Of a stretch of DNA of 64,000 nucleotides, positions 1 through 64,000 are shown piece after piece. Under the pieces are notes generated by a model. That model did not search any database, had not been told where the DNA came from, and saw nothing but the letters and a program-made list of their open reading frames with translations. The stretch comes from Chloroflexota bacterium (lineage in GTDB: Bacteria; Chloroflexota; Anaerolineae; Anaerolineales; Villigracilaceae): NCBI GenBank assembly GCA_019873655.1, contig JAIOAU010000008.1, positions 1-64,000 on the forward strand, written 5' to 3'. The position numbers were made by a program, and so were the translations under genes. The stretch's first letter is position 1. Every line of letters starts with the position of its first letter.

Positions 1-69
1 TGTCAGATATGGAGCTACAAATGCCCATTCTTCGTCACTTACATCACTCGGGTAGGCTTTTCTGGTCAT
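1..69 (-). CDS. IS5-family transposase, N-terminal 23 residues (partial)
   Basis: The minus strand from the ATG at 69 reads MTRKAYPSDVSDEEWAFVAP and stays open to the window edge. The SDEEWAFVAPYL stretch is typical of the N-terminal helix of IS4/IS5-type transposases (DUF4096-like). The catalytic DDE residues would lie outside the window, so activity cannot be judged. The position just inside the probable IS terminus supports the start. Confidence 0.75.
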   Translation of the reverse strand, partial: MTRKAYPSDVSDEEWAFVAPYLT

Positions 70-110
70 GACCAGAGTCTACCACCTTACCCAAGTTCAT
101 AACACGCTCT
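1..110 (-). mobile_element. End of an IS5-family-like insertion sequence (cut by window edge)
   Basis: Read on the minus strand, the element begins at about 110 with AGAGCGTGTTATGAACTTGG, which resembles the terminal inverted repeat of IS5-type elements. The transposase start follows 41 nt inside. Only one end is in the window, so the target duplication and the second inverted repeat cannot be checked. It lies beyond the 3' end of the primosome operon and appears to break no gene here. Confidence 0.7.
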
Positions 111-143
111 AAGCCCAACACCCGTTCCTTCGGAGGCCGAATT

Positions 144-174
144 GTTTCTTCGGGGGCTAAACCCCCGAAGAAAC
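144..174. repeat. Perfect hairpin of the GGGGGC/GCCCCC family; possible terminator of the primosome operon
   Basis: A 13-bp perfect inverted repeat (GTTTCTTCGGGGG, 5-nt loop, complement) lies about 70 nt beyond the stop of the AAA+ gene. There is no clear T-run. The same C/G-rich core flanked by TTC/GAA recurs at 58032-58212 and 60035-60059, so it may be a dispersed repeat and not a dedicated terminator. Confidence 0.55.
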
Positions 175-242
175 AGGCTGGAACAGGTTGCTGGCCCCCA
201 AATGCGCTGGACAAAATCAGAGAGCTCCTAGACGCTCCATCT

Positions 243-1637
243 CTATCGCTTGCCCTTTTTCTTCCCATGATACGCCGGGGCGGTAATGGCGTAGATGGTG
301 CACAGGCGGGTATCCAGCAAGCGCGAGCGGATGCGGGCGTCCATCTCTTCGAGGGTGTCGGCGGTGGTGATGACCGTCGGCAGTTCGGCGTTGTAGCGGT
401 AATTGAACAACTGATAGAGTTTTTCGCGCACCCAGGGGGTCATGGACTGCGTCCCCAAATCGTCGAGGATGAGCAGCGGGGCGGTGCGAATCTCGTCGAA
501 GCGGCGGTCGTAGGTGACGTTGCTGGACGGGCTGAAGGCCGCCCGCAGATGATCGAGCAGGTCGGGCACCATGACGAAAAGCGGCGGATCGCCGATTTCG
601 CTGCGGGCGTTGGCAATGGCCGCCGCCAGGTGGGTCTTGCCGCAACCGTAGGGGCCGGTCAACACCAGCCAGCCCTTGGGCTGCTCGGCAAAAGCGACCG
701 CCGCTTTGAGGGCTTTTTGCAAAGAGCGGCTCTGGGCGGCGTCCAACTCCTCCTCGCGCAGCGAAAAACTATCGAAAGTGCAGCGGGCGAGCAAATCGAG
801 CGAGGAGAGTTCGGGATGGCCCTTGTCGTCGGAGGGACGGCGATAGTCGGGGGCCAGGATGCGCACCGAGGTCACCAGTTGCGGGTCGGTCAGGCGCGAG
901 CGGATGCGCGGCTCGATCTCGTCCAGCGGCACATTGGTGGTCACCACCAGCGGCAAGCGGTTGATGTAACGGTAGTTGATAATCTGGAACAGTTTTTCCT
1001 GCGCCCAAGAGGTGGCGCTCTGGGTGCCGAGGTCGTCCAGGACGAGCAAGGCCGCGTTGCGAATCTGGTCGAAGCGCTCCTCGAAGGTGACATCCTCGGC
1101 GTCGAAGGCGAAGCGCAGCAAATCGAGCAAATCGGGGACGGTCAGGAAGAGGGTCGGCACGCCCATCCCCACCGCGAAGTTGGCGATGGCCGCTGCCAGG
1201 TGGGTCTTGCCGCAGCCGTAGCCGCCCTGGAGCAGCAGCCAACCGTTGAGCGAACTGGCGTAATGACGCGCGAGTTTATACGCGTTTTCGAGCGACTCGG
1301 CCTGGCGCGCCCCCAGGCCGACCTGGCCGCGCGGCTGGAAGGTTTCGAAGGTCAGGTGCCGGAGTTCATCGAGATGGCTGAGCGAAAAGAGGCGGTCGCG
1401 CACGGCGCGCGCCACCGCGCCCTGACGGCAGGTGCAAATCTCCAGTTTGCCGAAGTCGGGCGAACCGGGGGGGACGTCCCGCCGCAGATAGCCCAGGCCG
1501 CCGCAATGCGGGCAGTCGGGCGCGCCCAGGCCGGGGGTCGGCTCAATGTTCGACGAAGTCGGCGAACTCGCCTTCGACGTAGCGGCGGCCATCTTCTTGA
1601 GCGTCTCGTCTATCCTGCCTTTTGGCATGACCTTCAT
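243..1637 (-). CDS. Tandem double DnaC/IstB-like AAA+ ATPase (putative helicase loader)
   Basis: 464 residues with a zinc-binding-like N-terminus (C42-x2-C45, C68-x-C70), then two consecutive ATPase modules. Module 1 has Walker [10 protein letters not shown] and Walker B LLVLDDLG; module 2 has GPYGCGKTH and LLILDDLG. Each is followed by the N-Y-R-Y ... TT sensor region and an RIRSRL arginine segment, as in DnaC/DnaI/IstB loaders. Ordinary loaders have one module of about 250 residues, so this looks like an internal duplication-fusion. It is last in an operon with DUF151, dnaB and a DnaD-like gene, which points to loading of the DnaB helicase (inference). The listed start overlaps the upstream gene by 95 nt; ATGs at 1628 and 1592 are alternatives. 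No transposase is adjacent to it in the operon, so an IstB role is unlikely. Confidence 0.82.
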
Positions 1638-2181
1638 CCTTCCAGCGTTTCAAAATGGCTTCCACATAGCGCCAGTTGCGCTTGTTGCGGGCGACGGCGA
1701 TCTCGATCGCCTCGGCGATCCACTCCTGCGGGTACGTCTGTTCGGCGTCTTTCAGGGCGTCGGCGAGGAGAGGGGTCAGCGGGCCGATGTTCTCCTCGTA
1801 GAGGCGGAAAATGTTCGGGCGTTCGAGCGGCGGCAAGGAGGGGGGCAAGGCGGACGGATTCAGCCGTCCGTTCTTCAGCGCCTCGGCGACGGCCCGGCCG
1901 CGCGGCGAGTTCAGGCAGTAGTACACGCCCGATTCGTGCGCGACCCGGATCAGGGTCCCGCGCGCCGCGGCCTTCTCCAGGGCCGCCGCAGGGTCGGGGA
2001 CGCAGGCGGCAAAGTCCTCGGCGCGCAGCAGATGGACGCGTCCCTCCATCTTTGCGACCCGCCACAGGGCGTAGAGGGTGACCTTCAGTTCCGCCAGATC
2101 CTCGATCTCATTCAGCAGCCGCTGAAACAAGGAATCGGGCATGGGGGTGAAGGTCTCGGACTCGGTAAAGCCGGGGAACAT
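1543..2181 (-). CDS. DnaD-domain replication initiation protein
   Basis: 212 residues. The C-terminal part (about 124-190) has the DnaD/DnaB_2 signature: an N-I-F-x-L-Y-E-x-N-I-G start, a helical middle and the closing NWRYVEAILKRW motif. The N-terminal 110 residues look like a winged-helix region. DnaD-type proteins remodel DNA at origins and help load the replicative helicase; here the gene lies 8 nt after dnaB and overlaps the double AAA+ gene, matching a DnaD-DnaC loading pathway. The low-G+C Firmicutes arrangement is the nearest known parallel. The acidic/Arg-rich tail (after residue 190) shows no motif. Confidence 0.85.
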   Translation of the reverse strand: MFPGFTESETFTPMPDSLFQRLLNEIEDLAELKVTLYALWRVAKMEGRVHLLRAEDFAACVPDPAAALEKAAARGTLIRVAHESGVYYCLNSPRGRAVAEALKNGRLNPSALPPSLPPLERPNIFRLYEENIGPLTPLLADALKDAEQTYPQEWIAEAIEIAVARNKRNWRYVEAILKRWKDEGHAKRQDRRDAQEDGRRYVEGEFADFVEH

Positions 2182-2189
2182 GGCTCGTC

Positions 2190-4859
2190 TCAGGAGGGGG
2201 TGAAGTCGAGGTGGCGGGTGGCGGCGTCGAGGAATTTGGTCAGGTGGCTCATAAAGATGAGTTCGACGCTGCCGGTCGGGCCGTTGCGATGCTTGGCGAT
2301 GATGATTTCGGCCACGTTCTGCTTGACGGTGTCCTTCTCGTACTGGTCGGGGCGGTAGATGAACATGACCACGTCGGCGTCTTGTTCGAGGCTGTTGTGG
2401 ACAATCATGTTGTTGGCAACGAAGTTATGATGACCCGGCACGGTCAAATCATAGACTTTCTCCTCGCCGTCGGGTTCAATGGAAACGATGCTGTCCCAGT
2501 AAATATCGCTGTCGGCGAGGCGGGCAAGTTCCTCGGATTTCACCACGCCGGCCACGCGCGCGGCGCGTTCGCGGCTGACGTTCTGCTTGTACAAGCCCGT
2601 GCCGCAGTATTGTGTTCCAATCGCGGCCTGCATTTGACGAGTGGTCAGGCCAACTTGCTGCATGGCAGGGACGACGTGCATGCGCCAGATGTCGCGCGGG
2701 ATGACGTCGCGATTTGTATTGACGGCTCGCCCGTCCAGATGGGTGAGAATTTCGGCAAGTCTTCTCTGCTTGTATTCGCCCACCGCGCCGATTTTTTGGG
2801 CGAAAATTTCAAGGTCGGATTTTCCCGTAATCAACACATTGAACTGGTCGCGCCCCTTTCCGTTCTGGGAGACGCGCTTCAGGATGGCATTGATACCCAG
2901 CCGCAACAACAAGGTTTGCACATCCTGCGCCAGTTGCGGGCTGCTAGTCGCATAATAGGCAATCGGGCGGATTTTCTTCCCTCGCACCAATTGAATGCTT
3001 CCATCTGCAGCCCAAAGATGCCGCAGAAAAACGCCAATGGCCTCATTCGGCTGCTCAAACACCTGCGCCGGAATACGTTTTTCATAAGAGCGCAACCCGA
3101 AAGACTGCAATTCCTCCAGCCACTCGGTCACGGCGCTGTGAACATGGTGGGTATGATGGCGGGTGGAACTGAGATAAACCTGATACCAGCGTCTTTCCGA
3201 CGAGACGCGCGGCGCCACTTCCTCGCCGAAGACTTCCGTTGCAAGAGTGGCCACCAAATCGGCCAGATCTCTTTCGCGGGTTGTGTACTGGATGACATGC
3301 CGCGGCAGCGTGCAGCCGTCGCCAATCAGGTGGCCCAACAACGCCAGTTCCGCGTTGGACATGGTTTGTCGGGTTTCCCGGACGGGCAAGACCCGCGGCA
3401 GGGCAAGATGCTCGCCGATGCTCAATTCATCCAGCTGCTTCCAGCCTTCGATGGTCAGAAATTGGTGATTGCCGGTGGCGCGGATTTCCCGGCCCAGCCG
3501 CGTTCGCATCTTGAAGACCGGTTTTGTCCCCGTGCAAAAGGCGCGGCTGACGGGCATGGCTTCCAACTTCAGGGTGTTTGGATTGAGCGCCCAGATTTCG
3601 AAGCCGGATTTCCCTTCCAACTCGCGGATGGGTACGTTTTGGCCGTTTTCCAGCGGAATGAGCGTCTCGCCTGTCAAGCAGCCCGACTCGCGCAGGTCGG
3701 AGAGCACCGGCCGCTTGTCGGTGCGTTGTTCGACGGCGCGGCTCAATTGGGCGGCGGCCAGCACCGGCACGTTCAGTTCGCGCGCCAGCGCCTTGAGATT
3801 GCGCGAAATGTAGGAGACTTCCTGGACGCGGTTTTCGGTGCGGGTATCGCCGGCCATCAATTGCAAATAGTCGAGGACGATCAAATCGAGGCCGAATTCC
3901 ATGTGCAGACGGCGGCACTTGGTGCGCAGTTGCATCGGGGTAATGGCGGGCGTATCGTCGAGGTAAATGTGGGTGTCGCCGAGCACTTCGATGGCGTGGG
4001 TCAGGCGCGGCCATTCGTCCTCGTTCAATTTGCCGTTGCGCAGGCGCTGCGAGTCGATTCCGGTCTCCTGCGCCAGCAGACGCTGGACGACTTGCTCGTT
4101 GGACATTTCCAGCGAGAAGATGGCGACGTGTTTCTTGTGCAGCAAAGCCGCGTTGCGGGCCACCGACAGCAGAAAGCCCGATTTACCCTGCCCCGGCCGG
4201 CCGGCGATGATGAGCAGGTCGGAGGGCTGCATACCGGTCAACGTGCGGTCCAGGTCGATGAAGCCGGTGGGGACGCCGAAGATGTCCTCGGACCGGCGGG
4301 CCAGTTCGTCGACACGGTCGAAGTATTCGCTCAGGACGCTGGCAATCGGGCGGACGTCGTGGCGCAGGCGTCGCTCGCTGACGTTGAAGAGGTGCTTCTC
4401 GGCCTCGCCGATGACGTTCTCGACCGTCTCCTGCTGGTTGTAGGCCAGGGTGGCGATCTGATTGGCAGCGGTCAGCAGGCGGCGGCGGATGGCGGCGGCC
4501 TCGACCATGCGCCCGTAGGCCTCGGCGTGCAGCGAGGTCGGCACCTGGTTGAGCAGGGCGGTCAGATAGGCCGGGCCGCCGATCTCGGCCAGTTGACCGG
4601 CGCGCTCCAGTTCCTCCGTCACCGTCAGGAAGTCGATCGGGATGCGCTGTTCATGCAAACGATTGAACGCCTCCCAAATCCAGCGGTGACGGTGGATATA
4701 GAAATCTTCCGGCTGGAGAAACTGCGCCAGGTCGTAGTAGACTTCGGGATTGATGAGCACAGCCCCCACAACGGCCTCTTCGGCTTCGCGATTGTGGGGG
4801 ATGACTGCAGCAGAGGAGAACGAGGTCTCGTCAGGAGGAGGATATTCGCTCATGGGCAT
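2190..4859 (-). CDS. dnaB: Replicative DNA helicase DnaB containing an intein
   Basis: 889 residues encoded; removing the intein (residues 394-822) leaves about 460, the normal DnaB size. The N-terminal domain begins PHNREAEEAVVGAVL; the RecA-type domain has Walker A GRPGQGKSG, Walker B LIVLDYLQLM and the SDLRESG/S-x-EQDADVV junction. DnaB is the hexameric 5'-3' helicase of the replication fork. It sits 15 nt after the DUF151 gene and 8 nt before the dnaD-like gene, so the four genes probably form one transcript. ATG at 4859 or the in-frame ATG two codons later can start the protein. The host helicase is functional only after protein splicing. Confidence 0.95.
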   Translation of the reverse strand: MPMSEYPPPDETSFSSAAVIPHNREAEEAVVGAVLINPEVYYDLAQFLQPEDFYIHRHRWIWEAFNRLHEQRIPIDFLTVTEELERAGQLAEIGGPAYLTALLNQVPTSLHAEAYGRMVEAAAIRRRLLTAANQIATLAYNQQETVENVIGEAEKHLFNVSERRLRHDVRPIASVLSEYFDRVDELARRSEDIFGVPTGFIDLDRTLTGMQPSDLLIIAGRPGQGKSGFLLSVARNAALLHKKHVAIFSLEMSNEQVVQRLLAQETGIDSQRLRNGKLNEDEWPRLTHAIEVLGDTHIYLDDTPAITPMQLRTKCRRLHMEFGLDLIVLDYLQLMAGDTRTENRVQEVSYISRNLKALARELNVPVLAAAQLSRAVEQRTDKRPVLSDLRESGCLTGETLIPLENGQNVPIRELEGKSGFEIWALNPNTLKLEAMPVSRAFCTGTKPVFKMRTRLGREIRATGNHQFLTIEGWKQLDELSIGEHLALPRVLPVRETRQTMSNAELALLGHLIGDGCTLPRHVIQYTTRERDLADLVATLATEVFGEEVAPRVSSERRWYQVYLSSTRHHTHHVHSAVTEWLEELQSFGLRSYEKRIPAQVFEQPNEAIGVFLRHLWAADGSIQLVRGKKIRPIAYYATSSPQLAQDVQTLLLRLGINAILKRVSQNGKGRDQFNVLITGKSDLEIFAQKIGAVGEYKQRRLAEILTHLDGRAVNTNRDVIPRDIWRMHVVPAMQQVGLTTRQMQAAIGTQYCGTGLYKQNVSRERAARVAGVVKSEELARLADSDIYWDSIVSIEPDGEEKVYDLTVPGHHNFVANNMIVHNSLEQDADVVMFIYRPDQYEKDTVKQNVAEIIIAKHRNGPTGSVELIFMSHLTKFLDAATRHLDFTPS
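2394..3680 (-). other. DnaB intein with LAGLIDADG homing endonuclease
   Basis: 429 residues interrupt DnaB between SDLRESG and SLEQDAD. The first residue is Cys (CLTGETLI), the end is IVHN, and the following extein residue is Ser: all splicing residues are present, including the block B GNHQFLT. Two dodecapeptides, LLGHLIGDG and LRHLWAADG, mark a LAGLIDADG endonuclease. The insertion point matches that of the well-known Synechocystis DnaB intein. Splicing and homing are predicted from residues only. Confidence 0.95.
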
Positions 4860-4874
4860 TCCAGGCGCAGAGAG

Positions 4875-5432
4875 TCAGGCGGCGGGCGGCTGATCCTGGC
4901 CCTCCGAATCGTCCAATTTCTTCAAGAAATCCTCGAACACATCCAGGCGCTCTTCGCCTGCCGGAGAAGACGGTTCAGAGGAGGCCGTCGGCGGTTCGGC
5001 GGCCGCCTCGAGGCGCAGGTCTTTCTCCGGGACGATGCCGGCCGCATCCATGACTTCGCGATTGACCAGAATCGGGACGCGGGCGCGCACCGCCAGCGCC
5101 AGCGCGTCGGAGGGGCGCGAATCGATCTCCAGCGTCTGGCCCTCTTTTTCGACCACGATGTTGCCGTAGAAAATGTCTTCCTTCAGCGAGACAATCTCCA
5201 CCCGCACGATCTTGCCGCCGAAAGCCTTGAAGACATTGCGCAGCAAGTCGTGGGTCAGAGGCCGAATCATTTCGACCTCCTGCAACGCGACCGTGATCGA
5301 CTCGGCTTCGTAGGGGCCGATCCAAATCGGCAGATAGCGTTCGACATCCGTCTGCCGCAGCAAGATCACCCGCTGAGGCGACATCAAACTCACGCGCACG
5401 CTGTCAATTACAACTTCAACCATCTCTGCCAT
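4875..5432 (-). CDS. DUF151 bifunctional nuclease family protein
   Basis: 185 residues starting MAEMVEVVIDSVRVSL at the ATG at 5432, preceded by GGGAGGCGCTT as ribosome-binding site; the longer open frame upstream is rejected. The DUF151 core is clear: LPIWIGPYEAESI near 33, TRPLTHDLL-like segment and the IDSRPSDALALAVR motif near 108. Members of this family have been described as bifunctional RNase/DNase proteins, but the role in most bacteria is unproven. The C-terminal 45 residues are an acidic, Ser/Pro-rich tail. First gene of the primosome operon, with its own promoter at 5464-5492. Confidence 0.88.
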   Translation of the reverse strand: MAEMVEVVIDSVRVSLMSPQRVILLRQTDVERYLPIWIGPYEAESITVALQEVEMIRPLTHDLLRNVFKAFGGKIVRVEIVSLKEDIFYGNIVVEKEGQTLEIDSRPSDALALAVRARVPILVNREVMDAAGIVPEKDLRLEAAAEPPTASSEPSSPAGEERLDVFEDFLKKLDDSEGQDQPPAA

Positions 5433-5463
5433 AAGCGCCTCCCGTACCCATCGGGGTAATGTT

Positions 5464-5492
5464 ATTCTAACACGCTGCAAGGCGCGGCGCAA
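5464..5492 (-). promoter_or_regulatory. Promoter of the DUF151-dnaB-dnaD operon
   Basis: Minus strand: TTGCGC (5492-5487), 17-nt spacer, TAGAAT (5469-5464). Predicted start near 5457, giving a leader of about 25 nt with a GGGAGG site. Confidence 0.6.
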
Positions 5493-5514
5493 TGCGAATA
5501 AAAAAGCGGGGCAG

Positions 5515-5598
5515 GGCTTTCTCAAAGCCCAAGAAACGGCCACAGATTTCACGGAGCGGTCGGGCCAAATCTGTGGCTGAAATGATCTTGAGAAAGCC
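5515..5598. repeat. Nested inverted repeat
   Basis: Outer arms GGCTTTCTCAA (5515-5525) and its complement (5588-5598) enclose inner arms CCACAGATTT (5540-5549) and complement (5567-5576). The nested arms would make one long interrupted hairpin. It lies upstream of the operon promoter, between it and the hepT end; no coding potential. MITE-like or a terminator for hepT are both possible. Confidence 0.6.
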
Positions 5599-5670
5599 GT
5601 AAAAAGCGAGGGGTTGTCCTGCCTGGCGATCGGCCAGAGGATGCCATCCGTTGCGAGACGGCAGCGTTGA

Positions 5671-5711
5671 TACAAGATTGGCTCGATGCGGATGTTCTCC
5701 GCGCCGATGGC
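5671..5711. repeat. Left copy of the dnaE 3'-end direct repeat
   Basis: About 37 of 41 positions match 6390-6430, which encodes the C-terminal GAENIRIEPILYQ of DnaE. The left copy still translates to the same peptide but has no dnaE body attached. The hepT stop codon begins at the repeat edge. Confidence 0.85.
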
Positions 5712-6037
5712 TATAACATGTTTGCCACTGCAGCCTTCAAACGGGGCAGGTCGTTCTCGATGATGTTCCACACCAGTTCCAGGTCAACACCCAGATAATC
5801 GTGAACAAGAACATTCCTGAAACCCCGAATCTTGTGCCAATCGATTTCAGGGTGGTTTTCCTGGACAATCTCGGAAATTCGCATGGCAGACTCGGCCATG
5901 ACTTGTAAATTACGAATGACTGCATCCTGGACGAGACCAGAATTCATAAAAGCCTGTTTCCCACCCTCGCCAAGATATTCTTCGATGCGCTGGATACATT
6001 CGCTGATGTGGATTAGGTAGAGCCGGTCATCTTTCAT
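5711..6037 (-). CDS. hepT: HepT-like toxin (HEPN domain, DUF86)
   Basis: 108 residues, all-helical, with the HEPN signature RNVLVHDY (R-x4-H-x-Y) at about 83-90. In characterised type VII systems HepT is an RNase toxin that the MntA nucleotidyltransferase silences by AMPylating the Tyr of this motif; R, H and Y are all present here. It overlaps mntA by 4 nt, as expected of a co-translated toxin-antitoxin pair. The pair is flanked by a duplicated dnaE 3' end. Confidence 0.9.
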   Translation of the reverse strand: MKDDRLYLIHISECIQRIEEYLGEGGKQAFMNSGLVQDAVIRNLQVMAESAMRISEIVQENHPEIDWHKIRGFRNVLVHDYLGVDLELVWNIIENDLPRLKAAVANML

Positions 6038-6324
6038 AATGGCCTGGCCTCTTTCAGCACCTTGTCACGGATGTACCAGTGCAAAGATTTTTCAGTCACA
6101 ATATCTACCTTACAGCCAAACAGGGCTTCCAGTTCCACCAATAAGCCTCCCACATCGAACAAACTTCGGCCCGGCTCCAGACTCACCAGAAAATCAATGT
6201 CACTATCAGGGGTCTCTTCACCGCGCAGAACCGAACCAAAGACGCGAATATCCGTCACGCCGTAGCGTTTTGCCAGGCGCAGGATATTCTTGCGGTTGCG
6301 TTTAATCTGCTCGGCGCGCGTCAT
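6034..6324 (-). CDS. mntA: MntA-like nucleotidyltransferase antitoxin
   Basis: 96 residues, minimal nucleotidyltransferase fold. The GS-x10-D-x-D motif (GSVLRGEETPDSDID, about residues 31-45) and a later D in KVDIVT supply the metal ligands, so it should be active. It is the first gene of the pair, before hepT, with a -10-like TATAAT between it and the dnaE stop. Known role in the family: AMPylation of HepT to neutralise it. Confidence 0.9.
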   Translation of the reverse strand: MTRAEQIKRNRKNILRLAKRYGVTDIRVFGSVLRGEETPDSDIDFLVSLEPGRSLFDVGGLLVELEALFGCKVDIVTEKSLHWYIRDKVLKEARPL

Positions 6325-6339
6325 ACTTTCAGCCTAAAA

Positions 6340-6345
6340 ATTATA
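6340..6345 (-). promoter_or_regulatory. -10 box of mntA-hepT
   Basis: TATAAT on the minus strand, 15 nt before the mntA ATG at 6324 and within the 58-nt gap after dnaE. No good -35 box, which is GC-rich here. Confidence 0.45.
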
Positions 6346-6382
6346 CAACAAACCGCTGAGATGCCCGAAACAGCAGAAAAAC

Positions 6383-9300
6383 CTACTGGTACAGAATCGG
6401 CTCGATGCGGATGTTCTCCGCGCCGACGGCGGCCTGGATTTTTTCGAGCAGTTCGGGGCAGAGGCGGGTGGTGTCGTTGGGGAAATCGATCAGATGGCCC
6501 TTGCCGTCCTCGAAAATGTGGAACTGGAAGCGGTCGCGGCCCGGGAAGGAAATGAACGTGCCATGCAGACGGCTGATGCGGCGGACATCGCGCTGGGAAT
6601 CGCCGCTCGGCCGCAGGATGACGGTGATCATCTGAGGAGTACGATCGTCGCTGCGGCTGGGGAGCGGCCCGGCGGGACGCAGACGCGCCGCGGCGGGTTC
6701 GCGCCCAACCGCCGACGGCTGTCCGACGCCCGTCAACCGTTCGCCGTTCTCCGGGGAGGACTCCTCGTCGCCGGGCAAATCGGGCGCGTGGACCTGCAGG
6801 TCTGGGACGGGGAAGACCGGGCGGGCGGCCGGGGTGAAGGTCTCCCATTCGGGAGGATTTTCCGGAGGGGGCGGCATGTCGTCCGGCCATTCGACGTCTT
6901 CGTTCGAGGGGCTGTCTGCAGGCGGGCGGCGATAGGCGGGACGCGCTTCGGCGGCGCGCCGGCCAGCCGGTCGAGGGGGCGCAGGCGGCTCGTCCCGGAT
7001 CGGCTGCAGGGCAATCTGGGCCGGTTCGGTCAGTTTGATCTGGGTGCGGAAATTATCCACCAGCACCTTGGGCGGGCTGGATTGGGCGTCCACTTTGCCC
7101 TCGGCGATGATGATTCCGCCGATTTCGAGCACAAATTGAAATTTTTCCCAGACGCGCGGGAAGACGACCAGTTCGACGACGCCCGTCAGGTCTTCGAGGA
7201 CCACCCAGGCCATCATCTTGCCGGTCTTGGTCTGGTGCGGGCGAATGCTAGTCACCATGCCAGCCAGGCGAACCGGTTCCTCGTGACGGGCCTCGCTCAA
7301 GGTGCTGGAATCGTGCGTCACCACCCGGCGCAGGTCGTTCAGGTAAGGCGTGAGCGGATGCTCGGAGAGGTAGAGGCCGACCAGTTCGCGCTCCCAATTG
7401 AGCATCTCGCGCCGGTCGGCTTCGGGGACTGCAGGCAGGTGAATGGTCTCGCGCACGCCGGTCGTCCCACCGAAGAGCGAGAGTTGACCGGCCTGGGCGG
7501 CGCGGAAGTAGGACGAACTGACCGCCACGATGCGGTCCAGCGCATCGAGCATGGCGGCGCGCGAGCCGAAAGCATCCAGCGCGCCGACCTTGATGAGGCT
7601 TTCGAGGGCGCGCTTGCCAGCGGCGCGCAGGTCGACGCGGGCGGCAAAATCGTTCAAGTCTTTGAACGGCCCGCCCTCCCGCCGGGCGTTGACGATCAAT
7701 TCGACCGGCCCCAGGCCGACGTTCTTGACCGCCCCCAGTCCAAAGCGGATGGCCGGTTGGCCCTCCTGCTCCTCGATCACGAAATCCCACTCGCTGGCGT
7801 TGACATCCGGCGGCAGAACCTTCAACCCCAGGTTGCGGGCGTCGTTGACGTAGAAGGCGACTTTCTCGGTCTCGTTCTTGGAGACGGTCAACAGCGCCGT
7901 CATGTATTCGAGCGGATAGTGGCACTTCAGGAAAGCGGTCTGGACGGCGATGACGCCGTAGTCGGCGGCATGGCTCTTGTTGAAACCGTAGCGGGCAAAC
8001 TCCTCCCAATCGGCGAAGATGGCCTCGGCCGTGGCCGGCGGGATTCCCTGGGCGATCGCGCCCTTGACGAACTTCTCACGATGGCGTTCGATGTCTTCTT
8101 TTTTCTTCTTAGAAATCGCCTTGCGCAGGTCGTCGGACTCGGACGGGCTGTAGCCGGCCAGTTCGACGGCGGCGCGCATGATTTGTTCCTGGTAAATGGG
8201 AATGCCGTAAGTATCTTTGAAGATGGCTTCCATGGCCGGATGGCGGTACTCGACCTCGGCCTCGCCGTGCATACGGCTGATGTAATCGGGGATGAATTCC
8301 ATCGGGCCGGGGCGGAAGAGCGCCACCATAGCGATGACGTTCTCCAAACTGCGCGGCTTCATCTGCACCAGCCACTTGGTCATGCCCGAACCTTCCAACT
8401 GGAAGACGCCTGCGGTGTTGCCCTGGCCCAAGAATTCATAGGTGGCAGGATCGTCGGTCGGGATGTTGCCCAGGTGATAGTCGACGCCGTGCCGCTGGCG
8501 AATCAGGTCGCAGGCGCGCGCCATGACGGTCAGAGTCGCCAGGCCGAGGAAATCCACTTTGAGCATCTTGAGTTTTTCGAGGATGCCCATCTCGAACTGG
8601 GTGACGATCTTGACCGGGCTGTCTTCAGACCCGGAGGTGGGGCGGTGCAGCGGCAAGTACTCGATGAGCGGCCTGTCCGAGATGACCACGCCGGCGGCGT
8701 GCGTCCCGGCGCTGCGGACGACCCCTTCCATTTGGGCGGCCGTGTCGATCAGTTCACGCAAATGATCCGCCGACTCGTAGGCCGCTTTCAGGTCCGGGAC
8801 CTGTTCGAGCGCCTCGCGCAAGGTGATCGGCTTGCCGGGGATGTTGGGCACCAGTTTGGCGACGCGGTCCACCTCCGAGAGCGGAATGTCCATGACGCGG
8901 CCGACATCGCGCAGCGCGGCGCGCGCCCCCAGCGTCCCAAAGGTAATGATTTGGGCAACCCGCTCCTGACCATACTTTTGGACGGCGTATTCGAGCATCT
9001 CGGCGCGGCGGTCGTCGCGGAAGTCCAGGTCGATGTCGGGCATCGAGACGCGGCCGGGGTTGAGGAACCGCTCGAAGAGCAGGCCGTGCTGGAGCGGATC
9101 GACCAGGGTGATATCGAGGACATAGGCGACGATGGAACCGGCCGCCGAGCCGCGGGCGTTGTACCAGATGCCGCGCTCACGGGCGTGACGGCACAAATCC
9201 CAGACGATGAGAAAGTAGGCGTCGAAGCCCATCGTGTGGATGACGCCCAGTTCGTAGTCCAGGCGCTGCCGGACCTCGGGGCTGTCGGCCCGTTCCCCGT

Positions 9301-10225
9301 AGCGCCGCCTCGCCCCCTCCTCGCACAGTAGCCGCAGATACGTCTCGGCGGTATGACCGGCCGGCACGTCGAACTGGGGCAGGCGGTAATCGTCCACGTC
9401 CAGCGAGAGGTTGCACCGCTCGGCCACCGCCAGGGTGTTGGTCACCGCCTCGGGAATCTCGGCGAACAGGGCGGCCATCTCCGCGGGCGAGCGCAGGTAA
9501 TAGGTGGGATCCTCATAGCGCATCCGGTCGGTGTCGGAGAGCAGTTTGCCGGTCTGGATGGCGAGCAGGATGTCCTGCAAGCGGGCGTCTTCCGGGTTGA
9601 TGTAATGGACGTCGTTCGTCGCCAGATAGCGGGCCTGGTAACGGCGGCCCAATTCCAGCAATCCTTTGTTGACCGCTTCCAGGTCGGGGATGTCGTGCTG
9701 TTGGAGTTCGATGAAAAAGCGGTCGGGGCCAAAGACTTCGTAGTACCAATCGAGGGCCTGGCGCGCCAGGTCGGGCTGACTCTGCTTGAGGAAACGCGGC
9801 ACCTCGGCCGACATGCATCCGGAGGTGCAAATCAGCCCTTCGGCGTGAGCGGCCAGGAATTCTTTGTCGATGCGCGGGTAGTAATAATAGCCCTCCAGTT
9901 GCGCCGCCGAGGCAATCTGCAACAGGTTGCGATAGCCGGTCTGATTCTCGGCCAGCAACAACAGATGGGTGGATTTCTTGTCCTCCTGCGGATCGCGCTC
10001 CTTCATCGTCCGCGCCGCCAGATACGCTTCGACGCCGATGATCGGCTTGATTCCCGCCTCGCGGGCCGCGTGGTAGAACTCGATGACGCCGAACATCGTC
10101 CCGTGGTCGGTGATGGCCAGGGCCGGCATATTCATCTCGCGGGCGCGTTCGACCAGCCGCTTGACATTCGAGAAGCCATCCAGCAGGGAATAGGTGGTGT
10201 GAACGTGAAGGTGGACGAAGGACAT
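6383..10225 (-). CDS. dnaE: DNA polymerase III alpha subunit
   Basis: 1280 residues. The PHP domain opens the protein (FVHLHVHTTYSLLDG) with further His/Asp ligands (ITDHGTM). The palm domain carries PDIDLDF with the catalytic aspartates, followed by helix-hairpin-helix and OB domains (VRLAGMVTSIRPHQTKTG near 1000). The tail beyond about 1100 is Pro/Arg-rich and ends GAENIRIEPILYQ. This is the replicative polymerase core. ATG at 10225 gives the usual MSFVHLHVHT start. Its final 41 bp are duplicated on the other side of the mntA-hepT pair. Confidence 0.97.
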   Translation of the reverse strand: MSFVHLHVHTTYSLLDGFSNVKRLVERAREMNMPALAITDHGTMFGVIEFYHAAREAGIKPIIGVEAYLAARTMKERDPQEDKKSTHLLLLAENQTGYRNLLQIASAAQLEGYYYYPRIDKEFLAAHAEGLICTSGCMSAEVPRFLKQSQPDLARQALDWYYEVFGPDRFFIELQQHDIPDLEAVNKGLLELGRRYQARYLATNDVHYINPEDARLQDILLAIQTGKLLSDTDRMRYEDPTYYLRSPAEMAALFAEIPEAVTNTLAVAERCNLSLDVDDYRLPQFDVPAGHTAETYLRLLCEEGARRRYGERADSPEVRQRLDYELGVIHTMGFDAYFLIVWDLCRHARERGIWYNARGSAAGSIVAYVLDITLVDPLQHGLLFERFLNPGRVSMPDIDLDFRDDRRAEMLEYAVQKYGQERVAQIITFGTLGARAALRDVGRVMDIPLSEVDRVAKLVPNIPGKPITLREALEQVPDLKAAYESADHLRELIDTAAQMEGVVRSAGTHAAGVVISDRPLIEYLPLHRPTSGSEDSPVKIVTQFEMGILEKLKMLKVDFLGLATLTVMARACDLIRQRHGVDYHLGNIPTDDPATYEFLGQGNTAGVFQLEGSGMTKWLVQMKPRSLENVIAMVALFRPGPMEFIPDYISRMHGEAEVEYRHPAMEAIFKDTYGIPIYQEQIMRAAVELAGYSPSESDDLRKAISKKKKEDIERHREKFVKGAIAQGIPPATAEAIFADWEEFARYGFNKSHAADYGVIAVQTAFLKCHYPLEYMTALLTVSKNETEKVAFYVNDARNLGLKVLPPDVNASEWDFVIEEQEGQPAIRFGLGAVKNVGLGPVELIVNARREGGPFKDLNDFAARVDLRAAGKRALESLIKVGALDAFGSRAAMLDALDRIVAVSSSYFRAAQAGQLSLFGGTTGVRETIHLPAVPEADRREMLNWERELVGLYLSEHPLTPYLNDLRRVVTHDSSTLSEARHEEPVRLAGMVTSIRPHQTKTGKMMAWVVLEDLTGVVELVVFPRVWEKFQFVLEIGGIIIAEGKVDAQSSPPKVLVDNFRTQIKLTEPAQIALQPIRDEPPAPPRPAGRRAAEARPAYRRPPADSPSNEDVEWPDDMPPPPENPPEWETFTPAARPVFPVPDLQVHAPDLPGDEESSPENGERLTGVGQPSAVGREPAAARLRPAGPLPSRSDDRTPQMITVILRPSGDSQRDVRRISRLHGTFISFPGRDRFQFHIFEDGKGHLIDFPNDTTRLCPELLEKIQAAVGAENIRIEPILYQ
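6390..6430. repeat. Right copy of the dnaE 3'-end direct repeat
   Basis: The functional copy, inside the dnaE coding end. Its partner is at 5671-5711; the two enclose mntA-hepT. Confidence 0.85.
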
Positions 10226-10235
10226 GGGGAGGGTA

Positions 10236-10270
10236 TTCAGTGTTCAGTATTCAGTGTTCAGTGTTCAGTG
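10236..10270. repeat. Heptad repeat (TTCAGTG)x5 in the dnaE leader
   Basis: Five consecutive 7-mers TTCAGTG/TTCAGTA, between the dnaE -10 box and its start codon. Part of the window-wide period-7 pattern. Confidence 0.85.
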
Positions 10271-10309
10271 TTCGGGCGTCGGGCGCGGGCAACCAATCAA
10301 AGCAATGCG

Positions 10310-10315
10310 ATTATA
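10310..10315 (-). promoter_or_regulatory. -10 box for dnaE
   Basis: Minus-strand TATAAT 84 nt before the dnaE ATG; -35 weak. Confidence 0.4.
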
Positions 10316-10449
10316 GCACGTATGTTTGGCTTAAATTTTCGTCCTCATTTCTTACACAAATCCTACCTGAAATTGTCATATTTCTAACACCCCGCCGGTA
10401 AGATAGGGGCAATTCAATGATCGGTTCCACTCATAAAGGAGAGCAAAAA

Positions 10450-10848
10450 ATGACGTACTTCATTGCCCCTTACCCGTATCGCATGGCTCGCCGCATGGCG
10501 CGCCTGGCCGCCGATTGCACCCCTGCTTCTGGTTTTACCCTGGCCGTCAACGTGCGCGAGGACGAAGACGCCTTCACGCTCAGCGCCCTGGTTCCGGGCC
10601 TGAAGGCCGAGGACTTGAACATTCAAATCCTCGAGAATCTGGTCACCATCGAGGGCGAGTTCAAGCAGGATGAGAACGAGTACCTGCTGCGCGAGTTGCC
10701 GCACGGCCCCTTCCGCCGCACCCTGCGCTTTTCGACCCCCATTCAGGCCGACCAGGCCGAAGCCCGCATCCGCGACGGCGTCCTGACCTTGCGGCTGCCC
10801 AAGGCCGAATCGGCGCGCCCCAAGAGCATCAAAATCAACGCCAAATAA
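10450..10848 (+). CDS. Small heat-shock protein, Hsp20/alpha-crystallin family
   Basis: 132 residues from the ATG at 10450, which follows an AAAGGAG site by 6 nt. The alpha-crystallin domain covers about residues 25-120: VNVREDEDAFTLSALVPGLKAEDLNI, then the DGVLTLRLPK strand (A-x-x-x-n-G-V-L type) and a C-terminal KSIKINAK. Such proteins are ATP-independent holdases. Unusually short N-terminal arm. A second Hsp20 is at 50022. Single-gene unit ended by the hairpin at 10883. Confidence 0.92.
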   Translation: MTYFIAPYPYRMARRMARLAADCTPASGFTLAVNVREDEDAFTLSALVPGLKAEDLNIQILENLVTIEGEFKQDENEYLLRELPHGPFRRTLRFSTPIQADQAEARIRDGVLTLRLPKAESARPKSIKINAK

Positions 10849-10882
10849 ACGTTTCGCCGGTCCATTCTTCCTCCTTCTCAGC

Positions 10883-10913
10883 AAGCGCCTCGGTCGCCTC
10901 GACCGGGGCGCTT
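10883..10913 (+). terminator. Hairpin after hsp20
   Basis: 14-bp stem (AAGCGCCTCGGTCG and complement, one G-T pair) with a 3-nt loop, 34 nt after the stop. No T-run, so termination is likely but not certain. Confidence 0.55.
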
Positions 10914-11024
10914 CGCGCAATATCAGGGTAAAATCGGGGGACAGCCTGGAGTATCCGCGGCGACCCGCCGCTCTGCCCGGCTGCTGATCATCAGTCATTC
11001 TTACTTCTTTCGAGGAGAACTCTC

Positions 11025-12041
11025 GTGCGCATCAGACTCGTTTTCTTGCTGACGGTATTCCTCTTGCTGGCCGGCTGCAGCGGGCCGACCGAGACCGCCC
11101 CCGCCGCCGCGCCGACCGAGACGCCCGTCTCGGCCCCCTCTCCGACGGCGACCCCGGCCGCGCCCCTGACCATCCTGGTCATGCCCGCCGACCTGCCCCG
11201 CGAACAGTACGACGCCTACCAGGCGCTCATCTACGACCTGGCGCAGGCCAACGGCATGCGCTTCCAGGTGCGAAACACGCTCACGCCGGAGGAAGCGCGC
11301 CTGGAAGGCCCGGCCCTCAAAGTAGTCATCGTCTTTCCGCCCGACCCCGGCCTGACCGAACTGGCCGCCGCCGCGCCCCAGGCGCAGTTCCTGGCCGTCG
11401 GCATCCCCGGCGTGACTGCCGGCGGCAACATCTCCACCATCGGCATCGAAGTCCCCATCGACAAGCAGGCCTTCCTGGCTGGCTACACCGCCGCCATGCT
11501 CGCCGATGATTACCGCGTCGGGATGATCACCCTGCGGGACGATCCCCGCGGGGAAATCGCCGTCCGGGCCTTCGAGAACGGCTATCGCTTCTACTGCGGC
11601 CTGTGCACTCAACAATTCCCACCCTGGTACGACTACCCAATCGTCATCCGTATTCCCCCAGACGAACGCGTCGAATATTACCCCGCCTATGGCGAAGCCA
11701 TCCTCGATTTCCTGGTCGAGGTGACCTACGTCTACCCGCCTGTCGCCACGCCCGAGATGCTAGACCGGATGGCCACCTACAACATGCTTTTGATCAGCGA
11801 ACGGATGCCGTTTCCGGGCCTCCAACCCAATTGGGTGATGGGCATCGAGGCCCGCCCCGCCGACGCCCTCTCGGCCGCTTTCCCTGCCCTGCTGACCGGT
11901 CAGGGTGGACAGGAATTCCCCACCCCCCTGGCGCTGACCGACGTCAACCCAGAGATTCTCACCGAGGGCAAGCAGCGGCTGGTCCAGCAGGTTTTGGACG
12001 ACCTGCAAGCCGGATACATTTCGACCGGCATCGCTCCATAA
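11025..12041 (+). CDS. BMP-family (PnrA/Med-like) substrate-binding lipoprotein
   Basis: 338 residues from the GTG at 11025 (GAGGAGAAC upstream). Lipoprotein signal: short basic start, hydrophobic helix, LLLAGCSG lipobox with Cys at about 18, then a Thr/Pro/Ala-rich linker to residue 45. The rest resembles the basic membrane protein family of periplasmic binding proteins (AFLAGYTAAMLADDYRVGMI segment near 155). BMP proteins bind nucleosides in ABC uptake systems, but no transporter genes are next to it, so ligand and partner are unknown. Confidence 0.75.
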   Translation: MRIRLVFLLTVFLLLAGCSGPTETAPAAAPTETPVSAPSPTATPAAPLTILVMPADLPREQYDAYQALIYDLAQANGMRFQVRNTLTPEEARLEGPALKVVIVFPPDPGLTELAAAAPQAQFLAVGIPGVTAGGNISTIGIEVPIDKQAFLAGYTAAMLADDYRVGMITLRDDPRGEIAVRAFENGYRFYCGLCTQQFPPWYDYPIVIRIPPDERVEYYPAYGEAILDFLVEVTYVYPPVATPEMLDRMATYNMLLISERMPFPGLQPNWVMGIEARPADALSAAFPALLTGQGGQEFPTPLALTDVNPEILTEGKQRLVQQVLDDLQAGYISTGIAP

Positions 12042-12073
12042 GAGAAGCCGGTGAACTGATCGAAGCGAGGAAG

Positions 12074-12121
12074 CGCATCGAATCTCACGAATGTCTCGCA
12101 AAATTCGCGTCATTCGATGCG
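12074..12121. repeat. Dispersed GCATCGAAT...ATTCGATGC repeat, copy 1
   Basis: Terminal 10-bp inverted repeats CGCATCGAAT and ATTCGATGCG, 48 bp overall, with an internal AATTCGCGTC. Related copies are at 22742-22799 and 52997-53053. Confidence 0.7.
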
Positions 12122-12235
12122 AATGAACAGCACATCGAAAGTCTGAATCGCTTCTTGGCGAATTTGGATCATGTCTTGGCTTCTTCGCGCCTTGAAAGTG
12201 ATGAAGAACAGAGTCTAATGTGCAACTGGACGCAT

Positions 12236-12264
12236 TTGACAGCCCGCTTTGCCTGTGATAAACT
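12236..12264 (+). promoter_or_regulatory. Promoter of the methionine operon
   Basis: TTGACA (12236-12241), 17-nt spacer, TAAACT (12259-12264). Predicted start near 12271, 22 nt before the SAM-I aptamer. Confidence 0.8.
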
Positions 12265-12292
12265 CACGCCCAACTCTTCAGAATACACCCCA

Positions 12293-12410
12293 CTCATCCA
12301 GAGAGGCGGAGGGACCGGCCCGATGAAGCCTCGGCAACCCCATGAGCGCGTGGAAGGTGCCAAATCCGGCAGGCGGAATGCCCATCCGGGCATCCACACT
12401 GGAAGATGAG
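12293..12410 (+). promoter_or_regulatory. SAM-I (S-box) riboswitch
   Basis: P1 is formed by CTCATC (12293-12298) and GATGAG (12405-12410). Between them are the S-box signatures AGAGGCGGAGGGA, GGCCCGATGAAGCC, CGGCAACC and the GGTGCCAAATCC segment. SAM binding should favour the terminator at 12428. It controls the MetH core and probably the genes to 18298. Confidence 0.93.
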
Positions 12411-12427
12411 GACAGACCCTTTGCGCT

Positions 12428-12455
12428 GCCTCTCCATTCCAGAGAGGCGTTTTCG
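12428..12455 (+). terminator. Terminator of the SAM-I expression platform
   Basis: GCCTCTC (12428-12434), 7-nt loop, GAGAGGC (12442-12448), then GTTTTCGTT. Confidence 0.75.
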
Positions 12456-12487
12456 TTGCTGGAAAAATGCCAGAAGAGGAGAAAACC

Positions 12488-15160
12488 ATGTCCCGAAAAT
12501 ACACCAACCGCCGCTATCTCGACGCCCTCCAGGAACGCGTCCTCATCTATGACGGCGCGATGGGCACCAGCCTGCAGAAACAAAACCTGACCGCCGAACA
12601 TTTCGGAGGCGAACAGTACAACGGCTGCAACGATTACCTGGTCATCACCTATCCCCAGGCCGTCGAAACCGTCCACCGCTCCTTCCTCGAGGTCGGCGTG
12701 GACGTGATCGAGACCGACACCTTCCGCGCCAACCGCCTGACCCTCAACGAATACGGCCTGGCTGACCGCGTCCTCGACATCAACCGCGCCGCCGCCGCCC
12801 TCGCCCGCCGCCTGGCCGATGAGTACGCCGAAAAGACCGGCCAACCGCGCTTCGTTGCCGGTTCGATCGGCCCCTCCGGCAAACTGCCCTCCGCCGAAGA
12901 CCCCGAAATGTCGAACATCTCTTTCGACGAACTGGCCGACGTCTTCCGCGAGCAGGCCGTCGGTCTGATTCAGGGCGGCGTGGACGTGCTGCTCATCGAA
13001 ACCTCGCAGGACATCCTCGAGGTCAAGGCCGCCATCGTCGGCGTCCAGAAAGCCTTCGCCGAGACCGGCGTCTGGCTGCCGCTCCAGGTCCAGGTCACGC
13101 TCGACACGACCGGCCGCATGCTGCTCGGCACCGACATCGCCGCCGCCCTGGCCATCCTCGAAGACCTGCCCATCGACGTCATCGGCCTGAACTGCTCCAC
13201 CGGCCCCGACCTGATGCGCGACCCCATCCGCTACCTCGGCGAGCATGCCACCCTGCCGGTCTCCTGCATCCCCAACGCCGGCCTGCCGCTCAACGTGGAC
13301 GGCGTGGCCGTTTATCCACTCGAACCGCAGCCCTTCGCCGAGACCCTGGCCGAGTTCGTCGAGAAGAACCATATCAGCGTGGTCGGCGGCTGCTGCGGGA
13401 CGACGCCCGACCACCTCAAAGCCCTGGTCGAGCGAATTGGACGGCGGCCGCGTCCGCCCCGCCCCATACTCTCGACCCCGCGCCTGGCCTCCGCCACCCA
13501 GGCCGTCCCCCTCATCCAGGACCCGCCGCCCTTCCTGATCGGCGAGCGCTGCAACGCCCAGGGCAGCAAGAAATTCAAGGAACTCCTCCTGGCCGAGGAC
13601 TACGACGCCATCCTCGAAATCGCCCGCAGCCAGGTGGCCTTCGGCGCCCACGCCCTGGACATTTCCACCGCCGTCACCGAGCGCCCCGACGAAGACCAGT
13701 TGATGCGCAAGGTGGTCAAGAAACTGGCCGCCGGAGTCGAGGTCCCGCTGGTCATCGACACGACCGAACCGGCCGTCCTCGAGGTCGCCCTCAAGACCGC
13801 CCCGGGGCGCTGTCTCATCAATTCCACCCACCTCGAAGGCGGGCGCGCCAAGGCCGACCGCGTCTTCGCCCTGGCCAAGGAACTCAACGCCGCCGTCATC
13901 GTCCTGACCATCGACGAGCAGGGCATGGCCAAGACGGCCGAACGCAAACTGGAGGTCGCCAAACGCATCTATGACATCGCCGTCAACGAGCACGGCCTGC
14001 GCCCCGACGCCCTGCTCTTCGACGCCCTGACCTTCACCCTCGCCACCGGCGACCCCGAATACGCCGACTCGGCCATCCAGACCCTGGAGGGCATCCGCCT
14101 CATCAAGAAGGAACTGCCCGGCGTGCTTTGCTCGCTGGGAGTCAGCAACCTGTCCTTTGGCCTCGCGCCGAACGCCCGGCCGGTGCTGAACTCGGTCATG
14201 CTCTATCACGCCGTCCAGGCCGGCCTGGACGCGGCCATCGTCAACCCGCAGCACATCACCCCCTACGCCGACATCCCGGCCGAGGCGCGCCAACTGGCCG
14301 AGGATCTGATCTTCAACCGCCGCCCCGACGCCCTGCAACGGTACATCGCCTACTTCGAGGCCGCCAAAGCCCAGGCCGCCGCCGAGACCGCCCCGGCCGA
14401 CCCCACCGCCGGCATGGACGCCGCCGCCCGCCTGCACTGGCGCATCCTGCACCGCCACAAGGACGGCGTCGAGGCCGACATTGACGAACTCATCGCCGCC
14501 GCCAGCGGTTCGAAGCACGAGGCCGCCGTGGCCGTCCTCAACAACATCCTCCTGCCGGCCATGAAGGAGGTCGGCGACAAATTCGGCGCCGGCGAGTTGA
14601 TTCTGCCCTTCGTCCTGCAATCGGCCGAGGTGATGAAGAAAGCCGTCGCCCACCTGGAAAATTATCTTGAGAAGAAAGAGGGCGTCAGCAAGGGGACGGT
14701 CGTGCTGGCCACCGTCTACGGCGACGTGCACGACATCGGCAAGAATCTGGTCAAGACCATCCTGGCCAACAACGGCTACACCGTCATCGATTTGGGCAAG
14801 CAGGTGCCGGCCGAGACCATCATCGCCAAGGCCGTCGAGAGCCAGGCCACCGCGGTCGGGTTGAGCGCCCTGCTGGTCAGCACCTCTAAGCAAATGCCGC
14901 TGATCGTCAACGAGATGCACCGCCGAAAATTGCACTTCCCGGTGCTGATCGGCGGCGCGGCCATCAACCGCCGCTTCGGACGCCGCATCCTGTTCACCGA
15001 GGACGGCTCGCCCTACATGCCGGGCGTCTTCTACTGCAAGGACGCTTTCGAGGGCCTGGAAACCATGGACACCCTGATCGACCCCCAGGCGCGCGAGGAA
15101 CTGCTCGACCGCATCCACCGCGAGGCGGAGATGGAAAAGGCGCAAAGCGCCGGCGGATAA
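12488..15160 (+). CDS. metH: Cobalamin-dependent methionine synthase, core without reactivation domain
   Basis: 890 residues from the ATG at 12488 (GAGGAG 8 nt upstream; an in-frame ATG at 12467 lacks a site). Domain order: homocysteine-binding (1 to about 310; Zn-type NCSTGP and GGCCGTTPDH), pterin-binding (about 335-590), then cap and B12-binding domains (about 650-890) with D746-x-H748-x-x-G751, the lower axial His motif. It transfers methyl from methyl-THF to homocysteine through cobalamin. The C-terminal AdoMet reactivation domain is absent, but is encoded separately 75 nt downstream. Expression is under the SAM-I riboswitch. Confidence 0.95.
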   Translation: MSRKYTNRRYLDALQERVLIYDGAMGTSLQKQNLTAEHFGGEQYNGCNDYLVITYPQAVETVHRSFLEVGVDVIETDTFRANRLTLNEYGLADRVLDINRAAAALARRLADEYAEKTGQPRFVAGSIGPSGKLPSAEDPEMSNISFDELADVFREQAVGLIQGGVDVLLIETSQDILEVKAAIVGVQKAFAETGVWLPLQVQVTLDTTGRMLLGTDIAAALAILEDLPIDVIGLNCSTGPDLMRDPIRYLGEHATLPVSCIPNAGLPLNVDGVAVYPLEPQPFAETLAEFVEKNHISVVGGCCGTTPDHLKALVERIGRRPRPPRPILSTPRLASATQAVPLIQDPPPFLIGERCNAQGSKKFKELLLAEDYDAILEIARSQVAFGAHALDISTAVTERPDEDQLMRKVVKKLAAGVEVPLVIDTTEPAVLEVALKTAPGRCLINSTHLEGGRAKADRVFALAKELNAAVIVLTIDEQGMAKTAERKLEVAKRIYDIAVNEHGLRPDALLFDALTFTLATGDPEYADSAIQTLEGIRLIKKELPGVLCSLGVSNLSFGLAPNARPVLNSVMLYHAVQAGLDAAIVNPQHITPYADIPAEARQLAEDLIFNRRPDALQRYIAYFEAAKAQAAAETAPADPTAGMDAAARLHWRILHRHKDGVEADIDELIAAASGSKHEAAVAVLNNILLPAMKEVGDKFGAGELILPFVLQSAEVMKKAVAHLENYLEKKEGVSKGTVVLATVYGDVHDIGKNLVKTILANNGYTVIDLGKQVPAETIIAKAVESQATAVGLSALLVSTSKQMPLIVNEMHRRKLHFPVLIGGAAINRRFGRRILFTEDGSPYMPGVFYCKDAFEGLETMDTLIDPQAREELLDRIHREAEMEKAQSAGG

Positions 15161-15235
15161 AGCACAACGTACAAAGGCCGCAAAAGAATTTGTGAATGTC
15201 GCGCTTGGCCTCCTTTTACTGTTATCGGACACGTT

Positions 15236-16048
15236 ATGAACCCTGAACCGCTTCCTCTCCCCGCCAGACTCGGCCCGCGGGTGGTCAAGTCCATGCCGCT
15301 CGAGATGGTCTTCCTGTGCCTGTTCAAGAACGAACTCTTCCGCCTCTCGTGGGGCGCCAAGAACGCCCACGGCGAGGAATGGACCCGCCTGCAGGCCGAA
15401 TTCGAAGCCCGCCTGGCGCGCATGCAGAAAGAAGCCCTCAAAGAAGGCTGGCTCAAACCCCAGGGCGTCTACGGCTACTGGCCCTGCAACTCGGACGGCG
15501 ACGACCTGATCATCTACGATCCCCAATCCGTTTCGTCCGAGAATCCGCGACCGAGGCCGTTGACGACCTTCACCTTCCCGCGCCAGCCCGACGGCGACCG
15601 CCTCTGCCTGGCCGATTACTTCGCCCCGGTCGATTCCGGCCAGCTCGACGTGGTCGCCTTCCAGGTCGTGACCGTCGGCCAGGAGGCCACCGAACGCTTC
15701 GAGCGGCTGGAGGCGGCGGGCGAGTACGCCGAGATGTACTACGTCCACGGCCTGGCCGTCCAGACCGCCGAGGCGGCCGCCGAGTACCTCCATCGCCACA
15801 TCCGCCGCGAACTCGGCTTGGCCCCCGACCAGGGCAAACGTTACTCCTGGGGCTATCCGGCCATCCCTGACCTGGCCGACCATCGCAAAGTCTTCGACCT
15901 GCTGCCCGCCGAAACCGAACTGGGCATGTCGCTGACCGCCGCCTATCAACTCGTGCCCGAGCAGTCCACCGCTGCCATCATCGTCCATCACAGCCAGGCG
16001 CGTTACTTCAACATCGGCGGCAGCCGGGTCGATCAGTTAACCAGGTAA
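15236..16048 (+). CDS. Stand-alone MetH reactivation (AdoMet-binding) domain
   Basis: 270 residues matching the C-terminal activation domain of MetH: YGYWPCNSDGDDLIIY, FPRQPDGDRLCLADYF, DVVAFQVVTVG, and RYSWGYPAIPDLADHRKVFD with the R-x-S-x-G-Y-x-A AdoMet/cobalamin motif. It would remethylate oxidised cobalamin on the MetH core encoded just upstream, using AdoMet and a reductant. In E. coli these are one chain of about 1230 residues. ATG at 15236; followed 3 nt later by panD. Confidence 0.93.
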   Translation: MNPEPLPLPARLGPRVVKSMPLEMVFLCLFKNELFRLSWGAKNAHGEEWTRLQAEFEARLARMQKEALKEGWLKPQGVYGYWPCNSDGDDLIIYDPQSVSSENPRPRPLTTFTFPRQPDGDRLCLADYFAPVDSGQLDVVAFQVVTVGQEATERFERLEAAGEYAEMYYVHGLAVQTAEAAAEYLHRHIRRELGLAPDQGKRYSWGYPAIPDLADHRKVFDLLPAETELGMSLTAAYQLVPEQSTAAIIVHHSQARYFNIGGSRVDQLTR

Positions 16049-16051
16049 AAA

Positions 16052-16411
16052 ATGACTTTTCGCACCCTCCTCAAATCCAAAATCCACCGCGCCGTCGTCA
16101 CCAGCGCCGACCTCAACTACGAGGGCAGCCTGACGGTGGACGCCGATCTGCTGGCCGCGGCCGGCCTGCGCGAGTTCGAACTGGTCCAGGTGGTCAACGT
16201 CGAGAACGGCGCCCGCCTGGATACCTACCTCATCGCCGGCGAACCCGGCTCGGGCGTGGTCCAGCCCAACGGGGCGGCCGCCCGCCTGGTCTATCCCGGC
16301 GACCACCTCATCATCATGGCCTTCGCCCAGGTGCCCGAACCCCTGCCCGCCGATTGGAAGCCCACCATCGTCCTGGTGGACGAGCACAATCGCGTCGTCG
16401 AAATCAAATAA
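16052..16411 (+). CDS. panD: Aspartate 1-decarboxylase (pyruvoyl enzyme)
   Basis: 119 residues, family length. MTFRTLLKSKIHRAVVTSADL is the typical start, and YEGSLTVD holds the Gly-Ser self-cleavage site that yields the pyruvoyl cofactor. It makes beta-alanine for pantothenate/CoA. Sits between the two MetH-related genes and the Hcy methyltransferase-MTHFR gene with 3- and 27-nt gaps, so it is probably on the SAM-regulated transcript. coaX follows further on; the other pan genes are not in the window. Confidence 0.95.
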   Translation: MTFRTLLKSKIHRAVVTSADLNYEGSLTVDADLLAAAGLREFELVQVVNVENGARLDTYLIAGEPGSGVVQPNGAAARLVYPGDHLIIMAFAQVPEPLPADWKPTIVLVDEHNRVVEIK

Positions 16412-16438
16412 ATTCCCCTCCTTCGCCAAAGGACAATC

Positions 16439-18298
16439 ATGTCCGATTCCCGTTTCTTTTCCCTTTTGCAGACCTCCGCCGCCCCGCTCCTGGCCGACGG
16501 CGCCATGGGGACGATGCTGCACGCCCGCGGCATCCCCTTCGACCGCTGCTTCGACGAACTCAACCTGAGCAACCCGGCCGCCGTGGCCGACATCCACCGC
16601 GCCTACATCGAGGCCGGCGCGCAGATCATCCTGACCAACACCTTCGGGGCCAACCGCTACAAACTGGCCAAACACGGCCTGGAGGAACGCGTCGCCGAGA
16701 TCAACCGCGCCGGGGTCGAACTCGCCCGCCGCGCCGTGGCCGCCTCCTTCAAAGAAGTCCTCATCGGCGGCGACGTCGGCCCGCTGGGAGTGCGCCTGGC
16801 CCCCTTCGGACGCGTCCAGCCGGAGCAGGCGCGCGCCGCCTTCGGCGAGCAAATCGCCGCCCTGGCCGAGGCCGGGGCCGACTTCATCCTCATCGAGACG
16901 ATGAGCGACCTGTACGAGGTCGAGGCGGCCGTCCAGGCCGCCCGCCAGACCTGCGACCTGCCGGTCGTCGCCTCGGTCACCTTCACCCGCGACGACCGCA
17001 CCCTGCTGGGCGATTCGCCCGAAAAGGTCGCCCGCCGCCTGGTCGAATTCGGCGCCGACGTCATCGGCGTCAACTGTTCGGGCGGCCCGGCCCAGTTGCT
17101 GCGCCTGCTGCGCCAGATGCGCGCCGCCGCGCCAACCGCCCGCCTGTGGGTCAAGCCCAACGCCGGCTGGCCCGAACAGGTCGGCGGGCGAATCATGTAC
17201 CCCGCCGACGCCGATTACTTCGGCAACTACGCCCTGGCCTTTTGCGAAGCCGGCGCCAGCGTCATCGGCGGCTGCTGCGGGACGACGCCCCAGCACATCG
17301 CCGCCATGCGCGCCGCCCTGGATACCGCCACGCAAGGTTGCGGCGTGCAAGTCTTGGAGACTTCCGAAGTCTTCGAGGCTTCGGGAGTCCCGGCCGTCGA
17401 GCCTCCCTCGACACTGGCGCGCAAACTGAGCGAGGGCAAGTTCGTCATCTCGGTCGAGATGGACCCGCCGCGCGGTCTCTCCACCCACAAACTGATCGCC
17501 GGCGCTTCGCTCCTGGCCGAGGCCGGGGCCGACGTCATCGACGTCGCCGACAGCCCGATGGCGCGCATGCGCATGTCGGCCTGGGCGGTCTGCGAGGTCA
17601 TTCAACGTCAGGTGGGGATCGAAACCGTCCTCCACTTTCCCACCCGCGGCCGCAACCTGCTGCGCGTCCAGGGCGACCTGCTGGCCGCCCACGCCCTCGG
17701 CCTGCGCAACATCTTCGTCGTCATGGGCGACCCGACCGCCATCGGCGATTACCCCGAAGCGATGGACAACTACGACCTGGTCCCGTCCGGCCTGATCAAA
17801 CTCATCAAGCAGGGATTCAACGTCGGCGTGGATCACGCCGGGACCTCGATCGGCCAGCCGACCAATTTCTTCGTCGGCGCGGCGCTCAATCTGTCGGCCC
17901 AGGATGTGGAGGCCGAGATCAAGAATCTGCGCCGCAAATTGCGGGCCGGAGCCGATTTCTTCCTCACCCAGCCCGTCTACGAGCCGGAAAAAGCGCGGGC
18001 CTTTCTCGACCACTACGCGGCCCAGCACGGCCCGCTGGACAAGCCCGTGCTGGTCGGCGTCCTGCCGCTGGTCAGCGCCCGCCACGCCAACTTCCTGCAC
18101 CACGAGGTGCCGGGGGTGGTCATCCCCGAAGAGGTCCGTCGGCAAATGGAGGCCGCTGGCGAGGACGGCCCCCGCCTGGGCGTCGAACTGGCCGTGCGCC
18201 TGATCGAGGCCGTTCGGCCCTGGGCGCAGGGCGTCTACCTGATGCCGCAGTTCAGCCGCTACGATCTGGTCGCAGAGATTGTGGAAGCGGTAAAATAG
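16439..18298 (+). CDS. Bifunctional homocysteine S-methyltransferase / methylenetetrahydrofolate reductase
   Basis: 619 residues, start ATG at 16439 after AAAGGA. Residues 1 to about 300 are a homocysteine methyltransferase barrel (LADGAMGTML, GVNCSGGP, GGCCGTTPQH zinc cysteines). Residues about 330-619 are MetF-like (ISVEMDPPRGL, HFPTRGRN, VVMGDPTAIGDYP, DFFLTQPVYEPEKA). This YitJ-like fusion supplies methyl-THF to MetH and may carry a second route to methionine. Last gene of the riboswitch-led run; a heptad-repeat hairpin follows its stop. Confidence 0.93.
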   Translation: MSDSRFFSLLQTSAAPLLADGAMGTMLHARGIPFDRCFDELNLSNPAAVADIHRAYIEAGAQIILTNTFGANRYKLAKHGLEERVAEINRAGVELARRAVAASFKEVLIGGDVGPLGVRLAPFGRVQPEQARAAFGEQIAALAEAGADFILIETMSDLYEVEAAVQAARQTCDLPVVASVTFTRDDRTLLGDSPEKVARRLVEFGADVIGVNCSGGPAQLLRLLRQMRAAAPTARLWVKPNAGWPEQVGGRIMYPADADYFGNYALAFCEAGASVIGGCCGTTPQHIAAMRAALDTATQGCGVQVLETSEVFEASGVPAVEPPSTLARKLSEGKFVISVEMDPPRGLSTHKLIAGASLLAEAGADVIDVADSPMARMRMSAWAVCEVIQRQVGIETVLHFPTRGRNLLRVQGDLLAAHALGLRNIFVVMGDPTAIGDYPEAMDNYDLVPSGLIKLIKQGFNVGVDHAGTSIGQPTNFFVGAALNLSAQDVEAEIKNLRRKLRAGADFFLTQPVYEPEKARAFLDHYAAQHGPLDKPVLVGVLPLVSARHANFLHHEVPGVVIPEEVRRQMEAAGEDGPRLGVELAVRLIEAVRPWAQGVYLMPQFSRYDLVAEIVEAVK

Positions 18299-18391
18299 AC
18301 CGTAGACGGTGGACCATAGACCGTGTTCTTCCTCCACCGTCTACCGTCCACCGTCTACCGTCTACCGTCCACCGTCCATTGTCCACCGTCT
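18297..18391. repeat. Inverted arrays of ACCGTCY heptads
   Basis: AGACCGT/AGACGGT-type heptads at 18297-18324 face eight ACCGTCT/ACCGTCC heptads at 18336-18391, so the arms can pair into a long hairpin. It starts in the stop-codon region of the MTHFR fusion and ends 15 nt before coaX. It may act as terminator or processing site. Confidence 0.85.
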
Positions 18392-18406
18392 AAAAGCAAA
18401 GCGCCC

Positions 18407-19180
18407 ATGCTCCTGACTCTCGATCTCGGCAACACCAACCTGACCATCGGCCTGTATGACGGCAAAGAGTTGCGTCATCACTGGCGGCTGGCCACCGATC
18501 ACGCCCGCATGCCTGACGAGTACGGCCTACAACTTTTGGGCTTGTTGGGCCGCGCCGATTGCCAGGCCGATTGCCTGAGCGGAATCGTCCTGGCCTCGGT
18601 CGTCCCGCCGCTGACGGGGCGGATGATCCAGGCCTGCCGCGAATACCTGCAACAGGAGCCGCTGGTGGTCGACGCCGGCGTCAAGACCGGCCTGCGCATC
18701 CGCTACGATGACCCGCGTCAGGTCGGGGCAGACCGGGTGGCCGACGCTGTTGCCGTCCTCCATCTCTACGGCGGGCCGGCCTGCGTGATCGACTTTGGCA
18801 CAGCGACCACGTTCAACGCCGTCACCAAGGACGGCGAATATCTGGGCGGAGCCATCACCGCCGGAATCAACCTGGCAGCCGAGGCGCTTTTCACCCACGC
18901 CGCCAAACTGCCGCGCATCGACCTGCAGCGCCCTCCCTCCGTCATCGGGCGGAACACCGTCCATGCCATGCAGTCAGGGCTGTTGTTCGGTTACGTTGCC
19001 ATGGTCGAGGGAATGGTGGCGCGCTTCCGGGCCGAACTCGGGCCGGAGATGAAGGTCGTCGCTACCGGCGGCCTGGCCAGCCTGGTCGCCAAAGAAACAA
19101 AAGTCGTGGATATCATTGCTCCATGGTTGACACTGGAAGGACTGCGCATCATCTGGGAATTGAACAAACCGGCTGGTTGA
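18407..19180 (+). CDS. coaX: Type III pantothenate kinase
   Basis: 257 residues from the ATG at 18407. LTLDLGNTNLTIGLYDG is the acetate-kinase-superfamily phosphate-1 motif; GADRVADAVA and CVIDFGTATTFNAVT carry the catalytic Asp and phosphate-2 segments, and GGAITAGINL is typical of CoaX. It phosphorylates pantothenate, the first CoA step, and is not feedback-inhibited by CoA in studied members. Linked in theme with panD upstream. The longer frame to 18323 runs through repeat DNA and is rejected. Confidence 0.95.
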   Translation: MLLTLDLGNTNLTIGLYDGKELRHHWRLATDHARMPDEYGLQLLGLLGRADCQADCLSGIVLASVVPPLTGRMIQACREYLQQEPLVVDAGVKTGLRIRYDDPRQVGADRVADAVAVLHLYGGPACVIDFGTATTFNAVTKDGEYLGGAITAGINLAAEALFTHAAKLPRIDLQRPPSVIGRNTVHAMQSGLLFGYVAMVEGMVARFRAELGPEMKVVATGGLASLVAKETKVVDIIAPWLTLEGLRIIWELNKPAG

Positions 19181-19202
19181 GCCAAAAACAGAGCACAGGG
19201 AT

Positions 19203-19433
19203 ATGAATAGTGGCTATGCGAAGTTTATAATCCTGAGCGCGCTCTTTTCCTGGCAGCCTGCGGAATCTCTCCTGGAGCAAGTGCACGCTTCTTACACCGC
19301 CGCCGTCGGCCTGAGACCCTACCTGGAACAGAATTTCAACCGTCTGTATTATCTCTCCCGCCGGCCGGTGCTTTACGGCTGGGACCTCAAGCGTTTTGCT
19401 TATTTTCTCCCCTGGGCCGAGCCGCGGCCCTGA
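19203..19433 (+). CDS. Hypothetical 76-residue protein
   Basis: Open frame from an ATG at 19203 to 19433, 22 nt after coaX. The N-terminus (FIILSALFSWQPA) is moderately hydrophobic; the rest has many aromatic residues (LYYLSRRPVLYGWDLKRFAYFL). No family recognised, and no strong ribosome-binding site. It could be a small real gene or chance. Confidence 0.3.
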   Translation: MNSGYAKFIILSALFSWQPAESLLEQVHASYTAAVGLRPYLEQNFNRLYYLSRRPVLYGWDLKRFAYFLPWAEPRP

Positions 19434-19445
19434 GGCGCGCTGCGC

Positions 19446-19474
19446 TTGACATTCCCTACCGTCTCAGGTAGAAT
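19446..19474 (+). promoter_or_regulatory. Promoter of the tRNA-Ala pair
   Basis: TTGACA (19446-19451), 17-nt spacer, TAGAAT (19469-19474); predicted start near 19481, 10 nt before the first tRNA. Confidence 0.85.
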
Positions 19475-19490
19475 AGCCGTCGCCCGTCAC

Positions 19491-19566
19491 GGGCCTGTGG
19501 CTCAGTTGGGAGAGCGCCTCAATCGCACTGAGGAGGTCAGGGGTTCGAATCCCCTCAGGTCCACCA
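19491..19566 (+). tRNA. tRNA-Ala (anticodon CGC)
   Basis: 76 nt with encoded CCA. Acceptor GGGCCTG/CAGGTCC contains the G3-U70 pair that identifies tRNA-Ala. D arm GCTC/GAGC, anticodon stem CCTCA/TGAGG with loop ATCGCAC (CGC), T arm AGGGG/CCCCT with TTCGAAT. Confidence 0.95.
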
Positions 19567-19650
19567 GGATTTACGATTGACGATTGACGATTTACAATCT
19601 CAGATTGATGCACAATAATCGTAAATCCGAAATCGAAAATCGCAAATTGG
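19567..19650. repeat. Inverted heptad repeats between the two tRNA genes
   Basis: GATTNAC heptads (19568-19595) and complementary AATCGNA heptads (19617-19650). The ends GGATTTACGATT (19567-19578) and AATCGTAAATCC (19617-19628) are perfect 12-bp complements, so the spacer can fold between the tRNAs. Confidence 0.8.
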
Positions 19651-19653
19651 AAT

Positions 19654-19726
19654 GGGCCCATAGCGCAGTTGGGAGCGCGTCTCAATGGCATTGAGAAGGT
19701 CGAGGGTTCGAATCCCTCTGGGTCCA
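19654..19726 (+). tRNA. tRNA-Ala (anticodon GGC)
   Basis: 73 nt to the discriminator A; only CC of CCA follows. Acceptor GGGCCCA/TGGGTCC with the Ala G3-U70 pair, D arm GCGC/GCGC, anticodon stem TCTCA/TGAGA with loop ATGGCAT (GGC), T arm GAGGG/CCCTC. Confidence 0.95.
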
Positions 19727-19769
19727 CCTGAAGCGGTCAGAGACGGCATGCGCCGCGCCTGGCCGCTTG

Positions 19770-19778
19770 TGGTATACT
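19770..19778 (+). promoter_or_regulatory. Extended -10 promoter of the leuS leader
   Basis: TGG-TATACT; no convincing -35. Predicted start about 19785. Confidence 0.5.
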
Positions 19779-19784
19779 GGAACC

Positions 19785-20117
19785 AATACCTCAAAAGTCA
19801 GGACAGGAGTAGTAGGTCATCCCGTCAGCGAGAAGGGAAAACGAGGTGGAAGCCCTTCGCCGCGCCCGCGGGAGCGCGTCAGACTCGCCTTGAGCGAGGT
19901 CGAAAGGCCGAACTCGCCTGTCATCCCGAACGAAAGCAAGGGAAGACTGCGCTGGTGAACCGATAGTAGTCAGCGCCGGGCAAGCCCGTTACCGCCATTG
20001 AGAGACGTTTGCAGGTTGACACGTTGGAACGTTCCAACGTGGAAACGTGAAAACGTAATCCGGGTGGTACCGCGGAGGCCTTTCCCTTCGTCCCAGAGTG
20101 GAGGAAGGGATTTTTGT
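19785..20117 (+). promoter_or_regulatory. T-box leader of leuS, with repeat insertions
   Basis: The T-box GGTGGTACCGCGG is at 20063-20075, followed by a terminator (TCCCTTC 20082-20088, GAAGGGA 20104-20110, T5). Upstream are T-box elements: GGAGTAGTAGG, GGTGGAAGCCC, the GGGCAAGCCCGTTACCGCC segment and GAGAGAC. Uncharged tRNA-Leu should promote readthrough into leuS. I could not place the specifier codon. Two stretches look foreign to the fold: 19860-19945 (a TGTCATCCCGAACGAAAG-type repeat) and period-7/8 ACGTT repeats at 20019-20056. Confidence 0.85.
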
Positions 20118-20120
20118 TTT

Positions 20121-20162
20121 ACAGACCGCAGACTACCGACCTTTGACTTTTGACCTTTGACT
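20121..20162. repeat. NNNGACY heptad repeat before leuS
   Basis: Six 7-mers ending GACC or GACT, from ACAGACC to TTTGACT, between the T-box terminator and the leuS ribosome-binding site (GAGGAG). Confidence 0.75.
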
Positions 20163-20181
20163 CATCTTCGAGGAGTACACC

Positions 20182-22656
<2,475 letters not shown>

Positions 22657-22659
<3 letters not shown>

Positions 22660-22691
22660 TCGAATAGTTGGGTAGTCGGATAGTCGAATAG
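22657..22691. repeat. Octad repeat (TAGTCGAA-like) starting in the leuS stop codon
   Basis: Units TAGTCGAA, TAGTTGGG, TAGTCGGA, TAGTCGAA, TAG. The first TAG is the leuS stop. Confidence 0.85.
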
Positions 22692-22741
22692 AAAGCCCCC
22701 GATTTAGCCTTTTTGTTGCAAAGATGATCCGGCAGTTAAAA

Positions 22742-22799
22742 GCATCGAATTTTTCGAATATCCCAAAACCATTTTCGCGCCATTCGCGTCATTCGATGC
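22742..22799. repeat. Dispersed GCATCGAAT...ATTCGATGC repeat, copy 2
   Basis: Perfect 9-bp terminal inverted repeats, 58 bp overall, sharing the inner CATTCGCGTCATTCGATGC with copy 1. Confidence 0.7.
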
Positions 22800-22850
22800 C
22801 GACAAACAGCAACCAGGCCTCGCGCCGGGATTTTCCGAACGCTCTCTCAA

Positions 22851-23696
22851 TCACGCCAAAAACACCAGCCCCTCCGGTTCCTCCGCCAGCCGGATTTCCC
22901 CATTGGCGTTCACTTCCAGAACGTCCTCCAGGTGCGTGAAGTGCAGTTTGCTCAGGATGAGCACCCGCTCGTTGAGCGCGTCCACGAATTGCAGGAAGCG
23001 AATCGGGTCAAAGACCGGATTCTGCTCGAAATAGGCCACCATGCGCCGGAACAACTTGGGCAGCAGCACCAGCCGGTCGGTGATGTCGGCCAGACTGTTG
23101 ATGCGCATGAACTTGTGGGACATGTCGCCCGACCAGACTCCGATCTTTTTGGCGCGCGCCTTTTTCGTCTCGGCGGCAAAGAGTTCGCGCAGGTCGTAGA
23201 ACAGGCCGTCGTAGAAGGTTGGATAGGCCAGCCCCTCGCGCAGCAGGCGGAAGTTGATGGACTTGCGCACCAGCGGTTTCTCCAGGAAGAGAATTTGCCC
23301 GTCCTGCAAACCAGACGAAGCCGGGAACACATACGAGACCGGCCGCCCGTTCTCCTCGGTCGTGCGGCTGACGATGAATCCCTCCACGCCGTCCTCGGCG
23401 GAGATCACTTTGGAATGCGACGCGTTCCAGACCACATTTTTGATTCCCAGCAGGGCAAACAGGCGCAGAGCGGCCGCGTCGGCCCATTGCAGCGGCTGGT
23501 GCTGGTTCTTGTAATGCGTCTCCAGCGTGTCAATCGCCTCGATGCGCAACTGGGCGTGGCCCTTGGCGTTAAGCGCCACCTTCTTGCCGTCCAGCGCGCT
23601 CCAGTTGGCCGGGTCGAACGCCTTGAAGCGAATCGAATCGCCGTCGGGCGAGTAGCCCGTGATATGAAACGTTCCCTTGATGGCAGTAAACGGCAT
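22851..23696 (-). CDS. Staphylococcal-nuclease-like domain protein
   Basis: 281 residues. The N-terminal half resembles the SNase/thermonuclease fold: GYSPDGDSIRFKAFD (Asp ligands), AQLRIEAIDTLETHY (R and E of the active-site pattern), then LLREGLAYPTFYDGL and a helix EAAETKKARAKKIGVW-like. The C-terminal 90 residues match nothing I know. No signal peptide, so intracellular. Nuclease activity is inferred from the fold. Strong GGGAGGAAG site before the ATG at 23696; monocistronic, own promoter. Confidence 0.72.
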   Translation of the reverse strand: MPFTAIKGTFHITGYSPDGDSIRFKAFDPANWSALDGKKVALNAKGHAQLRIEAIDTLETHYKNQHQPLQWADAAALRLFALLGIKNVVWNASHSKVISAEDGVEGFIVSRTTEENGRPVSYVFPASSGLQDGQILFLEKPLVRKSINFRLLREGLAYPTFYDGLFYDLRELFAAETKKARAKKIGVWSGDMSHKFMRINSLADITDRLVLLPKLFRRMVAYFEQNPVFDPIRFLQFVDALNERVLILSKLHFTHLEDVLEVNANGEIRLAEEPEGLVFLA

Positions 23697-23746
23697 GACT
23701 TCCTCCCTTCCAAAGAACCACCGAAAGACATTCGTTTCCCCGCTTC

Positions 23747-23775
23747 AGTATATCCTCTTTGGAAACATAAAACAA
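23747..23775 (-). promoter_or_regulatory. Promoter of the SNase-like gene
   Basis: Minus strand TTGTTT (23775-23770), 17 nt, TATACT (23752-23747). Confidence 0.55.
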
Positions 23776-23870
23776 TGGGGAATCCGCCCGTCAGAGAAGC
23801 CGCGTTTGTGATGAATTCGTAAAGCCCAAATCAGACTTTAGTAGGTAAAATATAGATAATTCGGGCGTCC

Positions 23871-25787
23871 ATGGCTATCCAATCGCTTCCCAAGGTCTTG
23901 TATATCGAGGACGACGGCGAGTCGCGCGCCCTCGTGCGCCGCCTGCTCGACGGCCGCTTCCTCGTCCTCGAAGCCAGCGACGCCCTGAGCGGCCTCGAAC
24001 TGGCCGCCGACACCCTCCCCGACCTCGTCCTGCTCGACCTCAGCCTGCCCACCCTGACCGGACGCGAAGCCGCCATCCGTCTGCAGACCATCGTGCCGAA
24101 CGCCCCCCTGGTCGCGCTGACCGCCGACACCAGCCCCGGGGCGCGCGAACGCACCCTGGCGGCCGGTTTCGCCGGTTACCTGACCAAACCCATCGACGTC
24201 GAGACCTTCGCCGACCAGATCGAAGAATTCCTGCACGGCAAGCGCGAGCAAGTCAGCGACGCCGAACTGCATCTGCGCGCCTACCAGAGCGAAATCGTCG
24301 AACACCTCGAGGCCAAGATTCGCGAACTCAACGCCGTCCTGGTCCGCAACCATCATCTCCACCAGCAGAACCAGGAGATGATCAACATCCTCATCCGCCG
24401 CCAGAGCATGCTGGAGGCCGGGGCGCGCGTCAGTCACGGCATCACCTCCATCCTCGACCTCAACGACCTGCTGGCCGCCGCCGTTGACATCATCTGCTCC
24501 GAATTCGACCTGTATTATTCGGGAATTTTCCTGCTCTCCGAGGACGGCCAATCCCTCCGCCTTGCCGCCGGCCATGGCGAGGCGGGCCAGGCCCTGCTGC
24601 GCGAGCGTTTCACCCTGCCCGTGGATCGTCATTCGATGGCCGGCTGCGCCGTGCTGGACAAGAAAGCCTTCATCGTCTCCGAAGTGAAAGGGGAGCCGTC
24701 GCACTTCAAGAATCCCTTCTTGCCCAAGACCCGCTCTGAGATGGCTCTGCCGCTGATTTTCAAAGAACAAGTCCTCGGCGCGCTCACCGTCCAGAGCGAG
24801 GAGCCGGCCGCTTTCACCGAAGACGACATCACCGCCCTGCAATCGCTGGCTGACCAGATCGCGATTGCCATCCACAACGCCCAATTGCTGCGCCGCCTCG
24901 AAGAAGCCAATCAGGAACTCCTGCGCAGCAAGACCTACGAAGCCATCGCCACCGCCACCGGCGAAGCCATTCACTGGGTCGGCAACAAAGCCGCCCCCGT
25001 CCCCGGCGCGGCGCGCCGCCTGCGCGAGGACCTGCTCCAGCTGATCGCCGCCCTGCGTCTGCTCCTCTCGGCCTCCCCCGCCGACCCCGACCCGCTGCCC
25101 GGCCTGGCCGAACGCCTCTTTGACGAAGCCCGCGCCGCCGGAGCAGACCTGGACGCCTTGGGCGAAGCCCTGCGCCAGATGCCCCCCGCTCAGCGCGCCG
25201 CCCGCCTCAGCCTGGAGTCGATGCTCGAAGACCTGGACATCATCGAGACCAGCGCCAACACCATCCTGACCATCAAGGAAGACCTGATCGGCCCCGCCCG
25301 TCAGCGCAAGCCGCTCGCCTTCGACCTGGCCGCCGAAATCGAGCGCCTGATCGCCAACATGGCCCTGCCCAAGGAGGTCGTGACCCTCTCCCGGCCCGCC
25401 GATCTGCCTCCCGTCTACGCCGACCCGCGCCAGATCGACCAACTCTTCAACAACCTGATCAAGAACGCCTGGGAAGCCCTGGAGGGACATCCCCGGCCGC
25501 AGATTCAGGTCAGCCTGGACCGCGCCAGCGACCCCTCCATGCTGTGGGCCTGCGTCCGCGACAACGGCCCGGGCATTCCGCCCGAAATCCAGGACAAAAT
25601 CTGGGTCTCTTTCTTCACCACCAAGGCCGGCAAGGGCGGCACCGGCCTGGGCCTTTCGGCCTGCATGGAAATCGTCCGCCAGAACGGCGGCAGAATCTGG
25701 ATGGAAAGCGAGGTTGGCCGGGGGACCGCTTTCCACGTTCTCCTGCCTGCGGCCTCCCCATCTCACCCCAAGGAGGAAAACCAATGA
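23871..25787 (+). CDS. Hybrid sensor kinase: receiver-GAF-histidine kinase
   Basis: 638 residues. Receiver domain 1-120 (VLYIEDDGES, phospho-Asp in VLLDLSLP, T in ALTAD, K in LTKPID); a coiled segment; GAF domain about 185-335; then a kinase core with phosphoacceptor candidate in EAIHWVGNKA, N-box NNLIKNAWEAL, G1 DNGPGIP and G2 GTGLGLSACMEIV. No membrane segments, so cytoplasmic. First of a three-gene run: the next receiver overlaps it by 4 nt. The receiver at its own N-terminus suggests it receives as well as sends phosphate. Confidence 0.9.
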   Translation: MAIQSLPKVLYIEDDGESRALVRRLLDGRFLVLEASDALSGLELAADTLPDLVLLDLSLPTLTGREAAIRLQTIVPNAPLVALTADTSPGARERTLAAGFAGYLTKPIDVETFADQIEEFLHGKREQVSDAELHLRAYQSEIVEHLEAKIRELNAVLVRNHHLHQQNQEMINILIRRQSMLEAGARVSHGITSILDLNDLLAAAVDIICSEFDLYYSGIFLLSEDGQSLRLAAGHGEAGQALLRERFTLPVDRHSMAGCAVLDKKAFIVSEVKGEPSHFKNPFLPKTRSEMALPLIFKEQVLGALTVQSEEPAAFTEDDITALQSLADQIAIAIHNAQLLRRLEEANQELLRSKTYEAIATATGEAIHWVGNKAAPVPGAARRLREDLLQLIAALRLLLSASPADPDPLPGLAERLFDEARAAGADLDALGEALRQMPPAQRAARLSLESMLEDLDIIETSANTILTIKEDLIGPARQRKPLAFDLAAEIERLIANMALPKEVVTLSRPADLPPVYADPRQIDQLFNNLIKNAWEALEGHPRPQIQVSLDRASDPSMLWACVRDNGPGIPPEIQDKIWVSFFTTKAGKGGTGLGLSACMEIVRQNGGRIWMESEVGRGTAFHVLLPAASPSHPKEENQ

Positions 25788-26167
25788 CAACCGTCTTGCT
25801 CGTGGACGATGAAAAACTCGTCCTGCGCAGTCTGGAAAAGACCCTGTTGCGGGCCGGTTTCGAGGTCCTGACCGCCGGCGACTGTCTCAGCGGCTGGGAA
25901 ACCTTTCGGGCCAACGCTGACCGCATCGACATCGCCATCCTCGACCTGAACATGCCCGGCTTCGACGGGCTTCCGCAGGCCGAGGCCGGGCTGGGGCTGC
26001 TCAAAAAGGTGGCCGATGTCCGCCCGAACCTGCCCGTCATCATCCTGACCGCCTATGACGAGGTCGGCAAGGCCCGCGAGGCTGTGGAGGGCGGGGCGCG
26101 TGCCTACTTCGTCAAAGGGCGCGAACAAGGCCTGGTCGAACTGATCGGACAAATTCTGAATCGTTAG
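25784..26167 (+). CDS. Single-domain response regulator (CheY-like)
   Basis: 127 residues, ATG overlapping the kinase stop (ATGA), with AAGGAGG upstream. DDE acid pocket (VLLVDDEK), phospho-Asp in IAILDLNMPG, Thr in IILTAYD, and K in YFVKG. The alpha-3 region carries an extra GLPQAEAGLGLL stretch. No output domain: likely a phosphorelay intermediate between the two kinases. Confidence 0.9.
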   Translation: MTTVLLVDDEKLVLRSLEKTLLRAGFEVLTAGDCLSGWETFRANADRIDIAILDLNMPGFDGLPQAEAGLGLLKKVADVRPNLPVIILTAYDEVGKAREAVEGGARAYFVKGREQGLVELIGQILNR

Positions 26168-26185
26168 TTATAAAGAGAGGAACGC

Positions 26186-28252
26186 ATGAAAGCACATCAA
26201 GCCAGCGGCATCGAACGCCACGCCATCCTGTTGAACGCGGCGGCGCGCGTCTCGCGCAGCATCGCCTCCATCCTCGACCTGAACCTGCTGCTCAACCGCA
26301 CCGTGGACATCATCTGCGACGAGTTCAAGTTCTACTACGCCGGCGTCTTCCTGGTGGACGAAAGCGGCAGTTGGGCGGTGTTGGCAGCCGGACGCGGCGA
26401 GCCCGGCCGCGCCATGCTGGCCGAGGGACACAAACTGCACATCGGCGGCAACTCGATGGTCGGGGCGGCCATCGCCAACCGCGAGGCCCGCATCGCCCTC
26501 GACGTCGGCGCGGAAGCCGTCCACTTTAAGAATCCCCACCTGCTGCGGACTCGCTCCGAGATGGCCCTGCCGCTCATCGCCGGCGACGAGGTCATCGGCG
26601 CCCTGACCGTCCAGAGCGAACTGGAGGCCGCCTTCAAAGAGGAGGACATCGCCGCCCTGCAGACCATGGCCGACCAATTGGCCGTGGCCATCGCCAACGC
26701 CCGCCTGCATCGCCAGAACCAAACCCTCCTGCGCCAGGCCGAGCGGCGCGCCCGCCTCCTGCGCGCCGCCAACACCGTCGGGCGCGAGGCGACCTCCATC
26801 CTCGACATCGACCGCCTCCTGCCGCGCATGGTGGACATCGTCGTCGAAGCCTACGGCTTCTACTACGCCGGCGTCTTCTTGGTGGACGAGAGCGGCGAAT
26901 GGGCCGTCCTGCGCGCCGGCTACGGGGAGGCCGGCAAGGCCATGCTGGCCGAGGGCCACAAACTCCAGGTCGGCGGCAACTCGATGATCGGCACCTGCAT
27001 CCGCCTGGGCGAGGCGCGCATCGCCCTCGACGTCGGCGAGGAACGCGTCCACTTCAAGAATCCGCATCTGCCCCACACGCGCTCCGAAATGGCCCTGCCG
27101 CTCATCTTCGGCGGCAAAGTGCTGGGGGCGATCACCATCCAAAGCAAGGAGGAACGCGCCTTCAGCCCCGATGACATCACCACCCTGCAGACCATGGCCG
27201 ACCATCTGGCCGTGGCCGTCCAGAACGCCTATACCCTGGAAGCCCTCCAGGCCGCCCACGCCGAACTGCTGCGCACCAAGGTCTACGAGGCGCTGACGGT
27301 CGCCACCACCGAAGCCATCCACTGGATCGGCAACAAGGCCATGCCCATCACTATGACCATCGCCCGCCTGCAGGAAGACCTGGCCAGCGGCCAGCCCGAC
27401 CTGGACTCCCTGAAAGAAGACCTGGCGCTGATCGCCGAATCGGCGCAGACCATCCTGGAAGTGAAAGAACAACTCATCGGCCAGGCGCGCGAACAGAAAC
27501 CGCGCCCCGTCCTCCTGGCCGACGTCCTGCAGGCGGCCATCCGCCAGAGCCAGGTCGAGGCCGTCGAAAGCGAGATTGCCGCCAACGCCGCCTACGTCAT
27601 TGCCGACAGCACCCAACTGACGCGCGTCCTCGTCAACCTGCTCCGCAATGCCAGCGAGGCCGGGGCGAAACAGATCACCGTCCGCGCCCGGACCGGGAGC
27701 GAAAAAGGCTCCGTCCGCATCACCGTCGCCGACAACGGCGCCGGCATGGACGCCGAAATCCTGGCGAAATGCTGGTCGCCGTTCTACACCACCAAACCGG
27801 GGCGCCACGGCCTGGGCCTGCCCGCCGCGCTGCACGTCATCACACAATTGCAGGGACAGATTTCCATCAAGAGTCAGGCCGGGAAAGGGACCACCGTCGA
27901 GATCCTCCTGCCTGCCGCCAATCCCCTGCTCGGCGACCTGGGCAAGACGCCCAACATCCTTCTGATCGACGATGACGACGAATGGGCGCGTTTCTTCCTG
28001 AAGACCATCCGCACCGCCGAGCGGGCAGACCGGCCCTCCGAGAAAGCCGACCTCATTCTGCTCGACGAATTCGCCGAGGGCTTCGAACCGGCTCTGAAGG
28101 CCATCCAGAAGGCGGGCCTGCTCGGCAAGACCATCGTCGTCACCGCCGCGCTGGACGTGGACCGGCTGACGCGCCTCCTGAGGCTGGGCGTCAAGGACGT
28201 CAAACTCAAGCCCTACAGCCCGGCCGAAATCCCGGCCCTGTGGGAGAAATAG
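26186..28252 (+). CDS. Double-GAF histidine kinase with C-terminal receiver-like domain
   Basis: 688 residues. Two closely similar GAF domains (about 20-180 and 195-350; both carry YYAGVFLVDESG, GGNSM and HFKNPHL), a product of duplication. Kinase core: EAIHWIGNKA phosphoacceptor helix, NLLRNASEAG, DNGAGMD, and HGLGLPAALHVI. The C-terminal 100 residues are a compact receiver (ILLIDDDDEW, LILLDEF, VVTAALD, VKLKPYSP). Cytoplasmic. GAF sequences also match the GAF of the first kinase, so the two may sense the same or paired ligands. Confidence 0.9.
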   Translation: MKAHQASGIERHAILLNAAARVSRSIASILDLNLLLNRTVDIICDEFKFYYAGVFLVDESGSWAVLAAGRGEPGRAMLAEGHKLHIGGNSMVGAAIANREARIALDVGAEAVHFKNPHLLRTRSEMALPLIAGDEVIGALTVQSELEAAFKEEDIAALQTMADQLAVAIANARLHRQNQTLLRQAERRARLLRAANTVGREATSILDIDRLLPRMVDIVVEAYGFYYAGVFLVDESGEWAVLRAGYGEAGKAMLAEGHKLQVGGNSMIGTCIRLGEARIALDVGEERVHFKNPHLPHTRSEMALPLIFGGKVLGAITIQSKEERAFSPDDITTLQTMADHLAVAVQNAYTLEALQAAHAELLRTKVYEALTVATTEAIHWIGNKAMPITMTIARLQEDLASGQPDLDSLKEDLALIAESAQTILEVKEQLIGQAREQKPRPVLLADVLQAAIRQSQVEAVESEIAANAAYVIADSTQLTRVLVNLLRNASEAGAKQITVRARTGSEKGSVRITVADNGAGMDAEILAKCWSPFYTTKPGRHGLGLPAALHVITQLQGQISIKSQAGKGTTVEILLPAANPLLGDLGKTPNILLIDDDDEWARFFLKTIRTAERADRPSEKADLILLDEFAEGFEPALKAIQKAGLLGKTIVVTAALDVDRLTRLLRLGVKDVKLKPYSPAEIPALWEK

Positions 28253-28272
28253 AACCCCAACACCGAGAGCAA

Positions 28273-28307
28273 AAACCCGGCCTCTTCGAGAGACCGGGTT
28301 TCTGTTT
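28273..28307. terminator. Shared terminator of kinase operon and RsmF-like gene
   Basis: AAACCCGG-CTCT...AGAG-CCGGGTTT hairpin with TTTCTGTTT on the plus side, between convergent genes. Confidence 0.8.
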
Positions 28308-28324
28308 ACCGAAGAACTACCCCT

Positions 28325-30046
28325 TCACCCCATCCAACCCCTCGGATAGTGATTCTTGACCACCGCGCCGACGCGCTTGCCCCATCCCAGCGGCCAGCCG
28401 TCCACCGTGACCAGCAGCCAGCCGGCCTCCCCTGCCGAGGTCAGCGGCTCGCCGCGCAGGTAGGCGGCCAGGGCCGGGTCGCCGGGAGACAGGTCCAGGG
28501 TCCGGCGCGCCCCGCCGGGGCGCAGAAACAGCGCCAGCGGATGGGCCGGTTCGAAGCGGCCGGTCTTGAACGTCCCCACCCAGACGCCGGGATGGACGAG
28601 GCGCAAATTTCCAAAATCCGGCATCTCCTCCGGGACGAGGTACAAGCGCTCGCCGCGCACCCGCAGCCGTTCGGCGGGAAACTCGACGGTCAGCGCGGCT
28701 TCGCGGAACGCCTCCCAGTCCGCCCATTGCGCCCGCGTCGGAGGGTTCAAGCGCCCAGGCCGCCCCGCCGTCTTCCCCCGCTTCTCCGCGTCGGCGTCCA
28801 TCGAGACTCGCCGCAGCAGACAGACAAAATGCCCCTCGCCGGCAATCCGATGGGGGAACAGGCGCACTGCGCCCTCCAATTCTTTTGTGTGCAAGCCGGC
28901 CCACTCCGGTCGCCCCGGCATAAATCCATCCATCCTGGGCAAAGCCACGACCTCGAATTCCCTCCCTCCGCTTTCATCCACCCGTCCGTGTAAAAATCCG
29001 TTCCGAAATCCGTTTTCATCCGTGAGTCCGTGACCAAGTCCGTTGATGAAATCCGTTCCCATCCGTGAATCCGTGACCCAGTCCGTTGACCGCAATCCGT
29101 TTCCATCCGTGAATCCGTGACCAAGTCCGTTTCCGCAATCCGTTCCCATCCGTGAATCCGTGACCCAGTCCGTTGACCGCAATCCGTTCCCATCCGTGAT
29201 TCCGCGACCAAGTCCGTTTCCGTAATCCGTTTCCATCCGTGATTCCGTGACCAAGTCCGTTGACCGCAATCCGTTCCCATCCGTGAATCCGTGACAAAGT
29301 CCGTTGACCACCGCCTCATTCTCCTCCGGCGCGAACGTGCAGGTGGAATACAGCAAATACCCGCCCGGCCGGACGAGTTTTCTGGCTACACGCAAGATGT
29401 TGGTCTGGCGCGCCGCGCAGCCCGCCACCATCTCCGGCGACCAGTCGCGCCGCGCCCCCATGTCTTTGCGGAACATGCCCTCCCCCGAACAGGGCGCATC
29501 GACCAGGACGCGGTCGAAGAACGCCCCGAAGTGGTCGGCCAGGCGTTCGGGCGTCTCGTTGGTGATGACGATGTTGCCTGCGCCCCAGCGCTCGACGTTC
29601 TGAACCAGGTGCCCAAGGCGGCTGTTCTTGATCTCATTGGCGACCAGCAAGCCGCCCCCCTGCATCAGAGCGGCGAGATGGGTGGTCTTCCCGCCGGGGG
29701 CGGCCGCCAGGTCGAGGACGCGTTCCCCTGCTTGGGGAGCGAGCGCTTCGGCCGCCGCCATCGCTGAAGGGTCTTGCAAGTAATACAGGCCGGCCAGGTG
29801 ATAGGGATGCCTGCCAGGCCGCTCCTCCCCCTCCAAAAAGAAAGCCGCCGGACACCACGGCACTCGCCCCCCCAGCGGAAAAGGGGCGATCTTCTCGAAC
29901 GCCTCCGCGCTCAATTTCAGCGTGTTGACCCGCAGCCCGCTGACGGGTTCGCCCTCCAGCGCGGCGGCAAAGGCGGGGAACTCATCGCCGAGCAGGCGGA
30001 ACATGCGTTCAAGAAAGAAGGGCGGCAGAGGCGCAGAAGCAGACAT
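28325..30046 (-). CDS. RsmF/RsmB-type rRNA cytosine-5 methyltransferase with in-frame tandem repeat
   Basis: 573 residues. SAM site LDLAAAPGGKTTHLA; catalytic VDAPCSGEG and YSTCTFAPEENE cysteines; C-terminal PUA-like and RsmF C-terminal region ending AVVKNHYPRGWMG. Such enzymes methylate cytosine in rRNA. Between EENEAVVNGL and FEVVALPRMDG lies about 110 residues encoded by seven 43/44-bp repeats, read in two alternating frames. The start ATG at 30046 is 6 nt after TATAAT, so the mRNA is predicted leaderless; the longer frame upstream overlaps the divergent gene and is rejected. Confidence 0.88.
   Translation of the reverse strand: MSASAPLPPFFLERMFRLLGDEFPAFAAALEGEPVSGLRVNTLKLSAEAFEKIAPFPLGGRVPWCPAAFFLEGEERPGRHPYHLAGLYYLQDPSAMAAAEALAPQAGERVLDLAAAPGGKTTHLAALMQGGGLLVANEIKNSRLGHLVQNVERWGAGNIVITNETPERLADHFGAFFDRVLVDAPCSGEGMFRKDMGARRDWSPEMVAGCAARQTNILRVARKLVRPGGYLLYSTCTFAPEENEAVVNGLCHGFTDGNGLRSTDLVTESRMETDYGNGLGRGITDGNGLRSTDWVTDSRMGTDCGNGLGHGFTDGNGLRSTDWVTDSRMGTDFINGLGHGLTDENGFRNGFLHGRVDESGGREFEVVALPRMDGFMPGRPEWAGLHTKELEGAVRLFPHRIAGEGHFVCLLRRVSMDADAEKRGKTAGRPGRLNPPTRAQWADWEAFREAALTVEFPAERLRVRGERLYLVPEEMPDFGNLRLVHPGVWVGTFKTGRFEPAHPLALFLRPGGARRTLDLSPGDPALAAYLRGEPLTSAGEAGWLLVTVDGWPLGWGKRVGAVVKNHYPRGWMG
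29006..29309. repeat. Seven 43/44-bp tandem repeats inside the methyltransferase gene
   Basis: Units begin AATCCGTT and contain CCATCCGTGAATCCGTGACC. Lengths alternate 44, 43, 44, 43, 44, so successive units are read in two frames (NGLGHGFTDGNGLR and STDWVTDSRMGTDCG), together 29 codons. Confidence 0.95.
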
Positions 30047-30052
30047 GAGACG

Positions 30053-30058
30053 ATTATA
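30053..30058 (-). promoter_or_regulatory. -10 box of leaderless RsmF-like gene
   Basis: TATAAT on the minus strand, 6 nt (30047-30052) before the ATG at 30046. Its partner faces away at 30074. Confidence 0.65.
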
Positions 30059-30073
30059 CCCTTCCGGGCATTG

Positions 30074-30079
30074 TATAAT
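30074..30079 (+). promoter_or_regulatory. -10 box of leaderless creatininase-like gene
   Basis: TATAAT, 6 nt before the ATG at 30086. Its -35 position overlaps the -10 of the divergent gene, so the two should exclude each other. Confidence 0.65.
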
Positions 30080-30085
30080 AGCGAT

Positions 30086-30772
30086 ATGCGCATCGAAGAC
30101 CTGAATTGGATGGATGTAGAAGAGTATCTGCAGAGCGACGACCGGCTGATGCTGGTCGTCGGCGCCTGCGAACAGCACGGCTACCTGAGCCTGCTGACCG
30201 ACGTCAAGATCCCCCTGGCCCTGGCCGACGCCGCCTCGCAGCAGACCGGCGTCCTGGTGGCCCCGCCCCTGAACTTTGGCTCCAGCCCCTACTTCCTCGC
30301 CTACCCCGGCACCCTCAGCCTGCGCCTTTCCACGCTGATGGATGCCGTCGAGGACATCGTCCGCTCGGCCTACGGGCAGGGATTCAGGCGCATCCTGGCG
30401 CTCAACGGCCATGGCGGGAACACCGGCCTCAAAACGCGCCTGGCCGAACTGGTCAACGAATTGCCGGGCCTGAAAATCCAGTGGTACGCCTGGTGGCAGT
30501 CTCACAGCGTGGAGGCGGTCGCCGTCTGCCACGGCCTCAAACCGACTCATGCCAACTGGCTGGAGGCCTTCCCCTTTACCGTTGTCGGCGAACTGCCCGA
30601 GGGCGAAAAAACGCCGCCGGTCGTGCCGTCTGACGTTCTGGACGCCGCCCGGGCCCGTCAGGTCTACGGCGACGGCTCCTTCGGCGGCCCCTACCAGGCC
30701 CCCGACGGCGTGATGCAGGAGATATTCGCCGCCTGCCTGGACGACATCCTGCACCTCCTGCAATTCGACTGA
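30086..30772 (+). CDS. Creatininase-family amidohydrolase
   Basis: 228 residues. The family's metal/active-site segments are visible: GACEQHGYLSLLTDV (usually G-x-x-E-x-H-x-x-H-x-P; the second His and Pro are replaced), LNGHGGNTG and the tail F-G-x-P-Y-Q. Family members open cyclic amides such as creatinine, or act in mycofactocin and riboflavin-related steps. With a changed metal loop the substrate is uncertain. It is 11 nt upstream of an SDR gene. Leaderless start. Confidence 0.8.
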   Translation: MRIEDLNWMDVEEYLQSDDRLMLVVGACEQHGYLSLLTDVKIPLALADAASQQTGVLVAPPLNFGSSPYFLAYPGTLSLRLSTLMDAVEDIVRSAYGQGFRRILALNGHGGNTGLKTRLAELVNELPGLKIQWYAWWQSHSVEAVAVCHGLKPTHANWLEAFPFTVVGELPEGEKTPPVVPSDVLDAARARQVYGDGSFGGPYQAPDGVMQEIFAACLDDILHLLQFD

Positions 30773-30783
30773 CACCATCTGCC

Positions 30784-31581
30784 ATGAAACTCGCCGATAC
30801 TTCCATCGTCCTGACCGGCGCCGCCTCGGGCATTGGACTGGCCCTGCTCGAACGGCTGGCAGCCCACCCGGCGCGCATCCTGGCCGCGGACCTGAACGCC
30901 GAGGCGCTCGAGGCGGCCTGTCGGCGGCTGACGGGCCGCCCCGCCGCCCTGCATCCCTGGCCGTGCGATCTCTCCAGCGCCGAGGCCGTTGACCGTCTGT
31001 TCGAGGAAGCCCTCGCCCGCCTCGGACGAATCGATCTCTTCATTGCCAACGCCGGCTTCGCCTACTACGAACGCATCGAAGTCCCCGATTGGGAGCGGCT
31101 GGAAAGAATCTACCGGGTCAACGTCTTCAACACCCTTTACACCATCGAAAAAATGCAGGCGCTGTACGGCGACCGGCCTTACAAAGTCGTCGTCACCGCC
31201 TCGGCCATGGCCCAGATTGCCGTCCCCGGCTATGCCATTTACGCCTCGACCAAGGCAGCCCTCGACCGTTTCGTGGACGGCTATCGCTGGCAACTGGACG
31301 ACCCGCGCAAGATCATGGTCGTGTATCCCATCTCGACCCGCACCGGCTTCTTCCGCGCCGCCGGGAAGGACGTGCCTTTGCCCTGGCCGAGTCAGACCGC
31401 CGAGGCGGTGGCGCGGGCGATCGAGGCCGGAATCCGCCGCGACCGGACGCGGGTCTTCCCCTCCCCCGTCTACCGGATGATTCTCTTCCTCGACCGCTTC
31501 CTTCCCATGCATCACCTGGTGCAGGCCATCGAACAGCGCCGCTTCGAACGGTGGCTGAAAAATCAAGGACCCGTTTCCTGA
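30784..31581 (+). CDS. Short-chain dehydrogenase/reductase
   Basis: 265 residues, classical SDR: TGAASGIG nucleotide motif (11-18), NAG (84-86), Ser in TASAMAQ and Y-x3-K as YAIYASTK. Asp at the end of beta-2 (AADLN) favours NAD(H). Substrate unknown. Forms a likely two-gene unit with the creatininase-like gene. C-terminus is overlapped by the terminator hairpin. Confidence 0.9.
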   Translation: MKLADTSIVLTGAASGIGLALLERLAAHPARILAADLNAEALEAACRRLTGRPAALHPWPCDLSSAEAVDRLFEEALARLGRIDLFIANAGFAYYERIEVPDWERLERIYRVNVFNTLYTIEKMQALYGDRPYKVVVTASAMAQIAVPGYAIYASTKAALDRFVDGYRWQLDDPRKIMVVYPISTRTGFFRAAGKDVPLPWPSQTAEAVARAIEAGIRRDRTRVFPSPVYRMILFLDRFLPMHHLVQAIEQRRFERWLKNQGPVS

Positions 31582-31597
31582 CAGGGAACGGGTCCTT
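31565..31597. terminator. Terminator hairpin of the SDR unit
   Basis: AAGGACCCGTTTCC, 5-nt loop, GGGAACGGGTCCTT; it starts inside the SDR coding end and serves the converging PDZ gene too. Confidence 0.65.
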
Positions 31598-31616
31598 GGC
31601 CGCATCAGGATTTAAC

Positions 31617-32717
31617 TCAGATGCGTCGCATGGCGCGCGTGAGATTGATTCCCAAATAGAGCAGGCCGAGCGTGAACGGCAATTCGGCGATCAAATAGTA
31701 CCAAACCCAGCCCGGTTCGCTGAAGGCCGTGTCGGGTAAAAATCCCAGCCCAACGACCAGCAAGTAAGCCGCCAGCGCCGTCAGGGCGGCAATCCACACC
31801 GGACGGGTCTGCCAGCGCTGCTTCTTGGTGGAAATCGAGAAGAACCGATGGGCCGCCACGCCGGCTCCCAGCAGGAACAGAATCACCCAGATGACTGCAT
31901 GGGCTGTGGCAGTCAGAAAACCTTCCACAATCAGGGAAAGGAAATAAGGAACCAGCCAGATTCCCATCAACATCAGCGCCAGCCGCGCCCAGTCGCTGTG
32001 CAATTTGCCGTCCGGCAAAGCCAGCGCCAGATAATACAACAAGAAGAGTCCGATCACCCGCAACAGGGATAACAGCCACGCGACATTCAACGTCGCTGCC
32101 CCGTTGCTGACCACATTGGCCATATTCAGGCTGACCGGCAGAAGCAACAAGGCGTAAGCCGCCAGCACGAACAAACTGTCCTGGGGCCGGCTGAGAAAAA
32201 CAACGCTTCCCAGAACCATGAACGCCAGCGTAAGCAACAACGACAAGCCAATAAAATAGCCCGCCATAGCATCTACAGAAAGGCCGGCCTGTCGCAGCGT
32301 CTCGGCGTAATGTTCGGATCGCACGATGGTGTAAGTGGCTTCGGTATTATCCGGCTTGAGGACCGTGATCGAAACCGGCTCGCCGACCCGGCCGCGCAGC
32401 ATCTCAAACGGATCGATGCCCGACCCGAGATATTGTCCATCGACAGCGACCAGAATATCCCCCTCCTCCACGCCGGCGTTGGCCGCCCCCGAACCGGCCG
32501 AAGGGGTCAGGACGATGCGGCCCAATTGGTCGGTCTGCATGGTGACGCCAATGTACCCACGCGTGAACCCGGCCACGGCCGCAGGAAAACCATACACGAC
32601 GAATACTATCATCCCTGCCGCCAGGGTGAAAAACAAAACAAGATACACGGCTGGCCAGGGATGCTTGAGGCGGCGGCTCGCCTCGACTTCTGTTTTGGGA
32701 TGCTTTGATTTTGGCAT
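31617..32717 (-). CDS. PDZ-domain multipass membrane protein
   Basis: 366 residues. One N-terminal membrane helix (about 24-45), then a PDZ domain (about 52-130: GYIGVTMQ, GVEEGDILVAVDGQYL) that would face outside, followed by about eight membrane helices up to residue 360 (LLLTLAFMVLGSVVFL, LLRVIGLFLLYYLALALP and others). No protease motif, so not a site-2 or HtrA protease. Possibly a sensor-like scaffold; function unknown. ATG at 32717 with GAGGAG. Confidence 0.75.
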   Translation of the reverse strand: MPKSKHPKTEVEASRRLKHPWPAVYLVLFFTLAAGMIVFVVYGFPAAVAGFTRGYIGVTMQTDQLGRIVLTPSAGSGAANAGVEEGDILVAVDGQYLGSGIDPFEMLRGRVGEPVSITVLKPDNTEATYTIVRSEHYAETLRQAGLSVDAMAGYFIGLSLLLTLAFMVLGSVVFLSRPQDSLFVLAAYALLLLPVSLNMANVVSNGAATLNVAWLLSLLRVIGLFLLYYLALALPDGKLHSDWARLALMLMGIWLVPYFLSLIVEGFLTATAHAVIWVILFLLGAGVAAHRFFSISTKKQRWQTRPVWIAALTALAAYLLVVGLGFLPDTAFSEPGWVWYYLIAELPFTLGLLYLGINLTRAMRRI

Positions 32718-32758
32718 AACGCTCCTCAGACCAATCAGATTGACTTTCGCAACGCCCG

Positions 32759-32764
32759 ATTATA
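32759..32764 (-). promoter_or_regulatory. -10 box of PDZ membrane protein gene
   Basis: Minus TATAAT, predicted start near 32752, 35-nt leader. The rest of 32765-32920 shows no gene or clear signal. Confidence 0.5.
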
Positions 32765-32920
32765 CAACGAAGCGGGCTTCGACCGCAGGGGACAGTTCTC
32801 TCCGCGCCCTACACAGAAAAGCCCTGCATCCTCTCGTCATAATCAGAGAGATCTGCAAGGCATAGCCCGCAAAAGTGGAATACGCCAACTGTGCAAGATG
32901 TTCAAGCAAGCGCCAGAAAC

Positions 32921-34087
32921 TCAAATCAGATTGAGATAATCCAGGATGATCTTTCCTTCTTTCAGCACGAGGATCGAGGTGCCGGTGCGGCTGCCCAATT
33001 TCCAGGTCAGGTAACGGATGTCGCCATTGACCTCGACGCTCTTCAACGTAAACACCCCGGCCGGGACCGAAGCGAAGAAGGTGGAATAATCGTTGCGGGT
33101 GTTGCTGAAGGTACGCGTCACCCGATCGCCGCGCACATGGATGGCATTGGGTTGATAGAGGGCCATCATGGTCGCGGCGCGGCGGCTGTTCAGCGCGTCG
33201 ATATACCTTGCGGTAAACGCGTCCGGGGCCGCGATGGCCGATTGACTGGCAGCGGGCGCCTCGCCAGCAGGGACGGCGGGCGTCTCGGCGGCGGCCGGTC
33301 CGCTAGCCGGCTGGGTAGCAGTCACCTGCACAGGGGCAGGCCAGGCATAGTCCGCAATCGTCCGCCAGATCTGAGGCAAATGCTTGCGGCAATATCCCCA
33401 TTGAAAGAAATTGACGGCGGGAATCTGCAAAGCCCGCGCCGTATCCATGAAATCCAGAATGTCTTCCGGCGTCGGCGCCCAATTGCCGACGCTATACGCA
33501 GGCGCGGTGGCGAGATACGGTTTGGCGTTCGGCAACGCATCACACTGACGTTTGGACTCGCGCAACTGCCAGCCGGCATTATGCGCCTGCTCCCAATAGA
33601 CCTGCGGCATATTGTAGTCGCAGAATTCGAGGAAGGTCGACCAGGGCAGTTCGGGATGATAGTTGGGGAAACGATAGGAACTCAAAGCGATCGGCACGGT
33701 CAGGGCGGCCCGCACCTCGCTCATGAAACGCCGGGCGGCAAATGCTTTGCCGGGCCGCTTGTATTCCTCCTCGGCATTGACGACATACCCGTCCAAATTC
33801 AAGCCCTGGACGCGGCGGATAGCGACCGCCGCCTCGCCCGTGGGGTTGTCGCCATAGACATAATGCCAGCCCCAGACGGCAATGCCGGCGCTGCGCAGCG
33901 CGGCGACGACCGGCGCGGTATAGTCGCCGCTCGTCGAATCCACGCCGAACTCGACCGGGCCATCGGCAATCTTGACCAGCACATGGCTCAAACCAGCCGA
34001 CTTTGCCAGCTCGGTGATAGCGGCCGGATCGCCGCCCTCCGTCTCTCGCAAAATGAATGTAAAGAAACCCTTGCCTTGCAGTGCCAT
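32921..34087 (-). CDS. TIM-barrel-like protein with C-terminal NTF2/SnoaL-like domain
   Basis: 388 residues, no signal peptide. Residues 1-245 resemble glycosidase-like barrels (GWHYVYGDNPTGEAA, DGYVVNAEEEYKRPG, and QWGYCRKHLPQIW) of the GH25/DUF1906 kind; the acidic pair in NAEEEY could be catalytic (inference). A Pro/Ala linker (about 250-285) joins a C-terminal domain of about 100 residues with the F-x-x-x-Y-x-x-A-L-N start of SnoaL-like folds. Follows an HD gene by 12 nt. Substrate unknown. Confidence 0.55.
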   Translation of the reverse strand: MALQGKGFFTFILRETEGGDPAAITELAKSAGLSHVLVKIADGPVEFGVDSTSGDYTAPVVAALRSAGIAVWGWHYVYGDNPTGEAAVAIRRVQGLNLDGYVVNAEEEYKRPGKAFAARRFMSEVRAALTVPIALSSYRFPNYHPELPWSTFLEFCDYNMPQVYWEQAHNAGWQLRESKRQCDALPNAKPYLATAPAYSVGNWAPTPEDILDFMDTARALQIPAVNFFQWGYCRKHLPQIWRTIADYAWPAPVQVTATQPASGPAAAETPAVPAGEAPAASQSAIAAPDAFTARYIDALNSRRAATMMALYQPNAIHVRGDRVTRTFSNTRNDYSTFFASVPAGVFTLKSVEVNGDIRYLTWKLGSRTGTSILVLKEGKIILDYLNLI

Positions 34088-34099
34088 CTTTTCTTCCTC

Positions 34100-34675
34100 C
34101 TATGAACCCTGGACGGGATGCCCCACCAGCCCCAACTGAGGAGCAATCCGGCGCATTGCCTGAATGACATTGCCGACATGTTCCCACAATTCGACGCCGA
34201 ACTCCGCCGTCATTTTTTCGATTTCCTCGCGATTGGCCCCTGCCGCAAAAGCGCGGTCCTTCCACTTCTTCTTGACCGAGGCAACCTCCAGGTCCAGCAA
34301 GGAGCGGGAAGGACGCACGAGCGCCACCGCCGTAATCATGCCGGTCACTTCGTCGCAGGCGGCCAACGCCTTCTCCATGCGCGACAGGCGCGGCACGCCC
34401 GTATGGTCGGCGTGACTCAATACCGCCCGGACAATCTCCTCCGGGACGCCGCGTTCCCGCAGGATGGGCGCTCCCTCCTGCGGATGCGTCTCCATATTTG
34501 GATGGATTTCCCAATCGAAATCGTGCAGCAGGCCAGCCAACCCCCAGAGATCGGCGTCCTCCCCGTATTTTTCGGCGTAGAAGCGCATCGCAGCCTCGAC
34601 CGCCAGCATGTGACGAATCAAGTTCTCGTTGTGGACGAATTCACGCACAATCGCCAGGGCCTCGTCGCGGGTCAT
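34100..34675 (-). CDS. HD-domain phosphohydrolase
   Basis: 191 residues. HD motif in LLHDFDWE (H-D, about 50), with upstream NLIRHMLAVE (His ligand) and later SHADHTG, all the metal ligands of an HD fold. Related small proteins hydrolyse nucleotide phosphates; substrate not visible. GGAGGTTGC site before the ATG. Second gene of the SanA-HD-barrel run. Confidence 0.85.
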   Translation of the reverse strand: MTRDEALAIVREFVHNENLIRHMLAVEAAMRFYAEKYGEDADLWGLAGLLHDFDWEIHPNMETHPQEGAPILRERGVPEEIVRAVLSHADHTGVPRLSRMEKALAACDEVTGMITAVALVRPSRSLLDLEVASVKKKWKDRAFAAGANREEIEKMTAEFGVELWEHVGNVIQAMRRIAPQLGLVGHPVQGS

Positions 34676-34711
34676 GCAACCTCCATCCAGAAAGCGGAAT
34701 CTCTGCGCCCG

Positions 34712-35359
34712 TCACGGGAAAATCGGCTCCTCGTCGCCCAAAACCGGCAGAGGGCGGCTTACGTACAGGTCCCAATACGCGCCAGCCGTAGCCAGCACTT
34801 CACGCATATTCCAGTATAGCATGGAACGCCAAGAGTAGGTGCGCAAATCGGAGGCCACGCCAACCGCATCTACGCCGAGCCGATTGCAAGTCAGAACGGC
34901 GCGCGGCAAATGGAATGACTGTGTGACCAGAATCGCCTCCTCCACCCGAAAAATCTGCCGCGCCCGGTAACAGGTGTCATAGGTGCGCCGGCCGGCATAA
35001 TCGAGCACGATGACCTCCGCCGGTACGCCCAATTCGAGCGCGTACAGGCGCATCGCCGCCGGCTCATTATAGTTGACGAAACGGTTATCGCCGCTAAAGA
35101 GCAGCCGCTCGACCTTGCCCCCGAAATACAACCGGGCCGCCATCTCGACCCGATCGCGCAGGATGGCGGTCGGCGTGCCGTCCCGGCGCAAGCCGGCGCC
35201 AAAGACAATCGCCACCCGCCGGGCGGGGACTTCCAGCGGCCCGTAGAGGCGCGGCCGGGCATAGCGCGTTGTAAGGATTCGCGCCGTCATCAGGAAAACG
35301 ATCCCCGCCAACAACAAACCGAGCAAGACGCGCAGGAACACGACAAATGCCTTTTTCAC
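34712..35359 (-). CDS. SanA/YdcF-like (DUF218) membrane protein
   Basis: 215 residues: one N-terminal membrane helix (4-24), then a DUF218 domain (VAIVFGAGLRRDG, LLFSGDNR, NEPAAM, ARRTYDTCYRA, ILVTQSFHLPRA). DUF218 proteins such as SanA are linked to envelope barrier or vancomycin resistance. GTG start at 35359 lies 6 nt after TAAAAT, so the message is predicted leaderless. First gene of its operon. Confidence 0.85.
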   Translation of the reverse strand: MKKAFVVFLRVLLGLLLAGIVFLMTARILTTRYARPRLYGPLEVPARRVAIVFGAGLRRDGTPTAILRDRVEMAARLYFGGKVERLLFSGDNRFVNYNEPAAMRLYALELGVPAEVIVLDYAGRRTYDTCYRARQIFRVEEAILVTQSFHLPRAVLTCNRLGVDAVGVASDLRTYSWRSMLYWNMREVLATAGAYWDLYVSRPLPVLGDEEPIFP

Positions 35360-35365
35360 AGGCAG

Positions 35366-35371
35366 ATTTTA
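35366..35371 (-). promoter_or_regulatory. -10 box of leaderless SanA-like gene
   Basis: Minus TAAAAT, six nt before GTG at 35359. Confidence 0.55.
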
Positions 35372-35381
35372 CCAGGAACGC

Positions 35382-35410
35382 AGAACGGGTTCCACCGGGG
35401 AACCCGTTCT
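35382..35410 (-). terminator. Terminator of the phn-like operon
   Basis: 12-bp perfect stem AGAACGGGTTCC/GGAACCCGTTCT with a 5-nt loop, 20 nt after the last permease stop and just before the SanA-like promoter. Confidence 0.6.
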
Positions 35411-35429
35411 CTCAGCAAGTCTTTATCTA

Positions 35430-36584
35430 TCAAGTCAGGCGTTTGCGCACCTCGGCGCTGAGGAAATCGAGCGCCCACACAACGATGATAATCGCCCAAA
35501 TGGCGGTTCCCGCCCGATGATAACCGACCATCGAGTTGATTTGTTCGTTCAAGTAATAGCCGATCCCGCCGCCGCCGACGAAGCCGATGATGGTTGAGAT
35601 GCGCACGTTGATATCCCAGTGGTATACAATGAACGAAATGAAATCCGGGACGATCTGCGGCACCACCGCGTACAGGACGGTCTGCAAGCGATTGGCGCCC
35701 GTGGCCTGAATGGCCTCGATCGGGCCGGAATCGATGCTCTCGACCGCCTCCGAGAACAATTTGCCCAACGAGGCGGTGGTCACCACCGTCAGCGCCAGCG
35801 AACCGGCGAAAGGCCCGTACCCCAGCCAGAAAGCGAAGACCGAGGCCATCACCAGCGGTTCGAACGAGCGGATGAAGTTAAAGAAGGAGCGCGCAATATA
35901 GTAAACAGCCGTCCCGAGCACCCCGCGCTTGGTGATGTTGCTGGCAGCCAGAAAACTAAGGGGAGCAGCAATGATGGTCGCGATGGTCGTCGAAAGCAGA
36001 GCCATAAAGATGGTGACGAACATCTCGCGCATCACATCCAGCAGCGCCTGACTGGGCTTGAGCGGCCCAACGGGGACAAGCGTCTCGGCAGTAATGCGGC
36101 TGGGAACGCCGTCCTGCGCGGCGGTGATCGGGCGCACTTCCACCTCGATCAAGAAATGACCATCTTCGTCAGTGGTGACGCGTCCAATCCGCAACGTCCC
36201 CCCCGTCGGTAAGAGCCAGCTCACATTGACCTCGCTGTTGGGCAACAAGTCGAACCCCTCGAGGATAAACGTCTGGCGCGCCTCGGCGCAGGGAACATTC
36301 GTCACCAGGCGCGGACCCGAATCCGGCATCTCGGCTTCGGGGGCCGATCCGCAGGGGACGGGGAAATTCATTTCAATGACGGTCGTTTCGACATCCCGCG
36401 TGACCACATCTGGCGAGAGAAAAGCCATGACAAAGTCGCGCGCTTTATAGGCGTCCCTCACCAGGCGCGGGAAATCGATTTGAGTCACACGGTAGGATGC
36501 GCCAAACAGGAAGACCAGAATGGCGATTCCGAGCGCATTCCAGAACAGGCGGGCGATGGGAGCCAGGTTCTTCTTCATCGTCAC
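35430..36584 (-). CDS. phnE: PhnE-type ABC permease with extracytoplasmic insert (2)
   Basis: 384 residues. TM1 at about 15-33, then a ~150-residue extracytoplasmic section with a beta-sandwich-like region (FILEGFDLLPNSEVNVSW, TTDEDGHFLIEVEV), then the permease core of five or six helices with the coupling motif EAIQATGANRLQTVLYAVVP and GFVGGGGIGYY. PhnE normally lacks such an insert. Overlaps the upstream permease by 4 nt. Probable phosphonate, phosphite or phosphate-ester uptake; substrate not shown. Confidence 0.88.
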   Translation of the reverse strand: MTMKKNLAPIARLFWNALGIAILVFLFGASYRVTQIDFPRLVRDAYKARDFVMAFLSPDVVTRDVETTVIEMNFPVPCGSAPEAEMPDSGPRLVTNVPCAEARQTFILEGFDLLPNSEVNVSWLLPTGGTLRIGRVTTDEDGHFLIEVEVRPITAAQDGVPSRITAETLVPVGPLKPSQALLDVMREMFVTIFMALLSTTIATIIAAPLSFLAASNITKRGVLGTAVYYIARSFFNFIRSFEPLVMASVFAFWLGYGPFAGSLALTVVTTASLGKLFSEAVESIDSGPIEAIQATGANRLQTVLYAVVPQIVPDFISFIVYHWDINVRISTIIGFVGGGGIGYYLNEQINSMVGYHRAGTAIWAIIIVVWALDFLSAEVRKRLT

Positions 36585-37975
36585 ACCAGCCTTTCTCGAA
36601 TGCGGGCACTCACATAATCGAGCGTCATGACCACGATGGCAATTGCAATGAACGCCGCTCCCACGGCGCGCATGTCATTCAAAGCGATCCACTGAATCAA
36701 GTAGAAACCAATCCCGCCGCCGCCGACCATGCCGATGACGGTCGAAGAGCGCACGTTGATGTCCCAGCGGTAGATGGTGAAGGCCGTGAAGGGCGGGACA
36801 ATCTGCGGAATGACGCCGTAACGGACCACCTGCACCCAATTCGCCCCGGTGGCGCGCACGGCCTCGATTGGGCCGGGATCGATGCCTTCGATCACTTCCG
36901 AATACAATTTGGCCAGCGCCGCTACCGAGTGGACAGCCAGAGCCAACACCCCGGCAAATGGCCCCAACCCGACGATGATGACAAAGACAATCGCCAAAAT
37001 CAGCGATTCGATTGAACGCACAAAATTGAGGACGGTGCGCACGACGACGTAGATTGCAAAGGTGAACGGGTTGGCCGACATCAGGTTGCGGGCCGCCAGG
37101 AAACTGATAGGAATAGCCAGCAATACCGCCAGGAACGTCGCCATCAACGCCATCGTCACCGACTCGGTCATCCCCTTGACCACGAACCCGCCATTGGTCG
37201 AGAACTGCAACCCGCCGATGGGTCGGCGCTGGTCGAAATAAATGCGGTGAGTCAACTGCAGGGTCGGATCGGGCTGGGCGATCAGAATTGTGCTGGGCAC
37301 TCGAATGGTCGTGGTCAACGAGCCGGTTTCGTCGGTCCGAACAATGAGCGGAGCGTTTTCGTTTCCGCCCAGGGGCTTGTCGTCGCCGATGTTGGTCTCC
37401 CACCAGATTTCGGTGTCGGTGTCCGGCCACATGCCGGAGACCGACACGATGACCGTCTCGAGCACGCCGGCGCAGTCGGGCGTGGCAAAGGCCAGTTTTT
37501 CGCCGTCCTGGCGGCGGGCCGGAGGAGCCTCCTGAGTGGTCGAACAGGGAACGCTGATCGGCGTCCACATGCGGTTGAGTTCGGTGCGCCGCTCGAACAG
37601 GTCGGGGCGGAACATCGGGCGCAAAACGGCCAGGCCGCGCTCCCAATTGGCCGAGGTGAAATCGACCCTCACCATCTGCCAGCCGATACTATAGGCTGCC
37701 GTCAAACCCAGGAGGAGCGGGATCAGCACCGAAACCCGCCGCTCGCCCGCCTGTCCGACTGCATCCCACACATTCCACAGCCAGATGCCCAGCGGAGCAA
37801 AATACCAGGCCGGCTGGCCGTACCAGGCAACCATGCCCAAAACCACCAGGAAAGCAATCAAGACTGCCCCGCCGCGGTAACGCTGCCGGGCATAGATTTG
37901 TCCCAGGCCAGGAAGCAAAAGCGAAAGCGCTCCGGCCAGCCAGGGAGAAGGTCGCTTGGGCGCTTTCGTCTTCAT
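36581..37975 (-). CDS. phnE: PhnE-type ABC permease with TM2-like start and insert (1)
   Basis: 464 residues. The N-terminus holds a TM2/DUF5683-like hairpin (LLLPGLGQIYARQRYRGG) and two more helices, then an extracytoplasmic section of about 160 residues (SVSGMWPDTDTEIWW), then the permease core with EAVRATGANWVQVVRYGVIP and GMVGGGGIGFYL. Pairs with the second permease as a heterodimer (inference). Starts 4 nt inside the phnC end. Confidence 0.88.
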   Translation of the reverse strand: MKTKAPKRPSPWLAGALSLLLPGLGQIYARQRYRGGAVLIAFLVVLGMVAWYGQPAWYFAPLGIWLWNVWDAVGQAGERRVSVLIPLLLGLTAAYSIGWQMVRVDFTSANWERGLAVLRPMFRPDLFERRTELNRMWTPISVPCSTTQEAPPARRQDGEKLAFATPDCAGVLETVIVSVSGMWPDTDTEIWWETNIGDDKPLGGNENAPLIVRTDETGSLTTTIRVPSTILIAQPDPTLQLTHRIYFDQRRPIGGLQFSTNGGFVVKGMTESVTMALMATFLAVLLAIPISFLAARNLMSANPFTFAIYVVVRTVLNFVRSIESLILAIVFVIIVGLGPFAGVLALAVHSVAALAKLYSEVIEGIDPGPIEAVRATGANWVQVVRYGVIPQIVPPFTAFTIYRWDINVRSSTVIGMVGGGGIGFYLIQWIALNDMRAVGAAFIAIAIVVMTLDYVSARIRERLV

Positions 37976-38745
37976 GCTTCAGCCTCAAAGGAGGCGGCGC
38001 GCACTTCCTGCGCCTCCTCGCCGTAGATTTCTTTGAATTTAGCCCGGTCGATCTCCTTTGGCAGTCCTTCGAAGACCTTGACGCCGTCCTTGAGCGCAAT
38101 CACGCGCGTCGCGTAACGGTGAACCAAGTCGAGGAAATGCAGGCTGCAGATGACTGTCAGACCATCTTTGTTCAGTTGCTCGAGATATTGCAGAATGGAA
38201 TGAGAGAGCACTGGGTCGAGACTGGCGACCGGTTCATCGGCCAGAATGATTTTCGGATCCTGCATCAGGGCGCGGGCGATCCCCACCCGCTGCTGTTGAC
38301 CGCCCGAAAGAGCGTCGGCGCGGCTCTGGGCTTTATCGGCGATCCCCACCCGCTCGAGGGCCTTGAGCGCCATCTCCTTATCCGCTGCCGGCCAGATGCC
38401 TAACAGCGAAAGCCAGGGGTTGGCATATCCCAGCCGGCCGCTGAGTACATTGGTCATCACGCTCGAACGTTTGACCAAATTAAACTGCTGAAAGACCATG
38501 CCAATATGGCGGCGGATGTGACGCAATTCGGCCGGGGAAGCGGCGGTGATGTCAATATCGTCCCAGAAAATCTTGCCGCTGGTCGGCTCAATCAACCGAT
38601 TGATGCAACGCAAAAGGGTAGATTTTCCCGACCCCGATAGGCCGATCACCACCAGAAATTCCCCATCCTGAACCTCAAAACTGACATCGTGCAGAGCGCG
38701 CGTTCCATTCGGGTAAATTTTGGTAAGATTTTCGATCCGCAACAT
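37972..38745 (-). CDS. phnC: Phosphonate-type ABC transporter ATPase
   Basis: 257 residues from the ATG at 38745 (GAGAGGTG upstream). Walker A GLSGSGKST, Q-loop VFQQFNL, signature LSGGQQQR, Walker B IILADEP, H-loop SLHFLD. The sequence is close to the PhnC subgroup. A 3'-end overlap with phnE and placement after phnD complete the transporter. Confidence 0.92.
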   Translation of the reverse strand: MLRIENLTKIYPNGTRALHDVSFEVQDGEFLVVIGLSGSGKSTLLRCINRLIEPTSGKIFWDDIDITAASPAELRHIRRHIGMVFQQFNLVKRSSVMTNVLSGRLGYANPWLSLLGIWPAADKEMALKALERVGIADKAQSRADALSGGQQQRVGIARALMQDPKIILADEPVASLDPVLSHSILQYLEQLNKDGLTVICSLHFLDLVHRYATRVIALKDGVKVFEGLPKEIDRAKFKEIYGEEAQEVRAASFEAEA

Positions 38746-38772
38746 GAAGCACCTCTCGAAGAGAACCAATGA

Positions 38773-38819
38773 AATGCAGACTTCAATCGCCTGCTGGCAA
38801 GCGGATTAAAGTCTGCATT
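38773..38819. repeat. Inverted repeat between phnD and phnC
   Basis: AATGCAGACTTCAATC (from 38773) pairs with GATTAAAGTCTGCATT (to 38819), one mismatch. Could stabilise or separate transcripts. Confidence 0.65.
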
Positions 38820-38842
38820 CCATCGCGGTCATCTCATCATAG

Positions 38843-38874
38843 AAAAAAAGAGGGAGGGCAAAGCCCTCCCTCTC
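38843..38874 (-). terminator. Intrinsic terminator after phnD
   Basis: Minus strand: GAGGGAGGGC, 3-nt loop, GCCCTCCCTC, then a U-run of seven. It lies between phnD and phnC, so the binding protein would be made in excess of the ATPase and permeases. Confidence 0.9.
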
Positions 38875-38886
38875 TCGACGGACGAT

Positions 38887-39927
38887 TTAGCGGAAATCGT
38901 TGATGTCGAAGTTGATAGATTCAAGGAAGACGCGGAACTCATCATAGAAGGTGTCGTCCGCGACTGCCAGGCCGCCAATGCTGTAACCGCCATCGCGCAG
39001 CAACTGGATGCCCTCTTCGGTCGAGGCCAGTTCGAGCAGAGCGTTGGTCAGGTTGTCGCGCATCTCTTGCGGCATCGAAGAAATGAAGGAGACGTTATCG
39101 TTCGGGATCAGCGGGTCAGACACCCAGACGATGACCACCTGGTCGTTGACATCCGGGAAGTCATTGGTGACCGCCGTACGGGCATCCACATAGGTGGTGC
39201 CGAAGTCGCAGATCTCGCCGCGCGGGCTCAGATAGATGGACTTGATGACGGTCGGATGGCCCTGCACCCAGGCGCCGGCGCGCGTGCTGATTCCGTTGGT
39301 CGCCAGGAAGCCGGCCGGAACAAGATAACCCGAAGCCGATAGCGGGTCGGTGTAGCAAGGGCGTTTGCCGCTGAACTGCGCCAGAGCAGTAGCCGCGTCA
39401 GCGGTATTGGTGCCGGTCACCGGGTCATAGTAGACGGTGAAAGTGCCATCCGCCACGCGAGCAGCATTGACCACTACCTGGAAGGAGTAGTGATCGGCGC
39501 CATTGCGCAAGGTGATCAGGCCGACATCCGCATAGCCTTTCTCGTGCGCCACAATGTAGGCGACGGGCGGCAGCCAGCCGATGTGCGCGTTCCCAGCGCC
39601 CATGGCCTCGACCAGGGCCGCATAGTTGGTCGGAACGACGATTTGGATGGTGTAGCCGGTCATTTCAGACAGACGATCGGCAATCGCCTGCCCGCCCGCG
39701 ATCAAAGTATCGGTGGTCGCCGAGGGCGCCAGAGCCATGATGAGCGGGTTTTCCGGCGTGCCCAGTGCAGGCGCGGGCGGTTCGGTAGGTTGCGGTTCTT
39801 CCGTCGGCGCCTCGGTGGGGGCTTCGGTGACCACTTCGGTCGGCGCTTCCGTCTCGGTCGGGCCGCAAGCGGTCAACAGCAAAGCCGCCACTACCAAGAG
39901 AGACACGAACACGAACAACTTTTTCAT
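38887..39927 (-). CDS. phnD: Phosphonate/phosphite-type substrate-binding lipoprotein
   Basis: 346 residues from the ATG at 39927 (GAGAGGAGAAG upstream). Signal peptide with lipobox LLLTACGP, then an acidic Thr/Pro/Glu linker. The PhnD-like fold begins at LIMALAPSATTDT, with LSEMTGYTIQIVVPTNYAALVEAM and the GSYDPxA-like segment PLSASGYLVPAGFLATNG. Supplies ligand to the PhnE pair. Its own promoter and terminator separate it from phnC. Confidence 0.88.
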   Translation of the reverse strand: MKKLFVFVSLLVVAALLLTACGPTETEAPTEVVTEAPTEAPTEEPQPTEPPAPALGTPENPLIMALAPSATTDTLIAGGQAIADRLSEMTGYTIQIVVPTNYAALVEAMGAGNAHIGWLPPVAYIVAHEKGYADVGLITLRNGADHYSFQVVVNAARVADGTFTVYYDPVTGTNTADAATALAQFSGKRPCYTDPLSASGYLVPAGFLATNGISTRAGAWVQGHPTVIKSIYLSPRGEICDFGTTYVDARTAVTNDFPDVNDQVVIVWVSDPLIPNDNVSFISSMPQEMRDNLTNALLELASTEEGIQLLRDGGYSIGGLAVADDTFYDEFRVFLESINFDINDFR

Positions 39928-39983
39928 AACTCTTCTCCTCTCACAGATGAGAATTGGGGGGTACGCGAACAACGCGCTTAAAG

Positions 39984-40012
39984 ATAATAATCCTATTTTG
40001 AAGATTAGGCAA
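39984..40012 (-). promoter_or_regulatory. Promoter of phnD
   Basis: Minus TTGCCT (40012-40007), 17 nt, TATTAT (39989-39984). A 14-bp palindrome CTCTCTAAAGAGAG at 40043-40056 just upstream may be an operator. Confidence 0.7.
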
Positions 40013-40127
40013 GTTAAAATTGTCTGAATTTCGAACATTTGTTCTCTCTAAAGAGAGTAAAACGGCCTGAAGCAAGATCCCGGCCGCGATAAACGATTCT
40101 GTAAAGAGAAACCGTCTCGTTTTCCGG

Positions 40128-40133
40128 TATAAT
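40128..40133 (+). promoter_or_regulatory. -10 box of leaderless DUF4230 gene
   Basis: TATAAT, 6 nt before the ATG at 40140. Confidence 0.65.
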
Positions 40134-40139
40134 CATCAT

Positions 40140-40811
40140 ATGTCGCCATCTGCTTCTTCCCCCGTAAAAACCTTTCTGACGGTCATCCTCGTGCTCTTGT
40201 TGGGGATTGGCATCTGGTCGGCTATCAATTGGTTCAACCAGTCGATGGCCAATGCTCTGAATCCCTTACAGCAAGCCAACAACCAGTTGAGCACCCAGGT
40301 AGCCGAATTGCTCCACCCCACTCCCACCGTCATCCCTGACCCGGTGACCATCATTCGGGAAGTCAACGCCCTGGCGCGGCTGGAAACGATCCAATACACC
40401 ATTGAAAAGATCGTCACCGTGGAACAGGGACAAGACGCGCTCGCGCCGCTCTTCGGCGACCGGCTGCTCTTCGTGGCTCATGGGTATGTGATTGCCGGCA
40501 TCGACATGGCCAAACTCAGCGAGGCCGACATGTGGCTGGAAGGCGATGTGCTCAATGTCCGCCTGCCGCCGGCCGAGGTCTTCGACGCCACGCTGGACAA
40601 CGAACAATCCTATGTGTACGACCGCGAAACCGGCCTGCTGACCCACGGCAACCCGAACCTCGAAACGCTGGCGCGCCAGGCAGCCGAGCAGCAAATCCTG
40701 CAAGCCGCCCTCGATGACGGCATCCTCGAACAGGCCCGCATGAACGCGGAATTGTTCCTCGACCGTTTCTTCGAGGCTCTGGGGTATCCTCGCGTGTATT
40801 TCCTGCCCTAG
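40140..40811 (+). CDS. DUF4230 membrane-anchored protein
   Basis: 223 residues: an N-terminal membrane helix (about 10-29), a short helical stretch, then the DUF4230 domain (ALARLETIQYTIEKIVTVEQG, LLFVAHGYVIAGIDMAKL, LPPAEVFDATLDNEQSYVYD, RETGLLT). Function of the family is unknown; the domain faces outside. Single-gene unit with a strong terminator. Confidence 0.85.
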   Translation: MSPSASSPVKTFLTVILVLLLGIGIWSAINWFNQSMANALNPLQQANNQLSTQVAELLHPTPTVIPDPVTIIREVNALARLETIQYTIEKIVTVEQGQDALAPLFGDRLLFVAHGYVIAGIDMAKLSEADMWLEGDVLNVRLPPAEVFDATLDNEQSYVYDRETGLLTHGNPNLETLARQAAEQQILQAALDDGILEQARMNAELFLDRFFEALGYPRVYFLP

Positions 40812-40843
40812 ACAAAAACTACGGGCGGGGTCTCCGCCCGGCT

Positions 40844-41671
40844 TCATTCCTGCTGTTTGCCCATCCGCTCTGGATGGGCGTATTTTTTCTCGACCAGTTC
40901 CTCCGCCCTCCGACGTTCGGCGGCGCTCAATTCCCCGGCCTGTAAATCGAGAGACAAGACCTCGCTAAACCCGGTGACAAACGCTTGCACCGCGCCATCC
41001 CAGGAAACTTTGCGACCCAGGAAGCCCTCCACCGTGACAGCCCGCTGGAGCAGACGGGCCGCCGCCCGGCTGCGGCTCTCTTCGTCGGGGAAGGCCAGCA
41101 CCTGCAGGATGCGCGTCAGGTCGCCGGTCAACGGCAGCGCGCCGTGCTGCAAGACGCCCTCGCGGCGGCGGGCCTGCGCCGAGCCGACCAATTTCTTGCC
41201 GCCGACCGTGATTTCATAAATCGAAGGCACCTCGAAGCAAACCGGATTGGCATTGACCGCCGCCGGAGCAGGGACATGGCGATCCTGCATTTCGGCCGGC
41301 AATCCCAGGATGTGCAAAGCGCGTAAAATGGCCGCCGCCAGACGATTGTAGGATTCCAGTAAAGTGCCCGCTACGCGCGGCTCGTCGGGAGGAGCGGCAA
41401 CCGAATAAGTCAGTTCGTCAGTGTGCAGGATCGCCCGCCCGCCGGTGGGACGGCGCACCAGGTCCCAGCCGCGCGCCTGCAGGCGCGGTAAATCCACATC
41501 GCTCAAGGGCTGGGCATAGCCGAGGGAAAGGCAGGGCGGTTCCCAGGCATACAACCGCAGGGTGGGAAGAGACTCGCCGCGCCCGACTGCCTCCAGGATG
41601 GCCTCGTCCACGGCCATGTTCCAGGCGCCGCGCGCCGGCGGAGTGAGAAGCAAACGCCAGGTATCAGTCAT
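40844..41671 (-). CDS. LipM/LplA-like octanoyl/lipoyl transferase
   Basis: 275 residues. LplA/LipB superfamily core: LRLYAWEPPCLSLGYAQ, VRRPTGGRAILH, DELTYSV, then PVCFEVPSIYEITVGGKKLVGSAQ. The Cys in VCFE matches the acyl-accepting Cys of LipM-type octanoyltransferases, and the conserved Lys is in GGKKLVG. Probably octanoyl-ACP:GcvH transfer. Overlaps the DapA-like gene by 8 nt. Confidence 0.85.
   Translation of the reverse strand: MTDTWRLLLTPPARGAWNMAVDEAILEAVGRGESLPTLRLYAWEPPCLSLGYAQPLSDVDLPRLQARGWDLVRRPTGGRAILHTDELTYSVAAPPDEPRVAGTLLESYNRLAAAILRALHILGLPAEMQDRHVPAPAAVNANPVCFEVPSIYEITVGGKKLVGSAQARRREGVLQHGALPLTGDLTRILQVLAFPDEESRSRAAARLLQRAVTVEGFLGRKVSWDGAVQAFVTGFSEVLSLDLQAGELSAAERRRAEELVEKKYAHPERMGKQQE
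40859..40889 (+). terminator. Terminator of DUF4230, inside the lipM 3' end
   Basis: GCCCATCC/GGATGGGC with T-rich tail TATTTTTTCT; the sequence also encodes the last residues of the converging LipM-like gene. A second hairpin CGGGCGG/CCGCCCG is at 40822-40840. Confidence 0.8.
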
Positions 41672-42566
41672 TGTGAATCTCCATCAGAACCCGCTGTTCT
41701 TCGTCTGCTCCAATTTCGACCAACGGAGGCCGAACCGGCCAGCGCGGCAGACCGTACATCCGATGCAGCAAGGCCTTGAGAAGCGGAGGGAAAGGCATGT
41801 ACTGCTCCAAAATGTGACGCTGGCGGGCGACCTGGGCCTGCAAAGCCGAGACGTCCTCGCCGCGGGAAAACCCGTCCCAGATGGCGCGCAGCGAAGGAGA
41901 AATCAGATTGGCCGGGGCGGTGATGCAGCCGCCAGCCTGGTTCTCTAGCGCCAGTTGCAAATACGAATCGGTGCCGGTCAAGACCAGCAAGTCGGCCCCG
42001 AAACGCTGTCCGAGGGCGCGCGCCAGGTCTGGGTCGTGAGAGGAATCCTTGAGACCGGCAAACGTCCGCGGAAAGGCGTCCTTCAGGCGCGCCAGCAAAT
42101 CGAGCGAAAAACCGATTCCGGCTACCGACGGGAAATGATAACCCAGCAGACAGCCGTCGGCGGGGACAGCCTGGCGGATCAAGGCCGCAAAGTAACGGAA
42201 CAGGCCCTCGTCGGTGGCCTTGCGGAAATAGTAAGGCGGCAACACCACCGCCGCGTCGAATCCCAAATCGAACGCCAGGCGCGTCAGGGCGGCCGTCTCG
42301 GTCAGACTGGGCGTTCCGGTTCCGGCCAGCAGTTTCAGGTCCGGATGGACGGCGCGGACCTCGAGGGCGGCGCGAAAGACGGCGGCGCGTTCTTCGGGCG
42401 CGAAGGACGGCCCCTCGCCGGTCGTCCCCAGCAGCAGGACGCCATGACAGCCGCGCCGGGCGAGGAAATCCAGAAAGGGCGGAATGGCCGCCAAATCGGG
42501 CGAGCCGTCCGCGTTCAGCGGCGTGACCGCCGCGGCATAGACGCCTGCCAGCGGATGCCGACTCAT
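41664..42566 (-). CDS. Dihydrodipicolinate synthase/N-acetylneuraminate lyase family aldolase
   Basis: 300 residues from the ATG at 42566, overlapping the upstream stop (ATGA). LLLGTTGEGPSF phosphate-type loop, Tyr in LLGYHFPS and Schiff-base Lys in FAGLKDSS are all present. True DapA usually has YNVP; here YHFPS, so a pyruvate aldolase of other substrate is as likely. Neighbours (LipM, ParB-like, phosphoesterase) do not fix the pathway. Confidence 0.85.
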   Translation of the reverse strand: MSRHPLAGVYAAAVTPLNADGSPDLAAIPPFLDFLARRGCHGVLLLGTTGEGPSFAPEERAAVFRAALEVRAVHPDLKLLAGTGTPSLTETAALTRLAFDLGFDAAVVLPPYYFRKATDEGLFRYFAALIRQAVPADGCLLGYHFPSVAGIGFSLDLLARLKDAFPRTFAGLKDSSHDPDLARALGQRFGADLLVLTGTDSYLQLALENQAGGCITAPANLISPSLRAIWDGFSRGEDVSALQAQVARQRHILEQYMPFPPLLKALLHRMYGLPRWPVRPPLVEIGADEEQRVLMEIHND

Positions 42567-43411
42567 TTCTTCACCCTGCGGACGAAATCGCGCGCCGCGG
42601 CCGCAGGCGTCATCAGGCGCTTGCCCTCGGCGTGCAAGTAGCGCTGGCGGTCGAGCACCCACAGGTACAGGTCGCCTTCCGTCTTGCCGGGGAAGGATTT
42701 CAAGATGCCGCTGCGCCGGATGACGCGCGTAATGGGCTGGTACACGTGATCGTACCAGTGCATGACCGCCTCCTCCTCGCCGATATCGCGCTGCAAGTCG
42801 AGGCCCATGAAGTAGCGATGGACGGCGATGTGTTCGAGCATGCGGCTGAATCCATCCGGGATGGTGAGGGCGATGGCCGCCTCGGGCCGCAGACGGTCGA
42901 GGGCGGTGCGCTCGAGGAATTGGACTTTTTCGCCCAGAATCTCGAGGTCTTCCGGTTTCAGGTCAGGGGTGATGCGGACCTTGGTCGAGCATTCACGCAC
43001 CTCGGCCTCGATGAACATCTGCCCCTGCTCGCGCGCCACCGAGACGCGGTGGTGGCCGTCCACCACAAAATAGACCTCCCCCACCTGGTAAAGCACCACC
43101 GGCGGCAGGTTGATTTCCTGATAGAAGGCCACGTCCACGCTCTGCCAGCGAGAGGCGCTGGTGCTTTCGAGCGGGAGGAAGGCGCGGTCGAACTGGTGGT
43201 AGCGGTTCAGGCTGCCGACGATCTTCGCCACCTCCACCGTCCGCACGCCGCGGTAGATCGGCCCGCCGATGCGCAGTTTTTCCTTGACCTCATCGTAGGA
43301 GAGCAGAGTCTGCGGCTGACCAGCCAGCAGGTTGCGGACGCGGTTCAAGAACGCCTTAAGACGGGCGCGGGCAAAGTCGGCGCGGGCGCGGGCAAGGAGA
43401 TGGGCAAGCAT
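42563..43411 (-). CDS. ParB-like nuclease-domain protein
   Basis: 282 residues. The centre (about 95-125) has the ParB/sulfiredoxin motif: PPVVLYQVGEVYFVVDGHHRVSVAREQG; DGHHR is the nucleotide-binding loop. The family ranges from DNA segregation CTPases to free serine kinases, and no helix-turn-helix is visible here, so a metabolic role is possible. N- and C-terminal parts are helical and Arg-rich. Starts at 43411, 1 nt over the phosphoesterase stop. Confidence 0.75.
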   Translation of the reverse strand: MLAHLLARARADFARARLKAFLNRVRNLLAGQPQTLLSYDEVKEKLRIGGPIYRGVRTVEVAKIVGSLNRYHQFDRAFLPLESTSASRWQSVDVAFYQEINLPPVVLYQVGEVYFVVDGHHRVSVAREQGQMFIEAEVRECSTKVRITPDLKPEDLEILGEKVQFLERTALDRLRPEAAIALTIPDGFSRMLEHIAVHRYFMGLDLQRDIGEEEAVMHWYDHVYQPITRVIRRSGILKSFPGKTEGDLYLWVLDRQRYLHAEGKRLMTPAAAARDFVRRVKK

Positions 43412-44037
43412 TAGGGTTCGATTTCGATCACGCGGTAGGGAAAGATATTGATGACCACCGTGTCGCCCAGGCGGCTGATTCGCGACTCCAGGTTGCTCTT
43501 GTAATACATCGTATGTCCGTGCAAAAAATAGCGCGGCCGGAAGAGACGGATGAAGTCGCGAAAAGCGTTGAAGCCAATGTGAGCCGGGTCGTCATCATCA
43601 TGGACGCCAAAAGGAGGCGAGTGCGCGACCAGGATATCCAGCGGACGGCGATGAATCCAGCGTTTCCAGAGGACGCGCCGCGCCAGCGGCCACAGCCGCA
43701 GATACATCTCGCCCTGGCTGTATTGATTGACCCGCTCGGGCACATAGCGCACGCTGCCCCCAATCCCAGCCAGCAACAACCCTTTCAGGAAAATCGCCTG
43801 TTGGTCTAGGAAGAAACCGCCCTCCACGCGGCTCTCCGGGTCGGCAGGATTGTACCGCGGGTCGTGATTGCCGGGCACATACACCAGCGGGACGTTCAAA
43901 GCCGTCAGCAGGAATTCCAGAAACTCGTACGGCAGGTCGCCGCATCCCAGAATCAAATCGATATCCGGGAAACGCTCCCGCACATAAGAGGAGTAGAGAC
44001 GGTCATCCACCTGGTCGCTGACGGCTAGAATCTTCAT
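43411..44037 (-). CDS. Metallophosphoesterase
   Basis: 208 residues from the ATG at 44037 (the longer frame would need a TTG). Calcineurin-like metal motifs: AVSDQVDD (the usual D-x-H reads D-x-V), GCGDLPYE, VPGNHDPR, AHSPPFG and LHGHTMYY. The replaced His of the first motif is odd, though the other ligands are intact. First gene of a tightly overlapping four-gene operon. Confidence 0.85.
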   Translation of the reverse strand: MKILAVSDQVDDRLYSSYVRERFPDIDLILGCGDLPYEFLEFLLTALNVPLVYVPGNHDPRYNPADPESRVEGGFFLDQQAIFLKGLLLAGIGGSVRYVPERVNQYSQGEMYLRLWPLARRVLWKRWIHRRPLDILVAHSPPFGVHDDDDPAHIGFNAFRDFIRLFRPRYFLHGHTMYYKSNLESRISRLGDTVVINIFPYRVIEIEP

Positions 44038-44085
44038 CTTGGCTGTATTTTGCCTCAAACCTTACAACCCCGCAAGGTATTCAGG

Positions 44086-44115
44086 TTGCCATTCCGGCCC
44101 TTGCTGGACTATAAT
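44086..44115 (+). promoter_or_regulatory. Promoter of the kinase-phosphatase operon
   Basis: TTGCCA (44086-44091), 18 nt, TATAAT (44110-44115). The start would be near 44122, beyond the ATG at 44118. Confidence 0.7.
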
Positions 44116-44165
44116 CTATGGAAACAGACGCGCTGGAGGCTTTTCTGGACACCCAACGGATCGAA

Positions 44166-46025
44166 ATGCCGCTCGAACCCGACGAGGAACTCAGCGGCCA
44201 GCAATTGCCTGCCAACACCACCCTGGCCGACCGCTACGTCATCCAGGATGTGATTGGAGTGGGCGGCATGGGGTCGGTTTACCGCGCCCGCGACCTGCAC
44301 TTCCCCAACGTGGTGAAACTGGTGGCCGTCAAGGAAATGATTCTGCGCGCCCCCGATCCTCTCGTCCGCAAGACCATCATCCAGAACTTCGAACGCGAAG
44401 CCAACATCCTGGCCACCCTCACCCATCCTGCCATTCCCCGCATCTACGATTACTTTACTCAAGGGGAACGCTCTTACCTGGTGCTGGAATTCATCAACGG
44501 CAAAGACCTGGAAGCCATCATCAACGAGACGCCCGGTTTCCTGTCCGAAGAGGAAGTGTTGGGCTGGGCGATCGAACTGTGCGACGTGCTCAGTTTCCTG
44601 CACGAGCACAAACCCGATCCCATCATCTTCCGCGACATGAAGCCGTCCAACGTGATGATCAATCAACGCCGGCATGTCGTCCTGGTGGATTTCGGCATCG
44701 CCAAGACCTTCCAGGCCGGCCAGCGCGGGACGATGATCGGCACCGAAGGCTATTCCCCGCCCGAACAATACCGCGGCGAGGCCACCCCTCTGGCCGACAT
44801 CTACGCCCTGGGGGCGACGCTCCATCACGCCCTCACCCGCCGCGACCCGCGCATCGAACCGCCCTTCTCCTTTGCCGAAAGGCCGGTGCGCAAAATCAAC
44901 CCCGCCGTCTCGGAAGAACTGGAGAAAATCATCGAAACCGCGCTGGAATATGAGCCGGAGAAACGCTTCAAAAGCGCCGCCGAGATGAAGGAAGCCCTCC
45001 TCGCCTGCGGACGCAAGACCGGCCTGCTCAACCGCATTCCAGACGTAACGACTGCCGTCGCCACCAGCCAGATCAAACCCTTGTGGACGTTCAAATGCGA
45101 GGACGAAATCCGCAGCACCCCGCTCTACTATGACGGCGCGATTTTCATCGGCTCTTACGACCACAACCTCTACGCCCTGAGCGCAGCGGACGGCAAATTC
45201 CTGTGGAAATATCCCACCGACGGCGGCGTGGTCACCCGCCCGGTCGCCTACGAGGGCAACATCTACTTCGGCTCGGAAGATCAGCGCCTGCACGTGGTCA
45301 GCGCCCGCTCTGGCAAAGTCAACTGGACCTACTACACCGAAGGCCGCGTTCGGTCCTCGCCGCGCATCGCCGAAGGACACATCTTCTTTGGCTCGGACGA
45401 CCACCACCTGCACGCCGTCAACCTGCTGACCGGTCGCCCCGCCTGGCGTTTCGAGGCCGCCGCCGCCATCCGCTCCTCCCCCTTCATCATGAACAACGCC
45501 GTCTATTTCGGCTGTGAAAGCGGCGAGTTCTACTGCGTCGACTTCCGCGGCGAACTGAAATGGCGCTACAAAGCCAAACTGGCCGTCACCTCCTCGCCCT
45601 GGGGCGCCGACGGCGTCATCTACTTCGGCTCGCTGGACAGCAGTTTCTACGCCCTGGACGCCAAAGCCGGCTGGGTCATCTGGCGCTTCCGCATGGGCAA
45701 GGGATCTATCGTCTCCCCCGCCATGACCGAAGGGATGATTTTCACCGGCGCCGCCGACGGCTTCATCTACGCCATCGAAGCCCGCACCGCCAAAGAAATC
45801 TGGCGCTATCGCACCGAACATCAGGTCAGCGGTTCGCCGGTCATTTACAAAGACTCGCTCTACTGCGGCGCCGCCGATGGCCAGTTATACTGCCTCGAAT
45901 ACCGCACCGGCCGTCTGCGATGGAAATTCGCTACCGGCGGGCCGATCACCGCCGCCCCGCTCGTCTATGACGACATTCTCTACGTTGGCTCTGCCGATCA
46001 TTGCCTCTACGCCCTGCTTGCCTGA
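44166..46025 (+). CDS. Ser/Thr protein kinase with C-terminal PQQ-type beta-propeller
   Basis: 619 residues from the ATG at 44166; an ATG at 44118 is in frame but lies upstream of the expected transcript start. Kinase domain (about 25-275): glycine loop IGVGGMGSVY, Lys in VAVKEM, FRDMKPSNVM catalytic loop, DFGIA, and APE replaced by SPPEQ. No membrane helix separates it from about eight PQQ-like blades (LWTFKCEDEIRSTP; repeats of IYFGS.D..LYALDA.TG), so the propeller is cytoplasmic and may bind proteins. First gene of the operon. Confidence 0.9.
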   Translation: MPLEPDEELSGQQLPANTTLADRYVIQDVIGVGGMGSVYRARDLHFPNVVKLVAVKEMILRAPDPLVRKTIIQNFEREANILATLTHPAIPRIYDYFTQGERSYLVLEFINGKDLEAIINETPGFLSEEEVLGWAIELCDVLSFLHEHKPDPIIFRDMKPSNVMINQRRHVVLVDFGIAKTFQAGQRGTMIGTEGYSPPEQYRGEATPLADIYALGATLHHALTRRDPRIEPPFSFAERPVRKINPAVSEELEKIIETALEYEPEKRFKSAAEMKEALLACGRKTGLLNRIPDVTTAVATSQIKPLWTFKCEDEIRSTPLYYDGAIFIGSYDHNLYALSAADGKFLWKYPTDGGVVTRPVAYEGNIYFGSEDQRLHVVSARSGKVNWTYYTEGRVRSSPRIAEGHIFFGSDDHHLHAVNLLTGRPAWRFEAAAAIRSSPFIMNNAVYFGCESGEFYCVDFRGELKWRYKAKLAVTSSPWGADGVIYFGSLDSSFYALDAKAGWVIWRFRMGKGSIVSPAMTEGMIFTGAADGFIYAIEARTAKEIWRYRTEHQVSGSPVIYKDSLYCGAADGQLYCLEYRTGRLRWKFATGGPITAAPLVYDDILYVGSADHCLYALLA

Positions 46026-46045
46026 GTCAACACAAGGAGCATTCT

Positions 46046-46942
46046 GTGACCTCCATATTCAAGATATTTCGCAGCAAGAAACGCACCCGGCCGCTCAGTC
46101 ACACCAAAGTCGACACCATCCCCCTCGCCGACAACATCGCCGTCGGGACGCCGGAGACAGAACATTACGAGCCTGCTCAACTCATCTCCGCCTGCGGCCA
46201 ATCGGTGGGCAAACAGAGAGACCATAACGAAGATTGCCTGTTCGCCCTCTCTTATTGTATCGGCGGCGAAGGCGTCACCATCCCCCTTGGCCTCTACATC
46301 GTGGCCGACGGCATGGGCGGCCATCAATATGGCGAAGTCGCCAGCAACGCCGCCGTGCGCAGCCTGTCGGCGCACATTCTACGCAAAATCCATCCCCTCT
46401 TGGCCGACCCCTCAGCCAAACTGGAAGAGTCGCTCCAGGAACTGATGGCCAGCGCTGTCAGCGAAGCCCAAAAGGCCGTCATGCATGCCGCCCCCGGCAG
46501 CGGCACCACCCTGACCGCCGCCCTGGTGCTCGGCGAGCAAACCATCATCGCCCACGTCGGCGACAGCCGCGCCTACGCCCTGCGCCCTCACGGACGGGTC
46601 GAAGCCCTCACCCGCGACCACTCCCTCGTCCGGCGGCTGGAAGAACTCGGCCACATCACCCCCGAAGAAGCCGCCACCCGCCCCGACCGCAACGTCCTCT
46701 ACCGCGCCATCGGTCAGGGCGAATCCCTCGAACCCGACATCTTCATCATCCCCTTCCCGCAGCCCGGGTACCTGATGCTCTGCAGCGACGGCCTGTGGGG
46801 CGTTCTCCCCGAAAGCGAACTGACCGAAATCGTCTACAACGCGCCCAGCCTGCACAAAGCCTGCAAGGAACTGGTCCGGGCGGCCAACGCCGCCGGCGGG
46901 CCGGATAACATCAGCGTCGTCCTGGTTCAATTGCTGAATTGA
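46046..46942 (+). CDS. PP2C-type protein phosphatase
   Basis: 298 residues from the GTG at 46046, directly after AAGGAG. Motifs: RDHNEDC (metal Asp), [43 protein letters not shown] and [10 protein letters not shown], the complete PP2C set. Removes phosphate from Ser/Thr, presumably countering the kinase 20 nt upstream. An N-terminal basic stretch of about 40 residues is outside the fold. ATG of the next gene overlaps its stop. Confidence 0.95.
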
Positions 46943-48444
46943 TGCAGAACCAAAAAGATTATTATCTCATTCTAGGATTACGGCGCAACGCCACTCCCGA
47001 AGAGATTCGCAAAGCCTACTTCGAGGCGGCGCGCCGTCTCCACCCGGACACGAACACCGCGCCCGGCGACACCGAATTCTTCCTGGACGTCCAAGAGGCC
47101 TACGAAGTCCTCTCGGATGCCCAAAAACGCGCCGAGTACGACGCCTCCCTGCCGCCCGAAAGGACCGCCGACGCCCCCGTCCGGGAAAACATCCTCTACA
47201 GTCGCCGATCCCTGACCCGCCTGGACGAACCCCAACTCATTTACGTTCTCCTCGAATACTCGGCCGCCGCCGACGCCCATTCGCCTGCCGCCCCGCCCCT
47301 GAACCTCTGCCTGGTGCTCGACCGCTCGACCTCCATGCAGGGCCTGAACATGGACATGGTCAAGGCGACCGCCATCCAAATCCTGCGCCGCATGCGCCCG
47401 CAGGACACCTTCTCCGTCGTCGCCTTCAGCGACCGGGCCGAGGTCATCGTCCCCGCCAGCCGCAACAGCGACATCGCCAAACTCGAAGCCCGCATCCAGA
47501 TGTTGCAAACCTTCGGCGGCACCGAAATCTTCCAGGGCCTGCAAGCCGGCTACACCGAGATTCAAAGGAACCTGAAACGCTCCAACGTCAACCACATCAT
47601 CCTGCTGACCGACGGCCGCACCTACGGCGACGAGGAACAGTGCCTGCAACTGGCCTCCGAGGCCGGCAGGCAAGGCATCGGCATCAGCGGCCTGGGAATC
47701 GGCCACGAATGGAATGACGTCCTGCTGGACGAACTCGCCGTCCGCACCGGCGGCAGCAGCATGTACGTGAGCCGCCCTCAGGACATCCAGCGCCTGTTGA
47801 TCGAGAAATTCAACCTCCTCTGGCAAGTCTTCGCCGACGAAGTCCAATTCAGTTTCGACATCTCCCCCGGCGTCGACCTGCGCTATGCCTTTCGCCTCCA
47901 ACCCGAAGCCGGCCTCCTGGCGCTTGAATCCCCGGTCCTCCTGGGCCCCATCCTGCGCGACCAAAGCCTGAAAATTTTGATGGAATTCCTGATTCAACCA
48001 GAGGCCGTCCAAAACCGATCGGCCGTCCTGCTGGACGGACGCCTCGACATCTCGATCGCGACCCTCCTCTCCTCCCCGCCCTCTCTGCCCCTGCGCCTGT
48101 CGCGGCCGGTCTCGGACAAGTCCAGCCCCGAGCCGCCCCCTCAGGAAATTGTCGACGCGCTTTCCAAATTGACCCTCTACCGCATGCAGGAGCAAGCGCG
48201 CCTGGAAGTCAGCGTTGGCGAGCACGAAAAAGCCATCCAGCATTTGCAACAACTGGCCACCCATCTGCTGGCCCGCGGAGAACGCGGCCTGGCGCGCACC
48301 GTCCTCCTGGAAGCCGAACACATCCAAAGAAATAAAGCCTTCTCGCAACAAGGAGACAAGCAAATCAAATACGGCACCCGGGCTTTACTCCTCTCTGGAC
48401 TGGAGAAAGATAACCATGATCCTGTGTCCCAATTGCCAGAATAA
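46942..48444 (+). CDS. DnaJ domain-VWA domain fusion protein
   Basis: 500 residues, overlapping the PP2C stop (TGATG). J domain 1-70 ([21 protein letters not shown] with intact HPD in RLHPDTN). VWA domain about 100-290 with a complete [14 protein letters not shown] (D-x-S-x-S), FGGTEIF and [11 protein letters not shown]. The C-terminal 200 residues are beta-rich then helical, of unknown type. J domains recruit DnaK, VWA domains bind partners through metal; the combination suggests a chaperone-coupled binding factor. The last 29 nt overlap the FHA gene. Confidence 0.9.
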
Positions 48445-48946
48445 AGAAGTGTCGGGAGCGGTTTTCTGCAGTCGCTGCGGCGCCCAGTTGCTCGAAGCCG
48501 AGACTGCCAAAACGAACCTCATCGAAACCGCCGATGGCCAGAAAGCCAATCTCAAACAGACCACCTCGAACTTGCGCCCGCCTCCCCCCGCGGCGCTCGA
48601 CGCCTGGCTCTCTCTGCACATCACCGAAACCGGCCAGATCCTCACCCTAGCCGACCGCAACGAATTCACTCTCGGCCGCGTCGCCGAAAGCCAGCCCATC
48701 ATGCCCGACGTCGACCTGAGTCCCTACAATGCTTACGCCCACGGCGTCTCGCGTCTGCACGCCGTGATCAAATTGATCAACAACCGCGTCATCATCATGG
48801 ACCTCGGCTCCTCGAACGGCACCTACGTAGGCGGCAACCGCCTCTCCCCCTATGTGGAATGTCCGCTCCAGCACGGTGATTTTATCCACCTGGGCAAACT
48901 CAAAATCCAGGTCCTTTTCGGCCCCAAAGGCCAGAAAACCGAGTAG
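48416..48946 (+). CDS. Zinc-ribbon FHA protein
   Basis: 176 residues; ATG at 48416 inside the previous gene's end. Zinc ribbon CPNC-x13-CSRC (4-24), linker rich in Pro, then an FHA domain (about 80-165) with [14 protein letters not shown] and LGSSNGTYV, the phosphothreonine-binding residues R, S, H, N. Likely reads phosphorylation by the operon kinase. Confidence 0.92.
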
Positions 48947-48953
48947 GTGCGCC

Positions 48954-49196
48954 ATGGCTCAGACCATTGTTCTGCACATTGCCAACGAAGACCCGATTGT
49001 CGGCGAAGTGGACGAACTCCCCTCCCCCACCGACACCAACATCAAAGTCCACAACCCGCGCCGCCGGGATGGCAAAGACCTCCACTACCTGCAAAGCGAC
49101 GTCGTCACCGTCATTTGGCCCATCAACCAGATTTCCTTCATCGAAATCCTGCCCACCGAAGCAGAAGAGCAAATCATCGGCTTCGTGAGAGATTGA
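48954..49196 (+). CDS. Small conserved-looking hypothetical protein
   Basis: 80 residues, starting [21 protein letters not shown]. Beta-rich, with an Asn/Pro/Arg segment ([15 protein letters not shown]) and a hydrophobic [19 protein letters not shown]3-like small barrel is a guess. Between FHA and regulator with 7- and 1-nt gaps, so it is translated with them. Confidence 0.65.
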
Positions 49197-49197
49197 C

Positions 49198-49920
49198 ATG
49201 CCCGAAGAAACCAAACGCTACAAAATCCTGGTCGTGGATGACGAAGAGCGCATGGTGCGCTTCATCCGCATCAACCTCGAACACGACGGCTTCACCGTCG
49301 TCGAAGCCTACAACGGGAAGCAAGCCCTCCAGCGCCTGCGCGATCAGACCCCCGACCTGATTCTGCTTGACGTGATGATGCCCGACCTGAACGGCTTCGA
49401 GGTGCTGGAAATGATTCGCGAAATCAGCAACGTGCCGGTCATCATGCTGACCGCCAAAGGCGAAGAAGACGACCGCGTGCGCGGCCTGGAACTGGGCGCC
49501 GACGATTACATCACCAAACCCTTCAGCCAGCGCGAACTGGTCAGCCGCATTCGCGCCGTCCTGCGGCGGGTGGAAGGGGTCGGCGGCTCGATGCACGGCT
49601 TGATCGAGGTCGACGATCGCCTCAAGATCGACTTCGACCGGCGCGAGGTCTGGCTGGAGGGCAAAATCGTCAAACTGCGGCCCACCGAATATCGTCTGCT
49701 CTACCATCTCGTCCAGAACGCCGGGTGGGTCATCACCCATGACCAATTGCTGGCCAAAGTTTGGGGCTACGAATACCGCGATGAACCGCACTACGTGCGT
49801 CTTTACATCAACTATCTGCGCCAGAAACTGGAAAAAGACCCCGCCAACCCCAAGTACATTCTAACCGAGCGCGGCGTCGGCTACCGCTTCGTCGACTTCC
49901 GGCGCGAAAAGCCCTCCTGA
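49198..49920 (+). CDS. OmpR/PhoB-family response regulator
   Basis: 240 residues: receiver (VVDDEERMV, phospho-Asp in [16 protein letters not shown] in MLTAKG, K in ITKPFS) and winged-helix output ([43 protein letters not shown]). No cognate sensor kinase is nearby; the operon's Ser/Thr kinase could modify it, as known for some OmpR regulators (inference). Confidence 0.93.
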
Positions 49921-49944
49921 ACTGGCTCTAACGATTTTTTTATG

Positions 49945-49980
49945 CAGGGCTTGCGATTTTCTAACGCAAGCCCTGTATAT
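49945..49980 (+). terminator. Terminator of the kinase-phosphatase operon
   Basis: CAGGGCTTGCG, 9-nt loop, CGCAAGCCCTG followed by TATATTTT. Confidence 0.75.
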
Positions 49981-50021
49981 TTTGGGACAGAAAATTTGGT
50001 AGAGAAAGGAGGTGCTGTCGT

Positions 50022-50462
50022 ATGTCCAATCTCATCCGTTTCGAACCCATGCGTGAAATGATTACTCTGCGCGAGGCCATGGACCGTCTCTTCGACGAGG
50101 CCTTCACCCGCCCCTTCGGCCTGCCGTCGGGCGTCGTGATGCCGGCTCTCGACCTGTACCAGACCGATGATGAGGTCGTCGTCCAGGTGGCGCTGCCCGG
50201 TCTCAAGGCCGAGGACGTGCAAATCTCGATTACTGGCGATCTGCTGACCATCAAAGGCGAGTTCAAGGAAAAGCAGGAAGACAAGCACAAAGCCTATCAC
50301 GTGCGCGAGCAGCGCTACGGCGCCTTCGAGCGGACAGTGAGCCTGCCGACCGAGATCGTGGCCGACAAAGCCAAGGCCGAGTTCGAGAACGGCATCCTGA
50401 CCATCACCCTGCCCAAGGCCGAAGAGGTCAAGCCGCGCACCATCACGGTCAAAGCGAAATAA
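50022..50462 (+). CDS. Small heat-shock protein, Hsp20 family
   Basis: 146 residues, typical bacterial class A Hsp20: MREMITLREAMDRLFDEAF start, PALDLYQTDDEVVVQVALPGLKAEDV, FENGILTITLPKAEE and IxV-type tail (TITVKAK). Very strong site AAAGGAGGTG 9 nt before the ATG. Holdase; probably single gene with hairpins either side. Confidence 0.95.
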   Translation: MSNLIRFEPMREMITLREAMDRLFDEAFTRPFGLPSGVVMPALDLYQTDDEVVVQVALPGLKAEDVQISITGDLLTIKGEFKEKQEDKHKAYHVREQRYGAFERTVSLPTEIVADKAKAEFENGILTITLPKAEEVKPRTITVKAK

Positions 50463-50473
50463 TCCGGTCTTTG

Positions 50474-50515
50474 CAAGGGCGCAGCGCTGACCGGTTGCGA
50501 AGCGCTGCGCCCTTG
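50474..50515 (+). terminator. Hairpin after the second hsp20
   Basis: 15-bp stem CAAGGGCGCAGCGCT and complement, 12-nt loop, no T-run. Confidence 0.6.
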
Positions 50516-50530
50516 TGTCGAGGAACAGCC

Positions 50531-50746
50531 ATGCCCCGCTATGATTTTTCCTGTCCCATCTGCGGACAAGTCTTCGAGAAGAACCTTCCCTTCAACGCCG
50601 CGCCGACGGAGGTCGTTTGTCCGGCTGGACACCGCGGCGCGCGCCGCGTGTACGCCGCCCCCGCCGTCGTTTTCAAAGGCGGCGGCTTCTACGTCACCGA
50701 CCACCGTCCCGCTTCCGCCTCCAGCGCAGAGAGCAAGTCGTCTTAA
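50531..50746 (+). CDS. FmdB-type zinc-ribbon protein
   Basis: 71 residues. MPRYDFSCPICGQVFEKN with the CPxC pair, then CPAGHRGARRVYAAP where the second usual CPxC reads C-P-A-G-H, so zinc ligation is C3H-like or lost. FmdB-type proteins are small regulators of unknown detail. Ser-rich tail. Confidence 0.8.
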   Translation: MPRYDFSCPICGQVFEKNLPFNAAPTEVVCPAGHRGARRVYAAPAVVFKGGGFYVTDHRPASASSAESKSS

Positions 50747-50820
50747 TCCAGGCTCTCGCCCCTGCGGCGAGAGCCTTGTTCTTCGGCCAAGCGCGGAGCA
50801 CAGACTCGCTCCTGCTATCC

Positions 50821-50849
50821 TTGTCAGACCCTTCACTCTCGGCTATACT
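50821..50849 (+). promoter_or_regulatory. Promoter of the LuxR-type regulator
   Basis: TTGTCA (50821-50826), 17 nt, TATACT (50844-50849). A GGAGG lies 11-15 nt before the ATG at 50873. Confidence 0.8.
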
Positions 50850-50872
50850 CTTAGCCGGAGGCATCAGATCGC

Positions 50873-51532
50873 ATGACAAAACAACGCATTTTACTGGTAG
50901 ATGACCATCAAGTCGTCCGGCTGGGGATCAAGGCCTTGCTCGAACGCCACCCGCATTTCGATGTGGTGGGAGAAGCATCGACTGCCCGCGAAGCCGTCGA
51001 AATGGTCGGCGCTCTCCAGCCAGACGTAGTCGTCATGGATATTCGCCTGCCCGGCGCATCGGGAATCGAAGCCTGCGAGGAAATCACCCAGCGCTATCCG
51101 AATGTCAAAGTCATCATGTTGACCTCCTACGCCGAGGACGAGATGCTCTTCTCGTCCATTCGCGCCGGCGCGGCGGGCTACGTCCTGAAACAAATCGACA
51201 GCCAGGACTTGATTCGGGCGCTGGAGGCGGTCGGCCGCGGCGAAGGGCTGCTCGACCCGGCTGTGACCCAGCGCGTCTTCCAGGAAGTGCGGCGCGCGGT
51301 CCGAGAGGAAGAGGCGGCGGCCTTCGCCAATCTCAGCCAGCAAGAAAAGCATGTCCTCCTGCTGGTCTCGGAGGGCAAGACCAACCGCGAGATCGCCAAA
51401 GCGCTTTTCCTGGGCGAAGGCACGGTGCGCAACTACGTTTCGAGCATCCTCTCCAAACTAGGAGTCAACAACCGGGCCGAGGCCGCGGCGTACGCCGTGG
51501 AGCATAACCTGCGTGAATACATTTCAATCTGA
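50873..51532 (+). CDS. NarL/FixJ-family response regulator
   Basis: 219 residues: receiver (VDDHQVVR, phospho-Asp in [11 protein letters not shown] in LTSYAED, K in VLKQID) and LuxR-type HTH ([40 protein letters not shown]). Close to the DevR/DosR-like subgroup by motif order. No adjacent kinase; the GAF kinases at 24-28 kb are possible partners (inference). Confidence 0.95.
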
Positions 51533-51552
51533 TTTGCCGTTTACGTCAGCCA

Positions 51553-51579
51553 AAGCCGCAGCCAACTTGCGGCTTTTTC
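51553..51579 (+). terminator. Terminator of the LuxR-type regulator
   Basis: AAGCCGCA, 7-nt loop, TGCGGCTT followed by TTTCTTT. Confidence 0.9.
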
Positions 51580-51600
51580 TTTGCACAGTCTAAAGAATCC

Positions 51601-52752
51601 TTGAGAACAAACCGCGTCACATCCGCATCCTGGAAGACAATTGCCTCGATTCTCCTTCTCTTCCTGCTCGTCGCTGGCGGGTTAAGACTCTGGATGCGCT
51701 TCATCCGACAGACGTTCCCCGCCTTTCCTTCCACCTTCACCCCCGACCTCTATGCCGGCACGGCCCCCGAAACGGATCCCTGGCTGGAACCCTGGCAGCG
51801 CTGGGACACGCCCCAATACCAGGCCATTGCCGAACGCGGCTACTCGGCGTTCGCAACGGCCTTCTTCACCCCGCCCCTCTTTCCCTATCTGATGCGCTGG
51901 ACCGCCCCGCTCTTCGGCGGGAATACACTCGCTGCCGGGCTGTTCGTGTCCGGACTAGCCTTTCTCGGTTGTCTTCTATCTATCCACTGCCTGGCCCGTT
52001 TCGAACTCGCTGACGAGGCGGCTGCCATGCGGACGGTAGTCTATCTGGCCTTCTTCCCGGCCGCGGTCTTTCTGGTCGCGGCCTACAACGAGTCTCTCTT
52101 CCTGCTGGGCGCCATTCTATGCCTGTACTTCGCCCGCAAACAGCAATGGCAGGTTGCCGGTCTGATGGGCGGATTCGCCGCCCTGGCGCGCATCCCCGGC
52201 ATTTTGCTTCTCATCCCTCTCGCCTATGCCGGCTGGGAGGCCTGGAGACGAGGCGTCCGGCGCGGCTGGAACGCGCTGGCCTGGATGGGAGCGATCCTGG
52301 CGGCGTGGTATGCCTACCAGTGGATCGTCCTCAACCAGCCGCCGACGGCCATCCTGACCGCCCAAAACCAGCGCGGCGGCTATCTCACCTTCCCCGGCCT
52401 GAACCTGCTTGAAGCCGCGCGGCGCATCCTCTCCGGCGAACTGATTCTCGAAAACAGCCTGGAACTGACCTTCGCCCTCGCCTCTCTCGTCTTTACCATC
52501 TTTATCTGGAAACGCCTGCCGCGCCTCTATGGCATATACGCGGCCGCGTTGCTGCTCTTCTTCCTCAGTCGCATGGGATCGCCTCAACCGCTCGTCAGCA
52601 TGGCGCGCTACAGCCTGGAAATTTTCCCCGCCTTCTTGTTGCTGGCCAAATGGGGCAACCGTCCGGCGATTCACCGCCTCATTCTCTATCCGTCTTTGAC
52701 TGGCCTGCTCTTCTTCTCGGCTCAGTTTGCCATCTGGGGCTGGGTAGGCTGA
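51601..52752 (+). CDS. PIG-V-like membrane mannosyltransferase
   Basis: 383 residues with about eight to ten membrane helices. The first lumenal loop carries WQRWDTPQYQAIAERGY, the acidic (W)D motif of GPI mannosyltransferase 2/PIG-V-like GT-C enzymes, followed by FFTPPLFPYLMRW. It likely uses a polyprenyl-sugar donor to glycosylate an envelope lipid or protein (inference). Start is a TTG at 51601 without a good site; a later start would lose TM1. Confidence 0.75.
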   Translation: MRTNRVTSASWKTIASILLLFLLVAGGLRLWMRFIRQTFPAFPSTFTPDLYAGTAPETDPWLEPWQRWDTPQYQAIAERGYSAFATAFFTPPLFPYLMRWTAPLFGGNTLAAGLFVSGLAFLGCLLSIHCLARFELADEAAAMRTVVYLAFFPAAVFLVAAYNESLFLLGAILCLYFARKQQWQVAGLMGGFAALARIPGILLLIPLAYAGWEAWRRGVRRGWNALAWMGAILAAWYAYQWIVLNQPPTAILTAQNQRGGYLTFPGLNLLEAARRILSGELILENSLELTFALASLVFTIFIWKRLPRLYGIYAAALLLFFLSRMGSPQPLVSMARYSLEIFPAFLLLAKWGNRPAIHRLILYPSLTGLLFFSAQFAIWGWVG

Positions 52753-52761
52753 AAACAAAAA

Positions 52762-52784
52762 CCTGGCGCGGAACCCGCGCCAGG
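52762..52784 (+). terminator. Hairpin after the PIG-V-like gene
   Basis: CCTGGCGCG, 5-nt loop, CGCGCCAGG, nine nt after the stop. Confidence 0.6.
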
Positions 52785-52805
52785 CTCATGGGCTGCGGCT
52801 ACCCC

Positions 52806-52919
52806 CTACTCCCGAATGCCCATTTTGCGCAACTCCTCGGCGTCGAACAGGGCGCAGAGGGCCTCCGCCGCTGCCGCCGCCATCATCACCGCCAGACTCA
52901 CAATCGCAAATACCAGCAT
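52806..52919 (-). CDS. Possible 37-residue membrane micropeptide
   Basis: Minus-strand ATG at 52919, stop at 52806. MLVFAIVSLAVMMAAAAAEA is a plausible single membrane helix, followed by a charged tail LCALFDAEELRKMGIRE. No strong ribosome-binding site. It is in a 341-bp gap otherwise holding a hairpin and repeat copy 3. No family known. Confidence 0.35.
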   Translation of the reverse strand: MLVFAIVSLAVMMAAAAAEALCALFDAEELRKMGIRE

Positions 52920-52996
52920 CGCTCACACTCGCTTCTCATAGACTTTAACGCTCACCCGCTCGATTCGTTGCGCAAAATCCGCCCTGGAAGGGAAAA

Positions 52997-53053
52997 GCAT
53001 CGAATTTCGGGAATTCTCCAAATCTCCTTCGTAAAATTCGTGTCATTCGAGGC
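52997..53053. repeat. Dispersed GCATCGAAT repeat, copy 3
   Basis: GCATCGAAT at 52997, ATTCGAGGC at 53045 (degenerate right arm), inner AAATTCGTGTCATTCGA shared with copies 1 and 2. Confidence 0.65.
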
Positions 53054-53073
53054 CCCGACTTTCCCATTTTGCA

Positions 53074-53079
53074 TATAAT
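53074..53079 (+). promoter_or_regulatory. -10 box of purB
   Basis: TATAAT; predicted start near 53086 leaves an 8-14 nt leader before ATGs at 53094, 53097 or 53100. Confidence 0.5.
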
Positions 53080-53093
53080 CAAGGCGCGAGACG

Positions 53094-54488
53094 ATGATGA
53101 TGAACGATTACACCACCTACCTTTCCCCTTTCACCTGGCGCTACGGCACAGCCGCCATGCGCAAACTTTGGTCCGAGCAGGAAAAACGCCGCCTCTGGCG
53201 CGCCATCTGGGTCGCCCTGGCCGAAGTCCAGGCGACCTTCGGCCTGGTGACCGCCGAGCAAGCCGCTGACCTGCGCGCCCACATGGACGAAATCGACATC
53301 CCCCGCGCCCTGGACATCGAAGCCGAAATCCAGCACGATCTGATGGCCGAGGTGCGCCTGTTCGCCGAACAGTGTCCCCTCGGCGGCGGAATCATCCATC
53401 TGGGGGCCACCTCGATGGACATAGAAGACAACGCCGACGCCCTGCGCCTGCGCGCCGCCCTCGACCTGATTCTCCGCTCCCTGGCCGAGTTGCTGCGCCT
53501 TCTGGCCGACCGCATCGAACAATACGCCGAAACGCCCGTCATGGCTTTCACCCATCTCCAGCCCGCCGAACCGACCACCCTCGGCTACCGGCTGGCGCTC
53601 TACGGACAGGACTTGCTCGAAGACTACCGCGCCCTCGCCGCCCGCCGGGCCGCCGTCCGCGGCAAAGGATTCAAAGGCGCCGTCGGGACGAGCGCCTCTT
53701 ACGCCGAACTGCTCGGCCCGGAGAACCTGGCCGCCTTCGAACAGAAACTGTCGGAAACATTGGATCTGCCCTTCTACCCCGTGGCCGGACAGGTCTATCC
53801 GCGCCGTCAGGACTTCGAAGTCCTCTCCGCCCTGGCCGCTCTGGGCGCTTCGCTCTACAAATTTGCCTTCGACCTGCGCTTCCTGCAATCGCCGCCGCTG
53901 GGCGAACTGGGCGAACCGTTCGGCGCCCGCCAGGTCGGCTCCTCGGCCATGCCCTTCAAGCGCAATCCGATCCGCGCCGAAAAGATCGACTCGCTCGCCC
54001 GCTACCTGGCCGGCCTGCCGCGCCTGGCCTGGGACAACGCCGCCCACTCCCTGCTCGAACGCACCCTGGACGACTCGGCCAATCGCCGGATTCTCCTCCC
54101 CGAAGCCTTTCTCGCCGCCGACGAGATTCTGCGCACCGCCATCAGCATCCTCAAAGGCTTGCGCGTCGACCAGGCGGCCATGAACCGCACCCTGGCCGTC
54201 TATGGCCCCTTCGCCGCCAGCGAGCGGCTGCTGATGGCCCTCGTCAAAGCCGGCGCCGATCGGCAGGCCATGCACGAGCGCATTCGCGGCCACGCCCTCC
54301 AGGCCTGGGATGCCCTACAACAGGGACGCGAAAACCCCCTGCCGGCGGCGCTCGCCGCCGACCCCGTGATGGGCGAATACCTCTCCAGCCAGGAAATTAG
54401 CCGTCTAATGGACGCCGCTTCCTACCTCGGCGACGCCCCCCAGCGCGCCCGCCGCATCGCACACGACATTCGGGCGCACCTGCAATAA
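53094..54488 (+). CDS. purB: Adenylosuccinate lyase
   Basis: 464 residues (up to two fewer if the second or third ATG is used). Fumarase/aspartase superfamily signature GSSAMPFKRNP (about 283), with THLQPAEPTT (catalytic His region) and GATSMDIEDNAD. Ends with the helical C-terminal domain of PurB. Acts twice in purine synthesis. Converges with degV with only 3 nt between stops. Confidence 0.93.
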   Translation: MMMNDYTTYLSPFTWRYGTAAMRKLWSEQEKRRLWRAIWVALAEVQATFGLVTAEQAADLRAHMDEIDIPRALDIEAEIQHDLMAEVRLFAEQCPLGGGIIHLGATSMDIEDNADALRLRAALDLILRSLAELLRLLADRIEQYAETPVMAFTHLQPAEPTTLGYRLALYGQDLLEDYRALAARRAAVRGKGFKGAVGTSASYAELLGPENLAAFEQKLSETLDLPFYPVAGQVYPRRQDFEVLSALAALGASLYKFAFDLRFLQSPPLGELGEPFGARQVGSSAMPFKRNPIRAEKIDSLARYLAGLPRLAWDNAAHSLLERTLDDSANRRILLPEAFLAADEILRTAISILKGLRVDQAAMNRTLAVYGPFAASERLLMALVKAGADRQAMHERIRGHALQAWDALQQGRENPLPAALAADPVMGEYLSSQEISRLMDAASYLGDAPQRARRIAHDIRAHLQ

Positions 54489-54491
54489 CGC

Positions 54492-55358
54492 TTACCCCTC
54501 CACCGGGAAGAAGCACAACCCCGCCGTACCCGGCCCGGTGTGGACCATCAGCGCCGGCGACAATTCGGCGATCAAATCCTCCACCACCTGGACTTTTTCC
54601 GAGACCATGCGGCGCAACTTCTCGACCTCCTGCCGCGCCCCGGCATGGACATAGGCGACGCGCGCCTTCCCCTTCCCGACCGCCTCGGCCACCTTCTCCG
54701 CCATCGCCTGGTACGCCCCGCTGCGGCTGCGCGCCACCCCCAGCGGCACGATTTCGCCGTCTTCCATGCCGATCAGCGGCTTGATGTTGAGCAGCGTGCC
54801 GACCAGATGCTTGGCCTTGCCGATCCGCCCGCCCATGTAGAGATACTTGAGCGTATCGGCCGTCTGAATCATGCGCGTGATCGGAATCATGGCGCGCACG
54901 CGCTCCACGATTCGGTCGAGACGCAGACCCGCCAGCGCGGCGCGGGCCGCCTCGATCACCATCCAGCCCTGGCAGAGCGAAACGTTGCGGGTGTCGATCA
55001 CCTCGATCTTCACCTCCGGCCTCTGCTCCTGCATCATCGACTGCGCCACCGTCGCCGCCTGGTAAGCCCCGCTCGCCTTCGAAGTCATGTGAATGCTGAC
55101 GATCTCCTCGTGGCCCTCGTCGGCCAGTTCCTGATAGGCCTCGAAGTAATCGCCCGGCCCGGGGCTGGCAGTCGTCGGCAGGAAGCGGGCGCTCATCAGC
55201 CACTGCAGGAATTCCTCCCGCTGCACCGTGACTAGGTCGCGCAGCACCTCCTGGCCGCGGTGAATGTAATAGGCCACCGTCCGGATGTTGAGTTCGGCGA
55301 GCATCGCTTCGGGCAGGCTGGCGGTGCTGTCGGTTAAGACTGCAACCGGCTTTTTCAT
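54492..55358 (-). CDS. DegV-family fatty-acid-binding protein
   Basis: 288 residues from the ATG at 55358 (AAAGGAG upstream). DegV pattern: VLTDSTASLPEAM, TTASPGPGDYFEAY, IHMTSKASGAYQAA, KYLYMGGRIGKAK, and the C-terminal HTGPGTAGLCFFP. DegV/FakB proteins carry fatty acids for phosphorylation by FakA; no FakA here. Spans the full family length. Confidence 0.93.
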   Translation of the reverse strand: MKKPVAVLTDSTASLPEAMLAELNIRTVAYYIHRGQEVLRDLVTVQREEFLQWLMSARFLPTTASPGPGDYFEAYQELADEGHEEIVSIHMTSKASGAYQAATVAQSMMQEQRPEVKIEVIDTRNVSLCQGWMVIEAARAALAGLRLDRIVERVRAMIPITRMIQTADTLKYLYMGGRIGKAKHLVGTLLNIKPLIGMEDGEIVPLGVARSRSGAYQAMAEKVAEAVGKGKARVAYVHAGARQEVEKLRRMVSEKVQVVEDLIAELSPALMVHTGPGTAGLCFFPVEG

Positions 55359-55531
55359 CGTCAATCTCCTTTACAAAATCCCTTTCGTTCAATCCCATTC
55401 TACGCCCAATTGTCCGAACATAGATTAAGCGCAAATGAATATTTGCCGAAAATCCGTGCTATACTCTCAGCAAGAAAAGCGATTTTCGGCCAGGCCGAGA
55501 AGACCGACAAAAAATCCACCCGGGGAAATGC

Positions 55532-57991
55532 ATGAATCCTCCTCCTTCGACTGCTTCCCTCGAACAGGCTACCATCCAGACCGCCCGCGACCTGGGAACC
55601 GTCGCCCGCTCCAAAGAGGCGCGCCGCCTCTCGCATTTGACCCTGCCCGAAATCGAAGCGGCCGTTAACCTGGTCGCCCGCATCATCCCGGCCGGCAACA
55701 TCCCCGGCATGATTCTGAGCGGCCTGACGCGCCTCCCCGGCCAGCGCCTGCCGCCTCAGACCGTCCGCCAGCACCTGGCCGCCCTCTTCGACGGCGTCGA
55801 AAAACTGCTCGACAAGGTGACCTACGGCGCCGTCTTCGCCGGGCCGGCCGCCGTCCTGTGGGGCTACCAGACTCTCCTGCGCCTGGCCGGCAAAGACATC
55901 GACTCCGCCTTCCCGGAAGGCGTCTGGCAATTCTACGTCGAGTACGCCCTGCGCGAAGACACCGCCCGCCACGTCAACGAGACCCACGGCTTCGACACCA
56001 TCCTGCGCCAGCACGGCATCCACCTCAGCCAGGCCGACCGCCTGACCGCCTGGATCATGGCCGTCAGCGCCTGCCTCCAGCAATACGACGCCCTGCTGGA
56101 AGTCGAATGGCGCGAGCGCGTCTCGACCGCCATCCTGCGCGACCTGACCGCCGACCTGCCCGAAGCCGCCCGCTACGCCAACCTGTACCGCGAGTGGGAA
56201 ATCCAGCGCCCCTACCGGCGCGGGGCCGAAGCCCCCGGCTACGACTACCCCGGCTACCGGCGCATCAAATTCGAACGCTTTCTGCAAGACGCCCTGCGCG
56301 ACCTCCCGCCCCGTCTGCGCGCCGCCTGGAGCGAGCGCATGCAGGCCGCCGAGGCCAACCTGCCCGCCTACCAGCGCCAGATGTCCATCCTGGCTTACCT
56401 CGACCCCGGCCCCTACGGTGAGACGCGCCAGCCCTACGACCTCCGCCAGGCCTGCATCGGCCTGATTTTGCGCGGACGCTACTACCTCCTGCCCGTCTAC
56501 GCCCCCGGCGGCGACCAGCCGCTCGACGCCGAAACCGTCCGCGCCCAGGTCGCCGCCCTCCTGGCCCAGCCGATCTCGGCCCCGGCCTGCCTGGCGCCGC
56601 TGGCGCGCGTCCGCCGCCAGGCCCTGCCGGCCCTCTTCCGCCGCCTTTCCCCCGCCCTGCGCGAAAGCCTGGATGCCCTGCGCTGCGCCCCCGTCCTCAT
56701 CAACGCCGACCCGCGTCCGGCCGGCCTGCTGCTCACCGAACTGCGTCAGGTCGAGCGCGGCTTCGGCTCACACGCCCTGACCATCTTCCAGACCGAGTCG
56801 ACCTTCGTCTTCGACCAATCCCACATTTTCTTCGACGGCATCCTGGGCGCGGCGCTGGCCGAAATCCTCACCAACGAGGCCCTCTCCTGGGCCGTTTACC
56901 TCAACTCCTTGCCCCCTGCCCGCCCCGCCCTGCACGCCCTCTACATCCCCCTCGCCCTGCCCCTCTTGCCCGAAGACCTCGAACACATCCGCCAGGCCCC
57001 GCAGGTCACCCCCGAAGCCGGCGCCGAAACCCAGCGCGTCGACCTGAAAACCTGCCTGGCCCTGCGCAAACTTTTCAAACAGCGCAGCCAGGCCCTGCAA
57101 CTGACCGTCAACGACCTGCTCGTGCTCTACCGCGCCATCCACGCCGCCTCTTATCAGCCCTCCCCCGCGCTGACGGCCGACCTCGACGCCCTGGCCGCCG
57201 ACCCCGCCGGCCGCGCCCTGGCCGCCCAAATCCGCGCCGCCCTCGAACAGTCCCGCCGCCAAAACCCCTCCCTGCTCATCCCCATCGACGCCAGCCGCCG
57301 CTCGCCGCGCGACCGCCTCTACCCCCTCAGCATGGAAGTCCCCCTCGCCGAACTCGACCTCCTGGCGCTCCACCGGCAGGCCATCCAGGCCCTCGACGCC
57401 TACGAATCCGCCTCCGGCGACCGCGCCGCCGCCTACCGCGCCTTCGACCGCGCCCAGCGCGCCTACCTGGGGACGCTGGCCGGCCTGGGCGCGTTCTTCA
57501 ACCGCCTGAAAGAGATTGCCCTGCAAGGCGAGAGCGCCAGCGTCGGCGCCATCAAACTGCTGGCCCACCTCCCCGCCCCCCTGCGCCGCTCGCTGGACGA
57601 AATCCCCGCCCGCGTCGGCATGCTCAACAACCTGCTCAAGGGCAGCGAAGTCTTCTCCAACGTCGGGGCCGTCGTCCCCACCAGCACCCTGCGGCGCTTC
57701 GTCACCGCCAAGGACGACAACGACCAGAAACAACTCGTCTGGGGCCTGCTCACCGATTCGGACGGCGTCCTCCATATCAGCCTGCGCGACTTCCGTCCCC
57801 ACGTCGCCGCCCTGCAGGCCACCGGCCGCGCCGACCTGGCCCACCGCATCGCCCAAGACTACCTGGACGCCTACGCCGAGGGTTTCAACCGCTACATCCG
57901 CGAACTCTGGCGCATCACCGCCGCCAGCCGGGAAACCAGAATGGCCGCCTCCCAGGCCCGTCAGCCAGACAATTCGAGTCAGATGGGTTAA
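55532..57991 (+). CDS. Large uncharacterised protein with an HxxxDG acyltransferase-like motif
   Basis: 819 residues, no signal peptide or clear membrane helix. FDQSHIFFDGILGAALAEIL (about 428-447) contains H-x3-D-G, the catalytic motif of the CoA-dependent acyltransferase/condensation superfamily (also WS/DGAT, carnitine acyltransferases). The N-terminal 300 residues are helical (LDKVTYGAVFAGPAAVLWGYQTLL); the C-terminal has DFRPHVAAL. I cannot assign a known family; the fold call is inference from the motif. It precedes a membrane kinase gene by 256 nt of repeat DNA and shares its high-Ala/Arg composition. Confidence 0.6.
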   Translation: MNPPPSTASLEQATIQTARDLGTVARSKEARRLSHLTLPEIEAAVNLVARIIPAGNIPGMILSGLTRLPGQRLPPQTVRQHLAALFDGVEKLLDKVTYGAVFAGPAAVLWGYQTLLRLAGKDIDSAFPEGVWQFYVEYALREDTARHVNETHGFDTILRQHGIHLSQADRLTAWIMAVSACLQQYDALLEVEWRERVSTAILRDLTADLPEAARYANLYREWEIQRPYRRGAEAPGYDYPGYRRIKFERFLQDALRDLPPRLRAAWSERMQAAEANLPAYQRQMSILAYLDPGPYGETRQPYDLRQACIGLILRGRYYLLPVYAPGGDQPLDAETVRAQVAALLAQPISAPACLAPLARVRRQALPALFRRLSPALRESLDALRCAPVLINADPRPAGLLLTELRQVERGFGSHALTIFQTESTFVFDQSHIFFDGILGAALAEILTNEALSWAVYLNSLPPARPALHALYIPLALPLLPEDLEHIRQAPQVTPEAGAETQRVDLKTCLALRKLFKQRSQALQLTVNDLLVLYRAIHAASYQPSPALTADLDALAADPAGRALAAQIRAALEQSRRQNPSLLIPIDASRRSPRDRLYPLSMEVPLAELDLLALHRQAIQALDAYESASGDRAAAYRAFDRAQRAYLGTLAGLGAFFNRLKEIALQGESASVGAIKLLAHLPAPLRRSLDEIPARVGMLNNLLKGSEVFSNVGAVVPTSTLRRFVTAKDDNDQKQLVWGLLTDSDGVLHISLRDFRPHVAALQATGRADLAHRIAQDYLDAYAEGFNRYIRELWRITAASRETRMAASQARQPDNSSQMG

Positions 57992-58031
57992 AATACTCCA
58001 AGGAAGCGCCAGAATCCGATGCCCGCATTCT

Positions 58032-58212
58032 TTCTGCTTCCGAGGGGGCTTGGCCCCCGAAAACCTCCGGCCATCTTCTCTGCTCCCGAGGGGCTTTGCC
58101 CCCGAAACCTTCTGGCCGTCTTATCTGCTCCTGAGGAGGCTTGGCCCCCAAAACCTCCGGCCATCTTCTCTGCTTCCGAGGGGGCTTGGCCCCCGAAAGT
58201 TTCCAACCGTTC
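58032..58212. repeat. Four 45-bp tandem hairpin repeats
   Basis: Each unit has CGAGGGGGCTTGGCCCCCG, a perfect or near-perfect hairpin, then AAAACCTCCGGCCATCTT. Units are 45-46 bp. The array fills the gap between the HxxxDG gene and the kinase; it is open in the kinase frame, but the real kinase ATG is at 58248. Confidence 0.92.
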
Positions 58213-58247
58213 TTTCCGCTCCTCAATCTCGTCAACAGCGAGATGAC

Positions 58248-59993
58248 ATGAACGAAGACCCTCTCATCGGCAAGAAACTCTCCAACTTCCTCATCCAGGG
58301 CGTGCTAGGGCGCGGCGGGATGGCCCAGGTCTATTACGGCGTGGATGTCAAACTCCAGCGTCCGGTCGCCATCAAGGTCATCGACGCCCGCTTCCGCGGC
58401 AAACCGCGCTATGCCCAGCGCTTCGTCAAGGAGGCCCGCGCCGTCGCCCGTTTGCGGCACGAAAACATCATCCAAATCTACTTCGCCGATGACCAGGACG
58501 GCTTCTACTACTACGTCATGGAATACATCGAGGGGCAGGACCTGGCCGCCTACCTCTCGGACTTCGTCCTGCGCGGCGAACTGCCGCCCGCCGAGGAGGT
58601 CATCCGCATCGGGCGGGCCGTCGCCAGCGCCCTCGATTACGCCCACGAGCACGGCGTCATCCACCGCGACGTCAAACCCTCCAACGTCCTCCTCTCCAAC
58701 GACGGGCGCGTCATCCTGACCGACTTCGGCCTGGCCCTCGACCTCCAGGAAGGATCCGCCGGCGAGGCGTTCGGATCGCCCCATTACATCTCCCCCGAAC
58801 AGGCCCGCCGCTCGACCGACGCCGTCCCCCAATCCGACCTCTACTCGCTGGGCGTCATCCTCTACGAGATGCTGACCGGCGTCACCCCCTTCGACGACCT
58901 GGCCTCCGCCAGCCTGGCCCTCCAGCACATCATCCAGCCGCCGCCCTCGCCGCGCAGCCTGAACCCGCGCCTCTCGGCCGAGACCGAGGCCGTGCTGCTC
59001 AAAGCCCTCAGCAAGAACCCCGCCGAACGTTACCAGACCGGCGCCGAACTGATGGACGCCCTCGAAAGGGCGCTCGCCGCCGCCGAGCCGACCGCCGAAC
59101 GCATCCTGCCGCTGCCGCCCCCGCCCGCCTCGGTCATCGCCGGCAAGACCCGCCCCGCCGCCCGTAAACCCCTGCCGCCGACTCCCCCGCCCCGGCCGCG
59201 CCGCAGATCGGCGCTCATCCCGCTCCTGTTTCTGCTCGGCCTGGCCCTCCTCGCCGCCTACTACCTCTACCCCAATCAAATCGCCGCGCTGATTTTTCCT
59301 CCCACGCCCACCGCCCTGCCCCTGCCGACCACCGAATCCCCCCTGCCGGTCGTGCCTCCCACCGAGACGCCCACCCTCATCCCCTCGCGCACCCTCGCCC
59401 CCACCGCCACCCCCCGCCCGACGATTTCCGCCACCCCCAGCCCCTCCCCGACGGACACCGCCACCCTCACACCGACCGCCACATCAACGCCTCCCGCGCC
59501 CACCGAGACGGCCACCGTTCCGTCCGCGACCGCCGAAAACACCCTCACCGCCACCCTCACGCCGCTCGTCACCGCCACCACCACGCCGCTCTACCCCAAC
59601 TACAAACGCATCTGGCTGTACTACGACCAATCCGGCTTTTACATCTACAACGCCTCGGACTCGAACCGCTCCATCTCGCCGATCGCCTTCGAGCGCCTCG
59701 ACAGCGCCGGCAACGTCCTGAACCGCTTCGACGGCCTGCTGTGGTCCGATCTTTACCCCATTCTCCACCCCGGCCGCTGCATGCGCGTCGAAATCCAATC
59801 CAGCCCCTACCTGTACCTGAATCCGCCCATCTGCCGCGACTACTACTACAGCACCCGCATCCTGCCCCGCACCAGCAACCTCATCTTCTGGACGCCGCGC
59901 CCCGACAGTGCCCAGTTCCGCGTCCTGTGGATGAACGAGGAGGTCGGCCGCTGCGACATCAGCGCCGGGTTCTGCGAGGTCTACATCCCCTAA
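58248..59993 (+). CDS. Membrane Ser/Thr protein kinase with extracellular domain
   Basis: 581 residues from the ATG at 58248. Kinase domain 10-275: GVLGRGGMAQVYYG, AIKVID, HRDVKPSNVLL, DFGLAL, SPEQARR. Cytoplasmic Pro-rich juxtamembrane part, one membrane helix (about 324-343, LIPLLFLLGLALLAAYYLY), then a Thr/Pro/Ser linker of about 100 residues, likely wall-spanning, and a C-terminal domain of about 130 residues with Cys pairs and many Tyr (YYDQSGFYIYNASD, EVGRCDISAGFCEVY). Not PASTA. A receptor-like PknB-type layout with an unknown ligand domain. Confidence 0.92.
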   Translation: MNEDPLIGKKLSNFLIQGVLGRGGMAQVYYGVDVKLQRPVAIKVIDARFRGKPRYAQRFVKEARAVARLRHENIIQIYFADDQDGFYYYVMEYIEGQDLAAYLSDFVLRGELPPAEEVIRIGRAVASALDYAHEHGVIHRDVKPSNVLLSNDGRVILTDFGLALDLQEGSAGEAFGSPHYISPEQARRSTDAVPQSDLYSLGVILYEMLTGVTPFDDLASASLALQHIIQPPPSPRSLNPRLSAETEAVLLKALSKNPAERYQTGAELMDALERALAAAEPTAERILPLPPPPASVIAGKTRPAARKPLPPTPPPRPRRRSALIPLLFLLGLALLAAYYLYPNQIAALIFPPTPTALPLPTTESPLPVVPPTETPTLIPSRTLAPTATPRPTISATPSPSPTDTATLTPTATSTPPAPTETATVPSATAENTLTATLTPLVTATTTPLYPNYKRIWLYYDQSGFYIYNASDSNRSISPIAFERLDSAGNVLNRFDGLLWSDLYPILHPGRCMRVEIQSSPYLYLNPPICRDYYYSTRILPRTSNLIFWTPRPDSAQFRVLWMNEEVGRCDISAGFCEVYIP

Positions 59994-60034
59994 AGGACGG
60001 GCGGCGGTTTTCAAAAATCTCGCTTCGAGCCGGA

Positions 60035-60059
60035 TTTTCGGGGCAAAGCCCCTCAGAAA
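60035..60059. repeat. GGGGC/GCCCC hairpin after the membrane kinase gene
   Basis: TTTTCGGGGC-AAA-GCCCCTCAGAAA; same family as 144-174 and the 58032 array. May terminate the kinase gene. Confidence 0.6.
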
Positions 60060-60155
60060 CGGAAAAAGCCCGGCGAATTCCCGGGACTCCAACCCCTCAG
60101 AAGCAAAAAATAACCGGTTTCGCCCTCGTCGCTCTTCAGCGCCGCGTTGCACAAT

Positions 60156-60443
60156 TCATCCCGCAAGCAAGTCCTGGTACTCCGGATGCTTCTGGAGATA
60201 GGCGGCGACGAACGAACACAGCGCCGTCACCTTCAGCCCGTGCATCCGGGCGTGTTCCAGCGCCGCCCGCGCCAGCCGTGAGCCGATTCCCTGCCCCTCC
60301 AGCGCCGGCGGGACGCCCGTATGCGTGATGATCATCCTGTCCCCCTGCAATTGATAGTCCAGCACGGCCAGACGGCCATCCTTCTCGACCTCGAAACGGC
60401 CAGCCTGCGGATTGTGACGGACAACCAATTCCTCGGCCATCAT
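60156..60443 (-). CDS. YjdJ-type GNAT acetyltransferase
   Basis: 95 residues, short GNAT form: VVRHNPQAGRFEVEKDGRLAVLDY, then HTGVPPALEGQGIGSRLARAAL with the G-x-G-x-G/S acetyl-CoA loop and CSFVAAYLQKHPEYQDLL. Members of this minimal family lack the first strands; substrate unknown. GGAGGAG just before ATG 60443 (or 60440); overlaps the CMD gene end by 4 nt. Confidence 0.88.
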   Translation of the reverse strand: MMAEELVVRHNPQAGRFEVEKDGRLAVLDYQLQGDRMIITHTGVPPALEGQGIGSRLARAALEHARMHGLKVTALCSFVAAYLQKHPEYQDLLAG

Positions 60444-60790
60444 TTCTCCTCCCGGCCGCGCCGCAGATCGAGGGTCTCCACCGCATGACGCAGATGGGGG
60501 ATGACGATGCTTCCGCCCACGACGAGGGCAACATTGAAAGCCTCGTACAACTCCTCGTCCGTCCAGCCAGCCTCCACACATTGCAAAATGTGATAATCGA
60601 TGCAATCGTTGCAGCGCAGGACCATCGAGGCCGTCAACCCCAGCAACTCCTTCGTTTTGGCAGGCAAGGCGCCGTCGGCGTAGGCCATCGTGTCCAGGTT
60701 GAAAAAGCGCTTGATGCCCAGGTGGCCGATTTCCAGAATGCGCTCGTTCATGCGGGCGCGGTAGGCTTGAAATTCATCCAGGCGCGACAT
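60440..60790 (-). CDS. Carboxymuconolactone decarboxylase/AhpD-like protein
   Basis: 116 residues from the ATG at 60790 after GGAGGTG. C-x-x-C-x3-H motif CNDCIDYHI (about 63-71), the AhpD-type peroxidase/thiol site, with the helical CMD fold (KTKELLGLTASMVLRC, LYEAFNVALVVGGSIVIPHLR). Likely a small redox protein. Transcribed before the GNAT gene. Confidence 0.9.
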   Translation of the reverse strand: MSRLDEFQAYRARMNERILEIGHLGIKRFFNLDTMAYADGALPAKTKELLGLTASMVLRCNDCIDYHILQCVEAGWTDEELYEAFNVALVVGGSIVIPHLRHAVETLDLRRGREEK

Positions 60791-60836
60791 GAAAACACCT
60801 CCGAAAAATTTTAAGTATTCTACCAGCATTCATGTA

Positions 60837-60865
60837 TTGACTCATCCCCCCCTTTTCTTTACAAT
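60837..60865 (+). promoter_or_regulatory. Promoter of kamA
   Basis: TTGACT (60837-60842), 17 nt, TACAAT (60860-60865); start about 60872, leader of 85 nt. Confidence 0.85.
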
Positions 60866-60957
60866 ACGCAAATATTGGATAGAGTATGTCCTTTTTTATG
60901 ACCGCCCACAAAACCGTTTTTTACCGTTATCCATAACAATTGCCTGATTGGAGGAAC

Positions 60958-62295
<1,338 letters not shown>

Positions 62296-62337
62296 ACCTC
62301 GCGGCTGCCTACCGCCGCCGCATACGGGGTAAAACAA

Positions 62338-62380
62338 AGGCAGAGAACGCCCGGTTGGGCGGCCTCTGCCTGTTTTCGTT
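62338..62380 (+). terminator. Terminator of kamA
   Basis: AGGCAGAG ... CTCTGCCT stem with an inner CGCCC/GGGCG stem, then GTTTTCGTTT. Confidence 0.85.
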
Positions 62381-62404
62381 TCCCTTGGGGACGGCCTCCC
62401 TGCG

Positions 62405-64000
62405 CTAGGGGGAGCCGCACCAGTAGATTTCTCCGTCCGGGAACTCCCTGCCCGGTAAAGGCCCCAGCAGACTTTGCAGGCGCAGACGGCCCGCCTCGCC
62501 GTAGGAGGCCTGCAACCAGGAGGCCAGATCGCCGAACAGGACGAGAGGCGCGCCCTGCTGGCAAAACGCCCGCTGGGCCGGGTCGGCGAGGTCGCTCCCG
62601 TAGGCCGCCTCGCCGGCGACGAAATCCGGCCGCAGGCTGGCGGTCAAATCATAGACCGGGCGGCCCGTCCAGAGCAGAATCAGGGCGGCGTCATCCGAGA
62701 CGACCGGCTGGCCGGGCGGCAAATCGTCCAGGGCCTGCAGGGTGGGCGATTCCCGCCAGGCAAAGACGGTCACCCCCCATCCGGCATGGTCTTCCTGCAC
62801 GTAGTAGAGAGTCTGAGGAAACCACCAGACCAGGAAAACGCCCGCCGCCAGCCAGGAAATCCCCGCCGCCCAGCGCCATTTCCCCGGCCAGGCCGATTGC
62901 CAGACGGCCAGCGCCCCCAGTAGACAAAGAGTCAGGCTGACGTAGAAAGGCAAGAGCATGCGGTCGTCCACATACGGGATGGGGTCGGAAAACAAATAAG
63001 CGGCCAGCAAGGTCAGCGCGTAGGCCAGCGAGGCCAGACCAAACACGGCAAAGAGCGGGAAGGCAGCCTGCGTCAGACCTGCCCGCCGCGCTCGCCGACG
63101 GGCGAAGAGCGTCAGGCCGATGACGAACAGCGCGGCCAGAAAGAGAACGGCCAGGCGCACACGCGATTTGGTGGCCGGGTAGAACGGATGATAGGGCAGC
63201 CATTCCCAGACCACCTTGGCAAACAACGAGACGAAGAGGCGGAATTTTGCGCCCGCATCAGCCGCCGCCACCTGGAACATCCGGCCGGCAGGTTCCTGTC
63301 CGGTCGCCAGATGCGTCCAAATCAACCAGGCCAGAATCGGCAGGCAGGCCAGCCCGGCGAACCCGGCTGCCCGCTTCAGGCGCTCGCGCCAGCCCCCCGC
63401 TGACAGTCCGAGGACGGCCAGGAATCCGGCCGCCAGAAAAGCAACGCCGACGTAACGGGCCAGCGGCAGGAGGCCGGTCAACAGCGCCGCGGCGAGCAGA
63501 GACCGCCGTCCGGCGCGCAGCGCGGCAAGGAGGGCGTATCCAGCCCAGACCAGCAGAAAGAGGAACAACGCCTCCGACATGGCCGCGTGCGACATCCGCA
63601 CCGCCATCGGAAACGCGCCGATGAGAAGGGCCGCCAGAACCGCCAGCCAGGGGGAACGGCCGAACCGGATGAAAAGATACCCGGCTCCAAAAATCGTCCC
63701 GGCATAAGACAGGACACTCAGCCAGCGCGGCGTCGCCAGCAAGTCGCCGCCCAAAGAGTAGAAGAAGGCCAGAAGCAGGGAATAGAGGGGAGGATAGTGG
63801 GTCAAAAATTGGAAATCGCCATCCGAATCGGGGAAGCCCAGTCCCTCGCCGCGTACCAGGCTGCGGGCCGCGGCCAGATAGGCAGCCGTATCGCTCTGTC
63901 CCCAAGGCCCGTTTGCCGTGCCGTAGACCGCCAGCGCCGCCCCCAGCAGACTGAGCGCGCAAAGCACAACAAAAGAGCCTCGTGAGAAAAGCCGCTCACG
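62405..64000 (-). CDS. GT39/ArnT-like membrane glycosyltransferase (5' end outside the window)
   Basis: At least 520 residues; the frame stays open from a GTG at 63967 to the window edge (reading RERLFSRGSFV), so the start may lie beyond it. About ten membrane helices. The first loop GPWGQSDTAAYLAAARSL resembles the acidic D of GT-C enzymes (GT39/GT83), as does LTHYPPLYSLLLA. Likely transfers a sugar from a lipid carrier. The 3' half ends in a soluble domain of about 120 residues (LDDLPPGQPVVSDDAAL). Confidence 0.75.
   Translation of the reverse strand, partial: RERLFSRGSFVVLCALSLLGAALAVYGTANGPWGQSDTAAYLAAARSLVRGEGLGFPDSDGDFQFLTHYPPLYSLLLAFFYSLGGDLLATPRWLSVLSYAGTIFGAGYLFIRFGRSPWLAVLAALLIGAFPMAVRMSHAAMSEALFLFLLVWAGYALLAALRAGRRSLLAAALLTGLLPLARYVGVAFLAAGFLAVLGLSAGGWRERLKRAAGFAGLACLPILAWLIWTHLATGQEPAGRMFQVAAADAGAKFRLFVSLFAKVVWEWLPYHPFYPATKSRVRLAVLFLAALFVIGLTLFARRRARRAGLTQAAFPLFAVFGLASLAYALTLLAAYLFSDPIPYVDDRMLLPFYVSLTLCLLGALAVWQSAWPGKWRWAAGISWLAAGVFLVWWFPQTLYYVQEDHAGWGVTVFAWRESPTLQALDDLPPGQPVVSDDAALILLWTGRPVYDLTASLRPDFVAGEAAYGSDLADPAQRAFCQQGAPLVLFGDLASWLQASYGEAGRLRLQSLLGPLPGREFPDGEIYWCGSP

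Follow-up and report, generated by a model that had tools for sequence, protein, structure and literature searches.

How can a tandem repeat whose unit is not a multiple of three lie inside the gene for an RsmF-type methyltransferase and leave the reading frame intact, and where does such a repeat come from? The question is raised by a locus in contig JAIOAU010000008.1 of assembly GCA_019873655.1 (Anaerolineales; Villigracilaceae), of which a stretch of 64,000 nt was analysed. This whole stretch is called the window, and all positions given without the name of a database locus are window positions. The gene and its insert comprise the following features, for which the domains were taken from Pfam, the whole insert from a DNA comparison with five relatives and the seven units from the weight matrix/sequence model:

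28325..30046, minus strand: gene for an RsmF-type m5C methyltransferase, 573 aa (Pfam and PDB relatives)
29300..29746, minus strand: match to the catalytic domain Methyltr_RsmB-F, aa 101-249, ending about where the array starts
28523..28702, minus strand: first C-terminal domain of RsmF, aa 449-508
28334..28468, minus strand: PUA-like RNA-binding domain, aa 527-571
28958..29308, minus strand: whole insert, 351 nt, codons 247-363, in place of 30 nt in the relatives
29269..29308, minus strand: repeat unit 1, 40-nt core
29225..29264, minus strand: repeat unit 2
29182..29221, minus strand: repeat unit 3
29138..29177, minus strand: repeat unit 4, core exactly that of unit 6
29095..29134, minus strand: repeat unit 5
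29051..29090, minus strand: repeat unit 6, core exactly that of unit 4
29008..29047, minus strand: repeat unit 7
28967..29002, minus strand: at the insert's 3' edge, possibly a partial unit that has decayed (sequence model E 0.4, not significant alone)

The rsmF frame is open throughout, array included, between its ATG at 30046 and its stop at 28325, and all four RsmF Pfam domains (PF17125, PF01189, PF17126, PF13636) are kept, each above its cut-off, with the N-terminal, catalytic, C-terminal and PUA-like domains all being detected in the product. Relatives of the product in the PDB are 3m6u and 3m4x, of which 3m6u, the best solved relative, covers residues 7-248 and resumes from residue 374. 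An earlier note on this DNA had located the array between the catalytic domain (after motif TC) and the next strand, and the insert indeed follows directly on the TC motif and precedes the C-terminal part of the protein. The NCBIfam equivalog cut-off of 690 is not reached by the RsmF-type product (best score 435.3 bits), and the array insert may lower this score. The predicted enzyme probably tolerates the insert, and the segment would be a flexible linker without a function of its own.

TRF describes the array either as 7.0 copies of 44 bp (29003-29309, score 474) or as 3.5 copies of 87 bp (29003-29308, score 486). The weight matrix places seven 40-nt cores, a number that is given as assembled, between 29008 and 29308 on the minus strand, which are separated by spacers of 3 or 4 nt and have start distances of 43, 44, 43, 44, 43, and 44 nt. 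The odd units translate as NGLGHGFTDGNGLR or the variants NGLCHGFTDGNGLR, NGLGRGITDGNGLR, and NGLGHGLTDENGFR, and the even units as STDWVTDSRMGTDCG or variants thereof. The seven near-identical units of alternating length with two alternating translations, as seen in the earlier note, are therefore borne out by TRF, weight matrix and translations alike. The self-identity of the array peaks at lag 87 with 0.916, whereas lags 43 and 44 give about 0.60. Together with the identical cores of units 4 and 6, this peak identifies an 87-bp dimer of 29 codons as the growth unit. Growth by this dimer accounts for the odd and even units being read in two frames, as every pair restores the frame, and it likewise explains what had been claimed before, namely that the frame is kept from ATG to stop even though the unit is not a multiple of three.

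Among 61 genomes searched, rsmF was found at E<=1e-30 in 24, the own genome included. The array is absent in all 23 aligned relatives with the gene, in which the helix after the TC motif joins the next segment directly according to the alignment, and thus the own genome is the only carrier among those compared. At the DNA level, the net gain amounts to 107 codons versus five relatives. The insertion was not clean, since about 30 nt of the relatives' sequence are gone or replaced, and no target duplication was seen at the rsmF insert, the relatives being too divergent for a clean empty site.

The array DNA is also present far outside of rsmF. Used as BLAST query, it finds 18 places in the own genome at E<=0.001, and as a second place matches the rsmF array at E 1.4e-117, the array is not a product of chance. 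With a 40-position sequence model, 68 matches were obtained in the own genome at E<=1, and the matches at E<=0.001 were grouped by hand into about 13 sites. This model replaced a loose CGGA-box pattern, which gave 214 matches in the own genome versus 106 in the control and was rejected as too close. Model matches at E<=0.001 are present in 30 of 121 genomes, again with the own genome included, and their number per genome ranges from 62 to none. A pattern scan of GTDB gave at least 115 stretches, and among the matches listed 107 of 115 carry Chloroflexota names, with Anaerolineales making up 51 of these 107. The other eight listed belong to three actinomycetes, Lachnospiraceae, Bacteroidales, Falkowbacteria, Flavobacteriales, and a cyanobacterium MAG; those of the actinomycetes, Lachnospiraceae and Bacteroidales may be due to chance, and the last three may reflect contamination or transfer. 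In plasmid and phage collections the array DNA had no match, and a repeat of ~43 bp in Anaerolineales is not described in the titles and abstracts searched, a coverage outside of which most subscription journals lie.

In 124 single units the conserved part comprises 42-43 nt, with the information being near background outside positions -2 to 40, and neither a conserved flank nor inverted ends are found in them. Three single units fold no better than shuffled sequences (z +0.60 to +0.80) and are not palindromic. The mean column identity is 88 % in 42 units selected by the CGGA-box pattern, in which the invariance of the CGGA boxes is no evidence since the selecting pattern demands them. The rsmF array is an expanded copy of a dispersed, non-palindromic family with sharp ends, which occurs in both orientations. 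Our main reading, to which we assign a probability of about 0.8, is that it is a tandemly expanded copy of a non-palindromic Anaerolineales repeat of ~43 bp that invades genes, is maintained in linkers, loops and ends, and grows in frame-preserving steps. The unit would copy itself to new sites, insertions would persist only where the frame is open and the protein has a linker, a loop or an end, and the copy number would later shift by slippage or unequal recombination. Within genes, such changes would survive only if whole codons were added.

The sites inside genes fit this picture at many loci of the own genome. In-frame units are found in photolyase, IMPase, PurL, MtnA, an RNase H-like/TPR protein, a PDDEXK_3-PurM fusion, and RsmF, and one further unit is located in the window itself. 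This unit and the fusion are:

15526..15564, minus strand: second, decayed unit of the family, in a methionine-synthase-like frame (15161-16045, plus strand; model E 9.7e-5)
L015 1550-3241 (C12 of the own genome): PDDEXK_3 (GxxExxY) joined in one frame to PurM (AIRS domains), with a linker that bears the repeat (Pfam)

At the decayed unit, the MetH-like frame is about seven residues longer than 8ssd. Altogether, in our own reading, eight of the ~13 sites lie inside genes, the remaining five being intergenic or located at the end of a gene. The earlier note had suggested an intergenic-type repeat that entered and grew in a coding gene: entry and growth hold, given the dispersed copies and the 23 of 23 relatives without the array, but a purely intergenic nature is contradicted by the eight sites inside genes. 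For RsmF, IMPase, the RNase H-like/TPR protein, PurL, photolyase, and MtnA, homologues or domains extend across the unit or flank it on both sides. The IMPase insert falls between residues 80 and 86 of 5yht in the PDB alignment, that of photolyase lies between two Pfam domains, and the MtnA unit replaces a segment of similar length and adds little. Several sites are common to the own genome and relatives, namely IMPase in G001 and G025, MtnA in G001 and G036, and PurL in G001, G002, and G009. The remaining IMPase, MtnA and PurL loci fetched have no unit at the score used, and the photolyase and RNase H-like loci fetched from relatives, 19 of each, contain none either. The clearest case of one site with different growth is IMPase, with 42-bp steps in the own genome and steps of 60, 60, and 30 in G001, which is of the same genus. 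Two photolyase relatives have other long linkers at the place of the own-genome insert, and other long or repeat-like linkers are located at the same MtnA and photolyase places of the relatives in L201, L213, L278, and L279.

In database loci, 139 arrays were collected, 23 of which were called in frame within a gene by a coding-potential test, with 11 of the 139 being too close to the locus end for a call. The Pfam scan covered 20 of the 23 in-frame arrays. Pfam domains flank the unit on either side or span it in PurF, NuoF, TrpF, SelA, a chorismate-binding enzyme, LeuRS, a DHH-CBS-PolyA polymerase, and the PDDEXK_3-PurM fusion, the latter frame with its repeat linker being present also in L144, L181, L183, L192, and L300 and thus in six genomes (Pfam). 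For a GHMP kinase, cytochrome b, an amine oxidase, and a TPR protein, domains were found on one side only, and for L100 on neither side. Two of the 23, L090 and L149 from unrelated phyla, look like chance. Furthermore, 21 of the 139 arrays have both flanks coding on one strand, which are frame-shifted or stopped. Read by eye, about ten of these resemble gene junctions, such as the purD end, an aminotransferase-peptidase junction or the purH start (names by eye), and six belong to one locus, L161; there may be broken genes among the remaining ones. In L182, L191, and L118, the unit is located at the same junction of aminotransferase and M20-type peptidase genes (names by eye).

How the unit is read without stops can be seen from its consensus. 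The G-rich (sense) strand contains zero stops in all three frames at periods of 42, 43, and 44, whereas on the antisense strand one frame is open at period 42 and none at 43 or 44. Among shuffled cores, 1091 of 20000 are open in all three frames of one strand. Real arrays are not all open in this way: those on C5 and C6, which are located outside of genes, contain stops in each of the sense frames. For the step size, the 61 multi-unit arrays listed were compared: spacings are exclusively multiples of three in 17 of the 19 arrays within spanning frames versus eight of the 42 others (Fisher 2.4e-7), a test that is partly circular, since it was an open frame that placed an array inside a gene, and in antisense the frame is open only with suitable steps. 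Several sites in this test have a common descent or at any rate a common position: six of the 19 arrays are the PDDEXK_3-PurM linker and three are PurF. When each gene family is counted once, eight of ten have only such spacings (P 0.0005). Antisense arrays have them in 14 of 14 cases, and sense arrays, which are free of the open-frame bias, in three of five versus eight of 42 (P 0.08). The two exceptions are the rsmF array with its 87-bp dimer and a PurF array with steps of 43, 42, 42, and 42, which is back in frame at its end. Unit numbers may contain errors, since most of the genomes are draft or metagenome assemblies. The unit is antisense in 11 of 19 gene families versus one in four expected if the open frames were used equally (P 0.002), in a tally made by hand that includes the one-sided cases and L100, and we regard this antisense excess as tentative.

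Several other explanations have to be weighed against these data. A low-complexity linker that was born in rsmF by local slippage, with no outside source, would fit the tandem build, the linker position and the differing lengths of the relatives' linkers, but the same 40-nt core is found in unrelated genes and in intergenic DNA in both orientations, which makes such an origin hardly credible. That the array is an artefact in the assembly of a metagenome genome has next to no probability: its 307 bp may exceed the read length used, but both rsmF halves are in one frame and units occur at the same genes in other assemblies, as for IMPase, MtnA and PurL in the relatives named above. An unlikely idea is a functional DNA site that is bound by a host protein, with the coding insertions as a side effect. 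Each unit has four CGGA boxes at 12, 8, 10, and 12-14 bp, which average near one helical turn, and the box spacings in arrays sum to 42-44 with a mean of 10.5-11 bp. However, both the putative binding protein and a fixed genomic placement are hypothetical, the matches vary between genomes from the maximum of 62 down to none, and the invariance of the boxes is imposed by the selecting patterns.

The remaining two explanations each name a mover. A REP/REPIN-type element moved by a RAYT (Y1 transposase) would be in accordance with the unit size, which is within range, with Y1 matches in 40 of 41 genomes searched, and with the long hairpins that two convergent pairs form when folded. Inverted neighbour pairs are convergent in 14 cases and divergent in one; six of the 14 are L161 copies, and outside of L161 eight of nine are convergent. 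On the other hand, the three single units tested are not palindromic, direct neighbours prevail over inverted ones with 132 versus 15 (duplicate loci counted), none of the five Y1 matches in the own genome has a unit within 10 kb on its contig, and the unit is present in none of 30 fetched Y1 loci, a subset of the Y1 genes of which ten are from unit-bearing genomes. A RAYT as mover is thus unsupported, and we consider this explanation very unlikely. The purD-purM pairs had suggested a GxxExxY/PDDEXK_3 nuclease instead, with the unit forming the inverted ends of an element that carries its gene: in the own genome and eight others, convergent units 552-668 nt apart flank such a frame, which is confirmed by Pfam in six of the nine and read by eye in L109, L120, and L146/L305. 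Yet all nine are found in the same context, the purD-purM interval (partly by eye), the gene is present in many genomes that lack the unit, and none of 30 fetched PDDEXK_3 loci contains the unit, so that this mover is unsupported as well and the explanation highly improbable. Within L161, the stretch 3850-5950 contains six convergent unit pairs that resemble each other, have a 41-nt gap and are themselves repeated along the locus.

An expanded copy of a dispersed repeat, which remains our preferred reading, can be compared with several known systems. Single units have no terminal inverted repeats and convergent unit pairs are few, unlike in a MITE. The small dispersed repeats (SDRs) of cyanobacteria, reportedly described by Elhai et al. 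in 2008, are said to be very short, tandem in places and suspected to be mobile. Compared by description, SDRs share these three traits with the Anaerolineales unit, but are only ~20 bp long (PMC2884548). REP/REPIN sequences are described as a high-copy, extragenic and palindromic class of 20-40 bp that accompanies RAYT genes (PMC3116915, PMC3733652); the Anaerolineales unit is similar in its dispersal, size class and occasional inverted pairs forming hairpins, but it is located also inside genes, is not palindromic and was not seen near the Y1 genes examined. PARCEL repeats of Mollicutes and others are tandem repeat coding DNA dispersed among genes, like the Anaerolineales unit, but differ from it by their dyad symmetry and by encoding amphipathic domains, e.g., in surface lipoproteins (PMC2996958). 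In-frame invasion of core genes by selfish DNA is described mainly for intracellular bacteria and palindromic elements (PMC10969869, PMC2996958). The Rickettsia palindromic elements (RPE; Ogata et al. 2000 and 2002, as cited in PMC10969869), which have counterparts in Wolbachia and Methanocaldococcus, are palindromic and ~150 bp long (PMC10969869), and they are found in frame within unrelated housekeeping genes, where they typically occupy segments that are not structured (PMC10969869, PMC2996958). The Anaerolineales unit was found to be likewise small, dispersed and in frame in unrelated genes, whereas it has 42-44 bp, is non-palindromic, forms long tandem arrays and is at home in Chloroflexota. 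By analogy, it would work like an RPE but lacks the defining feature of RPEs, palindromy.

A wider claim, for which we would give slightly less than even odds, is that this repeat may be a Chloroflexota-wide source of in-frame linkers and one of the smallest mobile DNAs (~43 bp, sharply bounded, free of inverted repeats and without a known transposase), which enters core metabolic genes in the four frames that are open in the consensus and then lengthens by codon-sized steps. With filled and empty orthologous sites and with step sizes that differ between genes and spacers, the family would allow the gain of protein length to be studied as a natural experiment, and it would also inform how DNA that small can move. 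Repeat-derived linkers are to be expected in Anaerolineales proteins in the databases. In the viral contig L196, a unit (3176-3215) is located at the junction of two probable phage tail genes (by eye), which hints at transport by phages.

The window contains further repeats of other kinds. At 58028-58223, a different 45-bp repeat with 3.8 copies and the core GAGGGGGCTTGGCCCCC lies inside several open frames, and heptanucleotide tandem repeats (TTCAGTG at 10236-10273 and TCCACCG at 18333-18390, respectively) are located near the ends of reading frames.
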